Source of the DNA: an uncultured Arenicella sp.
GTDB lineage: Bacteria > Pseudomonadota > Gammaproteobacteria > Arenicellales > Arenicellaceae
Direction of reading: 5' to 3'
DNA length: 64,000 nt
Assembly (NCBI GenBank): GCA_938048185.1
Contig: CALIVT010000010.1
Span: forward strand, 1 to 64,000
The notes beneath the pieces are model-generated. The model saw only the letters and a list, made by a program, of their open reading frames with translations, made no database searches and was not told where the DNA came from. Positions 1-64,000 of this stretch are shown here, in pieces. The translations under genes were made by a program, and so were the position numbers. Numbering within the stretch: position 1 is the first letter of the stretch; the number at the start of each line of letters is the position of its first letter.

Positions 1-118
1 CGGTCAATACGTCATCCTGGTCGAAGAGCTTGATCTGCTGATTGTGGTTACAGCTTCGGATAATGACAATAGTACATTGCAAATCACCGCAGAGAGAATT
101 CTGCAAGCGTTTATCTAA
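1..118 (+). CDS. 3' end of a probable serine hydrolase (beta-lactamase/class C family), partial
   Basis: An open frame enters from the left edge and stops with TAA at 116-118, giving 38 residues. It begins GQYVILVEELDLLIVVTA. In class C beta-lactamase-related hydrolases the C-terminal strand typically reads G-Q-x-I-x-V-x-P-E-x-D-L-V-V-V-x-T, and this segment fits that pattern, followed by a short helix ending in LQAFI. The catalytic Ser and Tyr motifs lie outside the window, so the family assignment rests on the tail alone. About 190 bases without a recognised signal separate it from the convergent deacetylase. Confidence 0.5.
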   Translation, partial: GQYVILVEELDLLIVVTASDNDNSTLQITAERILQAFI

Positions 119-307
119 AATGAAATCTAAGTATATAACACCTATTTTTACGATGTCTTGTTTGTCTCAAAATTGCCCATAACAGTCAGTTGTTAACCGC
201 TTATTAAGCAGTTCTGTATAGTAATTAAGTCATATCACTCTAGACCAACTTTATATACTTCGCTTGGCTGGAGTATTAGCCTTTGCATGGCGTTAACTTT
301 TTTCGTT

Positions 308-1225
308 TCAGTTTTCTAAATTACGATTTAGTACTTCTTCAGAAAATCGTTTTTCTAGATATTTTTTGTCCAATGTTTCATGCCAAAGTCCCTTTTTTTG
401 TCCTCTATCTCGAGCAATTTCACCGATCCTTCCCGGGTTATAAGGGAAAATTCGCCTTGATTGATACTGAGCTATTTCATCGGTATAAGCCTCCCCAGGA
501 GAAATTATTTCCCAACCTTTCCGGCGGAGTTCATCCACCAAATCTCCTACATACAGCGCTGAGATATCCATTTCATGTAAGAGAAGTATATGTTTTGGAG
601 AACGTCCCAGATTAGCCTGAGCCATTTCATCATAGTATTCGATGCTTTCCATCATAACTTGAACATAAAATTTACGCATACGTTCCAAGTCTACCGAAAC
701 CCCTTTCTCTATAGCGGCCTGAAACATAGTTTCTATGTGCCAGTCGTAATTGTTTAACGTAATATAGGCATTAATATAGCCGTGTTTCTTCAAGGCATCT
801 CTCATTCCATCTCGCTTTTTATTGTCATTCCCCTCTCGTAAGAAAGGAAAGCGGAAAAGCTTTTTAAAACCCTTGAATTGGCTTAATTTCGAATCCGCAA
901 GCAAGAAATTCTGAACATAATCATCCAGACTCATTTTATTAAAATCAGGGTGATTATGCGTATGGTTTGCGATGATATGTCCAGCGCGGCTGTAAGCCTG
1001 CAACCTTTGTATGCCTTCGGCATTAAGCTTATTACTGTTCGAAAAGAATGCCACCTGTTCTATCTCGTGGCTTTTTAATTCTTTGATCAATCTTTCTGCC
1101 CTATTCGGACCACTGAAATATCCTTCGGCCTTTCGAGGGGAGTCATCAAAAGTAATCGCTATCTGTTTTGACTCGCACAATGGACTAATGCAAAGCTGGA
1201 GGATTAATAGTAAATATAACTTCAT
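308..1225 (-). CDS. Secreted polysaccharide deacetylase (NodB-type)
   Basis: 305 residues. An N-terminal signal peptide (about residues 1-19, ending near LCESK) precedes a carbohydrate esterase family 4 fold. Motif 1 is TFDDSP (catalytic and metal Asp), motif 2 is HTHNHPD (the two metal His), motif 3 is RFPFLREG, and motif 5 is the late LLHE. These predict metal-dependent N- or O-deacetylation of a glycan in the periplasm or outside the cell. The C-terminal 60 residues are basic and lack a known domain. The substrate cannot be read from the sequence. The gene stands alone, convergent with the partial gene on its left, and no clear Shine-Dalgarno precedes the ATG. Confidence 0.8.
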   Translation of the reverse strand: MKLYLLLILQLCISPLCESKQIAITFDDSPRKAEGYFSGPNRAERLIKELKSHEIEQVAFFSNSNKLNAEGIQRLQAYSRAGHIIANHTHNHPDFNKMSLDDYVQNFLLADSKLSQFKGFKKLFRFPFLREGNDNKKRDGMRDALKKHGYINAYITLNNYDWHIETMFQAAIEKGVSVDLERMRKFYVQVMMESIEYYDEMAQANLGRSPKHILLLHEMDISALYVGDLVDELRRKGWEIISPGEAYTDEIAQYQSRRIFPYNPGRIGEIARDRGQKKGLWHETLDKKYLEKRFSEEVLNRNLEN

Positions 1226-1562
1226 GAAGATGTCTAATATAATAGTTAGTTGTTACCCATGACCCTGTCGCAATATGTGTTGGCAGCAATTTTACAACTA
1301 TTAATCTAGCATCATAATGATTAACTCAATATGTGTTTATTGTGATTTTTTCGTGTAGTCCGAACGACGGTTTTGAGTATGATTCTGCCTTTTTGAAAAG
1401 TAAAGTCTAGTTGTCAGACTTCATCTCACCTCGATTTTTATAGCGCCAGATCGAGTTCAAGCTTTTACAACTAAGGCCACTACTTTTGCCGTGATTCAAT
1501 GCGTAAAAAAAAGGCGTTACCGACTGGTAACGCCTTTCTTCTGGGTAAAGAAGTTTAAAGGT
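1226..1562. other. Intergenic region between deacetylase and TonB receptor genes
   Basis: 337 bases, AT-rich, without a credible reading frame. The right end carries the TonB receptor gene's terminator (1511-1536). The left end should contain the deacetylase promoter, but no convincing -35/-10 pair was found. Confidence 0.5.
1511..1536 (-). terminator. Rho-independent terminator of the TonB receptor gene
   Basis: Perfect 11-bp inverted repeat (1511-1521 with 1526-1536, arm AAGGCGTTACC) around a 4-base loop. On the minus strand it is followed by a run of T (A-run at 1505-1512 on the plus strand). It lies 27 bases beyond the receptor stop codon. Confidence 0.85.
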
Positions 1563-3773
1563 TTAAAACTTTTTGCTGAACTCTACACCCCAAAACGCGG
1601 GCTCATTAACGAACGCAGTTTGGTTTAGAAAGTCGAGTGCGCCTTCGGCTACAATTTCATCGGTGATGTTGCGGCCAATCAAGGCGATATCTAAGCTTTC
1701 ATCTTGATTTTTATAGCCAAGTCGCACCCCACCAATTACTCGGCTTTCGGCGACGAACTCAACCGACTCGTAAAGAAAGATATTTGAGTCGCTGCGATAG
1801 TTCCAATCCGTTTGCGCGTAAATTTTGCCGCTTTGAATTGGGTGCTCGTAATTGATTGAGAAGTTGGTAAGCCACTCGGGCGCGCGAGGCAATGGGTTGC
1901 CGTCGACTGACACTAGATTGACCGTTCCAAAGAAGCCTTGAAACGTATCCACTATTGGGTCGAGTGATGTGCAGCTCGGGTTTGATGAACACAGTTCGGT
2001 ATTCAGATTCGGGTCTTTGATCTCAGTGTCGTTATAGCTAAGATTGACGCTAAAGCGTAGGTTCTCAGACACCAACATTTCAAACTCAGTTTCAAAACCT
2101 GCGCCATCTACCTTCGCGGCGTTTAGCAATTCATTGGTGTTGCCTGTGCCGCCGGTCGCGGTAAGCTGTTGATCATCAATGCTGTAGGTATAAATTGCTG
2201 AGTTCCAGCGCGCGCGGCCGTCGAATAAGTCAGCTTTAAAACCGACCTCAAATGACGTGATTTCCTCGGTTTCGGCTTGGCTGGTGAAACCAAAGCGGCC
2301 CAAGGTTACCGGGCCGCGTGAGGCGGTTGCGGCACGGGCGTACGCGCTCCAGTCATCACTAAGGTTATGGTTGACGGCGAGTTCCCAATTTACGTAATCG
2401 TCAGAAGCTTCAATAGTTGCCGCAGGCGCAAACGAACCTGGTCCGGGTACCACTTCTAAGTCTTTCTCATCATCGGTGTAGCGTAAACCTGCGGTAACCG
2501 ACGTCGCCTCGTTTAGCGCGACATCGATTTGGCCAAACACAGCAAAAGATTGGGTGCCTTGTACTGCTTGAGTAAGTTGTGTGCGCGCCCCAGAGTTATC
2601 GAAATCAGCGCTATCAACCGTTATGTCTTCGTCTAAATAGTAGATGCCTGCTTGGTAGAAAACGTTGCCGGCCTCGCCTGACAAACGCAGCTCTTGCGTT
2701 AACTGGCTGTGATCGGACAAACCGTCGCCGGAAGATACGCTAAAAAATGCTTGGCCGCCTAGCTGGCCGATTGCTTCAGGGCCTCCTTGAATGCCGCCAT
2801 CTATATCCGCTTGGCTAAAGCTATCGAGTGAATCGTAGGCTGTGATAGACGTGAGCTTCAATGTCTCGCTAAGGTCGTACTCGATCTTAGCACTGCCACC
2901 GAAGTGATCTAGCGTGAAGCCAGAAAGCAATTGGTCATGTGATGCCCGTTCGACATCAAAACCGGGGCGCAGACCTTCGACACCAGGCGTGAATGCATTC
3001 GCGTAGAACAATTGTGGCTGGTCACCGTCTTGTTTAAAGCCATGTACTTTGAACAGCGCAGAGAATCTGTCATTGGGGTTGACCAATAGCTGTAGACGAT
3101 ATGCGAATTCGTCGAATGAGCCAAAATCGTCGCCGGGGCCGTTGAACGTGTTATCAATCCAAGCGCCGCGATCAAGGTATTTGAATGAGCCGCGCGCGGA
3201 CACCGAGTCAGATAAAGCACCACCAAATGCCGCTTCAGCGCTCAAGGTTTCTCGACTGCCGTAGCCAAGCTTGACGTACCCTTCTTGCTCTTGAGATGGT
3301 GCTACTGAATCAACCTTAACCACGCCGGCGGTCGTGCTGCGACCAAACAAGGTTCCTTGCGGGCCTTTTAGCACTTCTACGCGAGCGATATCGAAGAGTG
3401 GAAGGCTTTTCAATACTGAATTCTCTAGGGCTACCTCGTCGAAAATCAACGAGACTGGCTGCGTCGCGTTTACGTCAAAGTCGTAGTTACCAAGGCCTCG
3501 AATATAAAATCGTGGCGACTGACGCCCATTAGATGATTCGATCTGTAGGCTCGGGACTCGCCCGGCTAGCGCTCGAATGTTCTCCCCTGCGCTTAAGAAA
3601 TCGCGAACACTTTCCGCGGGGATAGCGGAGACTGCCGACGGTACGTCTTGCAAGGATTGCTCGCGTTTTTGCGCTGTAACCACAATTTCCTCTAGCGCCA
3701 GCTGAGCGTTCGAGTTTGTTGCAACAAGTTGGGCGCAAACTAATGACGCAATCGATAGTTTTACTCTCTTCAT
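1563..3773 (-). CDS. TonB-dependent outer-membrane receptor
   Basis: 736 residues, the usual length for the family. The signal peptide ends near NSNAQ, followed by a TonB box-like EEIVVTAQKR and a plug domain with QDVPSAVSAIPAES, FYIRGLGNYDF and GPQGTLFGRSTTAGVV. The remainder is a beta-barrel with alternating aromatic strands, ending in the aromatic WGVEFSKKF typical for BAM-dependent insertion. It belongs to the broad iron-complex/carbohydrate receptor group; the ligand is not evident. The ATG is preceded by an AGG about 8 bases upstream. The gene is divergent from the carbonic anhydrase gene, sharing a 215-base control region, and ends at a clear terminator. Confidence 0.9.
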   Translation of the reverse strand: MKRVKLSIASLVCAQLVATNSNAQLALEEIVVTAQKREQSLQDVPSAVSAIPAESVRDFLSAGENIRALAGRVPSLQIESSNGRQSPRFYIRGLGNYDFDVNATQPVSLIFDEVALENSVLKSLPLFDIARVEVLKGPQGTLFGRSTTAGVVKVDSVAPSQEQEGYVKLGYGSRETLSAEAAFGGALSDSVSARGSFKYLDRGAWIDNTFNGPGDDFGSFDEFAYRLQLLVNPNDRFSALFKVHGFKQDGDQPQLFYANAFTPGVEGLRPGFDVERASHDQLLSGFTLDHFGGSAKIEYDLSETLKLTSITAYDSLDSFSQADIDGGIQGGPEAIGQLGGQAFFSVSSGDGLSDHSQLTQELRLSGEAGNVFYQAGIYYLDEDITVDSADFDNSGARTQLTQAVQGTQSFAVFGQIDVALNEATSVTAGLRYTDDEKDLEVVPGPGSFAPAATIEASDDYVNWELAVNHNLSDDWSAYARAATASRGPVTLGRFGFTSQAETEEITSFEVGFKADLFDGRARWNSAIYTYSIDDQQLTATGGTGNTNELLNAAKVDGAGFETEFEMLVSENLRFSVNLSYNDTEIKDPNLNTELCSSNPSCTSLDPIVDTFQGFFGTVNLVSVDGNPLPRAPEWLTNFSINYEHPIQSGKIYAQTDWNYRSDSNIFLYESVEFVAESRVIGGVRLGYKNQDESLDIALIGRNITDEIVAEGALDFLNQTAFVNEPAFWGVEFSKKF

Positions 3774-3988
3774 AATTGAAACCTACTGGTAAAAAGGCCG
3801 AAAATTTGAAGCGCGACTTTATCATTCTTGTATCGCTAAAGTTAACTTGAAACATTCGAAAGTTAGCTTTTTCGAGCTTTTATCTGTAATTTACTTTAGA
3901 ATTTGCGAAATTTTCACGTCGTATTCTTACACTCCTTCACAACTGTAAAAAGGCAACCTTTAACCTCCCTAACACGTCGGTAATAAAA

Positions 3989-4822
3989 ATGAAAAAACCA
4001 TTACTCTCTGGACTTATCCTTGCATCCACATTGTTCGCTGTTCCCTCTTTTGCTGCCCACCATGAGGGCGACAAAGATAAAGAAATGACGAAGACCGCAG
4101 AGGTATGTCAGGGCTATGGCCCACAGACTCCGCGCGATATCGATAGTGTCGCTGGCACCAACAAGGTTAAATTTCAGCTCGCTGGTGACAGTGCGGATTT
4201 GAACCTTTGCAACATCCATTTTCACAACAACGCTGAGCATAAGGCCAAGGCGTTCTCAATCTACGCGGGCGAAGGCGAAAAAGGCGTTGGTGGTGGTTAT
4301 CAATGTGGTATCTCCAAGTCACTTACCGACGCTGAGATGAAAGCTCCGAGCAAGGAGATCTGTAAAGGCTTGAAGCCTGGCGATACAATCGAGGTTCACT
4401 GGGTTCACTCTAGCTGTGATGTGCAACCTGGTCCAGGTCTGGGTTCTTGTCTTTCCGATGCTTGTGCTAACCCTGACCTACGTGTAGAAACTCAAGTTTT
4501 TACGTTGGTAAATGACGCGAATGCTTTAGACTTTAATGACATGGATTACGACGGCAACGTGGTTAATGGTTATCACCAAGCCAAAGCGATTCCGTCTAAC
4601 ACGGGAACACCGGTTGTATTCGCCGGTTCCACTACCGGGCCTAGCTATGATGCTAAATCGTGCTCTGCGCTACAAGTTACTTGGAGTGTTCGGCCTGAGT
4701 GTGCAAAGGTTGATATCAATACCGTAGGCGCGTGGTGTGAGAGCAATGATTTCAACGAAGATCACGCACACGGTGTTCGTAAATTGGTTACTGATAGCGT
4801 TTTGCTCGCGCCGATTAATTGA
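3989..4822 (+). CDS. Secreted delta-class carbonic anhydrase
   Basis: 277 residues. A signal peptide (MKKPLLSG... to PSFAA) is followed by CQGYGPQTPRDI, NLCNIHFHNNAEHK and EVHWVHSSC, a set of motifs characteristic of delta-class carbonic anhydrases. The His residues in NIHFH and VHWVH are the likely zinc ligands. Several Cys residues (CQGYG, NLCN, YQCG, EICKG, SSCDV, GSCLSDAC) suggest disulfides in an extracytoplasmic enzyme. It would interconvert CO2 and bicarbonate in the periplasm. The gene is monocistronic, divergent from a TonB receptor and closed by a strong terminator. The assignment is from recognised motifs rather than a search. Confidence 0.8.
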   Translation: MKKPLLSGLILASTLFAVPSFAAHHEGDKDKEMTKTAEVCQGYGPQTPRDIDSVAGTNKVKFQLAGDSADLNLCNIHFHNNAEHKAKAFSIYAGEGEKGVGGGYQCGISKSLTDAEMKAPSKEICKGLKPGDTIEVHWVHSSCDVQPGPGLGSCLSDACANPDLRVETQVFTLVNDANALDFNDMDYDGNVVNGYHQAKAIPSNTGTPVVFAGSTTGPSYDAKSCSALQVTWSVRPECAKVDINTVGAWCESNDFNEDHAHGVRKLVTDSVLLAPIN

Positions 4823-4862
4823 TTTGGCCTGCAATTTGATCAGTCGCTTGATTTAAAAAACT

Positions 4863-4898
4863 AAAAGCCCGATCACTTGTGAAAGTGGTCGGGCTTTT
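4863..4898 (+). terminator. Strong bidirectional terminator after the carbonic anhydrase gene
   Basis: 16-bp stem with one G-T pair (4863-4878 with 4883-4898), loop GTGA, core AAGCCCGATCACTT, followed by a T-rich run. The leading A-run lets it also serve the convergent small gene at 4930-5238. Confidence 0.9.
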
Positions 4899-4929
4899 TT
4901 GTTTTATGTTTAAGGCCTCTGTGCTGAAT

Positions 4930-5238
4930 CTACCGCGACACAGCAACACTTTTGTGTGAACCATCTAAACGCACAATTGTTGCTTCTTGGTTGCGTTCGA
5001 TTGTGCACAAGAACATCCCTTTATCTGTACTCGACGTGACGCGAAGCTTTGCTTCAAACGTGCCGCGAGTGTTCTTCATTTTAGCCAACTTTACTTTCTT
5101 GACATCCTCAAACTGGGCTTTTGCAAGGGTTTTGCATTGGCCGAGTAGTTGATTATCTGAAAGTGGTTTGGCGGCGATAGCGTTGCTCGAAAGTAAAATA
5201 GCAGTACTTGTAAGGGCAATGTTGATTAATGTTTTCAT
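4930..5238 (-). CDS. Small secreted protein of unknown function
   Basis: 102 residues from the ATG at 5238. A TTG four codons further upstream is in frame, but the ATG gives a normal signal peptide, MKTLINIALTSTAILLSS, cleaved after NAIAA. The mature part is about 80 residues, basic (KKVKLAKMK), with two Cys (GQCKT, FLCTI) that could pair, and predicted short beta-strands. A GGAAC-like sequence precedes the ATG. No family was recognised. It is convergent with the carbonic anhydrase gene and shares its terminator. Confidence 0.6.
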   Translation of the reverse strand: MKTLINIALTSTAILLSSNAIAAKPLSDNQLLGQCKTLAKAQFEDVKKVKLAKMKNTRGTFEAKLRVTSSTDKGMFLCTIERNQEATIVRLDGSHKSVAVSR

Positions 5239-5393
5239 GATAGGTTCCAAAATTTAAGTTGATTCGAATTCGCTTTTAATAAGTTTGATATTTCAAGCGG
5301 TTGACTGTTCGAGATCTATTGGAACGTTTCTGGGAATGTATCTCTGCCGAATTACTCGGTAATTGGACTGAATTTTAAAATTCGGCTGCTATT

Positions 5394-6407
5394 TCAAGAA
5401 TTCGATAGAGCTTGAGCGCGGTATTTTGTTGGCGATACGCCAAATTGCCCTTGAAAGGCCGTGTTAAAGGATGAAATAGACCTAAAGCCGACATCGAGAG
5501 CAATACTCAGTACCGGCGTGCGGGCGTCTTGGATTAGTCGTTGCCCAGCTTCTTCAATGCGGTAGCGGTTGACGAACTGATTGAAATTGCGATAACCCAG
5601 GCTCTGATTTATTTTTTGCCGCAGTTGGTATTCGGGTATGCCGACTATGTCTGCGAGGCTTGCTACTCGTAAATCATGGTCTGCGTAAAGCCGTTCGTCA
5701 CGCATGCGTACCAACAGCTCGTCAATAATTGGGTCGCTGACGTCTTTTTCTGCCAGTACGATCTGTTTGGGGTCACCAACCAGCTGCAAAGTCGGGTTCA
5801 TCTTTATAAATGCAAGATTTCCGAAAAGCGCAAGCGACAACATCCAAAGATTAGCTAAGATACTGCCAGGTAATTCTACGTTATAGATACGCAGTATCTC
5901 GTTGACGCTAATGCCTAAAACGGTCACGGTAAGCGCGCCAATAAACACTAAGCGAACCTTTAGGCGTACTTCGACGAGGTCGTTTTCGCGCCCGCGCCAG
6001 ACAATATAAATAGCGTAGGTTGCCGCAAAGACCTTAAGGAGCTGGGCAATTACCTCAGATTCAACGAAGTTATAACCATGCGTTGCGCGCCAAATAGCCA
6101 GACTAAGATCGACTAGCAGTAAGCCGATCAGCCACGGCGGAATTTTACAGCTCTCTTCAAACACCGCCCAAACGAAAAGCAGTGTTAGAACCGGGATTAA
6201 ACTTGGAAATGCGAACACGATAAACAGGTTTTCAGCACCGCTTTGTACAACGATGAGTGGCGCTAGAAAGTAGGCCACAATTGCGCTCATCAAGGTCATG
6301 CCGATCGCCCTAACATGTGGTGGGTTCTTCGAGATAAAAAGAATGCCGATGAACAGCATGACCTGGGATGCGGCTAGAACCTTTACTAGGGTATTTGCGA
6401 ATTCCAT
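5394..6407 (-). CDS. AraC-family regulator with a membrane N-terminal half
   Basis: 337 residues. The first about 200 residues are strongly hydrophobic, with about six or seven membrane segments. The last about 100 residues form an AraC/XylS DNA-binding domain: a first helix-turn-helix (RVASLADIVGIPEYQLRQKI) and the second around ALDVGFRSISSFNTAF, followed by the conserved GVSPTKYR. Membrane-bound AraC proteins of this layout are thought to sense an extracellular or membrane signal directly. The signal and targets here are unknown. It is transcribed toward the small secreted gene and divergent from the ArsC/Spx-like gene. Confidence 0.8.
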   Translation of the reverse strand: MEFANTLVKVLAASQVMLFIGILFISKNPPHVRAIGMTLMSAIVAYFLAPLIVVQSGAENLFIVFAFPSLIPVLTLLFVWAVFEESCKIPPWLIGLLLVDLSLAIWRATHGYNFVESEVIAQLLKVFAATYAIYIVWRGRENDLVEVRLKVRLVFIGALTVTVLGISVNEILRIYNVELPGSILANLWMLSLALFGNLAFIKMNPTLQLVGDPKQIVLAEKDVSDPIIDELLVRMRDERLYADHDLRVASLADIVGIPEYQLRQKINQSLGYRNFNQFVNRYRIEEAGQRLIQDARTPVLSIALDVGFRSISSFNTAFQGQFGVSPTKYRAQALSNS

Positions 6408-6511
6408 AATAATAATATTGGCTTATGCGCCGTCGAAAACGCAGCCGCTTCTGGTGATTTGGCATTAAGCCGTTATAATCACGTTTCTTAGGTACGAAAC
6501 TGAAATAGTCA

Positions 6512-6859
6512 ATGAAGCTCTATCAATACCCTAATTGCAGCACTTGCCGCAAGGCCATTAAGTTCTTAAACGAGAACGGCGCCCATTTTGATTCAATCAA
6601 CATTACTGAACAGCCACCGACTAAAGCCGAGTTGAAGGCCATGTTGGCGAGTTATAGTGGTGAGGTTCGTAAACTATTTAATACATCAGGTATGCAGTAT
6701 CGTGAGCTAAATATGAAAGAGAAGTTGCCAGTCATGAGCGCTAAGCAGGCAATTGACTTACTCGCCGAGAATGGCAAGTTAATAAAGCGCCCATTTTTGT
6801 TGAAGGCGGATAAAGGCATCGTCGGATTCAAAGAGGAACTTTGGGCCGCGTTTGTTTAA
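6512..6859 (+). CDS. ArsC/Spx-family thioredoxin-fold protein
   Basis: 115 residues, standard length. The N-terminal strand is followed by the redox motif CSTCRK (CxxC), then the conserved ITEQPPTKAEL, LFNTSG, a MKEKLP helix and the KLIKRPFLLKADKGIVGF signature. The CxxC pair and the 'IKRP...vGF' pattern are closer to the YffB/YfgD/Spx branch than to classical arsenate reductases, so arsenate activity should not be assumed. It reads in the same direction as the two following genes, with a 36-base gap. Confidence 0.75.
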   Translation: MKLYQYPNCSTCRKAIKFLNENGAHFDSINITEQPPTKAELKAMLASYSGEVRKLFNTSGMQYRELNMKEKLPVMSAKQAIDLLAENGKLIKRPFLLKADKGIVGFKEELWAAFV

Positions 6860-6895
6860 GTTTGTTCGGCTTACCAAGTTTTAGTTCTTAAAATA

Positions 6896-7855
6896 ATGTC
6901 GATTCTCAAACAAATGGGTATTCAGCAATGGCGCTTAAAGCATGCGGTCAGCGTGTCTGAGCCTACTGCCGACGTAAGCCAAGCGCTGGCGCGCCAAGAG
7001 ATACAGAGCCTCGAGTCGAACGAGAGCAAGAACGCTGTGCCTGAAATTGCCCAGGTTAAAAGTTCCACCACCTCGGAGGTCGGGTTTGATAATCGTCAGG
7101 CGTCAGCCGCCCAATCACGGGCTTTAAGTTCAGCCCCAGAGCCCGTACCCACATCGCCGGTTCCGATTTCCGCGCCGCTCGCAATGCCGACTCCTGCGCC
7201 AACGCCGCCGGTCAACTCGATTGCGACACCGTCGCCAGTGCCTTCGCCAGTGCCTTCGCCCCTATCGAGCCCAGTACCGACGCCGCAAACACTTGCCGAG
7301 CCAATTGCGGAACTCGATTGGCAGGGCCTTCAGGCTTTTGTTGATACCAGTACACAATGTGCTACGTGTGGCGAAAACCGGTCTTTGCTCGGAGCGGGTG
7401 ACCCGAATGCAAATTGGTTATTTGTTATCGACGCACCAATTAGCCAAGATATTATCGCCCAGCAATTGTTAGGTGCTCGCGCTGGGCAGTTATTTGAAGC
7501 GATGCTAGGTGCTGTTGGGCTAGATCGCAGTTCAGTGTATACGACCAGCGTTTTTAAATGTGTTGCATCCGATGATCTGAGCTTAGCACCTAACTGCGAC
7601 AAAGTTCTGCATCGTCAAATCGAGTTAGTGCAACCGCAAGTGGTTATTACATTTGGTGAGTTCGCGGCGCAGTCGGCGATTAAAGCCAATGAAAGCTTGG
7701 ATGTTTTGCGTAATAGTGAACAATTCTGCTTTCGCACAAAAGTACCCATTGTGCCAACTTATACGCCTGCCCAAATGTTAGACGATGCCTCATTGAAAAC
7801 TAAGGTCTGGCAAGACTTGAAGCGCTGCTTATCGATAAGTGCTACACATTCTTAA
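6896..7855 (+). CDS. Uracil-DNA-glycosylase-like protein with a proline-rich N-terminal half
   Basis: 319 residues in two parts. Residues 1-140 are low complexity, with a linker rich in Pro, Ser, Val and Thr (PVPSPVPSPLSSPVPTP). Residues 140-319 resemble the UDG superfamily fold used by family 4/5-type enzymes: CATCGENRSLLGAGDP (Cys pair), NWLFVIDAP, a GQLFEAMLGAVGLDR helix, VYTTSVFKC and VVITFGEFAAQSAI. The classical DNA-intercalation motif is not obvious and only two Cys of the usual iron-sulfur set are visible, so activity is uncertain. It precedes rimI by 41 bases; many gammaproteobacteria carry a replication or repair-related gene in that position. Confidence 0.65.
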   Translation: MSILKQMGIQQWRLKHAVSVSEPTADVSQALARQEIQSLESNESKNAVPEIAQVKSSTTSEVGFDNRQASAAQSRALSSAPEPVPTSPVPISAPLAMPTPAPTPPVNSIATPSPVPSPVPSPLSSPVPTPQTLAEPIAELDWQGLQAFVDTSTQCATCGENRSLLGAGDPNANWLFVIDAPISQDIIAQQLLGARAGQLFEAMLGAVGLDRSSVYTTSVFKCVASDDLSLAPNCDKVLHRQIELVQPQVVITFGEFAAQSAIKANESLDVLRNSEQFCFRTKVPIVPTYTPAQMLDDASLKTKVWQDLKRCLSISATHS

Positions 7856-7896
7856 TACGCCTTAGGTGTAAGGTACAATAACAATCTTGAACCCAA

Positions 7897-8478
7897 ATGC
7901 GCAAGCGATGCCCCAGCGTATTAAAAACCAAGTGCGGTAAGACTCACGTGCAACAAACCCCTCCCTCACTTTCGCGCCAAGAGCTTTTAGATAGAGCTGA
8001 ACGTGGTCAGCTTGTGCTGCGTGATATGCGCAGTGCAGACCTGAATCAGGTAGTGCAGATTGAGTTTAATGCGCAGCTGAGTCCTTGGGGGCGTATATCC
8101 TTCGAAGAATCACTTACTCGTCAGCACACTTGCCGAGTACTGCTCTTAGGTGAAAAAGTTGTTGCCTATCACGTGGTGTGCGCGATTGCGGATGAATTGC
8201 ATGTTCTGAATGTGGTGGCTGCGTTACAACTCCAAGGCCTTGGTCTAGGGCATCGTTTAATGCAAGATATTGTTGAAATAACTGAGGCTCAACGCCTAGC
8301 AAAGATATTTTTAGAAGTTCGAGCGAGTAATCACGTAGCGCAAAACCTGTACGCGCAGTGGCAATTTAATCAAATAGCGATTCGCAAGCAATATTATCGA
8401 CCAAACAAAGACGGCCTGCGCGAAGATGCATTAATATTCGTACGTACGATGGGTAATCAAATTCGAATTCCAGGCTGA
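7897..8478 (+). CDS. rimI: Ribosomal protein S18-alanine N-acetyltransferase
   Basis: 193 residues as an ATG-started frame. A GNAT acetyltransferase domain spans about residues 40-185: LRDMRSADLNQVVQIE, SPWGRISFEESL (the Ser-Pro-Trp motif typical of RimI), acetyl-CoA loop LQLQGLGLGHRLM, and ASNHVAQNLYAQWQF. RimI acetylates the N-terminal Ala of S18. The N-terminus is about 20-30 residues longer than usual. A GTG at 7948 is an alternative start preceded by a weak GGTAAGA, and the upstream ATG has no ribosome site, so the true start is unsettled. Confidence 0.8.
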   Translation: MRKRCPSVLKTKCGKTHVQQTPPSLSRQELLDRAERGQLVLRDMRSADLNQVVQIEFNAQLSPWGRISFEESLTRQHTCRVLLLGEKVVAYHVVCAIADELHVLNVVAALQLQGLGLGHRLMQDIVEITEAQRLAKIFLEVRASNHVAQNLYAQWQFNQIAIRKQYYRPNKDGLREDALIFVRTMGNQIRIPG

Positions 8479-8520
8479 GCTTCTACTTTGTTAATGCTAA
8501 GTGTATAGACTTAAGGTACG

Positions 8521-9918
8521 CTAGTTTGCGATTACCTTGATGATTTGATTCAAGCTTAATACATGATTGGCGGACAGGTTATTCCACGTCAATAAGTTCT
8601 TGAGTTGCACGTTGTAGCGTCGAGAAATAGACCACAAGGTGTCCCCGCGGCGCACCCGATGCGTAGATGCGGTTGACGCATCGCTATAAGCCGCTGCGGC
8701 TACGCGGCTAGAATCTGTAAGTTGGCCACGCACCGGTATCAGCAAGTTTCGGCCAGCTCGAATTCGCGTGCTCGTCAAGCCATTGCTTTTTTGAATAGCG
8801 CTGACACTAACTCCGTACTTACGTGCTATGCCACCGAGTGAATCGCCTTGTGCAATGAGGTGGCTCTTAAAATTAACGGACGGTGCGCTGCGAATCGCAA
8901 CTTCGGCATGGTCTACATTGCCTTCAGCGTTTAATGGAATAAGTAGTCTGTGCGGGCCATCTGGCGACGTTGCCCAGCGTTTAAACCCGGCATTCAAATG
9001 GCGCAGGTCGGCTTGGTCTATGCCCGCATCGTCAGCGAACTTCTTTAAGTCAATTTGACCGTTCAACTCAACAATCTTGAAATACGGGCGGCTCGCAATA
9101 TAGGGCAGGCTTACCTTGTATTTTGCTGGGTCGTTGATGATGTTCTTTAGCGCAATCAACTTAGGGATATAACGACGCGTTTCGAGACGCAGCTTTAAAT
9201 CTTTATAGCCGGTGGGCTTGCCCCTAGCCTTATTCGCTTTTATCGCGCGTGATACCGTGCCCGGGCCAGCGTTATAGGCTGCTAAGGTGAGAAACCAATC
9301 GCCGTCGAACATTTTATTAAGTGATGACAAATAGTCTAACGCCGCCTTAGTTGACGCTAACGCGTCGTAACGACCGTCGTACCACCAGTCCTGACGCAAG
9401 CCATAGTAGCGACCGGTCGACGGGATAAACTGCCATAAGCCCCCAGCTCGAGATCTCGACACTGCTTCCGGTTTGTAGGCGCTTTCGACCGCCGGCAATA
9501 ACGCAAGCTCCATCGGTAGCTGACGTTTGTCCAACTCTTCGATAATATGATACAAGAAGGGTGTGGCGCGACTAAACAGGTCTTTGAGGTATGTGCTGTG
9601 AGTCGAATTCCAATGCTCTTGTTGAGCGATATACTTAGACTCTAAATTGGGCAACTCAAAGCCGCGACGCATGCGACCCAGAAGGTCGGTTGGCGTTGGC
9701 GCAATTTGTGTTTCTGTTGGTCCCTGTATGTCGCTTTCAATATCGGCCAAGATGACTTCATTGACTGCCGCATCCGTGTTTTTTTGCGCCGCTGGCGGGT
9801 CAACGATCACGCCGCTTTCTGGTTCGGGCAGCACCGTCACGTCGGGGCGCGAGGGTTTAGAAATACAGGCACTCAAAGTTAACAATGAGAACACAATAAT
9901 TAGGGCTTTAAACTTCAT
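8521..9918 (-). CDS. mltD: Membrane-bound lytic murein transglycosylase D
   Basis: 465 residues. Lipoprotein signal with lipobox LSAC (Cys 18), then a disordered acidic stretch, then an SLT/MltD catalytic domain with the Glu in LPAVESAY, followed by SRAGGLWQFIPSTGRYYGL and TLAAYNAGPGTVSRAI. Two LysM peptidoglycan-binding modules follow (HLIAQGDSLGGIARKYGVS and HRVRRGDTLWSISRRYNV). The enzyme cleaves murein glycan strands to 1,6-anhydro products at the outer membrane. It is divergent from the yafS-like/rnhA/dnaQ cluster, as in E. coli, though gloB is absent from between them. Confidence 0.92.
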   Translation of the reverse strand: MKFKALIIVFSLLTLSACISKPSRPDVTVLPEPESGVIVDPPAAQKNTDAAVNEVILADIESDIQGPTETQIAPTPTDLLGRMRRGFELPNLESKYIAQQEHWNSTHSTYLKDLFSRATPFLYHIIEELDKRQLPMELALLPAVESAYKPEAVSRSRAGGLWQFIPSTGRYYGLRQDWWYDGRYDALASTKAALDYLSSLNKMFDGDWFLTLAAYNAGPGTVSRAIKANKARGKPTGYKDLKLRLETRRYIPKLIALKNIINDPAKYKVSLPYIASRPYFKIVELNGQIDLKKFADDAGIDQADLRHLNAGFKRWATSPDGPHRLLIPLNAEGNVDHAEVAIRSAPSVNFKSHLIAQGDSLGGIARKYGVSVSAIQKSNGLTSTRIRAGRNLLIPVRGQLTDSSRVAAAAYSDASTASTHRVRRGDTLWSISRRYNVQLKNLLTWNNLSANHVLSLNQIIKVIAN

Positions 9919-10094
9919 CGGCGAATAGTAATGAGCTGCTCATGTGTCGTCAATGTGTTGTTCTGACATTTCATGTAAGATAGGTGAACTTTTATCGTGT
10001 GGCAACCAGCCAATTGATAGTCAATTGACTAGTTGTTACTGGTTAATAATCTATTTAAGCATCTTAACCACGAAAACCTGTCGACGTACGCTTT

Positions 10095-10847
10095 GTGAAT
10101 CAGCCAATTATTACAAGCCAAGACTGGCATAGTAGTGAGTATGCGGCGCGGTATTTTAGCTGCGAGCGACCGTACTTAGCCACGGGGTTGCGTCAAGCGA
10201 TCGGGCCGAGTGTGTTACAGATTGGCGAGTATCTCGAGCAGTCAGTAGTCGCAGAGCTAGACCTACCGTTTTTGGTACGCTCTCGGTGCGAACAAGGTGA
10301 GTCCGCTGACCTGATTGCTGACCCTGCTTTTTTACCCTTCGAACCTGACTCTTTCGCTGCGATAGTGTTGCCGCATGTACTCGAAGGTCATCAATTACCG
10401 CATCAGGTTTTGCGTGAGGCTCATCGAGTACTCATGTCCGAAGGGCATATTGTCATCACCGGCTTTAACCCACTTAGTTTAATGGGCGCGCAGCGATTAT
10501 TGCGCCCGAAAGCTGTGTGTAACGGGCGCTATTATACCGTCAAGCGCGTTACAGACTGGCTGCAGTTATTAGGCTTAGAGGTGGTTGCAAGTTCCACATT
10601 TCAATACGCACCGTTGTTTAAAAGCAATCGGCTCAGGAATACCTTTCATTTTCTTGAGGCCATAGGCGAGCGCTGGTTGCCGATGACCGGCGGTGGTTAT
10701 ATGATCACCGCCAAGAAACGAGAAGCCAGCGGTACTCTTGTCGGTAGAGTTCGATTTAAAGCCGCTAAGCGTAAACTTGTTAGGGCGTCTGCGTCTGCGA
10801 AGTCCGCTAGTGACCGGTCGAGCAGCACATCAAATGAAGCCTCATAA
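10095..10847 (+). CDS. yafS: YafS-like SAM-dependent methyltransferase
   Basis: 250 residues from a GTG start. A reduced class I methyltransferase domain: VLQIGEYLEQS replaces the usual glycine-rich motif, SADLIADPAFLPFEPDSF and IVLPHVLEGHQLPHQVLREAHRVL match motifs of the UbiE/YafS group, and HIVITGFNPLSLMGA follows. The basic, Ser-rich last 40 residues look disordered. The position between mltD and rnhA-dnaQ equals that of yafS in E. coli. The substrate is unknown. Confidence 0.72.
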   Translation: MNQPIITSQDWHSSEYAARYFSCERPYLATGLRQAIGPSVLQIGEYLEQSVVAELDLPFLVRSRCEQGESADLIADPAFLPFEPDSFAAIVLPHVLEGHQLPHQVLREAHRVLMSEGHIVITGFNPLSLMGAQRLLRPKAVCNGRYYTVKRVTDWLQLLGLEVVASSTFQYAPLFKSNRLRNTFHFLEAIGERWLPMTGGGYMITAKKREASGTLVGRVRFKAAKRKLVRASASAKSASDRSSSTSNEAS

Positions 10848-10900
10848 GCGCGTATATGGTTTGACTGCTGGGTTGAGTTGCCCGGCACAACGACGGCGAT

Positions 10901-10941
10901 ACCCGAATTAGCGATAGTGAAACCTGAATTAGCGATAGTGA
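10901..10941. repeat. Two-copy 20-bp tandem repeat before rnhA
   Basis: Units at 10901-10920 and 10922-10941 differ at one base. The core is GAATTAGCGATAGTGA. They end 10 bases before the rnhA start, so rnhA's ribosome-site region has been partly built by duplication. Confidence 0.85.
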
Positions 10942-10951
10942 TATAAGCAGC

Positions 10952-11395
10952 GTGAGCAAACAATTAGAAATTTATACCGACGGCGCGTGTCGTGGCAACC
11001 CCGGTCCCGGAGGGTGGGGCGCCTTGTTAATTTATGGTGGTGAGCGCAAGGAGATTTGCGGTGGTGAGCACAACACGACCAACAACCGTATGGAGTTGTC
11101 AGCGGCTATTGAGGCTCTAGCGTCGTTAAAACGCAGTTGTGAGCTAACGCTCTATACCGATTCGCAATACGTCATGAAAGGCATGCAAGAGTGGATTAAA
11201 AATTGGAAGGCTCGTGGCTGGAAAACTGCCGCTAAACAACCGGTCAAAAATGCTGATTTATGGAAGGCCTTGGACGAACAAGTTGCACGCCATACCGTAA
11301 ACTGGGTGTGGGTTAAGGGGCACGCTGGTAACGAGGGCAATGAGCTAGCCGACCAACTAGCAAACCGTGGTATTGACGAGCTGGGTGATGAATAA
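10952..11395 (+). CDS. rnhA: Ribonuclease HI
   Basis: 147 residues from GTG. All four catalytic acids are present: Asp in [16 protein letters not shown], Glu in [12 protein letters not shown], Asp in LYTDSQYV and the C-terminal Asp in NELADQLAN, with the basic handle [11 protein letters not shown]. It degrades RNA in RNA-DNA hybrids. The stop codon is followed directly by the dnaQ ATG, consistent with translational coupling. The order rnhA-dnaQ is conserved in gammaproteobacteria (divergent in E. coli, here co-directional). Confidence 0.96.
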
Positions 11396-12136
11396 ATGAG
11401 TGATAAGTACGAACGACAAATAGTGCTCGACACTGAGACAACCGGTCTTGAGCACCGACAAGGGCATCGAATTATTGAGATAGGCTGTGTCGAACTTATT
11501 AACCGTAAGCTCACGGGTAATAACTTTCATCAATACATCAACCCTGATCGCGAAATCGATCAGGGGGCAATGGAAGTCCACGGGATTACTAACGAATTTT
11601 TGGCGGACAAACCCTTTTTCGCGGACGTTGGCGCACCAATGATGGAGTACCTAAGCGGGGCCGAGTTAATTATTCATAACGCCGCGTTTGACGTCGGCTT
11701 CTTAGATGCAGAGCTCGAACGACTGGACCCTAATTTACCGAAAATTGCGGCTGTGTGTGGTGTGCATGACACGCTATTGCAGGCTAGAAAAATGTTTCCG
11801 GGGCAACGTAATGATCTAGACTCGTTATGCCGGCGCTTTGAGATCAACAATAGTCATCGCGAATTACACGGCGCACTGCTTGATGCTGAAATACTTGCCG
11901 ACGTCTATCTGATCATGACTGGCGGCCAAGCCTCGCTTTCTCTCGATGCGTCAAGCGATAATTCTTCGCAAGGCTCATCTGCGCGACAAAATGTAAATTT
12001 TTCTGAGTTGGCCCTTCCTTTGGTTGCGCCAACCAGCGCAGAACAGCAAAATCATGTAGAATGGCTGGCTCGGTTAGACGAAAAAGCCGATGGCCAATGC
12101 GTTTGGTCGCGCCTCAACGGCGACTCACCGCATTAG
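11396..12136 (+). CDS. dnaQ: DNA polymerase III epsilon subunit (proofreading exonuclease)
   Basis: 246 residues, DEDDh exonuclease. ExoI is LDTETTG, the HRIIEIG and MEVHGIT segments follow, ExoII is IIHNAAFDVGFLDAEL, and ExoIII is HRELHGALLDAEILADVY. The C-terminal region after about residue 185 (Ser/Gln linker then HVEWLARLDEKA) matches the polymerase-alpha-binding tail of the family. The start codon abuts the rnhA stop. Its role is 3'-5' proofreading in the replicative core. Confidence 0.95.
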   Translation: MSDKYERQIVLDTETTGLEHRQGHRIIEIGCVELINRKLTGNNFHQYINPDREIDQGAMEVHGITNEFLADKPFFADVGAPMMEYLSGAELIIHNAAFDVGFLDAELERLDPNLPKIAAVCGVHDTLLQARKMFPGQRNDLDSLCRRFEINNSHRELHGALLDAEILADVYLIMTGGQASLSLDASSDNSSQGSSARQNVNFSELALPLVAPTSAEQQNHVEWLARLDEKADGQCVWSRLNGDSPH

Positions 12137-12212
12137 CGCCTTATCTCTAGAATTTTCAGGGCGTCGCGTATTCAAGGTTCAATGTTTTTCGATGGGTGTA
12201 TTTTGCTTAGGG

Positions 12213-12290
12213 TTTTTATCTAAGCGTTTTTATCTAAGCGTTTTTTTGCTATAGCCCCAGTTTTCTTGAGACGGCCTATTTTCTTGAGAC
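12213..12290. repeat. Short direct duplications in the dnaQ-pentapeptide spacer
   Basis: Two tandem 14-bp units TTTTTATCTAAGCG (12213-12226, 12227-12240) and two copies of TTTTCTTGAGAC (12261-12272, 12279-12290). The 265-base spacer has no reading frame of note. Confidence 0.8.
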
Positions 12291-12401
12291 CGCGTATGCG
12301 ATGGCTTCTATAATTGTGCTGCTGCTACACGCTAACCAGTTTCAAACGTCTGAGAGTAGGCTGATGACTCACACTAACGGGTATTTATTAGACACACCGC
12401 A

Positions 12402-13406
12402 ATGAGCGACGCATCTGTCATAAAAAAACTATCTGGTTACGACCTATCAGGTTATAGCTTGATGGGCAGTGATCTTAGTGGTGCTAAATTAGCGCAGGCT
12501 AAGTTGCGGGGTGCCAATCTGGCCGGTGCAGACCTGTCTAACGCTGATCTAAGTGAAGCTGATTTGACCGGGGCAGACTTGTCTGGTGCAGACTTGTATC
12601 AAGCGAAACTTGCTGGCGCTAAGCTCAACGGCGCGAATTTAGGGCATTGTGATGCTACCTCTGCGAATTTCTTTGAAGCGACATTGACGGGCGCCAGGTT
12701 GGTCGCCGCTAAGCTACCCAGTGCTAATTTTAAAAACTCAAAGCTCTCTGGTGCCGATTTCAGCGATTGCGACTTGTCCGATGCTGACTTCGGTCACGCC
12801 CAGATTAGCGGCTCGATATTTCAGCGCACGAACCTAACTAATGCCAACTTTAGTGATAGCAAGTTGTTTGGAGCAAACCTCCAAGACGCAAATCTAAGCA
12901 ACACTCAGTTTCGCAATGCGGATTTAAATTCAGTGCGCTTGCGCGGCGCTAAGTTAGAAAACGCGGACCTAGTAAACGCAAGCATGTTTAACGCCGATTT
13001 AGCCAATGCCAGCCTGTTGAACAGTAATTTTGAAACAGCCAATCTGCGTTCAACCAGCATGACCGGAGCAAGCCTGGAAAAAGCTATTTTTGATGGCGCC
13101 AATTTGTCGCACAGCCGTTTGAGCCGTGCCAATCTGTCGGGAGCGTCCTTAGAAGAGAGTAACCTTTGGTCTGCGCGAGTGTCGGGCAGTGTATTTACGA
13201 AGGCGAATGTAAAAGCAGCGAATTTAATGGCAACCGGGTTGAGTAAGAAATTTGCTCTGGATGAGTTTCCTGACCTGAAGTTTTCTAATCGAACAACGTG
13301 GGATGACGAGCTAATAAAGCGTCACAATGTGTCTCGTGCGCACGCCGAGCATATTCAAAAGGAAGTGAGTAAGAAAGGGTTTTTCTCGCGGCTCTTTTCT
13401 CGCTGA
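12402..13406 (+). CDS. Pentapeptide-repeat protein
   Basis: 334 residues. From about residue 12 to 285 the protein is continuous A-[DN]-L-x-x pentapeptides (for example SGADLYQAKLAGAKLNGANL), predicting a right-handed quadrilateral beta-helix about 13-14 coils long. No signal peptide is seen, so it is probably cytosolic. The C-terminal 45 residues are a charged helical segment ending KKGFFSRLFSR. Some such proteins mimic DNA and protect gyrase, but nothing here shows the target. The last codons are the first unit of the 3' minisatellite, so the C-terminus may have been altered by repeat expansion. Confidence 0.9.
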   Translation: MSDASVIKKLSGYDLSGYSLMGSDLSGAKLAQAKLRGANLAGADLSNADLSEADLTGADLSGADLYQAKLAGAKLNGANLGHCDATSANFFEATLTGARLVAAKLPSANFKNSKLSGADFSDCDLSDADFGHAQISGSIFQRTNLTNANFSDSKLFGANLQDANLSNTQFRNADLNSVRLRGAKLENADLVNASMFNADLANASLLNSNFETANLRSTSMTGASLEKAIFDGANLSHSRLSRANLSGASLEESNLWSARVSGSVFTKANVKAANLMATGLSKKFALDEFPDLKFSNRTTWDDELIKRHNVSRAHAEHIQKEVSKKGFFSRLFSR

Positions 13407-13548
13407 GGCTCTTTTCTCGCTGAGGCTCTTTTCTCGCTGAGGGCTCTTTTCTCGCTGAGGGCTCTTTTCTCGCTGAGGGCTCTTTTCTCGCTGAGGGCTC
13501 TTACCTAGCTGAGGGCTCTTACCTAGCTGAGGGCTCTTACCTAGCTGA
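13390..13548 (+). repeat. Minisatellite of 17-18 bp units at the 3' end of the pentapeptide gene
   Basis: Nine head-to-tail units. Units 1-3 are 17 bp (GGCTCTTTTCTCGCTGA), units 4-6 are 18 bp with an extra G, and units 7-9 are a variant (CTTACCTAGCTGA). A degenerate tenth unit begins at 13549. Unit 1 contains the stop codon and last codons of the upstream gene, so the array is a tandem copy of the gene end. Variant blocks indicate stepwise expansion. Confidence 0.95.
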
Positions 13549-13693
13549 AGGTTCTTTTAGCTAATAACCTCTTTCTCTGGCGACGTGGCTGGTCTGGTTT
13601 TTATCCTTAATCGATTTAGCTGCTTTGGCGACTACTATCTAGGCTTGTGCCTAATCCGTCGGCTTAGTTTACGTCTTTACTGTCTTAAAATAG

Positions 13694-13720
13694 AAGGGGC
13701 TCGGATGAGCCGAACCCCTT
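13694..13720 (-). terminator. Probable terminator of nhaB
   Basis: 11-bp stem with one mismatch (13694-13704 with 13710-13720, arm AAGGGGCTCGG), 5-base loop. On the minus strand it is followed by CTATTTTAAG, a weak T tract. It lies 14 bases past the nhaB stop. The 145 bases between it and the minisatellite hold nothing recognisable. Confidence 0.6.
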
Positions 13721-13733
13721 AATAATCAAAAGC

Positions 13734-15236
13734 TTAGAATGCGACCATGATCGCTGCGCCGCCTACGATGCTTAATACAATGGTGTATGGTAGCGCCATC
13801 ACTACCATTTTCATGTACGACAAGCGTATTAATGGCGCAAGCGCTGATGTTAGCAAGAACAGGAACGCTGCTTGACCGTTCGGTGTTGCAACACTGGGTA
13901 AGTTGGTGCCGGTATTGATCGCGATTGCCATCACCTCAAAATGTTCACGGCTAATAGCGCCGTTCTTCAAGGCTGCGGCCATTTCGTTTATATACACCGT
14001 TGCCACAAAGACATTGTCACTGATCATCGATAATATCCCGTTCGCCGCGAACATCATGATGGGTTGGCTGTCGATTGGCATGCTCAATACAAATTGCGTA
14101 ACTGGCTCGAAAAGGTGCTGTTCATGGATCACTGAAACGATTGCGAAAAATACGACTAGCAGCGCGGTAAACGGCAGGGCCTCTTCAAACGCATGTCCGA
14201 TTTTGTGTTCTTCAACGACCCCGTTGAAGGCGGTTAGTAACACAATGATCATCAGCCCGATTAGGCCAACTTCAGCGACGTGCAGCGCTAACGAAGCCAC
14301 CAGTACTAAGCCAATCAGGGCTTGCATAATTAGTTGAGCTTTATCCCTGCCATTGCGTTTGCTTTCTTGCTCAGCGTCAAATTCTGACAATACTGAGCGT
14401 ACTTCGTCGGGAAGTTTACCGCCGTAGCCAAATATTCCGGTAATCTCTAGAGCAATACAGGTAAGCAACCCCGCTACAAATACTGGCATGGTCACAGGCG
14501 CCATACGCAAGAAGAACTCAATGAACTGCCAACCGGCTTTTTCAGCAATCAATAAATTTTGAGGCTCGCCGACCAGTGTGCAGACACCGCCTAAGGCCGT
14601 CCCCACCGCGCCGTGCATGATCAAGCTACGAAGGAACTTGCGAAAATTATCAAGGTCTTCGCGCTTGTACTCATGAACACCATCGTCGCCTGAGTGGTCA
14701 TGGTCTTCGCTAAATTTTTTGCCGGATGCAACTTTATGATAAACGCCGTAAAAGCCGACACCAATGCTAATCAAGACTGCGGTTACCGTTAACGCATCTA
14801 GAAAGGCTGACAGAACTGCGCCCGCAAAGCTGAATAAGAATGAGAGTAGTATCTTATTTTTGACGTTAATCAGAATCTTACTAAAGGTGTACAGCAGTAA
14901 CTCGCGCATAAAGTGAATGCCCGCGACCATAAACACTAAAAGCAGAATCACTTTCAATTGACCTTCGACTTCGTGGTAAACCATCTCTGGCGAGGTCATG
15001 CCAATTGCAACCGCCTGAATAGCGAGCAAGCCGCCAGGTTGTAATGGATAGCACTTTAACGCCATTGCCAAAGTGAAAATGAATTCGCCAACCAATACCC
15101 AACCAGCCAAAAAGTGCAGACCCGAGAACCAAATGATTGGATTGATAATAAGAAACGCGATAATTACGTTCTTGTACCAGTCGGCAGAACTACCCAAGAA
15201 ATTTTCACGGTACGAACTAAAGGTCATTGATGACAT
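13734..15236 (-). CDS. nhaB: Na+/H+ antiporter NhaB
   Basis: 500 residues, close to the 513 of E. coli NhaB, and strongly matching it in segments such as [62 protein letters not shown] and [18 protein letters not shown]. About 11-12 membrane helices are predicted, with a charged His/Asp-rich loop ([11 protein letters not shown]). It exports Na+ in exchange for protons and fits a salt-exposed habitat. The chosen ATG has AGGAGG 10 bases upstream (15245-15250). It is monocistronic. Confidence 0.95.
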
Positions 15237-15481
15237 ATTGGTGGTGCCTCCTAGGGCATGATCGTATTATTAGCTATTATTTTTGCTGTTGCTCGCTAAG
15301 CGGAGCTGGCTAGCAAACACCTTCTTGTATAACTGGCGTAATAATAGCAACGTGGCTATAGAGCTACAATCTTTATCGGCCAGCAGGGCGGATCATTCAA
15401 GCCCTAAAAGCGTGAATCAAAAGGGTCTTTAGCAAACGCATTCGTCTGTAATGAAAATTCAAAAAAATCTTAATTTAGTGC

Positions 15482-15510
15482 TTGACCAAATTCGCCTCTG
15501 CGCGTATCTT
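15482..15510 (+). promoter_or_regulatory. Sigma-70-type promoter of the tRNA-Ala/tRNA-Glu unit
   Basis: TTGACC at 15482-15487, 17-base spacer, TATCTT at 15505-15510, followed by a GC-rich discriminator (ACGCGC) typical of stringently controlled stable-RNA promoters. The predicted start lies about 12-15 bases before tRNA-Ala. The rest of the 293-base nhaB-tRNA spacer shows nothing else. Confidence 0.75.
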
Positions 15511-15529
15511 ACGCGCTCCTTCGAGGTCT

Positions 15530-15605
15530 GGGGCTATAGCTCAGCTGGGAGAGCGCTACACTGGCAGTGTAGAGGTCGGCGGTTCGATCCCGCCTAGCTC
15601 CACCA
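15530..15605 (+). tRNA. tRNA-Ala(GGC)
   Basis: 76 bases including an encoded CCA. Acceptor GGGGCTA pairs with TAGCTCC and contains the G3-T70 wobble that defines alanine tRNAs. D-arm GCTCAGCTGGGAGAGC, anticodon loop CTGGCAG giving anticodon GGC, T-loop GGTTCGATCC. Confidence 0.97.
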
Positions 15606-15746
15606 TTTATTCGCGGAGTTCGCTTTGCGAACGGAAGCTTAGCTTCCCGCGTTGAAAACTCTAAAGTTAGAGTGCTCAACGTGAGAGGTGACTCAGACCA
15701 CAGGTGAAAGTGAAGGAACCGGTTTGCCGAAACGTAAACCATAGAC
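15606..15746 (+). other. Hairpin-rich spacer between the two tRNA genes
   Basis: 141 bases with consecutive perfect hairpins: GTTCGC-ttt-GCGAAC, GGAAGC-tta-GCTTCC and ACTCTAA-ag-TTAGAGT. They would fold in the tRNA precursor and may mark processing sites. Confidence 0.6.
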
Positions 15747-15822
15747 GTCCCCATCGTCTAGAGGCCTAGGACACCGCCCTTTCACGGCGGTAACAGGGGT
15801 TCGAATCCCCTTGGGGACGCCA
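15747..15822 (+). tRNA. tRNA-Glu(TTC)
   Basis: 76 bases with encoded CCA. Acceptor GTCCCCA/TGGGGAC, anticodon stem CCGCC/GGCGG with loop CTTTCAC giving anticodon TTC, T-loop GGTTCGAATCC. Probably co-transcribed with tRNA-Ala. Confidence 0.97.
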
Positions 15823-15860
15823 ATAAAAAAGCCTTGCTCGTAGAGCAGGGCTTTTTTATT
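15822..15860 (+). terminator. Terminator after tRNA-Glu
   Basis: 18-bp stem with one G-T pair (15822-15839 with 15843-15860), core GCCTTGCTC-gta-GAGCAGGGC, then a T6 run. It starts at the last base of the tRNA. A partial second copy, AGGGCTTTTTTATTGGT, recurs at about 16014-16031. Confidence 0.9.
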
Positions 15861-15892
15861 GGTTTTCGCAAGTGATTTGGTAGGGACCCCGC

Positions 15893-16133
15893 GGTTCGAC
15901 AAAATCGTCGGGAACGATTTTGGATGGCCGTAGGCCAGCCGCGAAGCGGTTCGTATCAGGAAGATACGAACAATCCCCTCTATGTGTATTTCAAATAGTT
16001 GGCCTAAAAGCAGTAGGGCTTTTTTATTGGTACTTTCTAACTGGCATGGCACTAACTGGCATGGCACGAAGCCCACGGTTCGAAAAAAATGCTCGGCGCA
16101 ATTTTTAACAGCCGAAGGCTGCCCGAAGGGAGA
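15893..16133 (+). repeat. Field of small hairpins and a 15-bp duplication downstream of tRNA-Glu
   Basis: Non-coding. Successive inverted repeats, several with GAA or GTA triloops: AAAATCGT..ACGATTTT, GGCC-gta-GGCC, CCGC-gaa-GCGG, TTCGTATC..GATACGAA, AGCC-gaa-GGCT, CCC-gaa-GGG. At 16037-16066 a 15-bp unit CTAACTGGCATGGCA is duplicated in tandem. The 16169-16287 remainder leads to the next gene, which has GAGGAATT before its ATG. Confidence 0.7.
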
Positions 16134-16168
16134 GACGAGCAATCCATGTGCTTAACGATGGTTTTAAA
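16134..16168 (+). repeat. Left copy of a 35-bp direct repeat bounding the S8/I9-like block
   Basis: Matches 21203-21237 at 34 of 35 positions, with 28 consecutive identical bases starting AATCCATGTGCTTAACGATG. It lies 311 bases past tRNA-Glu. No integrase gene is adjacent. Confidence 0.9.
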
Positions 16169-16287
16169 GATCCACGAATTGCAGTTGTTAGACATATTGG
16201 AATCTTCACCGTTGCGTTTTTTGCTCAAGATACGAGATACTTTGGTTTCAGGAACAAGTAAAAAACATTCATTAGGTACGAGGAATT

Positions 16288-17199
16288 ATGGAGTTAGTAA
16301 AAAGGATTGCGCTCTGCCTTATAGGTGTGGCGATTAGTTTTAGTGTGGTAGCTCAGGAAAAGAGAGTTAATTTTCAACAGAAGTTAATGCTTCAAGAGAA
16401 ACAAGAGCGTGAACAAGTAAAGCAGATGATTGAATCGCTTTCAGATGAAGATTACCGATCATATTTGAATGGTCGGCTCTCGCAATTAATGAAATCGGCA
16501 GCTACTAATAGAGCTACCGTTATTGTAGATGTTACAGATATGCAAACTTCTACAACAGCTTTAAAAAAATCGTCTGAAGTATTGCTCGGCGCTATGAAAC
16601 TCAAATCGATAATGGCCCAAGAGCCGCTAGCCAAAAACAAGCGCGCTGGCAATCCAAATTTCGATATGACTATTACCAATAAGCAGTGGGAGTTTTCAAA
16701 TAAGGCTGGGAGCCAGCAATTTGAACAACTTAATATTGAACTTGGCGGTGGTGCGGCAGAAACGTTACTCAACAATGCTGATGTCAAGGATGTTTTTATC
16801 ACCACCGGTTCGCAATTTGGAAGCAAGTACTCGGCAATTAACACTGAGCTGGGTAGGTTTTACCCGCCGGTTGTCGCTAAAACCTACGATGAAGATTTTC
16901 TACGTAAAGGTTATTTAGAAGACTTGTTAATCGCGTTGGAACAAAAAAAGGTTATGCGCATAAACGTTACTCTAAAAGGTGACCCCAAGACCGATACTTT
17001 ATCGGACGAAGACTACATCAAGGGTGAACAACTCACAGAAGAGGTGTTGAGCGACTTAAACCTTGATGACTACAAGGTAAGATCGAAAGGTCCATATGGT
17101 TTTTTTATTGTCGGAGGCAAAAAGGTTGTCGAGCAACTTAGCCAAGACTATCGGGTGGATATGATTTCTGAGAAAACGGCGACTTTGATACTTAATTAG
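16288..17199 (+). CDS. Secreted protein with possible tandem I9-propeptide-like domains
   Basis: 303 residues. Signal peptide to about residue 22 (SFSVVA/QEK), then a charged coiled-coil-like helix (LMLQEKQEREQVKQMIESL). Two segments have the strand-helix-strand-helix-strand rhythm of peptidase-inhibitor I9 folds: about 70-175 (RATVIVDVTD ... LGGGAAETLLNNADVKDVFI) and about 225-303 (KVMRINVTLKG ... GFFIVGGKKVVEQLSQDYRV). I did not recognise a named family; the I9 reading is inference. A remnant S8 peptidase gene starts 22 bases downstream, and the same arrangement recurs at 17686-21211, which suggests that this protein once served as foldase or inhibitor for that peptidase. Confidence 0.6.
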   Translation: MELVKRIALCLIGVAISFSVVAQEKRVNFQQKLMLQEKQEREQVKQMIESLSDEDYRSYLNGRLSQLMKSAATNRATVIVDVTDMQTSTTALKKSSEVLLGAMKLKSIMAQEPLAKNKRAGNPNFDMTITNKQWEFSNKAGSQQFEQLNIELGGGAAETLLNNADVKDVFITTGSQFGSKYSAINTELGRFYPPVVAKTYDEDFLRKGYLEDLLIALEQKKVMRINVTLKGDPKTDTLSDEDYIKGEQLTEEVLSDLNLDDYKVRSKGPYGFFIVGGKKVVEQLSQDYRVDMISEKTATLILN

Positions 17200-17221
17200 A
17201 ACATTAAAATGAGACACAAGG

Positions 17222-17632
17222 ATGAAAAGTCTGTCCGTAAGCGTTGCTACGTTTTTAGTTTTTACACAGGCTAACGCCGTAAACGTACATATTATCGACG
17301 GTGGTATAAATCCGTCCCACTATTCGTATATTCAGGAAAGGATTATTACCGAGGCTTGATATTCATATTCAGGAGCCGATAGCCTGTCTTTTAGAGGTCG
17401 AAACACTGGCGTTACGGTTTATGGGTATAAGACAGCTTCGCTTTGCAGGAATGAACAGTCAACGATGCGTGGTTCCAACGCAGCCATTATTCGCACAACA
17501 AATTTGCCAGGTCAGAGAGGCGGAAACTTTCCACCAGTAGATATTCCTATCTTACAAAGGTTTGGAGCAACGCATCAAGCGATGGTTGGCAGCATTGTTG
17601 AAGATCTTACCTCTGATTTTAACTTGTGGTGA
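17222..17632 (+). pseudogene. Truncated S8 peptidase remnant with an in-frame TGA
   Basis: A frame from ATG 17222 encodes a signal peptide (MKSLSVSVATFLVFTQANA) followed by VNVHIIDGGINPSHY, which resembles the catalytic-Asp motif of subtilases. TGA occurs at codon 46 (17357-17359). Reading through it continues for 90 codons to the TGA at 17630-17632, passing FGATHQAMVGSIVEDL, which resembles the His motif region of the intact neighbour (YGTAHGTRVYEEAL). No Ser motif is present. The context RIITEA-stop-YS aligns with RVVDELCWS of the downstream peptidase, placing the TGA opposite Cys. Most simply this is a decayed, truncated duplicate; a secreted 45-residue peptide or selenocysteine readthrough are less likely alternatives. 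Confidence 0.7.
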
Positions 17633-17685
17633 GAAGTTTAAAAACAGTCTAGAATACGAGTTCTAAAATCAATACAGGGATACAC

Positions 17686-18474
17686 ATGAAGGGTCGTTTA
17701 AGGATGACTGCAACTTCCGCAGCAGTTTTAGCTTTACTGGGGTGTTCACACGCTCAGGCAAAAAAAATACATGATTTTCAGGTAGAAGCGACCCAACAAA
17801 AAGCCGCGTTTTCACCTCATAAATATCAAGGTAGAGCAGAGTCTAGCTATACCGAGCAATATCAGTTTTTTGTAAATCTTAACGAGATTAGCTCTTGGTC
17901 TGACTATAGGGGGAGTAGTAAGGTTGGCGAAAATATGACCAATGAGCAACTCGATATAGTATGGCAAAATATTTCACAAGAACTACCTGCAGAGACAGAT
18001 TTTTCGATCAGGAAAGCGACTATCGAAGCAAATGATCAATCAACCGTAGACGTCTATTTAGAGGAGTCTGTAGCTGAGCTAGAGATCTCTCTTAGTGATC
18101 TAATTACTGGCGTATTTGAAGGTGGGAATTCTGGTTTTGGTGTTGAATTTGTATCTGGGCTCAAAGATTATGTAGACACAAGAAAATGGGATAAGGAAAC
18201 AGGCTTTAACGCAACACAAGGTTTCCTGCTAGAAACTCATCCAATTGTGCGCGTTACCTTCGTAATTGGTAAAATTGAAAAGGACGGAAGCCTAGATTTA
18301 GATGTGTATAAAAAAGTGATTAAAAGGCTCGGGATACTCGTTCCACTAAATGAGCTTGTAACGCTTTCTGATGGTTCGGTGGCGGCTGAGGTTTTTGCCG
18401 ATATCAATCGATTAAACGCGCTTTATAACGAGCAAAAAGTAATAAATATTATTCCAGATTTATCTGAACAATAA
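17686..18474 (+). CDS. Exported I9-propeptide-like partner of the adjacent S8 peptidase (inferred)
   Basis: 262 residues. The N-terminus has a signal sequence with LLGC followed by SHAQA; it could be a lipoprotein (Cys 20) or be cleaved after AQA. The C-terminal about 85 residues (PIVRVTFVIG ... LVTLSDGSVAAEVFADINRL ... KVINIIPDLSEQ) show the 'xRVxVxL ... VxAEVxxxxLxxLxxxxxVxxIxPD' pattern of subtilase pro-domains, ending in the typical Pro-Asp. The N-terminal half is not recognised. The gene stops 16 bases before the S8 peptidase start, so they are probably one operon. Since that peptidase starts its catalytic domain directly after its signal peptide, this protein may act as a propeptide in trans. 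Confidence 0.6.
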   Translation: MKGRLRMTATSAAVLALLGCSHAQAKKIHDFQVEATQQKAAFSPHKYQGRAESSYTEQYQFFVNLNEISSWSDYRGSSKVGENMTNEQLDIVWQNISQELPAETDFSIRKATIEANDQSTVDVYLEESVAELEISLSDLITGVFEGGNSGFGVEFVSGLKDYVDTRKWDKETGFNATQGFLLETHPIVRVTFVIGKIEKDGSLDLDVYKKVIKRLGILVPLNELVTLSDGSVAAEVFADINRLNALYNEQKVINIIPDLSEQ

Positions 18475-18490
18475 CTAGGGATGGTTAAAT

Positions 18491-21211
18491 ATGAAAATTT
18501 TAGTTTCCACGGCAATTATGCTGAGTTTTTTTTCGTCGTGTATTGCTTTTGCGCAAACTGGGGTAGGGCAAAAAATTGCAATTATTGATTCAGGTATTTA
18601 TAGCGATGCTCTCCTAAAAAGCTCTAGAGTCGTTGATGAACTTTGCTGGTCGAGACCAGATCAAGCATCGCAAGATACTGGCTCCCGGCCCGGTGTTAAT
18701 GATTTAGAAATCGGATCGTTGTGTAAAAATGGAGATCAGAGTGATTTCCAGTCTAGTAATGCTGCGACATTGCCACGTATAACTAGACATAGCTCCTTAA
18801 GCAATGAATATGCAAATCATACTTATGGGACAGCGCATGGAACGCGCGTATATGAAGAAGCCCTTTCATTCGCTCCAGACTCTAGATTTATCATAGTGGC
18901 GAATGGCTACTATGACGCGTCTAATAGAATTACGTTTAATGGTGTAGATGACACTCCCTGCGGGGTTCATGGTCCAAATGGAAATGTCGATGATGATGGC
19001 AGCGTTAAACCTTCAAACGATTCGCGATGCTATAACCCTGAAGAGTCTTTCAGACAGATTGAGGTTATTAATCAAATAAGGAATTCGGGCAACGTCGCTG
19101 CTATCAATTTTAGCGCGGGCAGTATCAGTAACAATTTAATTGCTACTAACTGTTCGTTAAATAGCTCAATTTTTCAAGACCTAAAAAGTGATAATATTGC
19201 GTTCGTCGCTGCTGCCGGTAATCGAGGAGCGAGCGCTCCAGTAGAGTACCCTGCATGCAATCGAGACGTTATTGCTGTAGGCGCTCTAAAAGCTGATGGA
19301 ACGATTTATAACAATACAAGCCGAGGGATAGGGCAAATAGATTTTTTCGCTAGTGGCCAATCGTCAGGCTCAGTTTCGATCTCAACATCGTTTGCAGCAC
19401 CAAGGGTCTCGGCTGCATTTGCGCTCATTCAATCTGCCGAAGCAAAAGTGCGAACGGTTGAGGAAATTAAGTTCGCCCTAACTGAGTCAGCAACTAACTC
19501 GGTAGTGGTTGGCGGACGTAATATTCCAGTCGTTACAATTGCGTCAGCGAAAGCCGCTGCAGCTTGTTTAATCGACGGCACATGCACTGATACGACTCCT
19601 GACGGTCTCAACGAGTTAGACTATGCTGACACCGATGGGTTTGGTGATCTTTTTGATAACGACGAAATTAAGTATGACCTTCAATTTGATTATAGATTGA
19701 TATCGCCACCAGTCACGCCGGTGCCACAAAATACATTTTTTAACTCTAGTGATTTAGACGCACCTACAACCGCTTTTGCAAGGTTGGGTGATGTTGTTCC
19801 GAGTGAGCGAGATATTATCTTAAGGTTCGAGGGTAGGGCGGCAAGTAATAGAGCAAATAGGATCGATGTTTTGATTAATGGTGTTCGTCGTTTTTCAACG
19901 CCCAATTTTCTAAACGCTAGAAACGCTGAATTTATAATTCCTCGAACTATGTTCAACGCGGGAGCAAACACAATAACGTTACAACCTCGTTCGGCGAACC
20001 GTCCTTGGGGTGTAACAAATATAACTGCGGATTTCATGCCAATTGTGCCGCTAGTGCTTAACCTCCCAGACCGAAATACGTATGGTTCGAATCAAAATCC
20101 TCGGCGGCCAACAGGAATGAGAGCTTCTTTTGAATTAGCCGGTATCGATAACGATATTATGGTCGCCGCTACCGGTGAAGACGTAGATGAGCGTGATGAA
20201 ATAGAGGTGTACGTTAATGGCCGGTTCCAAGGCCATTTAGATAATGGCTCTAGGTCTGCTTCGTTGGCTGAACCTAATTTTTTCACGGTTGCACAAGCAG
20301 GGTTACGCGAAGGTTTGAATGTCATTGAATTCGTACAGAAAGACGGCGCCGTAGGCGGCTGGAAAGTCACGGATATACTGGTGGCAGGTGATGCAGGCAA
20401 ACCAACTTTACAACTCGGACAGCTTGATCCCACTCGATATGGTAATGATTTTGGTACAAATGAAAATGCACTTCAACTTGAAGTTGATTTTAGTTCTCGC
20501 TCACAAAGCGATCATAAAATTTCATGGAAGGCGTTTGATATCGAGCGAGCAGGGGATTTAGAAATCCTCTTAAACGGTACTTTTCTAAAAAATGCTAGAA
20601 CAACGGGCAATAACCGTTTTGGAGCTGTTGAAACGGTAACTGTAGCGTCGAGGCTATTTACCTCTGGTTTGAATACACTTACCTTTAGATCGAAAGTAAA
20701 TGCATTTGATGCAAGATGGGGCATCACCGATTTATTAGTTAATACCAGTAAGGTTATTAACCTAGAAAATCCTAGCAGTCTCAATAAAACATATGGGTAT
20801 TATCCCCTATATACTGGCGGCATTCCTGCGGGCTGGGTTCGAGATTACTCTCAAGAAGAATATCAAACACGACTCAACGCACAATTTAACAATACTAGAA
20901 ACGAAGATAGAACGCTTACAGTGGTTGGTTGGGATATAGACTCGCCTGAAGAAGTAGCGGTTTATCTTAATGGTGACTTCTTACAGTATTTGAATAGCGC
21001 CGCGTTATCTTCAATTTTTAGCTCGCCGAATAAAATAACGTTACCAAAAGACAGTTTGTCGCAAGGGATAAACACCGTTTCACTTAGAACGAAAGATAAT
21101 GTATTCGCTGGGTTTCAGAGTGAGAAGTGGGGTGCTAAATTTACTCGCTTTAGCTCATCTTCTGGTGCTGCAACGGTAACGCCAGCTATCATGTTATTGC
21201 TTGACGAGTAA
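18491..21211 (+). CDS. Secreted S8 (subtilisin-like) serine peptidase with four C-terminal beta-domain repeats
   Basis: 906 residues. The signal peptide ends near residue 21 and the catalytic domain begins at once, without a propeptide: Asp33 (IAIIDSGIYSD), His116 (YGTAHGTRV), oxyanion Asn244 (AAAGNRGAS) and Ser300 (ISTSFAAPRVS, with Ser for the usual Gly of GTSMAAP). Residues about 420-890 hold four repeats of 110-130 residues, each with a V-x-[LV]-N-G strand (LINGVRRF, VYVNGRFQ, ILLNGTFL, VYLNGDFL), a G-x-N-T-[ILV]-[TS] strand and a late W-G-[VI]-T-[DN]; these probably form beta-sandwiches for binding. The C-terminus is VTPAIMLLLDE. Its stop codon lies in the right copy of the flanking 35-bp repeat. 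Confidence 0.88.
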   Translation: MKILVSTAIMLSFFSSCIAFAQTGVGQKIAIIDSGIYSDALLKSSRVVDELCWSRPDQASQDTGSRPGVNDLEIGSLCKNGDQSDFQSSNAATLPRITRHSSLSNEYANHTYGTAHGTRVYEEALSFAPDSRFIIVANGYYDASNRITFNGVDDTPCGVHGPNGNVDDDGSVKPSNDSRCYNPEESFRQIEVINQIRNSGNVAAINFSAGSISNNLIATNCSLNSSIFQDLKSDNIAFVAAAGNRGASAPVEYPACNRDVIAVGALKADGTIYNNTSRGIGQIDFFASGQSSGSVSISTSFAAPRVSAAFALIQSAEAKVRTVEEIKFALTESATNSVVVGGRNIPVVTIASAKAAAACLIDGTCTDTTPDGLNELDYADTDGFGDLFDNDEIKYDLQFDYRLISPPVTPVPQNTFFNSSDLDAPTTAFARLGDVVPSERDIILRFEGRAASNRANRIDVLINGVRRFSTPNFLNARNAEFIIPRTMFNAGANTITLQPRSANRPWGVTNITADFMPIVPLVLNLPDRNTYGSNQNPRRPTGMRASFELAGIDNDIMVAATGEDVDERDEIEVYVNGRFQGHLDNGSRSASLAEPNFFTVAQAGLREGLNVIEFVQKDGAVGGWKVTDILVAGDAGKPTLQLGQLDPTRYGNDFGTNENALQLEVDFSSRSQSDHKISWKAFDIERAGDLEILLNGTFLKNARTTGNNRFGAVETVTVASRLFTSGLNTLTFRSKVNAFDARWGITDLLVNTSKVINLENPSSLNKTYGYYPLYTGGIPAGWVRDYSQEEYQTRLNAQFNNTRNEDRTLTVVGWDIDSPEEVAVYLNGDFLQYLNSAALSSIFSSPNKITLPKDSLSQGINTVSLRTKDNVFAGFQSEKWGAKFTRFSSSSGAATVTPAIMLLLDE

Positions 21212-21237
21212 TCCATGTGCTTAACGATGGTTTTAAA
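21203..21237 (+). repeat. Right copy of the 35-bp direct repeat, overlapping the peptidase stop codon
   Basis: Partner of 16134-16168; the single difference is T at 21209 against C at 16140. This T creates the peptidase's TAA stop (21209-21211). The two copies bracket about 5.07 kb. Confidence 0.9.
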
Positions 21238-21801
21238 AGTGCCTACTTTCTGCGGCAAGCAACCCTGTAAACTTGAAAAATCTTATAATATCGTTTGTTC
21301 CTAAAGGGCAAATTTAGACCAACTTTAGAATATATAAGGGCTAAGTTGATCATGTTTTAATGAAGCTAGAAGAGCATGGCATGAGATCAATTTGTTATTG
21401 GACCCAAAAAATGATCGGATCAACTATACGACAGCCAAAGTAGATAATGACTTTTATTCATTTTTTGACCTCATTTTTGAAGATCAGAAGATAGGCCCGA
21501 CCAACCGATGGGCAGTATGAATTAAGCAGATGATTCGCCAGCAGTAGACTTTACGTAGCGTTGAGATAACGGTTGTTTAGGGCTACTTCGAGATAAAAGC
21601 GGCTGCTTTTTAAATACTCGACGTGGGCGAATTTCGGGCGGTCGCTAATCTCTAACCATGGATGCTATAATAAATGGGTAAGTATAGTCAGCGCGCCTGA
21701 AAATTAGAGATAGTGAAAGTGGTAAGGGAGTGTTTGAAATTCCGTGTCAGTTCTCGAGATTAGAGGATGCTGATATGCGGAGAATTGATTATGAAGGAAA
21801 A
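21238..21801. other. Non-coding stretch with a possible gene remnant
   Basis: About 560 bases, AT-rich. A frame without a start codon runs from 21350 to the TGA at 21518-21520 and reads like protein (ARRAWHEINLLLDPKND, then DFYSFFDLIFEDQKIGP), so it may be the end of a decayed gene. No family was recognised and no IS end was found. The lipoprotein gene's leader fills the last part, including an in-frame ATG at 21730 that is not the preferred start. Confidence 0.35.
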
Positions 21802-22998
21802 ATGAAATTACTTAATTTTCGAAGGAGTTTTGCGGCCATTTCTGGGTTGTTACTCTCGATATATTTAGTTGGATGTTCCGTTGATAAGGAACCAAAACCC
21901 GTACCTGAAAAATATAAAAACTATCGACCTCTAACGAGTGATAGCGTCACTTCCAAATCGTTTAAGACAATAAAGCTTCTTGACGATAAAAAATATAACG
22001 ACGTGTTTTTATCCAATGTAACGTTTGATACGTCGACCAAACAATACACTCTGTTTGTAAATTATGTTGAGGACGAACAACGTCAAACTCAAGTATATCG
22101 TCTTAATGAAAACGGTCGATTAGTCGAAACCTTTAGCGTGGTCAAGGAGGAAAAAGCTCGCAATATACAAAGCTCAAATGGCGACAAGAATAACTCTGAT
22201 GGTCCTATATTTTATTTAAGCCACTATTCAGATGCGTTTCGAGACAATGAGGTACTTTTTTTCAAATACACTGAAGAGCTTGACATGAGCGCCCTTACCG
22301 TAGAGAAATTTGCGGCGTTATATGAAAGTGCAAGTTTGGTTTACTACGGAAGCGTTTTCGGTGGCTCAGAACGTGTCGTAGTAGAATCAGATCCGAGCTC
22401 GACCGAAGCGCACCCGACTACTATTCATTTCGACTATTTTATGACTTACATGAAAATAGAGAAAAACTGGATTAAAATTGAGGCAAAGATCTGGAGTGAT
22501 AGCGGCAAAATAGATAGCCCTCAATTACGAAGACAGCGCGAGGCGACAGCCTCTGCTCTTGACCTATTTTCCCTGAGCTACAAAGTTGACTATAGCAATA
22601 TGTTAAGAGACGTTCTGATTCAGCCCGAACGCTTTCCCGAAAAACAAAGACCTGACGTAATCTCGTTAAATTCGTTTAAAGGGTCCGACTTATCTGCTCT
22701 GGTACATAAGTACCAAGCTAAGGAACTTTATCGAGACTGCCCCAACTCTGGTTTAGCGACAACACACTATTCGTGTAAGCATGGTTGGACTGGAACTGAC
22801 TATTATAATGTAAAACTTGACGATGAAACCCTAGAATTTAAGAGCAAGGCTAGGGTTTCTGTTTTCGAGCCTGACCCTAGAGAAAAGGGATATTCGAAGG
22901 CAATAAAGCAAACCAAGGTGTTTATTCAAGTCAACGACGGGCTACTCTCAGAAAACGGGTTGTACCTAGTGGTACCGGTTGGAGGTAAGGGTATCTAG
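21802..22998 (+). CDS. Lipoprotein of unknown function
   Basis: 398 residues from the ATG at 21802, which has AAGGAAA just upstream and gives a proper lipoprotein signal (MKLLNFRRSFAAISG ... YLVGC, Cys 25). The frame is open for 24 codons further upstream. The mature protein is rich in Lys, Asp and Ser. It has a region of alternating strands (TSKQYTLFVNYVEDEQRQTQ), Cys residues near the end (RDCPNSG, YSCKHGW) and a C-terminal strand (TKVFIQVNDGLLSENG). No known domain was recognised. It stands alone to the right of the repeat-bounded block and shares its AT-rich character. Confidence 0.65.
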   Translation: MKLLNFRRSFAAISGLLLSIYLVGCSVDKEPKPVPEKYKNYRPLTSDSVTSKSFKTIKLLDDKKYNDVFLSNVTFDTSTKQYTLFVNYVEDEQRQTQVYRLNENGRLVETFSVVKEEKARNIQSSNGDKNNSDGPIFYLSHYSDAFRDNEVLFFKYTEELDMSALTVEKFAALYESASLVYYGSVFGGSERVVVESDPSSTEAHPTTIHFDYFMTYMKIEKNWIKIEAKIWSDSGKIDSPQLRRQREATASALDLFSLSYKVDYSNMLRDVLIQPERFPEKQRPDVISLNSFKGSDLSALVHKYQAKELYRDCPNSGLATTHYSCKHGWTGTDYYNVKLDDETLEFKSKARVSVFEPDPREKGYSKAIKQTKVFIQVNDGLLSENGLYLVVPVGGKGI

Positions 22999-23225
22999 GT
23001 TTTTAGCTAGTATCAGATCACCGTTTTAGACCACGTGTTTAATCGACGGACACAATACATACGTTAAATTTTCAGTGAAAATTTAGTGTCACATCCTTGT
23101 CAGTATGTCTTCAACAAAGCGACCAAAGCTAGAATAATAGCCGGGCTGATTGTTGGCTGACTTTTTTAACTCATATTATTTATCTTTGTTCTAATAGGTT
23201 TTACTATTAGGAACTAATTATTAGA

Positions 23226-23251
23226 AGGTATTTAATTGAGGTATTTAATTG
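23226..23251 (+). repeat. Tandem 13-bp duplication covering the ribosome site and start of the TraB gene
   Basis: AGGTATTTAATTG occurs twice, at 23226-23238 and 23239-23251; each unit carries an AGG and ends in TTG. Because the unit is 13 bp, only the second TTG is in frame with the coding sequence. Confidence 0.85.
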
Positions 23252-24274
23252 AGGTTTTTACTAACGCCAGCGCTTTTAGTTTTACTGTTTTCAACTATCG
23301 TTCATGCAGAGAATAAAAATACGGATAGATCACTGATAAAGCCGGTCGAAGAAGTTGTTGTTAGTGGACGTCGCCCCGGCCCGCCATTGTGGCAAATTAA
23401 AAATGGAGAGAATACTCTTTGGATTTTTGCTGTAGTGGATACAATGCCAAGATCATTAGAGTGGGATTCATCAGGTATTGACCATGTCCTTTCTAACGCA
23501 CAACAGTATTTTCCACCGATCGAGAGACGTCTTTCCGCTTCTATTCTTAACCCGATCAAGGCCATTGGCATGTTGCGCAGGTTTAACAAGCTAAAAAAAA
23601 TACCTGATGGGCGAACAATAAAAGATTACCTATCTGCGCAAGAATACGATAAGTTCTCGAGATTAAAGGCGCAGTATGTACCAAATAATAAAAAAATTGA
23701 GAAGCTCGCGCCCGTGTTTGCAGCTGATGAGCTTTTTAAAGGGGCTAAAAAGGAGTATGGATTAGTTGATGCACATAAAATATCTAAGGCTATATATAAG
23801 CTAGCCAAACGGAATAAGTTAGAGATTACCAAGATAAAAGTTCGAGAGAAGATTGAACCAAAACCACTTTTTGCAGCGATTGAAAATTTGTCGGAGACTG
23901 ATCATTCCACATGTTTATCTTTGGTCATGGAGACCTTAGATGATGAGATTAGCTCATTGATTGATTACTCATTGCTATGGGCTGATGGTGATCCGCAAGC
24001 TCTAATTGATAATAGTATTCCGCGTCTTCAGGACTCATCATGCGCTGACTTTTTTCTAAATAGCGAGCAAGCACAACGCATCATTCATCAGTCAGAGGAG
24101 TCTTGGTTGAACGAGACACAAAAAGCGCTTGAAAAAAATGGTTCGAGCTTTGCGGTATTAGGGTTGCATGATGTGATTGAGTCCAACGGGTTGCTTAGCC
24201 GGCTCGCGGCGCGTGGCTATAAAATCGTCGGTCCGGTTCGAAGCACTGACCTTAATACGAGCTACTCGTATTAG
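23249..24274 (+). CDS. TraB/GumN-family secreted protein with a degenerate active-site motif
   Basis: 341 residues from a TTG start preceded by GAGG 7 bases upstream. Signal peptide to about residue 20 (TIVHA), then EEVVVSGRRPGPPLWQIKNGENTLWIF, the N-terminal hallmark of TraB/GumN proteins. In Tiki/TraB-type metallopeptidase relatives the next residues are G-T-x-H; here they are AVVDT, so the first metal His is missing. The C-terminal FAVLGLHDVIESNGLLSRL matches the family's second motif, usually 'G-x-x-H-L'. Function of bacterial members is largely unproven. The gene appears monocistronic. Confidence 0.75.
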   Translation: MRFLLTPALLVLLFSTIVHAENKNTDRSLIKPVEEVVVSGRRPGPPLWQIKNGENTLWIFAVVDTMPRSLEWDSSGIDHVLSNAQQYFPPIERRLSASILNPIKAIGMLRRFNKLKKIPDGRTIKDYLSAQEYDKFSRLKAQYVPNNKKIEKLAPVFAADELFKGAKKEYGLVDAHKISKAIYKLAKRNKLEITKIKVREKIEPKPLFAAIENLSETDHSTCLSLVMETLDDEISSLIDYSLLWADGDPQALIDNSIPRLQDSSCADFFLNSEQAQRIIHQSEESWLNETQKALEKNGSSFAVLGLHDVIESNGLLSRLAARGYKIVGPVRSTDLNTSYSY

Positions 24275-24457
24275 TCACTTCGACGTCAATTTAATTAGCG
24301 AGAGACTTGCAAGCGCGCAGCAGTATCGATCTGCTTTTTGACTTCAGTCATCTTGCGTTTAACTGGCCCGCCGAACTTCCTTGGTATAGACCATTAGTCA
24401 GCGATGCCTATAGAAGCCAAATGATGCTGGTATTACCAGCCTAGTAGGCTCATGTCT

Positions 24458-25744
24458 CTATGAGTCATCATCCAGCAATAGTGTAATGGTCGGCACCACA
24501 CCTCCTATTGTGTTTGATGACGGTGGGTTAACTGGCGGCGCCGGGTTACTTGATATAAATTTGAATATGTCTCCGTCAAAGTCGACGATATACAGATTGC
24601 CGTTGGCGTCTTCGCCGAACGAGGCGACATTATTAACGTTGCCAAGATTTGGTGTTAGTTGGTCGGACCAAAATGTGAGCTGACTGAAGCCGTTGGCACT
24701 GGGAACTAACGACCATATCCGACCATTGGCAAAGTCTGCAAAAAAGTAGTTGCCGAGTATTTCGCTTACAGGGCCACGATAGCGATAACCACCGGTTACT
24801 GAGGTGCCGGCGAAGACACTACCACTGCGTTGGTATGTATAAATAGGCTCACGATTATCGGATGGGCGCGCACCGCCAACCGATGGTGTTGCAATCTCGC
24901 CTTCGCGCAGGCGCCAACCATAGTTTTCACCACCGGCGCTGCCACCGGGCTGAAAGTTTATTTCTTCTCTGGCACCTTGGCCTACGTCGGCAATAAGCAG
25001 GTCGCCGGTTTGGCGGTCAAAGCTTGCACGCCACGGGTTGCGAAGACCGTAAGCCCAAATTTCGGGCCTCGCGTTTATGCCGTTAACCACGGTATTGATA
25101 AATGGGTTGGAGTTAGGAATGCGATAATTGCGGGTATTGTCATTCAGGAAGTCATCGCCGTTAACATCGATGCGTAAAATTGTGCCTAGCAGGGTTGTGA
25201 GGTCTTGGCCATTTTCTTGAGGGTCGTTACCACCACCTCCATCGCCTGACGAAATATACAAAAAGCCATCTGGCCCAAAACCTATCCAGCCTCCGTTATG
25301 GTTGGAGGCAAATTGTGGAATGGTGAGTAGCACTTCTGCGCTATTACTATCAGCACGGTCTGGGTTGGCGCTGAGAGTGTAACGGCGAATTTCTGAATCC
25401 CCATTGAGATTAGTTACGCTGACATAAAATTCTCCATTGCTCGCGTAGTTAGGGTGAAAGGCTAGGCCGAGTAAGCCTCGTTCCCCTTGAGTGCTAATAC
25501 CACTTACGCGAAGGAACGGTTCGGCTACCACCGCGTTATTAGCAAGCCGAATAATCTTGATGTTGCCGCTGGCTTTTTCAAGCACAAAGAGGCGGCTTGA
25601 GTCGCCGCGAGGGGCGGTCGCATACAATGGTTGTGAAAATCCGGTGGCAATTCGCGCTAATTGAATCGCGTGAGCTTGAGTAGAAATTAGTGCTAAGCCG
25701 AGAACAATCAAGCCGGGCAGTGACAATACTGTGATTGGTTTCAT
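24458..25744 (-). CDS. PQQ-dependent sugar dehydrogenase-like (GDH/HHIP-type) secreted protein
   Basis: 428 residues. The signal peptide ends at THA/QAHA. A six-bladed propeller of the soluble glucose dehydrogenase type follows: QPLYATAPRGDSSRLFVLE, GERGLLGLAFHPNY, NHNGGWIGFGPDGFLYISSG, GTILRIDVNGDD, YGLRNPWRASFDRQTGDL, VGQGAREEIN and GENYGWRLREG. Such enzymes oxidise aldoses with pyrroloquinoline quinone in the periplasm. A Pro/Asn linker (NPAPPVNPPSSN) leads to the C-terminus GGVVPTITLLLDDDS, which closely resembles the tail of the S8 peptidase at 18491-21211. The 183 bases on its right side before the TraB gene contain no clear terminator. Confidence 0.85.
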   Translation of the reverse strand: MKPITVLSLPGLIVLGLALISTQAHAIQLARIATGFSQPLYATAPRGDSSRLFVLEKASGNIKIIRLANNAVVAEPFLRVSGISTQGERGLLGLAFHPNYASNGEFYVSVTNLNGDSEIRRYTLSANPDRADSNSAEVLLTIPQFASNHNGGWIGFGPDGFLYISSGDGGGGNDPQENGQDLTTLLGTILRIDVNGDDFLNDNTRNYRIPNSNPFINTVVNGINARPEIWAYGLRNPWRASFDRQTGDLLIADVGQGAREEINFQPGGSAGGENYGWRLREGEIATPSVGGARPSDNREPIYTYQRSGSVFAGTSVTGGYRYRGPVSEILGNYFFADFANGRIWSLVPSANGFSQLTFWSDQLTPNLGNVNNVASFGEDANGNLYIVDFDGDIFKFISSNPAPPVNPPSSNTIGGVVPTITLLLDDDS

Positions 25745-26007
25745 CGGATCAAGCTATCACAGCGTTGACTAATTGGGAGCAAAGTAAACTTATTTTAAAA
25801 GTGAGAGATCAGCGACGACAATCCTTGTTATTGAAATTTTTTGCGCTCTTAATAATTTGAATTTTTTCTGATTAAAAACCTTAAGTCTCTTGATGTTGTC
25901 AATTAATAATGCTATCCATGCAGGCGAGTTTTACTGAGTTGCGATTCTGATTGGTAGTGCTACTGCAACATTGAACATTATTCGACCATTAATTACGTAT
26001 TATTTAG

Positions 26008-27009
26008 ATGCAAAATTTCCCTAACATCGAACCTTTAGATCGGCACGTTATTGTGCGGTCTGGAGATATTGACGATGCTAGTGAAATTATTTCTGAGAAG
26101 GTGAGCCCGCACATAATTGAGGTCGCGGGACATGCAAATTTAGTGGATGTTAATTTTAGTGGTGTTGAATTGGATGGCGTCGCACTTTTGCATGCTTACT
26201 ACGGTTGTTCGATAAAAGCAGAGCCTGAAAATAGCGAATATTATTATACGCACACGATGTTGCGAGGAAATAGTGATATTCGACATGGTGATAATCAATG
26301 CGACACTGTCGAAGGTGATACCGTTGTGTTGTCACCGTCAGTGCCTTATTCGATGCATTTACATGAAGAATGTGATCGCATAATAATGCGAATTGATCCG
26401 GCTAAGGTTAACTCGTATTTATCACATCTCTTACATGACGATATCGATGATAATCTGATCTTTGATCTTAAAGTAAAAAACCCTGCGTCGTGGTGGAATA
26501 CCGTTAACTATGTTCTTAATCAATTAGATTCAGAGCCAAATATTTTAGAACATAAGCACGTGTTGCGATCTTACTCCAGAATAATTATTTCGAGCTTGGT
26601 TGAGTTACATGGGCACAATTTTTTAGAGAATGTGCGAAGTCGTGGTCAAGCCATGGCGTGTCCAGAGATACGCCAAGCGTCTGAGTTCATAGAGCATTCT
26701 GTTAAAAATAATATTGCTACGATTGATGTGGCGAAGCATTGCAATGTGTCAGTTAGGACATTGCAACGCAGTTTTATAAAGCATCTTGGTGTCACACCAA
26801 CTGTGTATATTCGGAACGTCAAATTGGAAGCAGTTCGCAAGGAGCTTCAAGAAGTGAGATTCGTTGTAAAAGGGGGCGTGAAGCGAATATTGTTGGACTA
26901 TGGAATTTTGGATTTTGGACGATTCGCGCAATATTACAGAAAAAAGTACGGCTGCACGCCTAAGCAAACTATTCTAGAGTCTCAACCTCTGAGTGTTTCG
27001 GTTCCTTAA
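26008..27009 (+). CDS. AraC-family transcriptional regulator, likely controlling the downstream acid-catabolism operon
   Basis: 333 residues. Residues 1-210 resemble the AraC-binding-like sensor domain: YYYTHTMLRGNSDIRHG, GDTVVLSPSVPYSMHLHEE. The C-terminal AraC domain has helix-turn-helix one at TIDVAKHCNVSVRTLQRSF and the HLGVTPTVYIRNVKLEAVR spacer; the second reads DYGILDFGRFAQYYRKKYGCTPKQ, a recognisable but unusual variant of 'GFsd.s.Fsr.FKk.fG.sP'. It lies 351 bases before the TonB receptor gene in the same direction. Position suggests control of that operon; the ligand is unknown. Confidence 0.82.
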   Translation: MQNFPNIEPLDRHVIVRSGDIDDASEIISEKVSPHIIEVAGHANLVDVNFSGVELDGVALLHAYYGCSIKAEPENSEYYYTHTMLRGNSDIRHGDNQCDTVEGDTVVLSPSVPYSMHLHEECDRIIMRIDPAKVNSYLSHLLHDDIDDNLIFDLKVKNPASWWNTVNYVLNQLDSEPNILEHKHVLRSYSRIIISSLVELHGHNFLENVRSRGQAMACPEIRQASEFIEHSVKNNIATIDVAKHCNVSVRTLQRSFIKHLGVTPTVYIRNVKLEAVRKELQEVRFVVKGGVKRILLDYGILDFGRFAQYYRKKYGCTPKQTILESQPLSVSVP

Positions 27010-27360
27010 AACGAGTATCTTCTCTTCACGATCAATTTTTAGCAAACAGTCCTCTTACCTGAAGCCATTCTGGCTCGTTCGCATATATTGCAACTGAACT
27101 TTGTATTCAGTTACGTTACCTCCTTCTCGAAGCTTCTCTTAGCTATTCGTAATATAAAACATCACTCTTAAGCGCTTAGTGGATCACTCTGATGTATTTA
27201 AGGGGTGGGTGACGTGTGCTCGTTCTAACTAGGCTCGGCTGAGAATGGCGCAGTTTGCATATCGATTGTCGTAATCAGTATTTTGTGTTTTTTTCCTGTC
27301 CTGTAAGGTGCCAATAAAATTACAAGAAAATTATATAAATAATATTGGAGGAGTAACACA
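27010..27360 (+). promoter_or_regulatory. Control region upstream of the TonB receptor/acyl-CoA operon
   Basis: 351 bases without a gene. It contains a 7-bp inverted repeat AACTGAA-ctttgta-TTCAGTT (27092-27112), a possible regulator or hairpin site, and an AT-rich 3' part. A strong GGAGGAG ribosome site lies just before the ATG at 27361. No confident promoter hexamers were assigned. Confidence 0.45.
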
Positions 27361-29562
27361 ATGGGCAGTTTTAAAAAATCTAGTATTGCTGTGTCAATAG
27401 CCGCGATGGCTGCAATGGCCTCAGGTTCGGCCTACGCACAGGCCAGTAAGATACTCGAAGAAGTTGTTGTGGTCGCACAAAAGAAGGGTTTTGCTGAGTC
27501 CGCGCAAGACGTGCCAATTTCGATTAGTGCATTCACCGGAGATCAAGTCGAAGCGGTTTTCGCTGGCAATCTTACCGACATCGGGTTGGTCACGCCAAAT
27601 GCTAATTTGATCGATATCGCAACTTTCCCGGGAGTGGCTAACTTTGTTATTCGTGGAATGGGAACCGTAGGCCAAAGTATTCCTTCAGCTGACCCAGCTG
27701 TAGGCGTGTCGATTGATGGTGTTTCATTAGGCACTATCTATGGCGTTGTTACCGATTTATTTGATTTAGAAGGTATTGAAATTCTTCGCGGGCCACAGGG
27801 AACTCTTCTTGGTCGTAACGTAACCGGCGGTGCGATTTCTCTCAGAACGACACGACCGACTGAAGAGTTTGTTAGCAAAGTTCGTTTTGGTGTGGGCAAT
27901 TTTGGCAAAACCGATGCCTCATTACTATTATCAGGCCCTCTTAACGATAAGTGGGGAGCCAAGATCGCCGTTCTTGATAAAAGTAACGATGCGATGTTTC
28001 CAGCACTTAACCTCCCTGGGGGAGAAACTGGTGCAAGCGAGACGACCTTAATTCGTCCCGCAATCAGCTATAAAACTGAAAATTTTGATGCTGTTTTAAT
28101 TTATGAGGATGGCAGTATTCAAGCCGACGGGTTGGTTTCAAATGCTTTTGCTCTTGATGGCGTAACGCTGTCAGATCCATTTCAACGACGAGAAACTCGT
28201 CAGGATTTGCGTGGTTCTAGTGATTTAGAATGGTCTCAGCTAACTCTTGAATCCAATCTTGATATCTTTGGTGGGCAGGCAACTGCGGTCTTAGGTCTAC
28301 GAGACCTCGAGCAAAACGGCTTCAGTGATGTGGATGGTAGTAATCAAAGGAGACTTCATTTTAACAATACGGGTCTGGAACAAGATCAATCAAGTTTCGA
28401 ATTACGCTGGGCCGGTAGTGTTAGTGAACGGGTTGATTTAACCGCTGGTGTCTATTTTTTTGATCAAGAGTACACCTACAATGAGCGACGTATCATCGAT
28501 ATTGCAAATAGAGACCATCGAGGGTCTTCATCGATTGAACACTCTACTCAAGGTGTTTTTGCGCAGGCTGATATCGCGTTAACTGAAAACCTCTCAATGA
28601 CGCTTGGTGGGCGTTATACGCAGGAAGACAAAGATGCCTCAATTGGAATTATTGGTGATCCAAATGGTGTAGGCGATTGTGCAAATCAAGTGCCAATTTT
28701 GCCTGATTTGATATCGGTTAATTTTGCTGACTGTCAACCAGCGCAGGTTGATAGTGAAGATTGGAGTAACTTCACGCCTAAAGTTGGTTTGAGTTGGAAC
28801 GTCAATAACGACGTATTGGCCTTCGCGAGTTTCACGCGCGGCTTCAGAAGTGGCGGTTACAACGTTCGATTTACCGATGCAACTTTTGTTACCAACCCAA
28901 GTAACCCTAATAGCCGCCCGGGCCCGTATGATGAAGAATCAGTGGATGCATTTGAGCTTGGCCTTAAGACTACGTTCAGAGATGGCCGGGTTCGTGTTAA
29001 CGGTTCAATTTTCTCGAACGAGTTTGATGATTTACAACGTACTACGCTCGGAAGCGGTGGTGGTCAGGAAATTCAGAACGCGGCCAGTGCAACGATTCAA
29101 GGTCTCGAGCTTGATCTCACTCTTGCCGCCACTGACAACTTAGTATTTCAAGCGGGCTTGGGTTACATCGATGCCAGTTATGATTCTTTTCCAGGTATTG
29201 AAGCGACAGCTGTACGGCCGGTTCGCGAACTAGAGCTTGTTCTCGCGCCAGAATTATCCTACAACCTAGCCGCCACATACGATTGGAACTTGTCTTCGTC
29301 GTCATATATTACTGGCCGTATTGCCTATGCGTACACAGACGGAACCGCGAGTAACGATGCCAATTCGGTTGTTACCGATGACTATGATTTTATCGATGCC
29401 AGTCTTACTTACAAAAACGACTCAGGCTTGAAGGTTGCAATTTATGGAAAGAATGTAACGGATGAAATTTACTATAACTTTGGCATTAATCTAGTGGGTA
29501 GCGAATCATTCTTTATAACCCCGCCTCGTACATACGGAATTGAAGTGAGCTATGAATTCTAG
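27361..29562 (+). CDS. TonB-dependent receptor of the acid-catabolism operon
   Basis: 733 residues. Signal peptide to about residue 26 (GSAYAQA), TonB box-like LEEVVVVAQKKG, plug with QDVPISISAFTGDQVE, FVIRGMGTVGQS and RGPQGTLLGRNVTGGAI, then a 22-strand-type barrel ending in the aromatic TYGIEVSYEF. It resembles receptors that import hydrophobic or organic substrates in marine bacteria more than classic siderophore receptors, judging mainly from the gene neighbourhood. It leads a run of genes for CoA activation and beta-oxidation, so it may take up the acid or a precursor across the outer membrane. Confidence 0.9.
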   Translation: MGSFKKSSIAVSIAAMAAMASGSAYAQASKILEEVVVVAQKKGFAESAQDVPISISAFTGDQVEAVFAGNLTDIGLVTPNANLIDIATFPGVANFVIRGMGTVGQSIPSADPAVGVSIDGVSLGTIYGVVTDLFDLEGIEILRGPQGTLLGRNVTGGAISLRTTRPTEEFVSKVRFGVGNFGKTDASLLLSGPLNDKWGAKIAVLDKSNDAMFPALNLPGGETGASETTLIRPAISYKTENFDAVLIYEDGSIQADGLVSNAFALDGVTLSDPFQRRETRQDLRGSSDLEWSQLTLESNLDIFGGQATAVLGLRDLEQNGFSDVDGSNQRRLHFNNTGLEQDQSSFELRWAGSVSERVDLTAGVYFFDQEYTYNERRIIDIANRDHRGSSSIEHSTQGVFAQADIALTENLSMTLGGRYTQEDKDASIGIIGDPNGVGDCANQVPILPDLISVNFADCQPAQVDSEDWSNFTPKVGLSWNVNNDVLAFASFTRGFRSGGYNVRFTDATFVTNPSNPNSRPGPYDEESVDAFELGLKTTFRDGRVRVNGSIFSNEFDDLQRTTLGSGGGQEIQNAASATIQGLELDLTLAATDNLVFQAGLGYIDASYDSFPGIEATAVRPVRELELVLAPELSYNLAATYDWNLSSSSYITGRIAYAYTDGTASNDANSVVTDDYDFIDASLTYKNDSGLKVAIYGKNVTDEIYYNFGINLVGSESFFITPPRTYGIEVSYEF

Positions 29563-29585
29563 GCTTCATAGACCAAGTCTAAAAG

Positions 29586-29626
29586 GCAACTCAAATGCAG
29601 TTACAAAAGGCTGCACTTTGAGTTGC
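29586..29626 (+). terminator. Inverted repeat between receptor and ligase genes, possible attenuator
   Basis: Arms 29586-29600 and 29611-29626 (GCAACTCAAATGCAG against its complement with one extra C), loop of 10 bases, followed by TTGTTTCCC. It could partly terminate transcription or stabilise the receptor mRNA, lowering expression of the downstream enzymes relative to the receptor. Confidence 0.55.
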
Positions 29627-29646
29627 TTGTTTCCCAGAGAGGTTTT

Positions 29647-31335
29647 ATGAGTACAAGTAGTATTACGAATAGCCATGTAACAGGCGCTGATTCTCCCCCG
29701 TTGTTGGATGTGACGATAGGTCAACTATTGCATAAAGCCGCACTAGATTATCCAGATAATTTAGCAATTATTTCATCGCATCAAGGGTCAGCCATCACCT
29801 ACTCGGAATTCAACATTCTGGTTGATTCCGTAGCAAGAAACCTCATTGCTTTGGGTTTAAAAAAGGGTGATCGAATAGGTATCTGGTCTCCGAATAACTG
29901 GGAATGGATTACGCTTTTATACGCGGCTGCGAGAGCTGGCCTTGTACTAGTGAATATCAATCCCGCTTATCGCGTTTCTGAGCTTGAATATGCTCTGAAC
30001 AAGGTAGAGTGTCGTCTTTTAGTAATGGTCAGCAAATTTAAGACTTCTGACTACGTAGCAATGATGAGCGAATTGATACCTGATATTCACACATCAAGCG
30101 CCACCAGTTTGAATTCGGAACGCGTTCCCAGTCTTGATTCGGTTGTTTTGATTGATGTTGAGAGTGAGCCCGGTTTTTTGGATTTTTCACTTCTAACGGC
30201 CAAAGGCAATGATGAGAGTATTAATCTAGATAGCTCGAGTTGCTCCAGTAAACCAGACGATGTGGTGAATATTCAATTCACAAGTGGTACTACGGGCAAC
30301 CCCAAAGCAGCCACCTTAACGCACAAAAATATTGTCAATAACGCCTATTTTACGGGCAAGGGAATTGGACTTTTGAGCAGCGACAAATTGTGTTGCCCGG
30401 TTCCGCTGTACCACTGTTTCGGGATGGTATTAGCAACGTTGGCTTGCTGTAACTACGGAGCCACATTGGTGCTTCCCGCGGCTTATTTTGACCCAGTGTC
30501 TACGGTAAACGCGATTGATAAAGAGGAGTGCACCGTTCTGTATGGTGTGCCTACTATGTTTAGTGAGATTTTGAATCACTCGACTCGCGCTGGGATGAGC
30601 TTCCCCTATTTAAGGACGGGTATTGTCGCGGGCGCCTTGTGCCCAAAAGAGTTAATGGAAAGGATTATCGGTGATTTAGGAATGACCGAAATCACGAACT
30701 GTTATGGAATGACGGAAACTAGCCCGGTTAGTTTTCAATCTGCTACTGACGAAGATTTAGACACTAAGACTACAACCGTAGGGTCAATTCACCCGCATGT
30801 AGAAGCTCGGGTCGTTGGTTCAAATGGTGAAATTTTGAATCGTGGCGAGCGTGGGGAGTTATGTGTTCGTGGTTATAGCGTAATGAAAGGCTATTGGGGT
30901 GACCAGAATAAGACTGATGAGGTCATTGTTGATGGATGGATGCACACCGGCGATGAAGCCGTAATTGATCAGAATGGTAAATGTTCCATTGTTGGACGAA
31001 TTAAAGACACGATCATCAGGGGCGGTGAAAATATTGCTCCCAAAGAAGTCGAAGAGTTTCTTTTGACCCATAGTGGCATAGATGAAGCACAGGTATTTGG
31101 AGTTAAAGACCAAAAGTATGGGGAATTAGTAGCGGCATGGCTTCGATTAAAAGAAGGCGTCTCGCTGACTAACGAAGACATACTTGATTACGCTCGTGAT
31201 CAAATTGCGCATCATAAAATTCCTTCACATATTAGATTTGTAGATGAGTTTCCGATGACAGTCACCGGGAAAATACAAAAGTTTATGATGCGCGCCGAAA
31301 TGGAAAAAGAATTAGCAGAAAGTAAGAAAACTTAA
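29647..31335 (+). CDS. AMP-binding acyl-CoA synthetase (fatty-acid CoA ligase type)
   Basis: 562 residues from the ATG at 29647, which has AGAGAGG four bases upstream; an in-frame TTG eight codons earlier lacks such a site. ANL-superfamily motifs are complete: phosphate loop FTSGTTGNPKAATLTH, CYGMTETSPVSF, the hinge GRIKDTIIRGGENI and the catalytic Lys in TVTGKIQKFMMR. It resembles medium/long-chain fatty acyl-CoA ligases (YngI/FadD-like). It activates a carboxylic acid to its CoA thioester with ATP. It is followed after 28 bases by a second ligase of a different subfamily, implying two substrates or two steps. Confidence 0.88.
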   Translation: MSTSSITNSHVTGADSPPLLDVTIGQLLHKAALDYPDNLAIISSHQGSAITYSEFNILVDSVARNLIALGLKKGDRIGIWSPNNWEWITLLYAAARAGLVLVNINPAYRVSELEYALNKVECRLLVMVSKFKTSDYVAMMSELIPDIHTSSATSLNSERVPSLDSVVLIDVESEPGFLDFSLLTAKGNDESINLDSSSCSSKPDDVVNIQFTSGTTGNPKAATLTHKNIVNNAYFTGKGIGLLSSDKLCCPVPLYHCFGMVLATLACCNYGATLVLPAAYFDPVSTVNAIDKEECTVLYGVPTMFSEILNHSTRAGMSFPYLRTGIVAGALCPKELMERIIGDLGMTEITNCYGMTETSPVSFQSATDEDLDTKTTTVGSIHPHVEARVVGSNGEILNRGERGELCVRGYSVMKGYWGDQNKTDEVIVDGWMHTGDEAVIDQNGKCSIVGRIKDTIIRGGENIAPKEVEEFLLTHSGIDEAQVFGVKDQKYGELVAAWLRLKEGVSLTNEDILDYARDQIAHHKIPSHIRFVDEFPMTVTGKIQKFMMRAEMEKELAESKKT

Positions 31336-31363
31336 GCGAATTAACGAAACTACTGGATAGAAA

Positions 31364-32986
31364 ATGACAGATTACCAAAATGAGTACGACAATTTCGAGT
31401 GGCCTCTTCCATCAAAATATAACTTCGCAACCGAAGTCATTGACGTATGGGCCAACGATAAGTCCAAGCGAGCAATGTTATGGGTGGACGACCATGCGAA
31501 CTCTGTCTCACGTACTTACTATGAGCTTAGTCAAACGTCCAAAAAAATATGTAATGTTTTAAGCGCTTCGGGCGTTAAACGTGGCGATACGATTGTTCTG
31601 ATTTTGGGTCGCAAAATTGCTTGGTGGGAGGTGTTCACCGCTTCTTTACGAATGGGGGCTGTTTTGTCACCAGGAACAACCCAGTTGTCATCTAAAGATT
31701 TGGCTTATCGAATTAATGCTTCGAAAGCGGTATGTATTATCACTGATCAAGCAAATGCCTCTAAACTCGAAGAGGTTGAAGGCGAATGTGAAACTCTAAA
31801 GTCTAAGGTGGTTGTCGACGGTGCGCGAGATGGTTGGATAAATCTTCTTGCTGAGGTTGAGAGCGCCAGTGATGACTTTGACGCTGCGGACACGGCTGCC
31901 GATGAGGATGCTTTGTGTTATTTCACTTCGGGGACAACTGGCTACCCTAAAATGACTATGCATACTCATGACTATGCTATCGGTCATCGAAACACCGGTA
32001 AGTATTGGCTTAATCTGACAGAGAATGACCTACATTGGAATATTAGCGATACCGGTTGGGCGAAGGCGGCTTGGAGTAGTTTCTTTGGGCCACTTAATTG
32101 CGGCGCAGCGGTGTTTATTCATGATTCCGCAGGTTTCAGCCCTAAAGACACACTGGATATGTTTAGCGCCTATCCGATTACGACCATGTGTGGCGCACCT
32201 ACAATCTATCGTTTATTGGTGCTCGAAGACCTCAATCGCGTGAACTTCGGAAGTTTAAGACACTCAGTCGGAGCAGGTGAGCCGCTCAATCCTGAAGTTA
32301 TCGAAATCTGGAAACGAGCTACCGGACTAACAATCCGTGATGGCTACGGGCAAACAGAATCAACGATTTTGTGTGGTAATTTTCTTGGTGTAGAGCCTCG
32401 GTTTGGTTCTATGGGAAAACCAACGCCAGGGATAAAGTTACATGTCATTGATGAACAAGGAAATATCTTGCCGCCAAATACGGAAGGCGATATTGCGGTT
32501 CATATTCATCCACAAAAGCCTCCCGGTTTATTTAAGGGATACAAGAATGAGCCAGAAAAGACGGCAAAGTCTTATCGAGGTGAGTGGTATCTGACGAGTG
32601 ACAGAGCGTATGTTGATGACGATGGTTACTTTTGGTTCGTTGGCCGAGATGATGATGTGATTCTTTCATCAGGTTATCGAATCGGCCCATTTGAAGTCGA
32701 GAGCGCGCTAATAGAGCATGACGCAGTTGCAGAATCAGCCGTTGTTTCAAGCCCAGATGAAAAACGAGGCGAGATTGTTAAAGCGTTCATTATTCTGACC
32801 GACGGGCATCAACCCACACCTGAGCTGGTGCGTGAACTTCAAGATCATGTTAAGAGCGTGACAGCGCCTTATAAATATCCTCGCCAAATCGAGTTTGTAG
32901 AAACGTTGCCTAAAACCGTGAGTGGAAAAATCCGACGCGTTGAATTACGCGAAGCCGAATGGGCAAACAACAATGGGAACAAATAG
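31364..32986 (+). CDS. Acyl-CoA synthetase of the medium-chain/ACSM type
   Basis: 540 residues. ANL motifs: CYFTSGTTGYPKMTMHTH, GYGQTEST, YLTSDRAYVDDDGYFWFVGRDDDVILSSGYRIGP in pieces typical of acetyl-CoA synthetase/ACSM relatives, and the catalytic Lys in KTVSGKIRRVELR. ACSM members activate medium-chain, aromatic or branched acids. Translation probably couples to the next gene, whose ATG begins 2 bases after the TAG stop. Substrate is inferred only as a short or medium organic acid. Confidence 0.88.
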   Translation: MTDYQNEYDNFEWPLPSKYNFATEVIDVWANDKSKRAMLWVDDHANSVSRTYYELSQTSKKICNVLSASGVKRGDTIVLILGRKIAWWEVFTASLRMGAVLSPGTTQLSSKDLAYRINASKAVCIITDQANASKLEEVEGECETLKSKVVVDGARDGWINLLAEVESASDDFDAADTAADEDALCYFTSGTTGYPKMTMHTHDYAIGHRNTGKYWLNLTENDLHWNISDTGWAKAAWSSFFGPLNCGAAVFIHDSAGFSPKDTLDMFSAYPITTMCGAPTIYRLLVLEDLNRVNFGSLRHSVGAGEPLNPEVIEIWKRATGLTIRDGYGQTESTILCGNFLGVEPRFGSMGKPTPGIKLHVIDEQGNILPPNTEGDIAVHIHPQKPPGLFKGYKNEPEKTAKSYRGEWYLTSDRAYVDDDGYFWFVGRDDDVILSSGYRIGPFEVESALIEHDAVAESAVVSSPDEKRGEIVKAFIILTDGHQPTPELVRELQDHVKSVTAPYKYPRQIEFVETLPKTVSGKIRRVELREAEWANNNGNK

Positions 32987-32988
32987 TA

Positions 32989-33591
32989 ATGAGTAATAAT
33001 GAGCACACATTTGTTTCCCCCGGACCAGCGGGCCTAGGGGCACTAGCCGTCGCATGTTTTGGGTTTGCCGCTGTTTTTTTGGGGATAGTTCCAGTGGGAG
33101 GCTTACCTATTCTGGCGGCATGGTTGATCGGTGGTGGCATAGTTCAATACACGGTTGGTGTAATGGAATTGAAAGATCACAACATGACCGGCGGTAATGT
33201 TTTTCTCTTTTTCTCAGCGTTTTTCATGTTCGGTGCCGCACTGAGTACCATTGTGAAATTTTTAATGTTAGTGGGCGTATTCGGTGATGTTTCACCTCAT
33301 GTTTTGGTTGAAGGGTATTGTTGGTTGGCGGGCGCGTTATTCTTAACTGTGGTTACGCCAGCTTATCTCAAAGGGCCGGCGTTGCTGTGTGTCGTGGTGT
33401 TGTTAGTTGATGTGATTCTCTGGCTGATTGTAGGGCTCGATCTTGGCATTTTGGGTGCTTCTTATCGCCCCATCGTCGCCTATCTACTGTTCGCCGCAGG
33501 AGCCGTAGCACTCTATCTCGCGGGTGCGATTGTTAATAACCATGTTTATGCGAAAACTGTCTTGCCGATACCCGGCCCGATCATTAAGTAA
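32989..33591 (+). CDS. Acetate-uptake-family (GPR1/FUN34/SatP) transporter
   Basis: 200 residues from the ATG at 32989, 2 bases after the ligase stop; a longer frame starting inside the ligase is less likely. Six hydrophobic helices. The entry motif SPGPAGLGALAVACF corresponds to the N-P-[AG]-P-L-G-L signature of the family, with Ser in place of Asn. GGGIVQYTVGVMELKDHNMTGGNVFLFFSAF matches the conserved 'G-x-x-Q-x-x-x-G-x-x-E ... N-x-F' core. Members move acetate, succinate or other small monocarboxylates across the inner membrane, which suits a short-chain acid operon. Confidence 0.85.
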   Translation: MSNNEHTFVSPGPAGLGALAVACFGFAAVFLGIVPVGGLPILAAWLIGGGIVQYTVGVMELKDHNMTGGNVFLFFSAFFMFGAALSTIVKFLMLVGVFGDVSPHVLVEGYCWLAGALFLTVVTPAYLKGPALLCVVVLLVDVILWLIVGLDLGILGASYRPIVAYLLFAAGAVALYLAGAIVNNHVYAKTVLPIPGPIIK

Positions 33592-33688
33592 GCCCTCACA
33601 ATCTTTGTAGGTCGACCTGCCTATTCCGAAAGGGATAGGCAGTAATTTTTTCGCCCTAAATTTAGACGTGACACCTCAACAGGCAATT

Positions 33689-34837
33689 ATGGATTATTCT
33701 TTAAACGACGAGCAGCAACTCATACAAGACACGGCGCGTGACTTTGCTAAAACCGTACTAGAGCCGGCCGCAACTTGCGTTCATGAAGATCGGGAACTTT
33801 TTCTTCAAAATCTAAAGGCCCTATCTGAATTGGGTTTTATGGGTTTAAATGTGAGTGAAAAATACGGTGGAACCGGTGCGGGTGTTGTTGCGTTTAGCGT
33901 CGCAATTACGGAAATTGCCAAGGCATGCGCGTCAACAGCTGTAACCGTATCGGTTAATAACATGGTCGCTGAGACGATAGAGGCCAAAGGCAGTGACGAG
34001 CAAAAGGCTCGGTATTTGCCGCAACTTTGTGGTGGGGGTTTTCCTGCAGGGTGCTTTTGTCTCAGCGAAGCTGAAGCTGGATCAGACCCATCGTCAATGA
34101 GAACCAAAGCCACAAGAGATGGAGACTCTTGGGTGATTAACGGTACTAAGTTGTACATCACAAGTGCCGAATACGCGGGTTTTTTTATTGTCTGGGCCGT
34201 GACTGATAGTAAGGTGCGCAAAGGGGCCGGTATATCCTGTTTCCTAGTTGATGCCGACACACCAGGAATCACTATTTCGCCAGCCGAAAATAAGCTAGGA
34301 CAAAAAGCGTCGAGCACGAATGAGGTTATTTTTGATAATTGTAGGGTGCCTTTAGATGCGATGATGGGTGAAGAAAACGCTGGTTTTCGAATTGCAACTT
34401 CTGAACTAGCTGGAGGCCGTATTGGCATTGCATCGCTTGCGTTGGGGATTGGGTTAGCCGCGATGGAGTATTCGACAGAGTTTGCCAAACAGCGCAAACA
34501 GTTTGATAAACCTATATCTGAGTTTCAAGGGATCCAGTGGATGATTGCCGAGACCTATACAGAACTAGAGGCGGCACGATTGCTCACCTTGCAATCGGCC
34601 TATCTTAAGGAAGCTAAGAAACCTTACGCGCTCGAGGCGTCGATGGCGAAGTTGTATTCGGCTGAAAAAGCGAATGACGCGTGTAATACAGCTGTTCAAT
34701 TGCTTGGCGGAGCGGGTTATCTGGCTGATCACCCCGTTGAGCGATTTCTCCGCGATGTTCGTATAACTACTATTTACGAAGGGTCTTCTCAAATCCAAAA
34801 AGTAATCATCAGTAAACAGTTGCTAAATAGAACATGA
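33689..34837 (+). CDS. Acyl-CoA dehydrogenase
   Basis: 382 residues from the ATG at 33689, with AGG 6 bases upstream; a GTG seven codons earlier is also in frame but lacks a ribosome site. Conserved features: CFCLSEAEAGSDPSSMRTKA (FAD/substrate loop), YITSAEYAGFFIVWAV, RIGIASLALGIGLAAME, RKQFDKPISEFQGIQW, QLLGGAGYLADHPVERFLRD, and the catalytic base Glu in ITTIYEGSSQIQKVII. It resembles short/branched-chain dehydrogenases. It performs the FAD-linked 2,3-dehydrogenation step, passing electrons to ETF. Confidence 0.93.
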   Translation: MDYSLNDEQQLIQDTARDFAKTVLEPAATCVHEDRELFLQNLKALSELGFMGLNVSEKYGGTGAGVVAFSVAITEIAKACASTAVTVSVNNMVAETIEAKGSDEQKARYLPQLCGGGFPAGCFCLSEAEAGSDPSSMRTKATRDGDSWVINGTKLYITSAEYAGFFIVWAVTDSKVRKGAGISCFLVDADTPGITISPAENKLGQKASSTNEVIFDNCRVPLDAMMGEENAGFRIATSELAGGRIGIASLALGIGLAAMEYSTEFAKQRKQFDKPISEFQGIQWMIAETYTELEAARLLTLQSAYLKEAKKPYALEASMAKLYSAEKANDACNTAVQLLGGAGYLADHPVERFLRDVRITTIYEGSSQIQKVIISKQLLNRT

Positions 34838-34861
34838 GCCATCTAACAAGCATTGAATAAT

Positions 34862-35635
34862 ATGAAAATCGAAAACACGGTTGTGGTCGTTACCGGCGGC
34901 TTGTCGGGTTTGGGAAACGCCTGTGTAGAGTACTTGCTAAATTTGAGGGCCAAGGTTGCGATCTTTGATCTTAATGCAGAGACAAGCAAGATGTCTGTCG
35001 AACATGCGGCGACTGATGATTTGATCTTTTGTGATGTTGATGTCACGAACGCAGAAATGATAAGGCTGGCGATCTCGCGAGTCACTGCAGAGCTAGGCGA
35101 TATACGCGCCTGTATAAATTGCGCAGGAATCGCGCCGGGCGGAAAAACGGTTGGACGAAATGGAGCGCTGGCCATCGAAAAATTTATCAACGTGCTTAAT
35201 ATTAATTTGATAGGTACGTTTAATGTCACCCGTTTGATAGCTGAATCAATGTCACGGTTGAGCCCAATTGACGACGACGGTCATCGCGGTGTTATTGTTA
35301 ACACTGCGTCGGTCGCAGCATTTGATGGGCAAATCGGTCAAGCGGCGTATGCTGCGAGTAAAGGCGGCGTTGCCTCTATGACCTTACCGATAGCTCGAGA
35401 TCTTGGGCCAATAGGAATAAGGGTAAATACGATTGCACCGGGTGTGTTTGGAACGCCAATGATGTTAGGTATGCATGAAGACGTCCGAAAGCCACTTGAA
35501 AAAGCGGTGCAATTTCCTAAACGCTTGGGGTATCCGGTCGAGTTCGCAAAGATGGCCGCGCACGTCATTGATAACAACTATCTGAACGGTGAAGTGATTC
35601 GTTTGGATGGCGGCATTCGCATGGCACCAAAATAG
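34862..35635 (+). CDS. Short-chain dehydrogenase, 3-hydroxyacyl-CoA dehydrogenase type 2 (HSD17B10-like)
   Basis: 257 residues from the ATG at 34862 (an in-frame TTG lies three codons earlier). Rossmann motif VTGGLSGLGNACVEYL, NCAGIAP, catalytic Ser in VNTASVAAFDGQIGQ, YxxxK in AYAASKGGV, and FPKRLGYPVEFAKMAAHVIDNNYLNGEVIRLDGGIRM, a tail characteristic of the HSD10 branch. This branch oxidises (2-methyl-)3-hydroxyacyl-CoA with NAD+. It lies 24 bases past the acyl-CoA dehydrogenase and before a thiolase, so it supplies the third beta-oxidation step. Confidence 0.9.
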   Translation: MKIENTVVVVTGGLSGLGNACVEYLLNLRAKVAIFDLNAETSKMSVEHAATDDLIFCDVDVTNAEMIRLAISRVTAELGDIRACINCAGIAPGGKTVGRNGALAIEKFINVLNINLIGTFNVTRLIAESMSRLSPIDDDGHRGVIVNTASVAAFDGQIGQAAYAASKGGVASMTLPIARDLGPIGIRVNTIAPGVFGTPMMLGMHEDVRKPLEKAVQFPKRLGYPVEFAKMAAHVIDNNYLNGEVIRLDGGIRMAPK

Positions 35636-35680
35636 TACGGTTTAGTACGCCGTTAAAATCGATCTAATAGGAATAACGAA

Positions 35681-36850
35681 ATGGCAAAAAATACTTATAT
35701 TTTTGGAGCATCGAGAACCCCAATGGGCAGTTTTCTGGGTGCGCTATCCGACTGTAGCGCGCCACATCTTGGTGCGCACGCAATCAAGGCCGCGATAGCG
35801 GGTATCCCAGATCTGTCGATTGACGAAGTTTATATGGGTAACGTGATTAGTGCCGGCGTGGGTCAAGCACCGGCTCGTCAAGCTTCTTTGCTGGCGGATA
35901 TAAGTATCTCGGTTCCAGCGACCACTGTTAGTAAAGTCTGTGGGTCTGGAATGAAAGCGATCATGTTGGCGAATAACTCGATACGAGCAGGAGAGTCAAA
36001 ATGTGTTGTTGCCGGTGGCATGGAATCTATGAGTCGCGCTCCATTTATTCAAAGCGGAGCACGTGCCGGATATCGAATTGGCCATCAGTCGGTTAAAGAT
36101 GCCATGATGGTTGACGGCTTAGAAGATGTTTGGACAGGTAAATCAATGGGGTTGTTTGGTCAGATGGCCGCTGATAAATATCAGATATCCAGAGAAGAAA
36201 TGGATGCGTTTGCTCTAGAATCTTTGAATCGTGCCGTGAGTGCAACTGCCGCGGGTTACTTCGAAAATGAAATAACGCCAATTAGCTATAAGGTGAAAGC
36301 CGATGAGCTTGAATTGAATTCAGATGAATTAGTGGCGATGGCTAAGCCCGAAAAAATACCGCATCTAAGGCCTGCATTTTCGAAAGACGGATCGATTACG
36401 GCTGCAAACTCCAGTGCCATTTCAGACGGTGCAGCCGCTTTGCTACTCGCTGACTCTGCCGATGGTTTTGGTTCAGCCAAGCCTCTGGCGCGAATTGTTG
36501 CTCAATCAAGCCATGCCCGTGAGCCCGCCGAGTTCACGACAGCGCCCGTCGGAGCGATCAAGAGCGTTCTTGAAAAAGCTAACTGGCGTGTTGATGAGGT
36601 GGATTTGTTCGAAATAAATGAAGCCTTTGCTGTTGTGACCATGATCGCAATGCGTGAGTTAGGTATCGAGCACGATAAAGTAAACATTCACGGCGGCGCA
36701 TGTATTTTGGGGCACCCACTTGGCGCATCCGGTGCTCGGATTGTGGTGACTCTTTTACATGCTCTAAGACGTACCGGTAAACGAAAAGGTATCGCGTCTT
36801 TGTGCATAGGCGGTGGTGAGGCCACGGCCATTGCGATTGAAATGGTGTAA
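35681..36850 (+). CDS. Thiolase (acetyl-CoA C-acyltransferase)
   Basis: 389 residues. Type II thiolase signatures: active Cys in TTVSKVCGSGMKAIMLA, CVVAGGMESMSRAPF, NSSAISDGAAALLLA, NEAFAVVTMIAM, His in IHGGACILGHPLGASGARI, and the second Cys in SLCIGGGEATAIAIE. It cleaves 3-ketoacyl-CoA (or 2-methylacetoacetyl-CoA) to acetyl-CoA and a shortened acyl-CoA. It is the last gene of the operon begun by the TonB receptor and is followed by an inverted repeat. Confidence 0.94.
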   Translation: MAKNTYIFGASRTPMGSFLGALSDCSAPHLGAHAIKAAIAGIPDLSIDEVYMGNVISAGVGQAPARQASLLADISISVPATTVSKVCGSGMKAIMLANNSIRAGESKCVVAGGMESMSRAPFIQSGARAGYRIGHQSVKDAMMVDGLEDVWTGKSMGLFGQMAADKYQISREEMDAFALESLNRAVSATAAGYFENEITPISYKVKADELELNSDELVAMAKPEKIPHLRPAFSKDGSITAANSSAISDGAAALLLADSADGFGSAKPLARIVAQSSHAREPAEFTTAPVGAIKSVLEKANWRVDEVDLFEINEAFAVVTMIAMRELGIEHDKVNIHGGACILGHPLGASGARIVVTLLHALRRTGKRKGIASLCIGGGEATAIAIEMV

Positions 36851-36873
36851 GGTATATTTTAAGAGTTTTATTG

Positions 36874-36910
36874 AGTTCCCTCGATAACATGGACCCTCAT
36901 CGAGGGAACT
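36874..36910 (+). terminator. Inverted repeat after the thiolase gene, possible terminator
   Basis: Perfect 12-bp arms (36874-36885 and 36899-36910, AGTTCCCTCGAT) with a 13-base loop but no T-run after it. It may protect the mRNA end or act with Rho. Confidence 0.5.
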
Positions 36911-37057
36911 GCAAGTTAGCCATCGTACTAGGTAAAAATTCTACGCCCCAAGAGCCAAGCCAACTGAAGCCGGACTCAGCGCGTTAGCGCTGAATTAAAT
37001 TAAATAGTTGTTTACTGGCGAAGTGCCGAGTCATCATTCTTAAATGAAGATTGAGTT

Positions 37058-37459
37058 TTAGTAACTCTTTCTATCGGTTTCACTAGCTACCCAAACCACG
37101 CTCTCTCCTGGCCTGAACCTGGTGTTTAACTCACCGGAGCGCGATATTTTTATGCTCACTTTAGCTGTTCGGTCGGATCCAAAAATATCGGCCTCACCGG
37201 TCCAACGGTTTTTTTTCACACTCACCACATCGCGAAAAAACTTAGTGCCAACTAACCCAGGAGACCAATCACTGCGAATAATTTCAGCTTCGTATACACC
37301 ATCAACGTTAGCGATGAGGATATAAAAAGAGAGGTCGTCTTTTTTCCTCCAATACCCAGCTAATGGATCAGTGCTGACTTCATCTTGTGCTATCGCAGTC
37401 CCTAAAGTTGCAACTAATCCTATTACAACGAAACAATAACGTAACCATCGATCACTCAT
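37058..37459 (-). CDS. Small secreted protein of unknown function
   Basis: 133 residues. Signal peptide to about residue 24 (LGTAIAQ). The mature part, DPLAGYWRKKDDLSFYILIANVDG in pieces, YEAEIIRSDWSPGL, NRWTGEADIFG and KVSIKISRSGELNTRF, looks like a small beta-barrel of lipocalin or DUF2147-like type, where a 'G-x-W' start and repeated strands are common. That resemblance is weak and I do not assign it. It stands alone. Confidence 0.6.
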   Translation of the reverse strand: MSDRWLRYCFVVIGLVATLGTAIAQDEVSTDPLAGYWRKKDDLSFYILIANVDGVYEAEIIRSDWSPGLVGTKFFRDVVSVKKNRWTGEADIFGSDRTAKVSIKISRSGELNTRFRPGESVVWVASETDRKSY

Positions 37460-37940
37460 AAACCTACCCTCAGTCGAGCTTCATTTGTTAATGGTTTATG
37501 TCCTTATTAACCACCTTTGTGCATATTACACCACCCAAACCCTAGATTAGCACACCGAAAAAAGTGAGTATAAGAAAATTGTCACCCTATTTATTAGCGA
37601 CCCATTGGGGACGGCCATAACTAAAACTCGCAAAATGAATATAAATCCGAGCTTCTAATCATTCAGGGGAATTTCGGTGAGTTAGGATGACTCGAGCAAG
37701 AGAAACACTCGATTCCGGTTGGCGGGACATCTTTTTATCATTGAATTTAACGCTGCGTGCGCCGTGAATTTTATGAATTGCTTGGGTTTAGAGAGGTATT
37801 TAAGTGTGTCCCATATTATGCCACCCCTGTTTTTCTATTAAGAGTACCTAATAAAAAGAGGCGTGAGACCCCGTCATTAGGCTCGCTTACAAAAAGTGCT
37901 GAAACAAATCCCCCTTGAGGTTAAAGCCTCTCCTAAGGTC
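37460..37940. other. Intergenic region without a recognised gene
   Basis: 481 bases. Frames are short and unconvincing. Two similar short segments (CATATTACACCACCC near 37522 and CATATTATGCCACCC near 37811) may be diverged copies of one element. No terminator or promoter could be assigned with confidence. Confidence 0.4.
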
Positions 37941-38525
37941 CTAATTATCTTCCTCCAATGGCTCGACGTACCCTTGGTAACTCTCAACTGCAATAATGTC
38001 GGCAGGCCCAGCGAAATACCAACGTTTAGGGTCGTTTGAAATTGGCTCACCGTTATCATTAAAACCGACAGGAAACTCTTTTTCGATCCAAACATGATAC
38101 CGCTGGTGGCGATCGAAAAGAATTGGATTAGGCCCTTGACGGATCATCGTCACATGCCAACCATGCATGCCCGCGCCTCGATCATCGTATCGACCAATCA
38201 GTATTCTTGCTGGATCATCGAGTGATTTTTTTAAATAGGCGTCGGGCTTAATATTTCCCACGCCCATCGATGGCTCCAAATACTCTTTTAATTGATACTG
38301 GGTGTGCTCACCCGATGTTTTCCAAGGACTATCGGGCACTCGCCTCAAGAGCAAGGTATTCGGAAAGGAAGAGTCAATCTCGGTCAACAGCGTTGTTTGG
38401 AAATCAAAGTCGGTAAGATCTTCAAGCGCTGCTTGACGTTTTACTGGTTTGGGGACAATAACCAGCCAATAAAGCACCGCCAACACAATAACTGTGAGCG
38501 TAATGGTAATTAGAAGTTTAGTCAT
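37941..38525 (-). CDS. Membrane-anchored protein of unknown function
   Basis: 194 residues. One N-terminal hydrophobic helix (LLITITLTVIVLAVLYWLVI) followed by a soluble domain rich in charged and aromatic residues: HTQYQLKEYLEPSMGVG, RILIGRYDDRGAGMHGWHVT, YHVWIEKEFPVGFNDNGEP, RWYFAGPADIIAVESYQGYV. Coding bias and continuous composition support a real gene. No family recognised. It probably faces the periplasm from the inner membrane and lies alone between two long non-coding stretches. Confidence 0.65.
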   Translation of the reverse strand: MTKLLITITLTVIVLAVLYWLVIVPKPVKRQAALEDLTDFDFQTTLLTEIDSSFPNTLLLRRVPDSPWKTSGEHTQYQLKEYLEPSMGVGNIKPDAYLKKSLDDPARILIGRYDDRGAGMHGWHVTMIRQGPNPILFDRHQRYHVWIEKEFPVGFNDNGEPISNDPKRWYFAGPADIIAVESYQGYVEPLEEDN

Positions 38526-38809
38526 ATCTCCCCACAGGATTAAACAGTTAAACTGGATCGCGCTGTTAGTCGAAAACTCAGATATAAACTAGCACGATTA
38601 CCAAACCAAGGAATTTTTTTAATCCCAAACCTATCGAAACGAAAGAGCCAGTTTCCAATTTAATCTCATTTATCATATAATTAAGCTCGAGGCTTTTGAT
38701 TCTTGTAATCATGCCACCATTTCCTCATGTTAGTGTGTCGAATCACTATTCAGGCTTGCGGGTGTTACTTTTGTAGAAAGCCCGCGTTATTTTTAGGCAA
38801 ATTACAGTC

Positions 38810-40423
38810 ATGGATTTACGCGAAAGCAATATCGATCGCCTTAAAGAGGGCGATAAAGTGTTTGATGTGTTGGTACTTGGGGGGGGCGTTAACGGAGCCG
38901 TCTCGGCGGCGTCATTGTCGGCAAAAGGAGCTAAAGTAGCGCTTATCGATAAGGGTGATTTTGCTGGTCTAACCAGTTCGAATTCGTCGAATTTGGCGTG
39001 GGGTGGTATTAAGTATCTCGAGTCACACGAATACTTCCTAGTCAATAATCTGTGCAAGAGTCGCAATCATTTGATGCGCAGTTACCCGTCGACGGTTAAG
39101 GAGATTCGATTCCTTACCACGATTGAAAAGGGCTTTAGATTTCCGTCCTGGTTTGTCTATTTGGGCACCATTTTTTATTGGATGATTGGTCGTTTTTTTA
39201 CGCAAGCACCTGACTATATGACGCCGAAAACGATAAAGGCGCGTGAGCCTGCAATTGACACGTCTAATGCGGTGGGTGGTTTCGAGTATTCCGATGCGTA
39301 CCTATATGATAATGACGCGCGGTTCGTATTTAATTTTGTTCGCTCAAGCATGAACTATGGGTGCGTCGCGGCCAATTACGTAGAGTCCTTAGACGCCGTG
39401 CGAAAAGATGGGCTTTGGGAGATTAACGCGCGTGATAATATCTCGGGCGACACGTTTACTATCAAATCTAAAGTGCTGGTAAATGCGTGCGGCCCCTACG
39501 TTGATCAACACAACAAACTGGCCGAGCAGGAGACTGAGCATCAGCACTTGTTTTCAAAGGGCATTCACCTAATTGTTGATCGGATAACTAAAGACGAGAG
39601 AATTTTGGCGTTCTTTGCCAGCGATGGGCGTTTATTTTTTGTGATACCCATGGGCAATAAAACCTCTGTTGGCACCACCGATACGCAAGTCGCTGATCCG
39701 AACGTTGAGGTTACGGAGGAAGATCGTCAGTTTGTGCTCGACAACATTAATGAGCTGCTTGATCTTGAAAAGCCGATTACGCGTGATGACATTATCGCCG
39801 AACGCTGTGGGGTACGACCGTTAGCGCAAAAGGGTGGCGACGGTGTGGCTGACTGGGTGAAGTTGTCACGTAAGCACGCGGTTGATAGCAACTTCGCTGA
39901 CCAACACTTGAGTATCTTTGGTGGTAAAACCACGGACTGTATCAATGTCGGCGATGAAATCGCTGGTTTGGTGCAACAAATGGGTGTTGCATTGCCATTT
40001 GAAAATTTTATTTGGTACGGTGAAGACGACGACACCGTGCGTGATGAATTTTATCATCAGGCAAAATTAATGGATTTAGATTCCTACACCGTAGAAGGCT
40101 CTAGCGAGCCACTGACGCAGCGCTTGTGGCGACGTTACGGCGGTAATGCCCTGGAATTGTTAGAAGACATTCGCCGCGACCCTAATCAGGCAAAGCGTTT
40201 GATGAAAAGCGCCGAGTATCTAAGGTGTGAAATTGAGCACACGGCGCGCCACGAAATGGTTACTAAGCTTGAAGACTTCTTACGCCGTCGATCAAAGATA
40301 ACGCAAGTGGTTCGCCACGAAGACATTATCGACGCGCCAGGTTTGATGGAGGCGTGTAAGATTTTCTTTGGTGATGAGGCACACGCAAAGCGTCAAGAAT
40401 ACATCGACTCCTTGGGTGACTAA
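38810..40423 (+). CDS. glpD: Glycerol-3-phosphate dehydrogenase-like FAD oxidoreductase
   Basis: 537 residues. FAD-binding Rossmann motif VLGGGVNGAVSAASLSAKG, then TSSNSSNLAWGGIKYLE, the GlpD signature for flavin contact. Further GlpD-like segments are FSKGIHLIVDR, IPMGNKTSVGTTDT, AERCGVRPLAQKGG, and STFGGK-like SIFGGKTTDCINVGDEIA. The C-terminal helical domain carries YLRCEIEHTARHEMVTKLEDFLRRR. GlpD feeds electrons from sn-glycerol-3-phosphate to quinones at the membrane. No glpK or glpF is adjacent; it is convergent with the galactose module, 23 bases apart. Confidence 0.85.
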   Translation: MDLRESNIDRLKEGDKVFDVLVLGGGVNGAVSAASLSAKGAKVALIDKGDFAGLTSSNSSNLAWGGIKYLESHEYFLVNNLCKSRNHLMRSYPSTVKEIRFLTTIEKGFRFPSWFVYLGTIFYWMIGRFFTQAPDYMTPKTIKAREPAIDTSNAVGGFEYSDAYLYDNDARFVFNFVRSSMNYGCVAANYVESLDAVRKDGLWEINARDNISGDTFTIKSKVLVNACGPYVDQHNKLAEQETEHQHLFSKGIHLIVDRITKDERILAFFASDGRLFFVIPMGNKTSVGTTDTQVADPNVEVTEEDRQFVLDNINELLDLEKPITRDDIIAERCGVRPLAQKGGDGVADWVKLSRKHAVDSNFADQHLSIFGGKTTDCINVGDEIAGLVQQMGVALPFENFIWYGEDDDTVRDEFYHQAKLMDLDSYTVEGSSEPLTQRLWRRYGGNALELLEDIRRDPNQAKRLMKSAEYLRCEIEHTARHEMVTKLEDFLRRRSKITQVVRHEDIIDAPGLMEACKIFFGDEAHAKRQEYIDSLGD

Positions 40424-40446
40424 CTGTCCGTCGCTGCTCCCTCAGT

Positions 40447-41322
40447 TTAGCCTGCGAATGCGTGTTCTGCGAGGCCTTGAAATTCTGTTTCGAAGATAAA
40501 GAAATTCCCCGCTTGCGGGTCTTTTACGCGCGCAGGCGGCCCCATGTCTTGCCATGCGGAGGTGACGCAGAGCAGGTTTAAGTCTTTGCCCCCAAACGCG
40601 ACGCAACTAGGTTGCGATGTTGGAATCTCGAGGACTAAGTCTTCAGTGCCGTCCGGCGCATAGCGCACTACCTGAGCGCCGCCCCATTGCGCGTTCCAAA
40701 GATAGCCGTCGGCGTCAACTATTGACCCATCTGGATAGCACCCCTTATTGGTTTTGGCAAACAGCTCTGCGTCGCCAAATTCACCGGTTTCGGGGACAAA
40801 GGTGTATTGATTGATCTTTCTACTGGGCGTGTCAGTGTGGTACATGGTTCGACCATCCGGACTCCAACACAGGCTATTGGTAATTGTTAGGCCCTTGAGT
40901 GTCTTTCTAAGTTTGAGGTCTTTATCTAAGCAATATAGCGAGCCCTTGTATTGAGCTTGGTCTGCGTTTTCCACCATGGTGCCTGCCCACATTCGTCCTT
41001 GCCGGTCAGTACGGCCGTCGTTGAGACGAGTGCCCAAGTTCTCGCTTTCGACTTTGTGCTGCCATTCAAGCTGACCGGTTTCGGGTTGGTAAAACGCGAA
41101 ACCCGATGCAAACGCCGCGATAAGGTCTGTAGAATTAGTGCGCGGGGCAAAGCAACACAAGCGCTCAGGGGTTTGCCATTGGTCCAGTTTTTTAGTTTCA
41201 GGGTCGTAACGATAGAGCTGGCTTAATTCAATGTCGGTCCACCAAATCTTGCCCTCCTGGTGATCCCAAATAACGCCTTCGCCTAGTTTATTACGGACCT
41301 CTAGAGTTTCAATTAGCTGCAT
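40447..41322 (-). CDS. SMP-30/gluconolactonase family lactonase
   Basis: 291 residues, typical length. Six-bladed propeller with metal ligands in LGEGVIWDHQEGKIWWTDI (Glu), RLNDGRTDRQGRMWAGTM (Asn) and CYPDGSIVDADGYLWNAQWGG (Asp), plus SLCWSPDGRTMYHTDT. Members hydrolyse sugar lactones. Being last in a run with KDPGal aldolase and KDGal kinase, it most likely opens galactonolactone in the De Ley-Doudoroff pathway. It starts 4 bases after the aldolase stop. Confidence 0.88.
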   Translation of the reverse strand: MQLIETLEVRNKLGEGVIWDHQEGKIWWTDIELSQLYRYDPETKKLDQWQTPERLCCFAPRTNSTDLIAAFASGFAFYQPETGQLEWQHKVESENLGTRLNDGRTDRQGRMWAGTMVENADQAQYKGSLYCLDKDLKLRKTLKGLTITNSLCWSPDGRTMYHTDTPSRKINQYTFVPETGEFGDAELFAKTNKGCYPDGSIVDADGYLWNAQWGGAQVVRYAPDGTEDLVLEIPTSQPSCVAFGGKDLNLLCVTSAWQDMGPPARVKDPQAGNFFIFETEFQGLAEHAFAG

Positions 41323-41326
41323 AAAC

Positions 41327-41956
41327 TTACCTTACGGCATTGATTGCAGCCACAATATCTTTGCAGCGCTGACTTACGTCTTCGGCACTGCGTCCGGCTT
41401 TATAAATTTCACCGCCGATCCCAAAGCCATCAATGCCGGCTGCCAGCCACTCAGCCGCGTTGTGGGCGCCAACGCCGCCAACGGCCAGGATTTTCACCTC
41501 GCCTGGCAATACCGCTTTGACCGCTTTGATGTGACCAGAGCCAAAGCTCGATGCTGGGAAAAGTTTCAAATAATTGGCGCCAGCACGATGTGCGGCAAAC
41601 GCTTCAGTTGGTGTTGCCCAGCCCGGCATAGGCGTCATACCCAGCTCTATACAACGTTTTATTACGGCTGGTCGAGTATTCGGAGTCACCGCGATTTTTC
41701 CGCCCGCATCGGCAACGCGTTTCGCGTCGCTCTTATTGAGCAGCGTACCGCAGCCGATTACACAGTCTTCGCCCAACTCAATGCTTAAGCGTTTAATGCT
41801 TTCGAATGGTTCAGGCGAATTCAATGGAACCTCAATAATACCGATGCCTGCTTCGAATATTGCGTGACCAATATCGAGTACTTCGTCTGGCGTGACGCCA
41901 CGGATAATAGCCACTACGGGCATCTTGTCTAGGCAATTGTCGATAGTCGTCGTCAT
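41327..41956 (-). CDS. dgoA: 2-dehydro-3-deoxy-6-phosphogalactonate aldolase
   Basis: 209 residues. KDPG/KDPGal aldolase TIM barrel: VVAIIRGVTPDEVLDIG, Glu in IIEVPLNSPEPFESI, IGCGTLLN, the SVTPNTRP-like AVTPNTRPAVIKRC, Schiff-base Lys in NYLKLFPASSFG and VGGVGAHNAAEWLAAG. The IEVPLNSP variant and the adjacent kinase favour the galactose form (DgoA) over KDPG. It yields pyruvate and glyceraldehyde-3-phosphate. The kinase gene lies 32 bases upstream. Confidence 0.9.
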   Translation of the reverse strand: MTTTIDNCLDKMPVVAIIRGVTPDEVLDIGHAIFEAGIGIIEVPLNSPEPFESIKRLSIELGEDCVIGCGTLLNKSDAKRVADAGGKIAVTPNTRPAVIKRCIELGMTPMPGWATPTEAFAAHRAGANYLKLFPASSFGSGHIKAVKAVLPGEVKILAVGGVGAHNAAEWLAAGIDGFGIGGEIYKAGRSAEDVSQRCKDIVAAINAVR

Positions 41957-41988
41957 GATTCAGGGGTCTCGATTAGATAAAGAGTAAG

Positions 41989-42960
41989 TTAGTTATTAGA
42001 AAGGAGCAATTGCTCAAAGATTGCCTCATAACCCGCGATGGCAATGTCTGCCGGGTTGCAGCAATCATTGTTTACGCCAAAGTGGTCGAACACTTTAGCG
42101 TAATGTTGGGCCAGGGTTGGTTCGCCGATAATCGTAACACTATCGGTCTCGCCGAAGAGGTCTTTCGCGCCCATGATATCGGCCGTAATAATTAAACCTG
42201 ACAAATACGATAAGGCGTCGGTACTCGCCATTTCGCCAAGCACCTGCTTACTCCGGGTCGAAAATAGGGCGTGAACTAATTGCGCTTGCCCCATTTTTGC
42301 GACATTGTGGACCGCGTCCATAAAGACATCGGTATTAAAGCTAATAGTATTGTCTTCAGTGACTAAAATGCTGTTGCTACGCAGTAGAGAAAATAGCTCG
42401 CCAGTGAACGCGGTGAGGAAGTTAGTGATGACTCCGTCTTCCACCAAGGTCCATTTGTTATGCGTGCCAGGCAGCGCAAAAAGCTTGCGTTTGACGGCAA
42501 TCTCTTGGGAACGCAGCCAACCTAACATTTGCAGTTCTTCACCACGCATTACGTCGGGCGTGCCCAACGGGTTACGTGTGCGTAGGCCCGCGAGTATTGA
42601 AAATTGTATGCCGCGCGCTTCAAACTGCACGCGACCATCGGCAATTTGCTTAGCGTCTACTGGGCAACTTAAGTACGGCGCATCCTTCCAACCTAGAGTT
42701 GAGCCGATCATGCCAGACAGCAATACGGGCAACGCGCCGTGCAGATTTAACCAGTCTTGCGCCAAGTTGAAAAATTTATCTTCAAAGTCATTTGTGATTT
42801 GACTTATCCCCGGCCCGAAGCGGGTATCGAGAATTTTGGACGTTGTTTTGTTGTGGTCGCTCGCCCCTTTGCCGCCGGGCGCTGGCTTGTACTCGCAAAG
42901 ATATAGGCGTAGATTACTTGTGCCCCAATCTCCAGCGATGAATAGCGTGTTTTCAGTCAT
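41989..42960 (-). CDS. dgoK: 2-dehydro-3-deoxygalactonokinase
   Basis: 323 residues. DgoK family: FIAGDWGTSNLRLYL (phosphate motif), LLSGMIGSTLGWKDAPYLSCP, RGEELQMLGWL, FALPGTHNKWTLVEDGVITNF and FTGELFSLLRSNSIL. It phosphorylates 2-keto-3-deoxygalactonate. It is the first gene of the left-running module and is divergent from the beta-galactosidase gene over a 148-base shared control region. Galactose dehydrogenase and galactonate dehydratase are not in this window. Confidence 0.92.
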   Translation of the reverse strand: MTENTLFIAGDWGTSNLRLYLCEYKPAPGGKGASDHNKTTSKILDTRFGPGISQITNDFEDKFFNLAQDWLNLHGALPVLLSGMIGSTLGWKDAPYLSCPVDAKQIADGRVQFEARGIQFSILAGLRTRNPLGTPDVMRGEELQMLGWLRSQEIAVKRKLFALPGTHNKWTLVEDGVITNFLTAFTGELFSLLRSNSILVTEDNTISFNTDVFMDAVHNVAKMGQAQLVHALFSTRSKQVLGEMASTDALSYLSGLIITADIMGAKDLFGETDSVTIIGEPTLAQHYAKVFDHFGVNNDCCNPADIAIAGYEAIFEQLLLSNN

Positions 42961-43108
42961 GGGTTCTCATTTTCGGAAGCTCACGTTTAAATTTATTGAG
43001 ATTTTGCCGCACAGCGATCAGGTTAATTATAATATAAATAGTATTTAAGTAGCCACATGTTAACTACTAATCTGTTAATTGACACATTAGTTTATTCGAT
43101 GAGACAGT

Positions 43109-45013
43109 ATGAAACCACAACTAGGAACTTGCTACTACCCCGAGCATTGGCCACAAGATCAGTGGCTTGACGATGCAAAGCGCATGGTGGATTTAGGCTT
43201 GAAGATTGTACGGGTTGGTGAGTTCGCGTGGTCGCGCTTTGAGCCTAAGCCGGGAAAGCTGGATTTTAGCTGGATGGACAATGCTGTCGATATTTTAGGT
43301 TCGCAAGGTTTGAAGGTTGTAATGTGCACCCCAACAGCCACTCCACCGCGCTGGATGCTAGACAAGCACCCGGATATGCTGGCTGCGGACGCTGACGGCC
43401 AGATTAGAAAATTCGGTTCCCGTCGTCACTACTGTTTTAGCCATCAAGCCTACCGCGATGAATCGGTGCGCATCGCCCGTATTATATCCGAGCACTATCG
43501 CACGCACGAAGCCATCGTCGCGTGGCAAATCGACAATGAATATAGCTGCCATGACACGGTTCGTTCTTATAGTGTCGCGGCTGGTCTTGCATTTCAACAT
43601 TGGCTACAAAACAAATATCAGACCATCGATGCCTTAAACCAAGCGTGGGGTAACGTGTTTTGGTCGATGGAGTACGCAGAATTCGAGCAAGTAGAGCTAC
43701 CAAATCAAACAGTGACTGAAGCCAACCCAACGCATTGGCTGGATTTTTATCGCTTTAGCAGCGATCAAGTAATTGCTTACAATGCGGCGCAGGTTCAGGC
43801 GATTCGTGAACACACTCCGGCGCCGCTAATTCACAACTACATGGGGCGTATTGTTGATTTTGACCACTACAAACTGGGTGATGATCTCGATATAGCCAGC
43901 TGGGACAGCTATCCGCTGGGTTTTTTAGTCGACAGGACTGATGCCACACCTGAGTGGAAGAAGCGTTTTGAGCGCCAGGGCGATCCAGACCTGCAAGCAT
44001 TTCACCACGACTTGTATCGCGCGGTAGGTAAAGGCCGTTGGTGGGTGATGGAACAGCAACCTGGCCCGGTCAACTGGGCGCCAAATAACCCGGCCCCGTT
44101 GCCCGGTATGGTGCGCCTATGGACAATGGAGGCAATTGCTCATGAGGCCGAAGCGGTGTGTTATTTTCGCTGGCGGCAAGCACCGTTCGCACAAGAGCAA
44201 ATGCACGCAGGCTTATTAAGACCCGATAGCGCGCCATCGGCGGTATTCGAAGAGGTCGAGCAAACCGCTCGTGATATTTCAAGCCTAGGCGATGTTAAAA
44301 CTCAACAAGCGAAAGTCGCTATTATTTTCGATTATGAGAGCGGTTGGGCGTGGGAAGCTCAACCGCAAGGCGAAGACTATGACAATTTCGCGCTGTGCTT
44401 GGAATTTTATCGTAGCCTGCGACGTAACGGTTTGACCGTAGACGTCTTGCCTGCAACCGTTGATTCGCTCGACGCTTACCAGTTGGTTCTAGCGCCGAGC
44501 TTACTAAGCTGGCCGAGTGCTTTGATGCAGGCCCTCCAGAGCTTTAGTGGTATTGCTGTGCTTGGCCCGCGGGCGGGTTCGAAAACCGACAACTTGAGTA
44601 TCCCGATGAATTTGCCACCCGCGATTCCCGGTTTCGAGTGCAAGGTCAGCTACGTCGAGACGTTTCCGGCAGGGTCTGAGCGCCCAATAGAGGGTGGTGG
44701 TGCCGTTCGAACTTGGTTAGAAACTGTGGAAACCAGTGAACAAATACTCGAGCGTACCTCAGATGGAACGCCGCTATTGTTGGCCAAAGGTAACCTGCAT
44801 TATTTAACCGGCTGGCCGGATCAGTCTGCGATGACTCGGATTGTCGCCAAGCTTGCAGTGCAAGCGGGTTTGGAAACTCTCAGCATGCCCGAAGGCGTGC
44901 GCCGCAGGTGTACCGCATCGCACGAATTTGTATTTAATCACAACGCCGAGGCGATGGAGTTTGATGGCCAGACCTTGGCGGCCTGTGAGGTTCGTATTCG
45001 GTCATTGGTTTAG
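43109..45013 (+). CDS. GH42 beta-galactosidase
   Basis: 634 residues. GH42 catalytic barrel: QLGTCYYPEHWPQDQW, VRVGEFAWSRFEPKPG, CTPTATPPRWMLDKHPDML, acid/base Glu in IVAWQIDNEYSCHDT and nucleophile Glu in WWVMEQQPGPVNWAP, followed by the trimerisation domain (VAIIFDYESGWAWEAQP) and a C-terminal beta-domain. No signal peptide, so substrate is presumably an imported galacto-oligosaccharide. The divergent neighbours dgoK-dgoA-lactonase would consume the released galactose oxidatively. Confidence 0.94.
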   Translation: MKPQLGTCYYPEHWPQDQWLDDAKRMVDLGLKIVRVGEFAWSRFEPKPGKLDFSWMDNAVDILGSQGLKVVMCTPTATPPRWMLDKHPDMLAADADGQIRKFGSRRHYCFSHQAYRDESVRIARIISEHYRTHEAIVAWQIDNEYSCHDTVRSYSVAAGLAFQHWLQNKYQTIDALNQAWGNVFWSMEYAEFEQVELPNQTVTEANPTHWLDFYRFSSDQVIAYNAAQVQAIREHTPAPLIHNYMGRIVDFDHYKLGDDLDIASWDSYPLGFLVDRTDATPEWKKRFERQGDPDLQAFHHDLYRAVGKGRWWVMEQQPGPVNWAPNNPAPLPGMVRLWTMEAIAHEAEAVCYFRWRQAPFAQEQMHAGLLRPDSAPSAVFEEVEQTARDISSLGDVKTQQAKVAIIFDYESGWAWEAQPQGEDYDNFALCLEFYRSLRRNGLTVDVLPATVDSLDAYQLVLAPSLLSWPSALMQALQSFSGIAVLGPRAGSKTDNLSIPMNLPPAIPGFECKVSYVETFPAGSERPIEGGGAVRTWLETVETSEQILERTSDGTPLLLAKGNLHYLTGWPDQSAMTRIVAKLAVQAGLETLSMPEGVRRRCTASHEFVFNHNAEAMEFDGQTLAACEVRIRSLV

Positions 45014-45047
45014 GTCATATTTGGCGGCGTCTTACGCGGAAAGCGTT

Positions 45048-45076
45048 TTCAATTTAACCCTCTTGCGCGTTACAAT
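45048..45076 (+). promoter_or_regulatory. Possible promoter of the rfbC-rfbD-yoaA-tsaB run
   Basis: TTCAAT (45048-45053), 17-base spacer, TACAAT (45071-45076), 33 bases before the rfbC start. The -10 is good, the -35 weak. Confidence 0.4.
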
Positions 45077-45109
45077 CGGCCAAATCTTTTCAAGGCGTAT
45101 TCTTTAAGA

Positions 45110-45652
45110 ATGAAAGTAGAGCAAACTAAGTTAGAGGGCGTTTTGTTGGTCACCCCTCAAGTTTTTGGCGATGATCGAGGCTTCTTTATGGAGACCTATA
45201 ACCGTGAAAAAGCGCTGCAATCCGGGTTGCCTGGTGAATTTGTGCAAGACAATCACTCCAAGTCAAGCAAGGGTGTGCTGCGTGGTTTGCACTATCAAAC
45301 TCCACAGTGGCAAGGCAAGCTGGTGAGAACCGTGCAAGGAGAAATTTATGACGTCGCGGTTGATATCCGCGATGGCTCAGCGACTTTTGGTGAGTGGGTT
45401 GGTTTTTATCTTAATGATGAAAATAAACAGCAACTGTATGTGCCCGAAGGCTTTGCTCATGGCTTTGTTGTGACCAGCGATACTGCCGAGGTGGTCTATA
45501 AATGTACGTCGCTCTATGCCCCTGAACAAGAGGGTTGCGTGTTGTGGAACGACCCGGACATTGGCATCGATTGGCCAATCGATTCGCCGCTATTATCCGC
45601 CAAAGATGAAATCGGCCAGCGCCTTGCCGATGTGCCTGTCCTGCGCGTTTAA
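45110..45652 (+). CDS. rfbC: dTDP-4-dehydrorhamnose 3,5-epimerase
   Basis: 180 residues, standard. RmlC cupin: VTPQVFGDDRGFFMETYN, DNHSKSSKGVLRGLHYQ (catalytic His), RTVQGEIYDVAVDIR, YVPEGFAHGFVV and EVVYKCTSLYAPE (Tyr). It epimerises C3 and C5 of dTDP-4-keto-6-deoxyglucose in dTDP-L-rhamnose synthesis. The next gene is the reductase, 2 bases on. rfbA and rfbB are not in the window. Confidence 0.95.
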   Translation: MKVEQTKLEGVLLVTPQVFGDDRGFFMETYNREKALQSGLPGEFVQDNHSKSSKGVLRGLHYQTPQWQGKLVRTVQGEIYDVAVDIRDGSATFGEWVGFYLNDENKQQLYVPEGFAHGFVVTSDTAEVVYKCTSLYAPEQEGCVLWNDPDIGIDWPIDSPLLSAKDEIGQRLADVPVLRV

Positions 45653-45654
45653 GC

Positions 45655-46533
45655 ATGGATAAAATTCTATTGATTGGTCAGCATGGCCAAGTGACGACCT
45701 ATTTACAGCGCGCCCTTGTTGGTGACTATCACGTTGAAGTCGCTGGCCGCGCACAACTTGACTTAAGTAACGTTGACGCTATCAGCGGGGCGCTTGAAGC
45801 GTCTAAGCCTAGTTTGATAATTAACCCAGCCGCCTACACCGCGGTGGATCTGGCTGAGCAAGAACAAGAGGCAGCGTTTACCATTAATCGCGATGCCGTT
45901 GCGGCTATCGCTAAGTATTGTGCGAACACGAATACGCCGCTCATTCACTTTTCCACCGACTATGTGTTTGCTGGTGATGCTAACACTCCTTATTTAGAAA
46001 CCGACAGCCCAGCGCCGACTGGGGTTTACGGCCAAAGTAAGTTAGAAGGCGAGCAAGCGATTATCGCCTCAGGTGCGCCGGCGATAATCCTGCGTACCGC
46101 CTGGGTTTATTCGAACCACGGTAAGAACTTTTATAAAACTATGTTGGCGTTAGCGCAGACCCGTGATCAATTGTCGGTGGTCGCTGATCAGGTCGGCGCG
46201 CCAACCTACGCCGGTAGTATTGCCGACGCGACGAAAATTTTAGCTGAAGCCATTCTGTCTCGCGGTGGCTTGATGCCCGCGCAAGTTGGTATCTATCATT
46301 TTTGCTGCCAAGGTCAGACCTCGTGGTGCGACTTTGCGCGCGCAATTTTCGTCGAGAACGAAGTCAGCAAGATACGCGTCACCGGAATCACGACTGACGA
46401 GTACCCGACACCGGCTAAGCGCCCGGCGTATTCGGTGATGAACGTGGATAAATTGACCGCGACGTTTGGCGTCTCGTTGCCACATTGGGGAACCGCACTG
46501 GCCCATTGCGCGGCAGAGACAAAGGCGGGTTAG
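45655..46533 (+). CDS. rfbD: dTDP-4-dehydrorhamnose reductase
   Basis: 292 residues. NAD(P) motif LLIGQHGQVTTYLQRAL (a G-x-x-G-x-V/L variant of the RmlD start), NPAAYTAVDLAEQE, HFSTDYVFAGD, YxxxK in GVYGQSKLEGEQA, and ILRTAWVYSNHGKNFYKTML. The C-terminal substrate domain contains TPAKRPAYSVMNVDKL. It performs the last step to dTDP-L-rhamnose. It is followed by yoaA after 8 bases. Confidence 0.95.
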   Translation: MDKILLIGQHGQVTTYLQRALVGDYHVEVAGRAQLDLSNVDAISGALEASKPSLIINPAAYTAVDLAEQEQEAAFTINRDAVAAIAKYCANTNTPLIHFSTDYVFAGDANTPYLETDSPAPTGVYGQSKLEGEQAIIASGAPAIILRTAWVYSNHGKNFYKTMLALAQTRDQLSVVADQVGAPTYAGSIADATKILAEAILSRGGLMPAQVGIYHFCCQGQTSWCDFARAIFVENEVSKIRVTGITTDEYPTPAKRPAYSVMNVDKLTATFGVSLPHWGTALAHCAAETKAG

Positions 46534-46541
46534 TCGCTAAC

Positions 46542-48485
46542 ATGGACAAGGAGAGCGCCGCAGATATGCTGGGTGAGCACGGGCCATTTGCCAAAGCGAT
46601 CAGCAATTATACAGTGCGCGACTCGCAATTGGCGATGGCCACTGCGATTGAAGAGTCCATCGCTAATAAGCAGACGCTATTAGCGGAATCGGGTACCGGC
46701 ACCGGCAAAACATTTGCCTACCTAGTGCCTGCATTATTGTCGGCTAAGAAAACATTAATTTCGACCGGAACTAAACACTTACAAGAGCAGTTATTTCATC
46801 GCGATATTCCGTTGGTGCTCGAGAACCTCAGTGTGAACGCCAAAGTGTCACTGCTAAAAGGGCGCAGCAATTACCTTTGTCTACATAGGATGATGCTAAC
46901 GCGCGGGTCATCTCGACGCTTGGATACGACTCAACTTTCTGAGCTCGAGATGATTTCGTCATGGTCTTCAAAGTCGAAAAGTGGTGATATTGGCGATCTT
47001 GTTGAAGTACCCGAAGACTCAAGGATATGGCCGTCGGTTACGTCAACCGTCGACAACTGTATTGGGCAGAACTGTTCTTATTTTGAAGACTGCTTTGTCA
47101 ACAAAGCGCGCAAAGCCGCGCTGGTCAGCGAGGTTGTGGTGGTGAATCATCATCTTTTCTTCGCCGACAAGTCGCTTAAAGACGATGGTTTTGGGGCACT
47201 GTTGCCTGATGTCGACACGGTGATTTTCGACGAGGCACATCAAATTCCTGACATAGCGTCTAATTTTTTAGGCAATAGTTTTAGCTCATGGCAGGTTATG
47301 GAGTTGGCTAATGATGCGCGCGCCGCTGAACTAAAAGAGAAAAGCCTGATTCCCAAACTTGTTCTGTGTGCGGACGAGCTGGACAAGCTTACCGCCGACT
47401 ATCGTTTAAGTTTGGGGCTTAATGAACGCCGTATTTCGTGGTTGGACCTGATCGAAGAAGCGCCTAATTTGCCCAAGAAACTAAGCGCATTGGCGAACAA
47501 GCTAAGCGAGTTTTCCGACGTGCTTGAGAAAGCGGCGGTCGCAGGTGAGGGTTTAACTCGGTGCTATGAGCGTGCGCTGGAGTTGTCGCAAGACTGTCAT
47601 AAAATTGCCGACGACGCTGACAACGAAGAGGTAGTGCGTTGGGTAGAGGTCGCTAGACGAACCTTTCGAATTCACGAAACACCGCTTAACATTGGCAACG
47701 AGCTTAGCGCTTATTTTGGCAATAAGGAACAAGCGCGAGTATTCACCTCTGCGACCTTATCGGTTGGCGGCGATTTTGACCACTATAAACAACTCGTTGG
47801 TTTGAACAGCGATACGCCCTTTCGTACGTGGGATAGCCCGTTCGATTATTTCAATCAAGCGGTGCTATACGTGCCTGAAGGCATGCCGTTGCCCAAAGAG
47901 GACAATTTTATAGACGCTTTGTTTGATGAGGTTTTGCCAATTCTTCAAGCGAGTCAAGGTGGTGCATTTGTCTTGTTTACCAGCTTTAGAATCATGCAGC
48001 AGTTCGAGGAGAAGTTGGCCGATTACGAATTTAATATTCTGACCCAAGGCGACACGAGTAAACGTGAGCTGCTCAAAAGTTTTGTGCAGGTCGACAACTC
48101 GGTGCTGCTGGGTACCATGAGTTTTTGGGAAGGCGTAGATGTGCCGGGCGACGCATTGCGTTGCGTGATTATTGATAAGCTGCCATTCGAATCACCTTTT
48201 GACCCCGTTATTAAAGCGCGCTTAAAAGCCATGGACGACGCAGGCGAAAACCCATTTATGAATTACCAGGTTCCAAGAGCGGTGATCACGCTGCGACAAG
48301 GCGCTGGCCGCTTGATTCGAAGCTCACAAGACAAGGGCGCGTTAATGATCTGCGACGGACGCCTGCGCACTACTCATTACGGGCGTGTGTTTTTGAATAG
48401 CTTGCCCAATATGCGTCGCAGTAACGACCGAACTAAAGTGACGGCTTTTCTAACGCGTTTAGCGTCAGCGGGGGAGTCTGAATGA
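46542..48485 (+). CDS. yoaA: XPD/DinG-family DNA helicase
   Basis: 647 residues from the ATG at 46542; the frame is open upstream but overlaps rfbD. Walker A TLLAESGTGTGKTFAYLVP, DEAH box VIFDEAHQIPD, and Cys residues for the 4Fe-4S cluster in NYLCLHRM and DNCIGQNCSYFEDC. Helicase C-terminal motifs are FVLFTSFRIMQQ, TMSFWEGVDVPGDALRCVII and QGAGRLIRSSQDKG. YoaA acts in repair at stalled forks with HolC. Length and the lack of an exonuclease domain match YoaA rather than some DinG types. The tsaB ATG overlaps the stop (ATGA). Confidence 0.9.
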   Translation: MDKESAADMLGEHGPFAKAISNYTVRDSQLAMATAIEESIANKQTLLAESGTGTGKTFAYLVPALLSAKKTLISTGTKHLQEQLFHRDIPLVLENLSVNAKVSLLKGRSNYLCLHRMMLTRGSSRRLDTTQLSELEMISSWSSKSKSGDIGDLVEVPEDSRIWPSVTSTVDNCIGQNCSYFEDCFVNKARKAALVSEVVVVNHHLFFADKSLKDDGFGALLPDVDTVIFDEAHQIPDIASNFLGNSFSSWQVMELANDARAAELKEKSLIPKLVLCADELDKLTADYRLSLGLNERRISWLDLIEEAPNLPKKLSALANKLSEFSDVLEKAAVAGEGLTRCYERALELSQDCHKIADDADNEEVVRWVEVARRTFRIHETPLNIGNELSAYFGNKEQARVFTSATLSVGGDFDHYKQLVGLNSDTPFRTWDSPFDYFNQAVLYVPEGMPLPKEDNFIDALFDEVLPILQASQGGAFVLFTSFRIMQQFEEKLADYEFNILTQGDTSKRELLKSFVQVDNSVLLGTMSFWEGVDVPGDALRCVIIDKLPFESPFDPVIKARLKAMDDAGENPFMNYQVPRAVITLRQGAGRLIRSSQDKGALMICDGRLRTTHYGRVFLNSLPNMRRSNDRTKVTAFLTRLASAGESE

Positions 48486-49180
48486 CAGCGAATATTATCG
48501 CCATTGAAACAGCCACCTCATCCTGCTCGGCTGCGTTGCGTGTCGACGGTGAGATTGTTGAGCGTAGCCAGCTTGGCAGCAATGTGCACTCGCAAGTGTT
48601 GTTAGCTATGGTGCAAGAATTGTTGGGCATCGCGGGAATTAGTCCACAACATTTAGATGCCGTTGCCGTTGGTCAAGGGCCTGGATCATTTACGGGCTTG
48701 CGCATTGGCGTTGGAGTAGGTCAAGGCTTAGCTTATGGGTGTGATTGCCCAATGCTCGGGGTGTCGTCTCTCGCGGCGTTAGCGCTGGCGGCGCCCGGCG
48801 ATGGTCGTGTGATTGCGGGTATAGATGCGCGAATGAGCGAAGTCTATTGGGGTGAGTATTCAAAGCAAGGGCAACGTATTAATCAGCTTGCACCACTAAA
48901 AGTGAGCCCGCCGAATTCAATTTCGAGCTTACTGGAGCATTATGCCGACACGAAGCCGGAATTAGTGGGCAATGCGTGGAGCGAGTACTGGCAAGAAATT
49001 GATGAATCGTTTAAGCAATCGGCGACACTGCAAAAAAGCATTGTCTATCCTAGTGCCACGCAGCTTCTACAACTGGCCGAGCAACAATACAACGAAAAAA
49101 AATGGCTAGCTGCAATCGACTTTCAACCAATATACGTGCGCAATGACGTTGCTAAGAAGTCCAGTAAACCCGTTATTTGA
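48482..49180 (+). CDS. tsaB: tRNA t6A biosynthesis protein TsaB
   Basis: 232 residues. ASKHA-type: IIAIETATSSCSAALRVDGE, HSQVLLAMVQELLG, AVAVGQGPGSFTGLRIGVGVGQGLAYG and AGIDARMSEVYWGEY. TsaB is the non-catalytic scaffold of the TsaBDE complex making N6-threonylcarbamoyladenosine on tRNAs. It overlaps yoaA by 4 bases, an arrangement common in gammaproteobacteria, and runs convergently into ispB with 17 bases between stops. Confidence 0.94.
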   Translation: MTANIIAIETATSSCSAALRVDGEIVERSQLGSNVHSQVLLAMVQELLGIAGISPQHLDAVAVGQGPGSFTGLRIGVGVGQGLAYGCDCPMLGVSSLAALALAAPGDGRVIAGIDARMSEVYWGEYSKQGQRINQLAPLKVSPPNSISSLLEHYADTKPELVGNAWSEYWQEIDESFKQSATLQKSIVYPSATQLLQLAEQQYNEKKWLAAIDFQPIYVRNDVAKKSSKPVI

Positions 49181-49197
49181 TGATGAAATGCGTGCTT

Positions 49198-50223
49198 CTA
49201 AAATGTGCGTTCAACCGAGAATTCAGCCAGTTTTAACAGCGCGTCACGGTACGTTGAATCGGGCACAACCGCCAGTGCCTCCTGAGCCAGTGTTGCTTGC
49301 TCACGAGCAACTCGAGCGGTATACGCAATAGAGCCTGTTTGCTCAATAATTTTTAATACGGCGTCTAAGTTGTCACGGCTGGCGTTAGTGATCGCGTTTT
49401 CAAGAAGTTCTTTTTCACTGCCCGAAGATCGATTTATTGCATTGATTAGCGGCAAGGTCGGCTTGCCTTCGGCTAAGTCGTCGCCGACATTTTTACCCAT
49501 CGCTTGCGCGTCTGCAGTGTAGTCGAGAATGTCGTCAACCAACTGAAAAGCGGTTCCTAGGTGCAGCCCGTAGGCCGCCATTGCGTGTTCCACTGGGCTC
49601 GCTTGTTTAGTAATAACGGCGCCCAGTTGGGTCGCGGCTTCGAACAAAATAGCCGTTTTAGACTGAATGGTATCCATGTACTGGGCTTCAGTTGTCTCGG
49701 CAGAGCCGCAATTAATCAACTGCATAACTTCGCCTTCAGCAATCTGATTAGTCGTGCGCGAGAGAATTTCCATCACCCGCATGCTGCCGACATCCACCAT
49801 CATCTGAAAAGCACGAGAATATAGATAGTCGCCAACTAAAACGCTGGCCGCATTTCCGAATACCTCGTTGGCGGTTTCACGTCCGCGACGCATCTCTGAC
49901 TCATCGACTACGTCATCATGGAGTAGGGTGGCGGTGTGAATGAACTCGATAATTGCGGCAAGCAGTGTTTGGTCTTGAGAGACCTCAGTTTGTTCAGGGT
50001 TAGTAGCTTTAGCTGCGAGTAACAAGGCGACGGGGCGCAGGCGTTTACCGCCTGCTTGTACAATATAGGCGCCCAGCTGGTTAATTAGGGCGACGTCACT
50101 GTTTAGGTTGCCCGCGATACTTTGGTTAACCACTGTCATATCCGCTTCGACTAAGGAAATAATCGATTGAATATCAACCGGTTTTGCCTTGGTGTCGGAA
50201 ATTGGGGAGCTATTGAGTGTCAT
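49198..50223 (-). CDS. ispB: Octaprenyl (polyprenyl) diphosphate synthase
   Basis: 341 residues. Trans-isoprenyl diphosphate synthase with GGKRLRPVALLLAAKA, first Asp-rich motif TLLHDDVVDESEMRRG, VLVGDYLYSRAFQMMV, and second motif FQLVDDILDYTADAQAMGKNVGDD in parts. It makes the ubiquinone side chain. The location divergent from rplU-rpmA is the classic gammaproteobacterial arrangement. The N-terminus is about 15 residues longer than E. coli IspB. Confidence 0.94.
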   Translation of the reverse strand: MTLNSSPISDTKAKPVDIQSIISLVEADMTVVNQSIAGNLNSDVALINQLGAYIVQAGGKRLRPVALLLAAKATNPEQTEVSQDQTLLAAIIEFIHTATLLHDDVVDESEMRRGRETANEVFGNAASVLVGDYLYSRAFQMMVDVGSMRVMEILSRTTNQIAEGEVMQLINCGSAETTEAQYMDTIQSKTAILFEAATQLGAVITKQASPVEHAMAAYGLHLGTAFQLVDDILDYTADAQAMGKNVGDDLAEGKPTLPLINAINRSSGSEKELLENAITNASRDNLDAVLKIIEQTGSIAYTARVAREQATLAQEALAVVPDSTYRDALLKLAEFSVERTF

Positions 50224-50324
50224 GCTTGAGATTATAGCCTAGGGTATACTGGCTGTGGTGAAAAGCCGTTATTTTTGTGGTATTACGCACCGCAATTAAA
50301 TTGTGATTTATTGCTGTGTTGGAG

Positions 50325-50353
50325 TTGACCTAAAACCGCGTAAACACTAGAAT
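50325..50353 (+). promoter_or_regulatory. Promoter of the rplU-rpmA operon
   Basis: TTGACC (50325-50330), 17-base spacer, TAGAAT (50348-50353). The start would be near 50360, leaving a leader of about 100 bases before rplU. The same TTGACC -35 with a 17-base spacer drives the tRNA unit at 15482. Confidence 0.75.
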
Positions 50354-50461
50354 TCGCGCTCTGTTCGCTGGGTCCGCATTAGGAAGAAAGATAAACCTGC
50401 ATAGTTCGCAAGGTTTAACCCCTTCAGAACGCAATAAGGCTGTTATAGCCGGAGTATAAAT

Positions 50462-51100
50462 ATGTACGCAGTAATTAAAACTGGCGGTAAGCAATACCGT
50501 GTCGCAGTTGGCGACAAATTAAAAGTAGAGTCTTTGAACGCACAAGAAGGCGACAAAGTGACTCTTGATCACGTATTAATGATTGGCGACGGTGATACCG
50601 TTGAAGTTGGCACGCCTACCTTAGATAAGGCTGTTGAAGCCACTGTTTTGAGTAATGGCCGTGGCAAAAAGCTTCGCATCGTAAAGTTCCGTCGTCGTCA
50701 AAATTCTCGCACCCGCACTGGTCATCGTCAAAATTTTACTGAGTTAGAGATTACCTCTATCGGTGGTAAAGCACCGGCTAAGAAAGCTGCTGCTCCTAAG
50801 AAAGCTGAAGCTCCTAAAAAAGCTGAAGCTCCTAAGAAAGCTGAAGCTCCAAAAGCAGAGAAAAAAGCCGCAGCGCCTAAGAAAGCCGCGAAAGCTGAAG
50901 GCGCTGATGATTTGAGTAAAATCTCAGGTGTAGGCCCGGTAATTGTTGGTAAATTAGCGGCGATGGGAATTACTACTTTCCAACAAGTTGCTGAATTCAC
51001 AGCAGACGACATCACTCGCATCGATGAAGAGTTAAACTTCAAAGGCCGTATTGAGCGTGACGAGTGGGTTAAACAAGCAATCGAATTAGCTAAAGGCTAA
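50462..51100 (+). CDS. rplU: Ribosomal protein L21 with a C-terminal helix-hairpin-helix extension
   Basis: 212 residues, twice the usual about 103. Residues 1-103 are normal L21 ([35 protein letters not shown]). Residues 104-150 are a Lys/Ala/Pro linker with KKAEAP repeats, encoded by near-identical 18-bp units around 50795-50850. Residues 150-212 form a helix-hairpin-helix-like domain: [52 protein letters not shown]. Such domains bind nucleic acid in other proteins. GGAG lies 8 bases before the ATG. The L27 gene follows. Confidence 0.93.
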
Positions 51101-51137
51101 TTGGTTGTTGTCTAGAACTGATTGAGGTAAAAAGAAA

Positions 51138-51395
51138 ATGGCACATAAGAAAGCAGGCGGTAGTTCACGGAACGGTCGCGATTCAAATTCGAAACGTCTA
51201 GGTGTAAAACGTTACGCTGGTCAACTTATCAACGCAGGCACAATCATTGTGCGTCAGCGCGGTAGTTCATTTCACCCAGGTACTGATGTTGGTATGGGCA
51301 AAGACTACACGTTGTTTGCTTTGAAAACTGGCGTGGTAAAATTTGAAATCAAAGGACCTAAAAATCGTAAACACGTGAGCGTAGTTGCTGCGTAG
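51138..51395 (+). CDS. rpmA: Ribosomal protein L27
   Basis: 85 residues, normal. [21 protein letters not shown], then [23 protein letters not shown]. The N-terminus reaches the peptidyl-transferase centre in the 50S subunit. It is co-transcribed with rplU (37-base gap, AGGTAAA-like ribosome site). Its last codons are part of a 19-bp sequence repeated 27 bases further on. Confidence 0.97.
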
Positions 51396-51426
51396 GTTGC
51401 AGTCTAAGTAGTTGCTGCGTAGGTTG
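51381..51426 (+). repeat. Duplicated 3' end of rpmA
   Basis: GTAGTTGCTGCGTAGGTTG at 51381-51399 (containing the rpmA stop) recurs exactly at 51408-51426, a 27-bp period. It is another copy of a gene end, like the minisatellite at 13390. Confidence 0.9.
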
Positions 51427-51471
51427 TTACGTATATTGTTACGGAATACGTTTTAAGTACAACGTTTGATT

Positions 51472-51507
51472 TACCAAAAAGCCTCGCTAACGCGGGGCTT
51501 TTTGGTA
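51472..51507 (+). terminator. Terminator of the rplU-rpmA operon
   Basis: 16-bp stem (51472-51487 with 51492-51507; one G-T pair), loop TAAC, GC core GCCTCGC/GCGGGGC flanked by A5 and T5, so it can work in either direction. Confidence 0.9.
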
Positions 51508-51615
51508 TTTGTTATCTTTTTTTACTGTATAGATACATGTAAGGTACATGAATAAAATTCGCCAAGTAAAGTTCAAACAGGTTATGGTTAGTGCTCTGCA
51601 ACTTTTTCGACCACG

Positions 51616-52488
51616 ATGATACGCTTTATCTTTACTTTAATGACGGTGCTACTGTTTTTTCCCGTTGCTGCATCCGCGAACTCCTCCGCGAACTACGTAA
51701 GTAAACTCTCCGACTGCAACGCTGAACTACCCCAGCTAAGTCTGTATACGATTTTAGATAAAGGTCGAAACACCTTGGCTGGCTGGAGCCATATTAGAAC
51801 GAATAAAGAGGGTGGCGAGTTTCGCTCGCTAAGCTTAAGCGATGCTGATTACGCGATTACTCAAGACTATTATGTTGCCGACAAATCTTGTGGCTACGCC
51901 AAAGTGCAAAATGGCATCTTAGCGGTCAAATTAAGTGATTCAACCCGCCAACATAGCAATGGCATTGAAGCCAGTATCGATGCAAATAGCATAAGCTTCG
52001 GAGAGGTAGGCTACGTTTTACTCGATTTAAAAGTAAACCGTATCGGCTCCTCTATTCCTAGTCTAGATGCTTTGCGCACACTGTATCGCGATTTTTTAAC
52101 CGAAGAAGAATTTGAACAGTTTGATCTTGGCATGGCGAGCCTCGGCATCACCTTATTTAGCCAAAGTAGTGCGAGCCAAGCCAGCGAGCCGCTAAACGCC
52201 GAGTTACTATTTTCAATTGATCAAGAGGTCTTTTTTGATCAGTGGCTTAGAGTGATTTTGCCTCTCGATGAGTTTCAATTCTATATAAAGGAAAATTCGG
52301 TTCGCGTGCCACAAGAAAGAAGCAGTTATAAGGCAAGTGATATAAGCGGTTTCAGGATAAACCCTGAGACCAGTCACGGGCGTCAGTTACGCGAAATACT
52401 AGGTGATAAATGGAGCGAGCATATCCCCGAGGCGTTTAAGGAGATTTCCATAAGTCTGCGACGTATTGAGCTACTTAAGCGCCGTTGA
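51616..52488 (+). CDS. Secreted protein of unknown function
   Basis: 290 residues. Signal peptide to about residue 22 (FFPVAASANSS). The mature protein has two early Cys (LSDCNAEL, DKSCGYAK) and mixed alpha/beta composition; segments include YTILDKGRNTLAGWSHIR, DFLTEEEFEQFDLGMASLG and SLRRIELLKRR at the end. No family was recognised. It stands alone, between the L27 terminator and the convergent LuxR gene. Confidence 0.6.
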   Translation: MIRFIFTLMTVLLFFPVAASANSSANYVSKLSDCNAELPQLSLYTILDKGRNTLAGWSHIRTNKEGGEFRSLSLSDADYAITQDYYVADKSCGYAKVQNGILAVKLSDSTRQHSNGIEASIDANSISFGEVGYVLLDLKVNRIGSSIPSLDALRTLYRDFLTEEEFEQFDLGMASLGITLFSQSSASQASEPLNAELLFSIDQEVFFDQWLRVILPLDEFQFYIKENSVRVPQERSSYKASDISGFRINPETSHGRQLREILGDKWSEHIPEAFKEISISLRRIELLKRR

Positions 52489-52550
52489 TTTGGAGCTCGT
52501 TGGCAAAGTGCTCGGTCTCGCTTTTGTCTCAACCAATTTATTGTCCCAAG

Positions 52551-52586
52551 TAAAGCCGCGAGTCAACTCGATGGCTCGCGGCTTTA
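52551..52586. terminator. Bidirectional terminator between two convergent genes
   Basis: Perfect 12-bp arms (52551-52562 and 52575-52586, TAAAGCCGCGAG), 12-base loop, T-rich ends on both strands. It serves both the secreted protein gene and the LuxR gene. Confidence 0.8.
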
Positions 52587-52605
52587 TTCGGGCTACTGCG
52601 ATTCT

Positions 52606-53238
52606 TTAAACCAATAATTTAATCGCATAGGTTAAGGCGTCGTTGTAACTGTTCACGTGCATTTTTGCGTATAAGGTACGCAGGTGCGAGCGAACGGTAT
52701 TAAGCGAAATTCCTGCTTCATATGCGATTTCTTTGGGTTTTAAGCCAGTCACCATCATCTTCACAATTCTGGCTTCACTTGTGGTCAGTGAAAATGCGCG
52801 CGACAAACATTCCATCTTACGGTCACAGCAGGTAATGTCTGCTTGAATTGACAGCAGCAAATTATCGCCGTCATTCGACTCTCTGGTCATCGTGTAGGGA
52901 CGACAAACCATATCGAGGTTGCGTAAAATAAAACGTTCGCTGCGTGGCCCAGACAATTCTACACCGCCAAGTGGTGCGCAAAGTCGTTGAGCAATGCACT
53001 TTACGTACGCATTGTTTTCACTGTTATTGAAATGCAATTTGCCATGTATTACGCCTATCCATTGGTGGGCAATTGCTTCTTCCCCTAGGTCATTGGTATC
53101 AAGTAAGGTCATGTCTCTACTAAGTAGAAATATGGCCTGGGGGTAGTGTTTTAGCGACGCGAGCTGTGAATGCTGTTGCGCCGCTAACCCCTTACTGCTG
53201 TAGCCGCCACGGTAGGGCAGCGTCATTGTAGTTGTCAT
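52606..53238 (-). CDS. LuxR-family transcriptional regulator
   Basis: 210 residues from the ATG at 53238, which has GGAGAG 6 bases upstream; the frame is open 17 codons further. The N-terminal 140 residues are PAS-like (YPQAIFLLSRDMTLLDTNDLGEEAI, GKLHFNN). The C-terminal LuxR helix-turn-helix reads SLTTSEARIVKMMVTGLKP, KEIAYEAGISLNTVRSHLR and TLYAKMHVNSYNDAL. No receiver or autoinducer-binding domain is apparent. Targets are unknown, and 530 bases without a gene lie upstream. Confidence 0.85.
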   Translation of the reverse strand: MTTTMTLPYRGGYSSKGLAAQQHSQLASLKHYPQAIFLLSRDMTLLDTNDLGEEAIAHQWIGVIHGKLHFNNSENNAYVKCIAQRLCAPLGGVELSGPRSERFILRNLDMVCRPYTMTRESNDGDNLLLSIQADITCCDRKMECLSRAFSLTTSEARIVKMMVTGLKPKEIAYEAGISLNTVRSHLRTLYAKMHVNSYNDALTYAIKLLV

Positions 53239-53769
53239 TGAAGACTCTCCGTATATCCCATTAACGTGTATACCCATACACGTAAGCACCGAGCCTAATT
53301 AATATAGGCGATCGAAAACGGTACTATTACCCACTATGAAATCCGCGCGACCGAAAAAAACGGCCTTATAGCAGACTCATAACTGAAACAACCTAAATGC
53401 CTATATTTAGGTTAAGGGGTTTTCGTTTTAAACTGTCCAAGCTTGGCATCACGAAGAACCTGCGGGGCTCTGTTAAACCCGGATATTCCTCGATAGCGTA
53501 TTCTGATGGCGTTCTAACATGCCCCGTAAAAACGATCTACGTCGTTTAAGTTCAAGCAACCCTTTTTTTCTGTCTACACTTTTTTCTGTCTACATAGGGT
53601 TCAAATTAATAGTGTGTCTCTGCTATTAATTCTCTCACTTATATTCAAACTCAGTTCACTGTCTAAGTAAATAGTCCAAATGGGTTAGTTTTATCAAAAA
53701 TTAACATTTGATCCGTTCGAGCATTAATGTTGATGGACGATTGACAAATATTGGCGCGAATCTAGCCGC
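53239..53769. other. Long intergenic region upstream of the LuxR gene
   Basis: 531 bases without a credible gene. It includes the LuxR leader, an A/T-rich middle, and a 16-bp tandem-like duplication TTTTTTCTGTCTACA at about 53563-53595. It may contain a regulator site or small RNA, but no structure was convincing. Confidence 0.4.
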
Positions 53770-55161
53770 TTACTGGCCCTGTGGCTTGAACCAGGCGAGG
53801 TTCTGTTGGAGAGATACAACCTCTCCAATTATGATTAAGGTGGGTGCTTTGATCGATTGGTCTTTGATCGATTCTGAAAAGTCGCACAGTTGTCCAGTAA
53901 AAACACGTTGTCTCTGTGTTGTTCCCTGTTCAATAAGCGCAATTGGCATGGTTTCCATCACTCCATGTGCAATCAAGTTTTTGCAAATACTCGGCAGACC
54001 GACCAAACCCATATAAATCACTACGGTTTGATTTGGTGTGGCTAGTAATGGCCAGTTTAGGTCAACTGAACCGTCTTTTAAGTGTCCGGTTACAAACATA
54101 CAAGACTGCGCGTAGTCTCGATGGGTAAGTGGTATCCCAGCGTAGGTTGCGCAACCACTGGCGGCGGTGATACCCGGAACAATTTGAAATGGTACTCCTG
54201 ACTGCGCAAGCAATTCGATTTCCTCGCCGCCTCGTCCGAAAATAAACGGATCGCCGCCTTTGAGTCGCACCACACTTTTCCCTTCTTTGGCTAAGTCGAC
54301 CAAACGCTGATTTATTTCGCCTTGCGGAACGGCGTGATCGGCTCTGCGCTTACCAACATAAATGCGATCGGCGTCGCGGCGGCACAAATTTAATATGTCA
54401 TCGCTAACTAAGCGGTCGTATAAGACCACATCGGCTTGCTGCATTAAGCGCAATGCCCGAAAAGTTAGAAGGTCTGGGTCTCCAGGGCCCGCACCGATCA
54501 GCCAAACTTCCCCCACGGCATTGTCTGCGGTTGGTGAGCGGTCAATGCGACTTTGCAGTGCTTGTTCAGCTTCTTGTTTACGACCAGAAAAAAACAATTC
54601 GGCCACTGGGCCTTGTACGATTTTTTCCCAAAACATTCTGCGGTCGCGTTCGTCAGGCATCGCGTTTTTGAGTGCATCTCGATAACGGCTCATGGTCGCC
54701 GCTAGATCACCATAGCTCGCGGGGATGAACGCTTCTAATTTGGCTCGCAGCATACGGGCGAGCACCGGCGCGCCGCCGCCTGTAGAGATCGCGATTAGTA
54801 CTGGCGATCGGTCGACAATCGACGGCGTTATAAAGCTGCACAACTCAGGTTGATCCACGACGTTAACCGGGATGTTGGCCGCCTGCGCGAGTTCTGACAC
54901 TCGTTTATTAACTGCAGGCACATTGGTCGCCGCGGTAATTAAACGATAGCCGTGAATATCATCGTCCGCGAATTCACGTTGTACATGGGTAATTGAATCG
55001 CCGAACTCTGTGCGAAGATCGTCGCAAAGCTCAGGGGCGATAACAGTAATGTCCGCCTCAGCTAGACGCATTAAGCGAATCTTACGCAGTGCCACGGGGC
55101 CACCACCCACCATCAGGCAGCGTTGCTGATTTAGGTCGACGAAAATAGGGTAATTCTGCAT
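53770..55161 (-). CDS. cysG: Siroheme synthase (trifunctional CysG)
   Basis: 463 residues from the ATG at 55161 (a GTG lies one codon earlier). The N-terminal half is a precorrin-2 dehydrogenase/ferrochelatase: [50 protein letters not shown]. The C-terminal half is uroporphyrinogen III methyltransferase: [69 protein letters not shown]. It makes siroheme for sulfite or nitrite reductase. Divergent from the TrpD2-like gene, 47 bases apart. Confidence 0.95.
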
Positions 55162-55208
55162 CACGCTATTTTACCTTAGGCGAGCATCCTTGTGGCATTA
55201 TCTGCACT

Positions 55209-56363
55209 ATGACGTTTAAGCAAAAAGATACGAATTTAACTGCGACTGAGGCCATGCGCGAGGCTATACAAAATATTGCAGTTGGGCCTGATCGTGGCCG
55301 CGATATTCCTAGAGAACTGGCGCAGCAAGTTTTGTCCTCAGTGTTAGCTGGAGACATTGACGAGGTTCAAACTGCGGTGTTTTTGATTGCACTGCGCATG
55401 AAGCGTGAATCGCTTGACGAGTTTTTGGGGTTGTTCGATGCCTTATCAGAGCATACCTACGCTGTGCAGGCGCCGGTCGATAACGTGATTTGTCTTGCCG
55501 ACCCATTTGATGGTTATGTGCGCACGGCGACTATGACGCCCTTTATTCCTGCAGTGCTGGCTGCGTGTGGGCACGCGGCTGTGATTCATGGTGTTGAAAC
55601 CGTCGGCCCGAAGCACGGCGTAACGGCGCACAAAGTCTATAAAGCGGCTGGTCTGAATACCCACTTATCTGCGAAGGATGCTGCGACAAAGCTGACCAGG
55701 TCTGGTTGGACTTATGTCGATCAACAAGAATATGCACCCAAACTATTTAGTTTGCAGGGTTTGCGTGACAAGCTTATCAAGCGTACTGCGTTAACGACGC
55801 TGGAGCGCTTGATATTGCCAATTCGCGGTGCACAACAAACGCACTTAGTGTTGGGCTATGTGCACAAGGCTTACCCCGCGATTTATGCACGAGTTGCTAA
55901 GGCCGCTGGCTATCAAAGCGTGTTGCTGCTAAAGGGCGTCGAGGGCGGGTTAGCGCCCGCGCTGAACAAGCCTTTGCGTCGTTTTTTGTTTGCGGGCGAG
56001 TTGCCGAACGACATCGATGCAGAAAAACAATTGCTTGAGTCTCACGCATTATTTAGCTCGAAGGTAGCCGCCATGCCGATAGGTTTGTCACCGGCTGAGG
56101 ATGGAGAGTTTTGTGTCGACGAGGCGGTTCAGAAATGCTTGAATGTAGGCTTGGAAGTGCTCGGCGGCGAACAAAACAAATTTACCAATAGTGCGCGCGA
56201 TAGCTTATGCTTAAGCGTAGCGCAAATATTATTAGCCCACGAGCCGAAACTATCATTGCCTTCGGCTGTTGAAAAAGTGCAAATGTGCTTGGATAATGGG
56301 TCAGCCAAGCAGCGTTTTGAGTCCTTAAGTTCCGAAAGTTCAGAAAGTTCAGAGGCCTTGTGA
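55209..56363 (+). CDS. TrpD2/YbiB-like glycosyltransferase-family protein
   Basis: 384 residues with the fold signals of anthranilate phosphoribosyltransferase: helical N-terminal domain (AQQVLSSVLAGDIDEVQTAVFLIALRMK in parts), then MTPFIPAVLAACGHAAVIHG and VGPKHGVTAHKVYKAAG. The PRPP-binding glycine motif of TrpD (GTGGD) reads DPFDGYVRTA here, as in the YbiB/TrpD2 group, which binds nucleic acid rather than making tryptophan. The C-terminus ends in a 9-bp-encoded SSESSESSE run. The gene precedes a PilT-family gene by 98 bases. Confidence 0.75.
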   Translation: MTFKQKDTNLTATEAMREAIQNIAVGPDRGRDIPRELAQQVLSSVLAGDIDEVQTAVFLIALRMKRESLDEFLGLFDALSEHTYAVQAPVDNVICLADPFDGYVRTATMTPFIPAVLAACGHAAVIHGVETVGPKHGVTAHKVYKAAGLNTHLSAKDAATKLTRSGWTYVDQQEYAPKLFSLQGLRDKLIKRTALTTLERLILPIRGAQQTHLVLGYVHKAYPAIYARVAKAAGYQSVLLLKGVEGGLAPALNKPLRRFLFAGELPNDIDAEKQLLESHALFSSKVAAMPIGLSPAEDGEFCVDEAVQKCLNVGLEVLGGEQNKFTNSARDSLCLSVAQILLAHEPKLSLPSAVEKVQMCLDNGSAKQRFESLSSESSESSEAL

Positions 56364-56461
56364 GAGAGTACTCAAGGGCTTTGACTGCTAAATCAGTGCT
56401 AGAAAAGGGTTGAGCTAAGAGTTTGAAACCAACGCCAGAATAACGAAAATTAGAAACAATT

Positions 56462-57595
56462 ATGCCTGATAGTAACCTTAGTAGAACCATTCCACAGCAA
56501 GACACACCTCAGGTTAAAGAGGCATTAGAGTTCTTGACCAGTATTGTCGGCTCAGCGTGTCAGTTTAAGGCGTCGGATATCCATATACGCGCTGGGCATC
56601 AAATTATGATGCGACTTGACGGCCGCATTCGACAGGTCAAAGGTTCGCCTGAGATGAGCGACGAAATGATCGAGCGCTTAATTTTCCCGTTAATGTCTAA
56701 GTATTATCTAGGCATTTTCAAAGAAACCAGCCAAGTCGATTTGTCTCTAAGTGACAATGAAGGAAACCGTGTTCGGGTTAATATGTTCCGCCAGATGGGG
56801 CGCATGGCAGTGGTTATGCGAGTCATTGAAAATAATATTCCCGGTCCTGACCAACTGGGTCTGCCGCAACAAGTTAGAACAATCGCCAAAATGCGACAAG
56901 GTTTAGTGATTTTCTCGGGTGCTACTGGCTCTGGGAAATCCACCTCGATGGCGTCGTTACTTAATGAGATCAATCGCGATCGCTATCAACATATTCTTAC
57001 TATCGAAGACCCGGTTGAATATATTTTTACCGAGCAACGTTGTGTGATTTCACAGCGTCAAGTCGGCATTGATGTGCCGGACTTCGCGCTGGCGATGAAA
57101 GCCGCGTTGCGTGAAGACCCTGATGTGATACTGATGGGTGAAATGCGTGACCCTGAAACAATTGAAATTGCGCTAACAGCCGCTGAAACTGGCCATTTGG
57201 TATTCAGTACTTTGCACGCGCCCAATTCAGCCGATGCCATCACGCGCATGGTGTCGAGTTTTGACGGCGAAGAGCAATCGACGATCCGCGCTAAGCTTGC
57301 GCACAATTTGCGCGCTATTGTTACGCAACGCTTATTGCCAAAGAAAGAGGGCGGCGGCCGAACGGTAGCCTGTGAAGTGCTGACTGTAACCGCTTTAGCG
57401 CGTGAACTTATTGAACAGCCTCAGCGCATTAAGGAGATCAAAGATTTGATCAAGGGTGGCGACAAAGTCGACGGCATGTTGCATTTTGACGAGCATTTAG
57501 AGCAATTGGTAAAAGAGGACGTGATTTCCGACGAAGTGGCGCTAACCAACGCGTCAAGTGCGACCGATTTAGCCTTAAAGCTAAAAGGCTTCTAA
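56462..57595 (+). CDS. PilT-family type IV pilus ATPase
   Basis: 377 residues. N-terminal domain with KASDIHIRAGHQIMMRLDG, then Walker A FSGATGSGKSTSMASLL, Asp box TIEDPVEYIF, Walker B LREDPDVILMGEMRDPETI, His box TGHLVFSTLHAPNSADAI. PilT is typified by this AIRNLI-like region, here ARELIEQPQRIKEIK. The sequence has PilT-like catalytic motifs but a diverged N- and C-terminus, so it may be a third PilT/PilU paralogue. It would power pilus retraction at the inner membrane. The GST-like gene follows after 13 bases. Confidence 0.85.
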   Translation: MPDSNLSRTIPQQDTPQVKEALEFLTSIVGSACQFKASDIHIRAGHQIMMRLDGRIRQVKGSPEMSDEMIERLIFPLMSKYYLGIFKETSQVDLSLSDNEGNRVRVNMFRQMGRMAVVMRVIENNIPGPDQLGLPQQVRTIAKMRQGLVIFSGATGSGKSTSMASLLNEINRDRYQHILTIEDPVEYIFTEQRCVISQRQVGIDVPDFALAMKAALREDPDVILMGEMRDPETIEIALTAAETGHLVFSTLHAPNSADAITRMVSSFDGEEQSTIRAKLAHNLRAIVTQRLLPKKEGGGRTVACEVLTVTALARELIEQPQRIKEIKDLIKGGDKVDGMLHFDEHLEQLVKEDVISDEVALTNASSATDLALKLKGF

Positions 57596-57608
57596 CCCCC
57601 GAGGGTCA

Positions 57609-58268
57609 ATGGCTATGCGACTCGTTATCGGTAATAAAAATTACTCAACCTGGTCTTTGCGGCCGTGGATGCTACTTGACGCCTTTCATGTTTCGTTCGA
57701 CGAGCAGTTGGTGTCACTCAACGCTGAGCGTTTGAGTAATCGGCTTAGTGAGTTTTCTGATACCGCGCGTGTGCCGGTGTTGCAAGACGAGGGCCTCTCA
57801 GTTTGGGACTCGTTAGCGATTTGCGAGTACTTGAATGACAATTACTTAGCTGGCCAAGGCTGGCCCGAGGGCAAAAGCGACAAGGCCATTGCTCGTGCTA
57901 TTTGCGCAGAAATGCATGCAGGCTTGAGCGCGATGCGCAATGAAATGCCGATGAATGTTCGTGCATCTCGATATGTCGAATTGAGTGCGGCCGCTCAGGC
58001 TGACCTACAGCGTGTCGACGCTATTTGGTCTGAACACGCGAGACCTGACAGCCACGGTGATTTACGCTTGTTTGGTAAATTTTCAATTGCAGACTGTTTT
58101 TTCGCACCGGTGGTTATGCGTTGCGCGTGCTACCAGCCTGAACTGTCAGCCGCCGCTCAAGCCTACGCCGACAGCATGCGGCAGCACCCATCCTTACAGA
58201 AATGGATAGCTGACGCGTTAAGTGAGACCGAGGTGATTGACGAAGACGAAGCGGGTATTGATCGCTGA
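57609..58268 (+). CDS. Glutathione S-transferase family protein
   Basis: 219 residues. Thioredoxin-like N-terminal domain: LVIGNKNYSTWSLRPWMLLDAF (Ser in the YSTWSLR motif as probable thiol-activating residue), RVPVLQDEGLSVWDSLAICEYL (glutathione gamma-glutamyl contact), then a helical domain with LFGKFSIADCFFAPVVMR. It resembles the maleylacetoacetate isomerase/zeta-like branch often annotated only as GST. GAGGGTCA precedes the ATG. Probably co-transcribed with the PilT-family gene. Confidence 0.85.
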   Translation: MAMRLVIGNKNYSTWSLRPWMLLDAFHVSFDEQLVSLNAERLSNRLSEFSDTARVPVLQDEGLSVWDSLAICEYLNDNYLAGQGWPEGKSDKAIARAICAEMHAGLSAMRNEMPMNVRASRYVELSAAAQADLQRVDAIWSEHARPDSHGDLRLFGKFSIADCFFAPVVMRCACYQPELSAAAQAYADSMRQHPSLQKWIADALSETEVIDEDEAGIDR

Positions 58269-58323
58269 GTCAGCTTCCAGCTTTTTTAGAACACGGCAGC
58301 CGGCTATTTTTGGTGTTAGAGTC

Positions 58324-58791
58324 TTATGCTAGGTTTTGCACGAGGCCCAGTACTTCGTCAACATGGCCTTTGACTTTTACTTTGCGAATTTCGTGAACGA
58401 GTTTGCCTTTCTTATCAAAGATAAAAGTGCTTCGTTCAATGCCCATGTAGGTTCTGCCGTACATGCTTTTTTCTTTAATCACACCCATCGCATTACACAA
58501 CTCTTCTTCCGGGTCTGAGATTAAATCAAACGGAAATTCCTGCTTATTAATAAAATTCTGGTGTGAGCGGATGCTCTCGCGCGACACGCCCAATATGTCC
58601 GTGTCCGCTGCTTGAAAATCAGCATAGGCGTCACGGAAGTTCTGGCCCTGCGTCGTGCACCCAGGAGTGCTGTCCTTCGGGTAAAAATACAACACAAGGT
58701 TTCGGCCTTTTAAACTCCGTAGCTTAAGCGCTGAATTTTTCGTGGTCGCGACCGTTAGCGCTGGAATGGAGTTACCAATTTTAATGCTCAT
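58324..58791 (-). CDS. bcp: Thioredoxin-dependent peroxiredoxin (BCP/PrxQ)
   Basis: 155 residues. Peroxidatic Cys45 in YFYPKDSTPGCTTQGQNF, with Thr and the catalytic Arg in the IERSTFIFDKKG region. The resolving Cys five residues on, found in many BCPs, is replaced by Gln (GCTTQGQ). Another Cys is in EEELCNAMGV, so resolution may use it or an external thiol. It reduces hydroperoxides. It is transcribed away from the GST gene and is followed by no obvious strong terminator. Confidence 0.93.
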   Translation of the reverse strand: MSIKIGNSIPALTVATTKNSALKLRSLKGRNLVLYFYPKDSTPGCTTQGQNFRDAYADFQAADTDILGVSRESIRSHQNFINKQEFPFDLISDPEEELCNAMGVIKEKSMYGRTYMGIERSTFIFDKKGKLVHEIRKVKVKGHVDEVLGLVQNLA

Positions 58792-58831
58792 GAAGTGTCT
58801 CGGTGTGATTGATTATGTTGAGATTATAAGG

Positions 58832-59479
58832 TCAGTCTATGATTTCCCAGTGATGTTTTTCCGCGTGAGCACGCAGTTGGTCATCCGGCGTGACCGCAAT
58901 TGGCGTATCGACAAGCTCGAGTAACGGCAGGTCATTGATCGAATCGCTATAGAAGTAGCTATTTTCGAATTCTTTATTGTTTTCGCTAAGCCACTGGTGC
59001 AGCCGAGTGACCTTGCCGTCTTGATAGCACGGTGTTCCAACAACTTTGCCGGTATAGGCGCCATCCGCGAGTTCGGCTTGGGTCGCGAGTATGGTGCTAA
59101 CTCCAAGGCGTTGAGCGATTGGGGTTGTCACAAAGTCGTTGGTGGCGGTAATAATTAAGATATCGTCACCGGCGTCTCGATGCTTGTCGAGTAAGTACGC
59201 CTTACCCTGATTAATCATCGGTTCAATAACGGTTTGCATAAAACCGGCGTGCCATTCATTTAACTGCGCGCGCGAATGATCACGCAATACCGTGAACTGG
59301 TACTCGCAAAACTCGATGATATCTAAGGTTCCATGTAAATACTGCTGATAGAACTGGTCTTGTTTGAGGCGCTGCTGCTCGGCGTCTACCACACCAATTT
59401 CGGCTAGGTACATCCCCCATCCATGGTCGCTGTCACCATTAAGCAAGGTGTTATCAAGGTCAAATAGGGCCAATGCCAT
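58832..59479 (-). CDS. HAD superfamily (SerB-like, IB) hydrolase
   Basis: 215 residues from the ATG at 59479, which has TTGGAG 8 bases upstream; an in-frame TTG lies four codons earlier. HAD motif I LFDLDNTLLNGDSDHGW (nucleophile Asp), motif II ILIITATNDFVTTPIA, motif III/IV YFYSDSINDLPLLELVDTPIAV. This is the family found beside rppH and ptsP in many gammaproteobacteria, with uncertain substrates such as phosphoserine-like or lipid-linked phosphates. It is divergent from rppH, 105 bases apart. Confidence 0.88.
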   Translation of the reverse strand: MALALFDLDNTLLNGDSDHGWGMYLAEIGVVDAEQQRLKQDQFYQQYLHGTLDIIEFCEYQFTVLRDHSRAQLNEWHAGFMQTVIEPMINQGKAYLLDKHRDAGDDILIITATNDFVTTPIAQRLGVSTILATQAELADGAYTGKVVGTPCYQDGKVTRLHQWLSENNKEFENSYFYSDSINDLPLLELVDTPIAVTPDDQLRAHAEKHHWEIID

Positions 59480-59584
59480 GGTGAGCTCCAAAAAATAAGT
59501 TAATGCATAAAACGCCGCACTTTGATTATAATGGCAATACGTTACAGAATTTAAGCTGAGACACTTAAATTACCGCATCCCTTC

Positions 59585-60109
59585 ATGCATAACTTTGAAC
59601 CTATCTTTGCAAACGACGGTTATAGACCGAATGTTGGCATAATTATCTGCAACCGCGCAGGGCAGGTTTTTTGGGCGCGTCGTATAAATAAGGATGGCTG
59701 GCAATTTCCGCAAGGCGGGGTGAGCCGAAATGAGTCATTGGTCGATGCGATGTATCGTGAGTTGCATGAAGAAACTGGTTTAGAACGAGAACAGGTGCGC
59801 CTGGTCGCTCACACTAAAAACTGGTTACACTACGATTTGCCTCAACGTTTGCTGCGTAATCAACGGCGTCGGGCCCAAGGCCCTGGCCGAAAACGCGTGA
59901 ACTTCAGAGGCCAAAAGCAAGTCTGGTTTTTGCTTGAGTTGACCGAAGATGATTCGGCGGTCAATCTGCAAGCTGGCCCCGAGACCCCTGAATTTGATAG
60001 TTGGCGCTGGGTAGAAACCGAGCACGCTATTGATAATATTGTAGAGTTTAAGCGCGGTGTTTATCAAAAAGCCCTGTCTGAGCTCGAACAGTTCCTCCCG
60101 AGAAATTAA
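59585..60109 (+). CDS. rppH: RNA pyrophosphohydrolase
   Basis: 174 residues. Starts near YRPNVGIIICNRAGQVFWARR and has a complete Nudix box, GGVSRNESLVDAMYRELHEETGL in the GX5EX7REUXEEXGU pattern, and WLHYDLPQRL, KQVWFLLEL, FDSWRWVE. It removes pyrophosphate from RNA 5' ends to start decay. A TATAAT lies at 59527-59532, but its -35 is weak. The PBP-like gene begins 6 bases after its stop. Confidence 0.95.
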   Translation: MHNFEPIFANDGYRPNVGIIICNRAGQVFWARRINKDGWQFPQGGVSRNESLVDAMYRELHEETGLEREQVRLVAHTKNWLHYDLPQRLLRNQRRRAQGPGRKRVNFRGQKQVWFLLELTEDDSAVNLQAGPETPEFDSWRWVETEHAIDNIVEFKRGVYQKALSELEQFLPRN

Positions 60110-60114
60110 GTTTA

Positions 60115-61374
60115 ATGATTATGTCTATGTTTGCTAAACGCCCACGTTTGGCATCACTCCCTTTGCTGTTTCTGTCATTATCAACTGTTTGCTGTGTAAA
60201 CGTCAGCGCTGCTAAGCAAAGCGCGATAGGGCTCAATAAGCAAAATATAGCGGACGCCGTTACCCAGCACGCGCGCAAAAGTCGCTTTCCGAATAAGTTG
60301 ACTTTTACCGGTGACGGAGGCGAATCGCAGACCGGCATCATCGAATATACGTTTGATGACAAAGTGCACAGTGATATGGCGGGCGTGTATTTAAAGTATC
60401 AGCCAGATTACGCCTGCTTTGTTGCACTGGATGTGGAAACCGGTGCCATTTTGAACCTCACCAGTTTTATAAAAGCGAACGAGCAATACGACAACTTGGT
60501 TATGCGCTCAGACTATCCGGCCGCGTCAGTCTTTAAAATGGTGACCGCTGCTGCAGGTATCGACCTTGGCAAGGTATCACCCGCGACCGTGATCCCATTT
60601 AACGGGAAGTCCACCACGCTTTACAAGAACCAAGTGCTAAAGCATAAAACTAACAAGTGGACGCGCAACCCAACCCTAAAAGAGTCATTTGCTAAATCTA
60701 TTAATGCTGTGTTTGGCCGAATCGGCGTGTTTGAACTGGGCGCGAAGAATCTCAGCCGCTACGCAGATAAATTTGGCTTTGATCGCCCGATGCTCACCGA
60801 CTTCAACTTGCCGAGTAGCAAAGTAGGCTTAGACTTTGAAGACACGTGGGAAATCGCCGAAGCCGCGTCCGGCTACACCAAAGACATCACCTTAAGCCCC
60901 ATTCACGCCGCGCAAATGGCCGCAATTGTGGCTAACGACGGTAAAATGGTGACGCCCTACATGGTTGAGTCGGTTCGCAGTGAAGCCGGCGCAACTCTTT
61001 ACGCGGCTGATAAGTCGCTCGGCGCGCAGCAGGTGATTAGTGAAAGCTCGGCTAAGGCACTACGCAGCCTAATGCTGGAAACCACCCGCATTGGCTCTGC
61101 GAGAAAGTCCTTTCAAGGATTAAACCGATATAAAGTCTACAAAGGCATGAAAATTGGTGGAAAGACCGGGTCACTCACCGGTTATTCACCACAAGGCCGT
61201 CATGACTGGTTTGTGGGTTACGCCGAGAAAAACGGCCGTAAAGTGGCCTACGCTTCACTCATTATTAACAAGGAAAAATGGTACGTACGCAGCGCCTACG
61301 TCGCCCGTCAGTTTATTTATAACTACTTTACCGACTTAGATCAGCAGGCTGAATTAACCGCATTAGCGAAGTGA
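60115..61374 (+). CDS. Penicillin-binding protein transpeptidase domain protein
   Basis: 419 residues. An N-terminal signal/anchor (ASLPLLFLSLSTVCCVNVSAA) precedes a compact transpeptidase domain: SxxK in PAASVFKMVTAAAG, SxN in AKSINAVFGRIG, KTG in KIGGKTGSLTGYSPQG, plus DWFVGYAEKNGRK. The large dimerisation domain of class B PBPs is missing, so it is closer to small PbpA-like or beta-lactamase-like enzymes. It likely acts on peptidoglycan stems in the periplasm. Tight spacing to rppH suggests co-transcription, though the functions are unrelated. Confidence 0.85.
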   Translation: MIMSMFAKRPRLASLPLLFLSLSTVCCVNVSAAKQSAIGLNKQNIADAVTQHARKSRFPNKLTFTGDGGESQTGIIEYTFDDKVHSDMAGVYLKYQPDYACFVALDVETGAILNLTSFIKANEQYDNLVMRSDYPAASVFKMVTAAAGIDLGKVSPATVIPFNGKSTTLYKNQVLKHKTNKWTRNPTLKESFAKSINAVFGRIGVFELGAKNLSRYADKFGFDRPMLTDFNLPSSKVGLDFEDTWEIAEAASGYTKDITLSPIHAAQMAAIVANDGKMVTPYMVESVRSEAGATLYAADKSLGAQQVISESSAKALRSLMLETTRIGSARKSFQGLNRYKVYKGMKIGGKTGSLTGYSPQGRHDWFVGYAEKNGRKVAYASLIINKEKWYVRSAYVARQFIYNYFTDLDQQAELTALAK

Positions 61375-61408
61375 TTTTTATTGGTCAAACACTAGGTGAG
61401 TTTGACCA

Positions 61409-61864
61409 CTAACTTCGAATCTTCTCTAATATTGAGGTTGTTGAGCGGTCAAACTGGAAGTCGATGGAGTGCACTTGTCCGCCGTTGGCCGCAACTTCTT
61501 TGCCGCCGACAATGTCGGTAATTGCCCAGTCGCCACCTTTGACTAAATGGTCAGGCATTATCGCGGTGATAAGGTTGAGCGGTGTGTCTTCATCGAAGGC
61601 GACCACCGCATCCACGCACGCTAAGCTAGCCAGCACCGCCATGCGATCTTCCAGTGGGTTAACAGGGCGGTCACTGCCTTTGTTCTGGCGTCGCACCGAC
61701 GCGTCGCTGTTTACGCCAACCACCAACGCCGCGCCTATATTTCGCGCTTGTTCTAAGTAAGTTACGTGGCCGCGGTGCAATATGTCAAAGCAGCCGTTTG
61801 TGAAAACTAGCGGCTGTGGCAGCGTCATTGTTCGGTCGCGTATCGCATCCAAGCTGCAAGTCAT
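61409..61864 (-). CDS. rfaE2: Glycero-manno-heptose 1-phosphate adenylyltransferase (RfaE domain II type)
   Basis: 151 residues from the ATG at 61864; the frame is open 24 codons further but overlaps dolP, and no ribosome site decides it. Nucleotidyltransferase motif VFTNGCFDILHRGHVTYL with HxGH, then GVNSDASVRRQNKGSDRPVN, CVDAVVAFDEDTPLNLI, LVKGGDWAITDIVGG. It corresponds to the C-terminal half of HldE and makes ADP-heptose. A GmhA-like isomerase lies two genes upstream; the kinase half is absent from this window. Confidence 0.9.
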   Translation of the reverse strand: MTCSLDAIRDRTMTLPQPLVFTNGCFDILHRGHVTYLEQARNIGAALVVGVNSDASVRRQNKGSDRPVNPLEDRMAVLASLACVDAVVAFDEDTPLNLITAIMPDHLVKGGDWAITDIVGGKEVAANGGQVHSIDFQFDRSTTSILEKIRS

Positions 61865-61898
61865 GGCGATGACTTTGTCTTGAGAGCTCAGCACAAAG

Positions 61899-62519
61899 CT
61901 ACTTCGGCTCTTGGTATTCAAATACTTTAACAACACGTTTTACGCCACGGACCGTTTGCGTGTATTGCGTTGCTTTCTCAGCTTCTTCGCGAGTGACAAT
62001 ACCCATTAGGTAGACACTGCCGCGGGTAGTAACTACTTTTACGCGGTTGGCGTCTAAGCCGGTTTTTAATACCAAACGACTTTTCACTTTGCTGGTAATC
62101 CAAGCATCATTACTGCGAGCTAGTAAGCGAGTTTTGCCGGTAATGCTGGTCTCATCGACCACCTGGCGCACGCCTTGAATATTACTGAACTTGCTAATCA
62201 GTTGCGGCTTAACTTGTTCGCTATCGATCTCGCCGGTAACCAACAAAATGCCGTTCCATGAGGTTGGTTTAAGGTGTGCGGCTTTGCGGTACTCAGGCTT
62301 CGAGACAACGATATTTCTGGCAGTCACTTCGATAGCGCTGTCGTCTATATATTCTCCGACTGTGCGACGGTCGTGCAGTATATCGACGGTTGCGATCGCT
62401 ACACCGGCAACTAGCGCGGTTACACAGCCGCTCAGTGTGACGAGCAGGGTAAGGCCAATCACGACATTTCTTGAGGTGTGTATTAGGTTGCTTTTCAGCG
62501 ATGAGAGTAAAATGATCAT
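61899..62519 (-). CDS. dolP: BON-domain outer-membrane lipoprotein DolP
   Basis: 206 residues from the ATG at 62519, which has GGAG 5 bases upstream; the frame is open further. A long lipoprotein signal (NVVIGLTLLVTLSGC, lipobox LSGC) is followed by two BON domains: NGILLVTGEIDSEQVKPQLI and SRLVLKTGLDANRVKVVTTRGSVYLMG. DolP (YraP) supports outer-membrane integrity and BAM function. The order lpoA-yraN-SIS gene-dolP matches E. coli. Confidence 0.9.
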   Translation of the reverse strand: MIILLSSLKSNLIHTSRNVVIGLTLLVTLSGCVTALVAGVAIATVDILHDRRTVGEYIDDSAIEVTARNIVVSKPEYRKAAHLKPTSWNGILLVTGEIDSEQVKPQLISKFSNIQGVRQVVDETSITGKTRLLARSNDAWITSKVKSRLVLKTGLDANRVKVVTTRGSVYLMGIVTREEAEKATQYTQTVRGVKRVVKVFEYQEPK

Positions 62520-62563
62520 TGATGCTCCGGGGTAGCAGGCAGACGTTAGCGCCAAAATTAGGT

Positions 62564-63136
62564 TTAGTCCAGAATATAACTGTCGATTAGTTCGCATATG
62601 CAATGTATGACTAGGCCGTGTACCTCTTGAATGCGTGCGGTGACATTGCCTTTCACAATTAAGTTAAGGTCGCCGTCGGCCAGTGTGTCGTTTAATTTTC
62701 CGCCAGCTTTGCCATTGAGCGCAATGACAGTAACTGATTTGTCATGTGCTACTTCGACCGCTTTTATAATGTTCGCCGAGTTACCCGACGTGGTAATGAC
62801 CATTAAACAGTCGCCGGCTTGTCCAAGTGCACTCACTTGTTTAGAAAAGACCTCGCTATAGTCATAATCATTACCAATTGAGGTTAAGGTTGAACCGTCG
62901 GCGGTCAGGGTGATACCCGGTAGTTCGCGGCGTTCACGTTTGTAGCGGTTGAGTAGCTCCGAGGAAAGATGTTGAGCGTCGGCCGCCGAGCCGCCGTTAC
63001 CGCAAATCAACAGTTTACCGCCGGCCTCAAAGCTCGCATAAATTGTCTTAGCTATTTGTTCAATCGTCGCTTCTAGATGTTGATTATCTAAAATGCTGGC
63101 GGCGCTGGCTTGAAAGTGTTCTGAAATAATTGACAT
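62564..63136 (-). CDS. gmhA: SIS-domain protein, GmhA/DiaA type
   Basis: 190 residues from ATG 63136 (another ATG six codons upstream; neither has a clear ribosome site). SIS fold: LLICGNGGSAADAQHLSSELLNRYKRER in parts, TLTADGSTLTSIGNDYDYSEVF, VITTSGNSANIIKAV, RIQEVHGLVIHCICELID. Glu in SSELLNR and His in QEVHGL correspond to the catalytic pair of sedoheptulose-7-phosphate isomerase, and an ADP-heptose adenylyltransferase gene is close by. By position it is DiaA, the DnaA-initiation factor; the two families are close and only comparison or assay would separate them. Confidence 0.75.
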   Translation of the reverse strand: MSIISEHFQASAASILDNQHLEATIEQIAKTIYASFEAGGKLLICGNGGSAADAQHLSSELLNRYKRERRELPGITLTADGSTLTSIGNDYDYSEVFSKQVSALGQAGDCLMVITTSGNSANIIKAVEVAHDKSVTVIALNGKAGGKLNDTLADGDLNLIVKGNVTARIQEVHGLVIHCICELIDSYILD

Positions 63137-63164
63137 GTCTAATTCGCAATACATTTAAGTTGGA

Positions 63165-63593
63165 TTAAAAGGCATTTTCAATCCACTGGTAGTTGGGTTT
63201 GCGTAGATTACCCGACACACAAAGTATATCAAATCGGCAAGGGCAGTCGCCGGTTTTAGTACGTTGTAGGTAAAACTCCGCGGCGCGCCTTAGTTTGTTT
63301 TGTTTGGCGACGGTTATGCTTTCCAATGCACCACCATAATTAGTCGAAACGCGGTAACGCACCTCAATAAAAACCAGGTAGTCATAGTCGCGCATCACCA
63401 AGTCAAGCTCACCGAGCTTGCAGTTGAAATTTCGTTGTTCTAGCGCAAAGCCTTTACTGATAAAAAAATTAAGGGCTAGGTCCTCGGCGAAATCTCCGCG
63501 CGCGCGCTTCTCAGTTTTCGGGCTCTGAGCCTTTCGGTTTTGCTGTTGATGGGTTCCAGCTAGAAGCGTCGTAAGTTTTGGAATTCGAACCAT
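63165..63593 (-). CDS. yraN: UPF0102 (YraN) family protein
   Basis: 142 residues as the ATG frame. Nuclease-fold core: RGDFAEDLALNFFISKGFAL, NFNCKLGELDLVMRDYDYLVFIEVRYRVS (Glu and Asp of a PD-(D/E)XK-like site), GGALESITVAKQNKLRRAA, CRFDILCVSG. The first 28 residues overlap the end of lpoA by 83 bases in another frame; an internal non-ATG start is possible. Function is unproven; the family may resolve DNA structures. Confidence 0.85.
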   Translation of the reverse strand: MVRIPKLTTLLAGTHQQQNRKAQSPKTEKRARGDFAEDLALNFFISKGFALEQRNFNCKLGELDLVMRDYDYLVFIEVRYRVSTNYGGALESITVAKQNKLRRAAEFYLQRTKTGDCPCRFDILCVSGNLRKPNYQWIENAF

Positions 63594-64000
63594 TGTAATT
63601 TCCTTTTACATTGCGGTTAGATCTTGAGCGACCATTAAGCGACCGAACGGCGTTAATGTCAAGTTCCATTAGTTCGTCAGTGACGACGTCACCCGCGCGA
63701 AAACGTGCCCATATTGGTTGAATGATGGCTTCGCCGCGAGCGCCGATACTGATGTCTCCGGTGCGTCCACTAATCGCCAGCTCAGGGTTCGAGCTGAGTT
63801 TAGAATAACCGCCAGCAAGCGAATACGCGTCACTGCCTAAGGCAAATAAGCGATTTAGTTGGCCCGCATACGGTGCAATATCTATTGATTGAATCTCCCA
63901 TGGCATCGCGGGGAACCGCGTGTCATTTAGGTCAACATTCTCTACCACATCGCGTATGCCGTTAAAGACGGCTGAGCTTGAGTAAACAGGAATTTTAGAA
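63511..64000 (-). CDS. lpoA: Penicillin-binding protein activator LpoA, 3' part
   Basis: The frame enters from the right edge; the visible 162 codons begin with KIPVYSSSAVFNGIRDVVEN and continue WEIQSIDIAPYAGQLNRLFALGSDAYSLAGG, SNPELAISGRTGDISIG and IIQPIWARF, matching the periplasmic-binding-like C-terminal domain of LpoA. LpoA is an outer-membrane lipoprotein that stimulates PBP1A. After about residue 110 of the visible part the tail is Ser/Asn-rich and probably disordered. The 5' end lies beyond the window. Confidence 0.85.
   Translation of the reverse strand, partial: SKIPVYSSSAVFNGIRDVVENVDLNDTRFPAMPWEIQSIDIAPYAGQLNRLFALGSDAYSLAGGYSKLSSNPELAISGRTGDISIGARGEAIIQPIWARFRAGDVVTDELMELDINAVRSLNGRSRSNRNVKGNYNGSNSKTYDASSWNPSTAKPKGSEPEN

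What the first reader, a model, noticed from the sequence alone, without database searches (positions are those of the whole stretch)
17686..21211. S8 peptidase without a propeptide, paired with a separate I9-like exported protein
The peptidase's catalytic Asp lies at residue 33, only 12 residues after the signal peptide, leaving no room for the usual pro-domain. The gene 16 bases upstream encodes an exported protein whose C-terminal 85 residues have the pattern of a subtilase pro-domain, ending VINIIPD. Together they suggest folding or inhibition in trans. Known I9 domains are mostly fused in cis.
Basis: partly seen in the sequence, partly recalled or inferred. Interest (0 to 1): 0.72.

Follow-up and report, generated by a model that had tools for sequence, protein, structure and literature searches.

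The report
Subtilase with separately encoded pro-domain
A bacterium makes an exported protein-cutting enzyme without its usual built-in folding and safety domain, and the gene just upstream encodes a separate exported protein that appears to supply that domain from outside; a similar arrangement is known experimentally from one other bacterial enzyme.

Summary
The S8 peptidase (18491-21211) has a complete catalytic set with Asp at residue 33 and no room for a pro-domain.

In a partial survey of 50 distinct S8 genes, 6 lack a pro-domain; each has a small gene immediately upstream (5 seen complete, one cut by a contig end). The split S8s fall on one side of an S8 tree (98/97). Partners diverge strongly; 9 of 16 found stand beside a broken or missing peptidase yet stay open.

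Best reading: a trans-acting pro-domain (folding helper plus inhibitor). Binding, folding help and inhibition are inferred, not shown. The principle is known from Aeromonas sobria ASP/ORF2, so this is a new variant: subtilisin-type, partner upstream, multiplied, orphan partners retained. In passing: a terminal tag P-x-I-x-L-L-L-D-D/E on unrelated exported proteins of this genus.

The parts
17686..18474 (+). partner: exported 262-aa protein, proposed trans-acting pro-domain (its start could be a lipoprotein signal, LLGC, or an ordinary signal peptide, by eye)
   Evidence: no Pfam/NCBIfam match; homologues in G015 and G014
18217..18471 (+). C-terminal I9-like domain of the partner (residues 178-262)
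   Evidence: profile match of its group 24.6, 0 of 100 shuffles; AF2 model strand-helix-strand-strand-helix-strand, pLDDT 62
18491..21211 (+). S8 peptidase, 906 aa, signal peptide directly followed by the catalytic domain
18566..19501 (+). subtilase catalytic domain (D33, H116, N244, S300)
   Evidence: PF00082 match; invariant residues
21182..21207 (+). C-terminal tag PAIMLLLDE of the peptidase
16288..17199 (+). second partner, exported 303-aa protein with two I9-like modules; first copy of the cassette
   Evidence: N-half 19.2 (0 of 100), C-half 16.5 (1 of 100)
17225..17632 (+). remnant of the first copy's S8 peptidase: signal peptide, Asp motif HIIDGGIN, in-frame TGA at 17357-17359, ends before a Ser region
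   Evidence: G004 has the same start without that stop as far as its contig goes

Best explanation
The two genes are a split subtilase. The pro-domain that is normally fused to the enzyme is made as a separate exported protein from the gene directly upstream. Both are exported; the I9-like C-terminal domain of the partner packs against the catalytic domain, helps it fold and keeps it inactive, with its free C-terminal tail at or near the active-site cleft. The peptidase, which alone carries the terminal tag, is then delivered to the surface or outside and the partner is lost or degraded. Shown here: missing pro-domain, intact catalytic residues, tight conserved pairing, I9-like C-terminal profile, one grouping of the split S8s. 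Inferred: binding, folding help, inhibition, different destinations, and origin by splitting of a once fused gene.
For: No pro-domain and intact catalytic residues. A small gene directly upstream of 6 of 6 pro-less S8 genes. Three partner groups score 24.9, 24.6 and 19.0 against a cis pro-domain profile, 0 of 100 shuffles as high for each; the nine best of 129 single sequences are all partners. AF2 model with the I9 order of strands and helices. Split S8s are one side of a branch with support 98/97 in a tree of 27. A second cassette copy next door. Precedent: ASP needs ORF2, whose C-terminus lies at the active site and inhibits (passages of PMC5638518).
Against: No Pfam model matches. The 262-aa protein alone is rank 55 of 129, and three other partners rank 73, 75 and 94. 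Reversed-profile controls are not far below for the 303-aa group (15.6 against 19.2 for its N-half, 12.4 against 16.5 for its C-half). The model has pLDDT 62 and the structure searches name no I9 entry in the rows shown. 9 of 16 partners stand beside a broken or missing peptidase, which a pure folding helper does not predict. The tree carries a long-branch warning.
Confidence: 0.72

Rival explanations
1. The partner is only an inhibitor or an immunity protein. The peptidase folds unaided, and the partner protects the producer, or relatives without the enzyme, from it.
For: 9 of 16 partners remain open beside a broken or missing peptidase. Two peptidase-less paralogues of G017 differ with omega 0.228. 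Known free-standing I9-type proteins are regarded as inhibitors (passages of PMC6993865).
Against: The enzymes that have the partner are the ones that lack their own pro-domain, which suggests replacement of both functions. Orphans may be recent, and the search favours intact partners.
Confidence: 0.15
2. The partner is an external chaperone not derived from I9; [quoted passage not shown]
For: No Pfam match; Foldseek and VIA give many ferredoxin-like families alike; partner groups are not clearly kin to each other by profile comparison.
Against: Profile matches to cis pro-domains beat shuffled profiles in three groups and top the list of 129 sequences.
Confidence: 0.07
3. The two genes are neighbours without a common function; the partner is another exported protein.
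For: Partner sequences are very unlike between loci (11-26% identity to the first row).
Against: The arrangement recurs at every pro-less S8 surveyed, in several genomes and as a tandem copy.
Confidence: 0.04
4. The peptidase is itself decaying and its context says nothing about function.
For: Sister copies in the same genome are broken: first C10 copy, C1 (one in-frame TAA), C19 (frameshifts).
Against: 906 codons are open, catalytic residues and terminal tag are kept, and the C30 copy is open too.
Confidence: 0.02

Closest known systems
Aeromonas sobria serine protease ASP with external chaperone ORF2 (passages of PMC5638518, which cites J Biol Chem 2015;290:11130; that paper was not held)
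   Same: A subtilase without propeptide next to a separate gene whose product is needed for the active form and also inhibits it; the chaperone's C-terminus lies at the active site.
   Different: ORF2 is encoded just downstream, here the partner is upstream. ASP is kexin-like with a P-domain (recalled); here no such domain matched and the nearest solved sequences are subtilisins. No solved chain matched the partner; whether ORF2 is among those chains was not checked.
Free-standing I9-type inhibitors: Pleurotus POIA1, yeast peptidase B inhibitor, Arabidopsis SPI-1, Toxoplasma MIC5, Plasmodium SUB1-ProM (passages of PMC6993865)
   Same: Small separate proteins with the pro-domain fold that act on subtilases; SUB1-ProM is encoded next to subtilase genes.
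   Different: Eukaryotic and seen there as regulatory inhibitors independent of chaperone activity; here the enzyme has no propeptide of its own.
Ordinary S8 precursors with fused pro-domain, as in relatives of this genus (e.g. L021, L064)
   Same: Same catalytic domain type; the fused pro-domains resemble the partners at the third strand, second helix and fourth strand.
   Different: Fused in one chain and cleaved; here two genes with two signal peptides.
S8 genes of G166 and G372 (L119, L132) with an upstream exported I9-like protein of about 135 aa
   Same: Upstream free-standing I9-like exported protein (by eye; no Pfam match).
   Different: Those peptidases keep a fused pro-domain as well.

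Membership tests
Peptidase S8 (PF00082) | profile match above the curated cut-off | tested here: met
   58.5 bits against 21.8
Peptidase S8 (PF00082) | catalytic Asp, His, Ser and oxyanion Asn | tested here: met
   D33, H116, S300, N244 invariant in six relatives
Inhibitor_I9 (PF05922) | profile match above the curated cut-off | tested here: not met
   no match for the 262-aa and 303-aa proteins at E up to 1, nor for five further partners at E up to 5; so not filed as a PF05922 member
[quoted passage not shown]
   order of elements as expected in the model, but pLDDT 62 and no I9 entry in the rows shown
Inhibitor_I9-type pro-domain (working resemblance) | profile similarity to fused pro-domains of relatives | tested here: met
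   24.9, 24.6, 19.0 with 0 of 100 shuffles as high; weaker for single sequences, 262-aa protein rank 55 of 129
Inhibitor_I9-type pro-domain (working resemblance) | inhibits or folds a subtilase | not testable with these tools
   needs expression and assay
ASP/ORF2 external-chaperone system | subtilase without propeptide beside a separate exported protein | tested here: met
ASP/ORF2 external-chaperone system | chaperone gene just downstream of the protease gene | tested here: not met
   partner is upstream in the split cassettes seen; the downstream order of ORF2 is from PMC5638518
ASP/ORF2 external-chaperone system | kexin-like protease with P-domain (recalled) | tested here: not met
   only PF00082 matched at E up to 1; nearest solved sequences among the best 60 shown are mostly subtilisins
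ASP/ORF2 external-chaperone system | sequence kinship of the partner to ORF2 | tested here: inconclusive
   no solved chain matched; ORF2 itself was not fetched or compared

The most novel reading that the evidence does not exclude
These cassettes are a fast-diversifying secreted protease/immunity system: each S8 enzyme acts on competitors or neighbours, the I9-like partner both matures it and protects the producer, and orphan partners left beside dead or lost enzyme genes are kept as immunity against the enzymes of relatives.
Probability: 0.1. Interest if true: 0.78.

Novelty: new variant of a known kind. Interest (0 to 1): 0.52.

Why it matters
A 2022 survey of subtilases names ASP as the exception to the rule that an N-terminal propeptide acts as intramolecular chaperone (passage of PMC9549277). 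A second lineage, subtilisin-type and with several diverged natural pairs in one genus, gives a natural set for asking how a folding helper and its enzyme stay matched once they are no longer one chain, and what a partner does after its enzyme has died. The orphan partners make it directly testable whether such proteins serve as inhibitors of other enzymes.

Tried and rejected
Single-sequence AF2 of the mature 262-aa protein gave pLDDT 37 and was not used. The N-terminal half of the 262-aa group as a second I9 module is not supported: 11.2, with 13 of 100 shuffles as high. In the rows shown there is no I9 or propeptide entry; that list is a second look at Foldseek's own hits, so it does not count against I9. 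Profile comparison of the partner groups with each other gave no clear kinship between groups. A first profile of cis pro-domains gave weaker matches (P 0.04, 0.008 and 0.08) than the second, drawn from S8 genes nearer to the split ones plus two free-standing neighbours; I report both. Two scans of viral contigs found no relative of the peptidase or of the 303-aa protein. The tag pattern outside the genus looks close to background: 34 of 370 genomes of the class had a match, 4 of them of this genus, and the reversed control pattern also hit some others. Promoter-like sites (7, shuffles 12.5) and terminator-like sites (6, shuffles 5.0) are not above chance. Paper searches for a bacterial subtilase with a separate propeptide gene showed only ASP/ORF2 among the titles and abstracts listed; most subscription papers are not held.

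Full report
WHAT IS THERE. The window is contig C10, bases 1-64000, of a 3.1-Mb genome in 42 contigs. One of two related loci found with a title is from an uncultured Arenicella, the other from an unnamed gammaproteobacterium, so the genus is probably Arenicella (inference). The 262-aa ORF at 17686-18474 and the 906-aa ORF at 18491-21211 are as described, 16 bases apart. The 906-aa protein is a subtilase (PF00082, 58.5 bits, cut-off 21.8). D33, H116, N244 and S300 are invariant in six relatives. Behind the probable signal peptide about a dozen residues remain before D33, so there is no room for a pro-domain. Its C-terminal part matches no Pfam model.

A SECOND CASSETTE. Directly upstream lies another exported protein, 303 aa (16288-17199), then a short reading frame from 17225 to 17632 that begins with a signal peptide and the Asp motif HIIDGGIN, has an in-frame TGA at 17357-17359 and ends before any Ser region. 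G004, of the same genus, has the same 303-aa protein (76% identity), followed by the same peptidase start without that stop as far as its contig goes. So the window holds two copies of the arrangement, one of them dead.

HOW GENERAL THE PAIRING IS. Further copies lie in the same genome on C1 (peptidase with one TAA at codon 35), C19 (frameshifted) and C30 (open), and in G014, G008, G015, G004, G041 and G069. A script found 50 distinct S8 genes in the loci held, by patterns for the Asp and Ser motifs. It is a partial sample: loci were gathered by similarity to this peptidase and to S8 and I9 models, broken genes and genes with other motif spellings are not counted, and related genes count apart. 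In 6 of the 50 the Asp motif lies within the first 30 residues; in the other 44 it lies at residue 97 or later, and at 150 or later in the 40 whose start is not cut by a contig end. For 4 of the 6 the script itself found the upstream gene; for G041 and G069 it is seen in longer loci. The G069 one is cut by the contig end, so its length and signal peptide are unknown. The script's crude signal test failed for the G014 partner, which has a clear hydrophobic start by eye. Of the 44 others, 11 have an ORF of 100-340 aa in that place, 2 of them (G166, G372) with a signal peptide by the script and I9-like by eye; a third (G016) looks exported by eye but not I9-like.

IS THE PARTNER A PRO-DOMAIN? No I9 match was found for the partners tested. 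PF05922 itself is seen in 13 of 109 genomes of the order, with 15 matches, and for all 15 the contig, strand and reading-frame length agree with an S8 match. I built a profile of 18 rows: 16 fused pro-domains of S8 genes and the 2 free-standing neighbours of G166 and G372. Three partner groups score 24.9 (9 sequences), 24.6 (3 sequences, the window's 262-aa group) and 19.0 (2 sequences, the 303-aa group); none of 100 column-shuffled profiles is as high for any of them, the best being 13.4, 14.6 and 17.0. The reversed profile scores 12.8, 9.6 and 15.5. Taken singly, the nine best of 129 sequences (16 partners, 113 other ORFs of 120-340 aa) are all partners; the best control reaches 20.6, close to the lowest of those nine, 20.7. 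The window's 262-aa protein alone is only rank 55 and three other partners rank 73, 75 and 94. In the top nine the match covers the region of the second helix and fourth strand, in eight of them near the C-terminus; in the G004 303-aa homologue it lies in the N-terminal half. Halves tested apart: C-half of the 262-aa group 24.6 (0 of 100), its N-half 11.2 (13 of 100, not supported), N-half of the 303-aa group 19.2 (0 of 100, reversed 15.6), its C-half 16.5 over 85 columns (1 of 100, reversed 12.4). AF2 on three sequences models the C-terminal 85 residues of the 262-aa protein as strand-helix-strand-strand-helix-strand, mean pLDDT 62, pTM 0.44. Foldseek and VIA find ferredoxin-like folds of many kinds (best E 0.047, best Z 6.6) and no I9 entry among the rows shown. 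I therefore say that the domain works like, and probably descends from, a pro-domain, but I do not file it under PF05922.

EVOLUTION. In a tree of 27 catalytic domains the 7 split ones are one side of a branch with support 98/97 and the 20 fused ones the other. Branches in the split group are very long and the program warns of false joins. Of 16 partner genes found, 6 stand beside an open peptidase (second C10 copy, C30, G014 C65, G008, G041, G069), 1 cannot be judged (G004 C163, contig end) and 9 stand beside a broken or missing one (first C10 copy, C1, C19, G015, both genes on G014 C246, G017 C1, G017 C6, G004 C80). The 16 are open as far as they are seen, but the searches favour intact genes. 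Two peptidase-less paralogues of G017 differ with omega 0.228 over 253 codons; the 303-aa pair has 0.125 over 303 codons, its peptidase start 0.211 over 107. This fits purifying selection, but part of that time may precede the loss of the enzyme. Beyond the genus, profiles of two partner groups found no convincing match in the order; G041 and G069, of other families of the order, came to light through their peptidases.

MECHANISM. In known cases the pro-domain caps two helices of the enzyme with a Glu and an Asp (69 and 71 in subtilisin BPN') and lays its C-terminal tail into the active-site groove (passages of PMC6993865). By eye, D258 of the 262-aa protein falls on Asp71, with four residues after it; the tails of the C1, G014 and G008 partners are longer and acidic. 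In ASP/ORF2 the C-terminal Lys of the chaperone seems to contact the catalytic centre, and the chaperone inhibits with IC50 84.3 nM (passages of PMC5638518). I infer the same order here: export, folding help and inhibition, then separation. The 6 split peptidases with complete ends all carry the terminal tag or a close form by a loose pattern; 2 of 38 fused ones do, one of them doubtful by eye. Of the partners the loose pattern flags only the 303-aa protein, which I discount by eye. Separate destinations are therefore plausible but not shown.

NOVELTY. The principle is known from ASP/ORF2, with homologous operons in Vibrio, Shewanella, Chromobacterium and Pseudoalteromonas (PMC5638518), and free-standing I9-type inhibitors are known in eukaryotes. 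What I did not find described is the subtilisin-type enzyme with upstream order, the multiplication and decay within one genus, the partner with two modules and the persistent orphan partners. I rate it a new variant of a known kind.

Noticed in passing
21182-21207 (+) and 24468-24493 (-); loci L137-L161: Terminal tag P-x-I-x-L-L-L-D-D/E. The S8 peptidase and an unrelated glucose/sorbosone dehydrogenase-like protein of the window share it at their C-termini. The exact DNA pattern has 25 matches in 10 of 21 relatives (all 10 among the 13 of this genus), 0 for the reversed control; 19 of 25 lie within 6 residues of a C-terminus, 4 shortly after a signal-peptide-like start, 2 inside. A possible sorting or secretion signal.
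   Followed up: partly
L119:261-668 and L132:397-810 (G166, G372): Free-standing exported I9-like proteins of about 135 aa directly upstream of S8 peptidases that keep their own fused pro-domain; no Pfam match.
   Followed up: partly
L040 (C1), L041 (C19) in the window's genome: Paralogous cassettes with broken peptidases but open partners: one in-frame TAA at codon 35 on C1, frameshifts on C19.
   Followed up: yes
L089:2548-4365 (G014 C246): Two different partner genes in tandem, a peptidase remnant between them and none behind the second.
   Followed up: partly
18510-18533: A small hairpin followed by a run of eight T inside the signal-peptide codons of the S8 gene; not above chance as a terminator, but such a run could slip.
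   Followed up: no
21730-22998: 422-aa ORF with a lipoprotein-like start (LVGC) behind the cassette, without a match above a curated cut-off.
   Followed up: no
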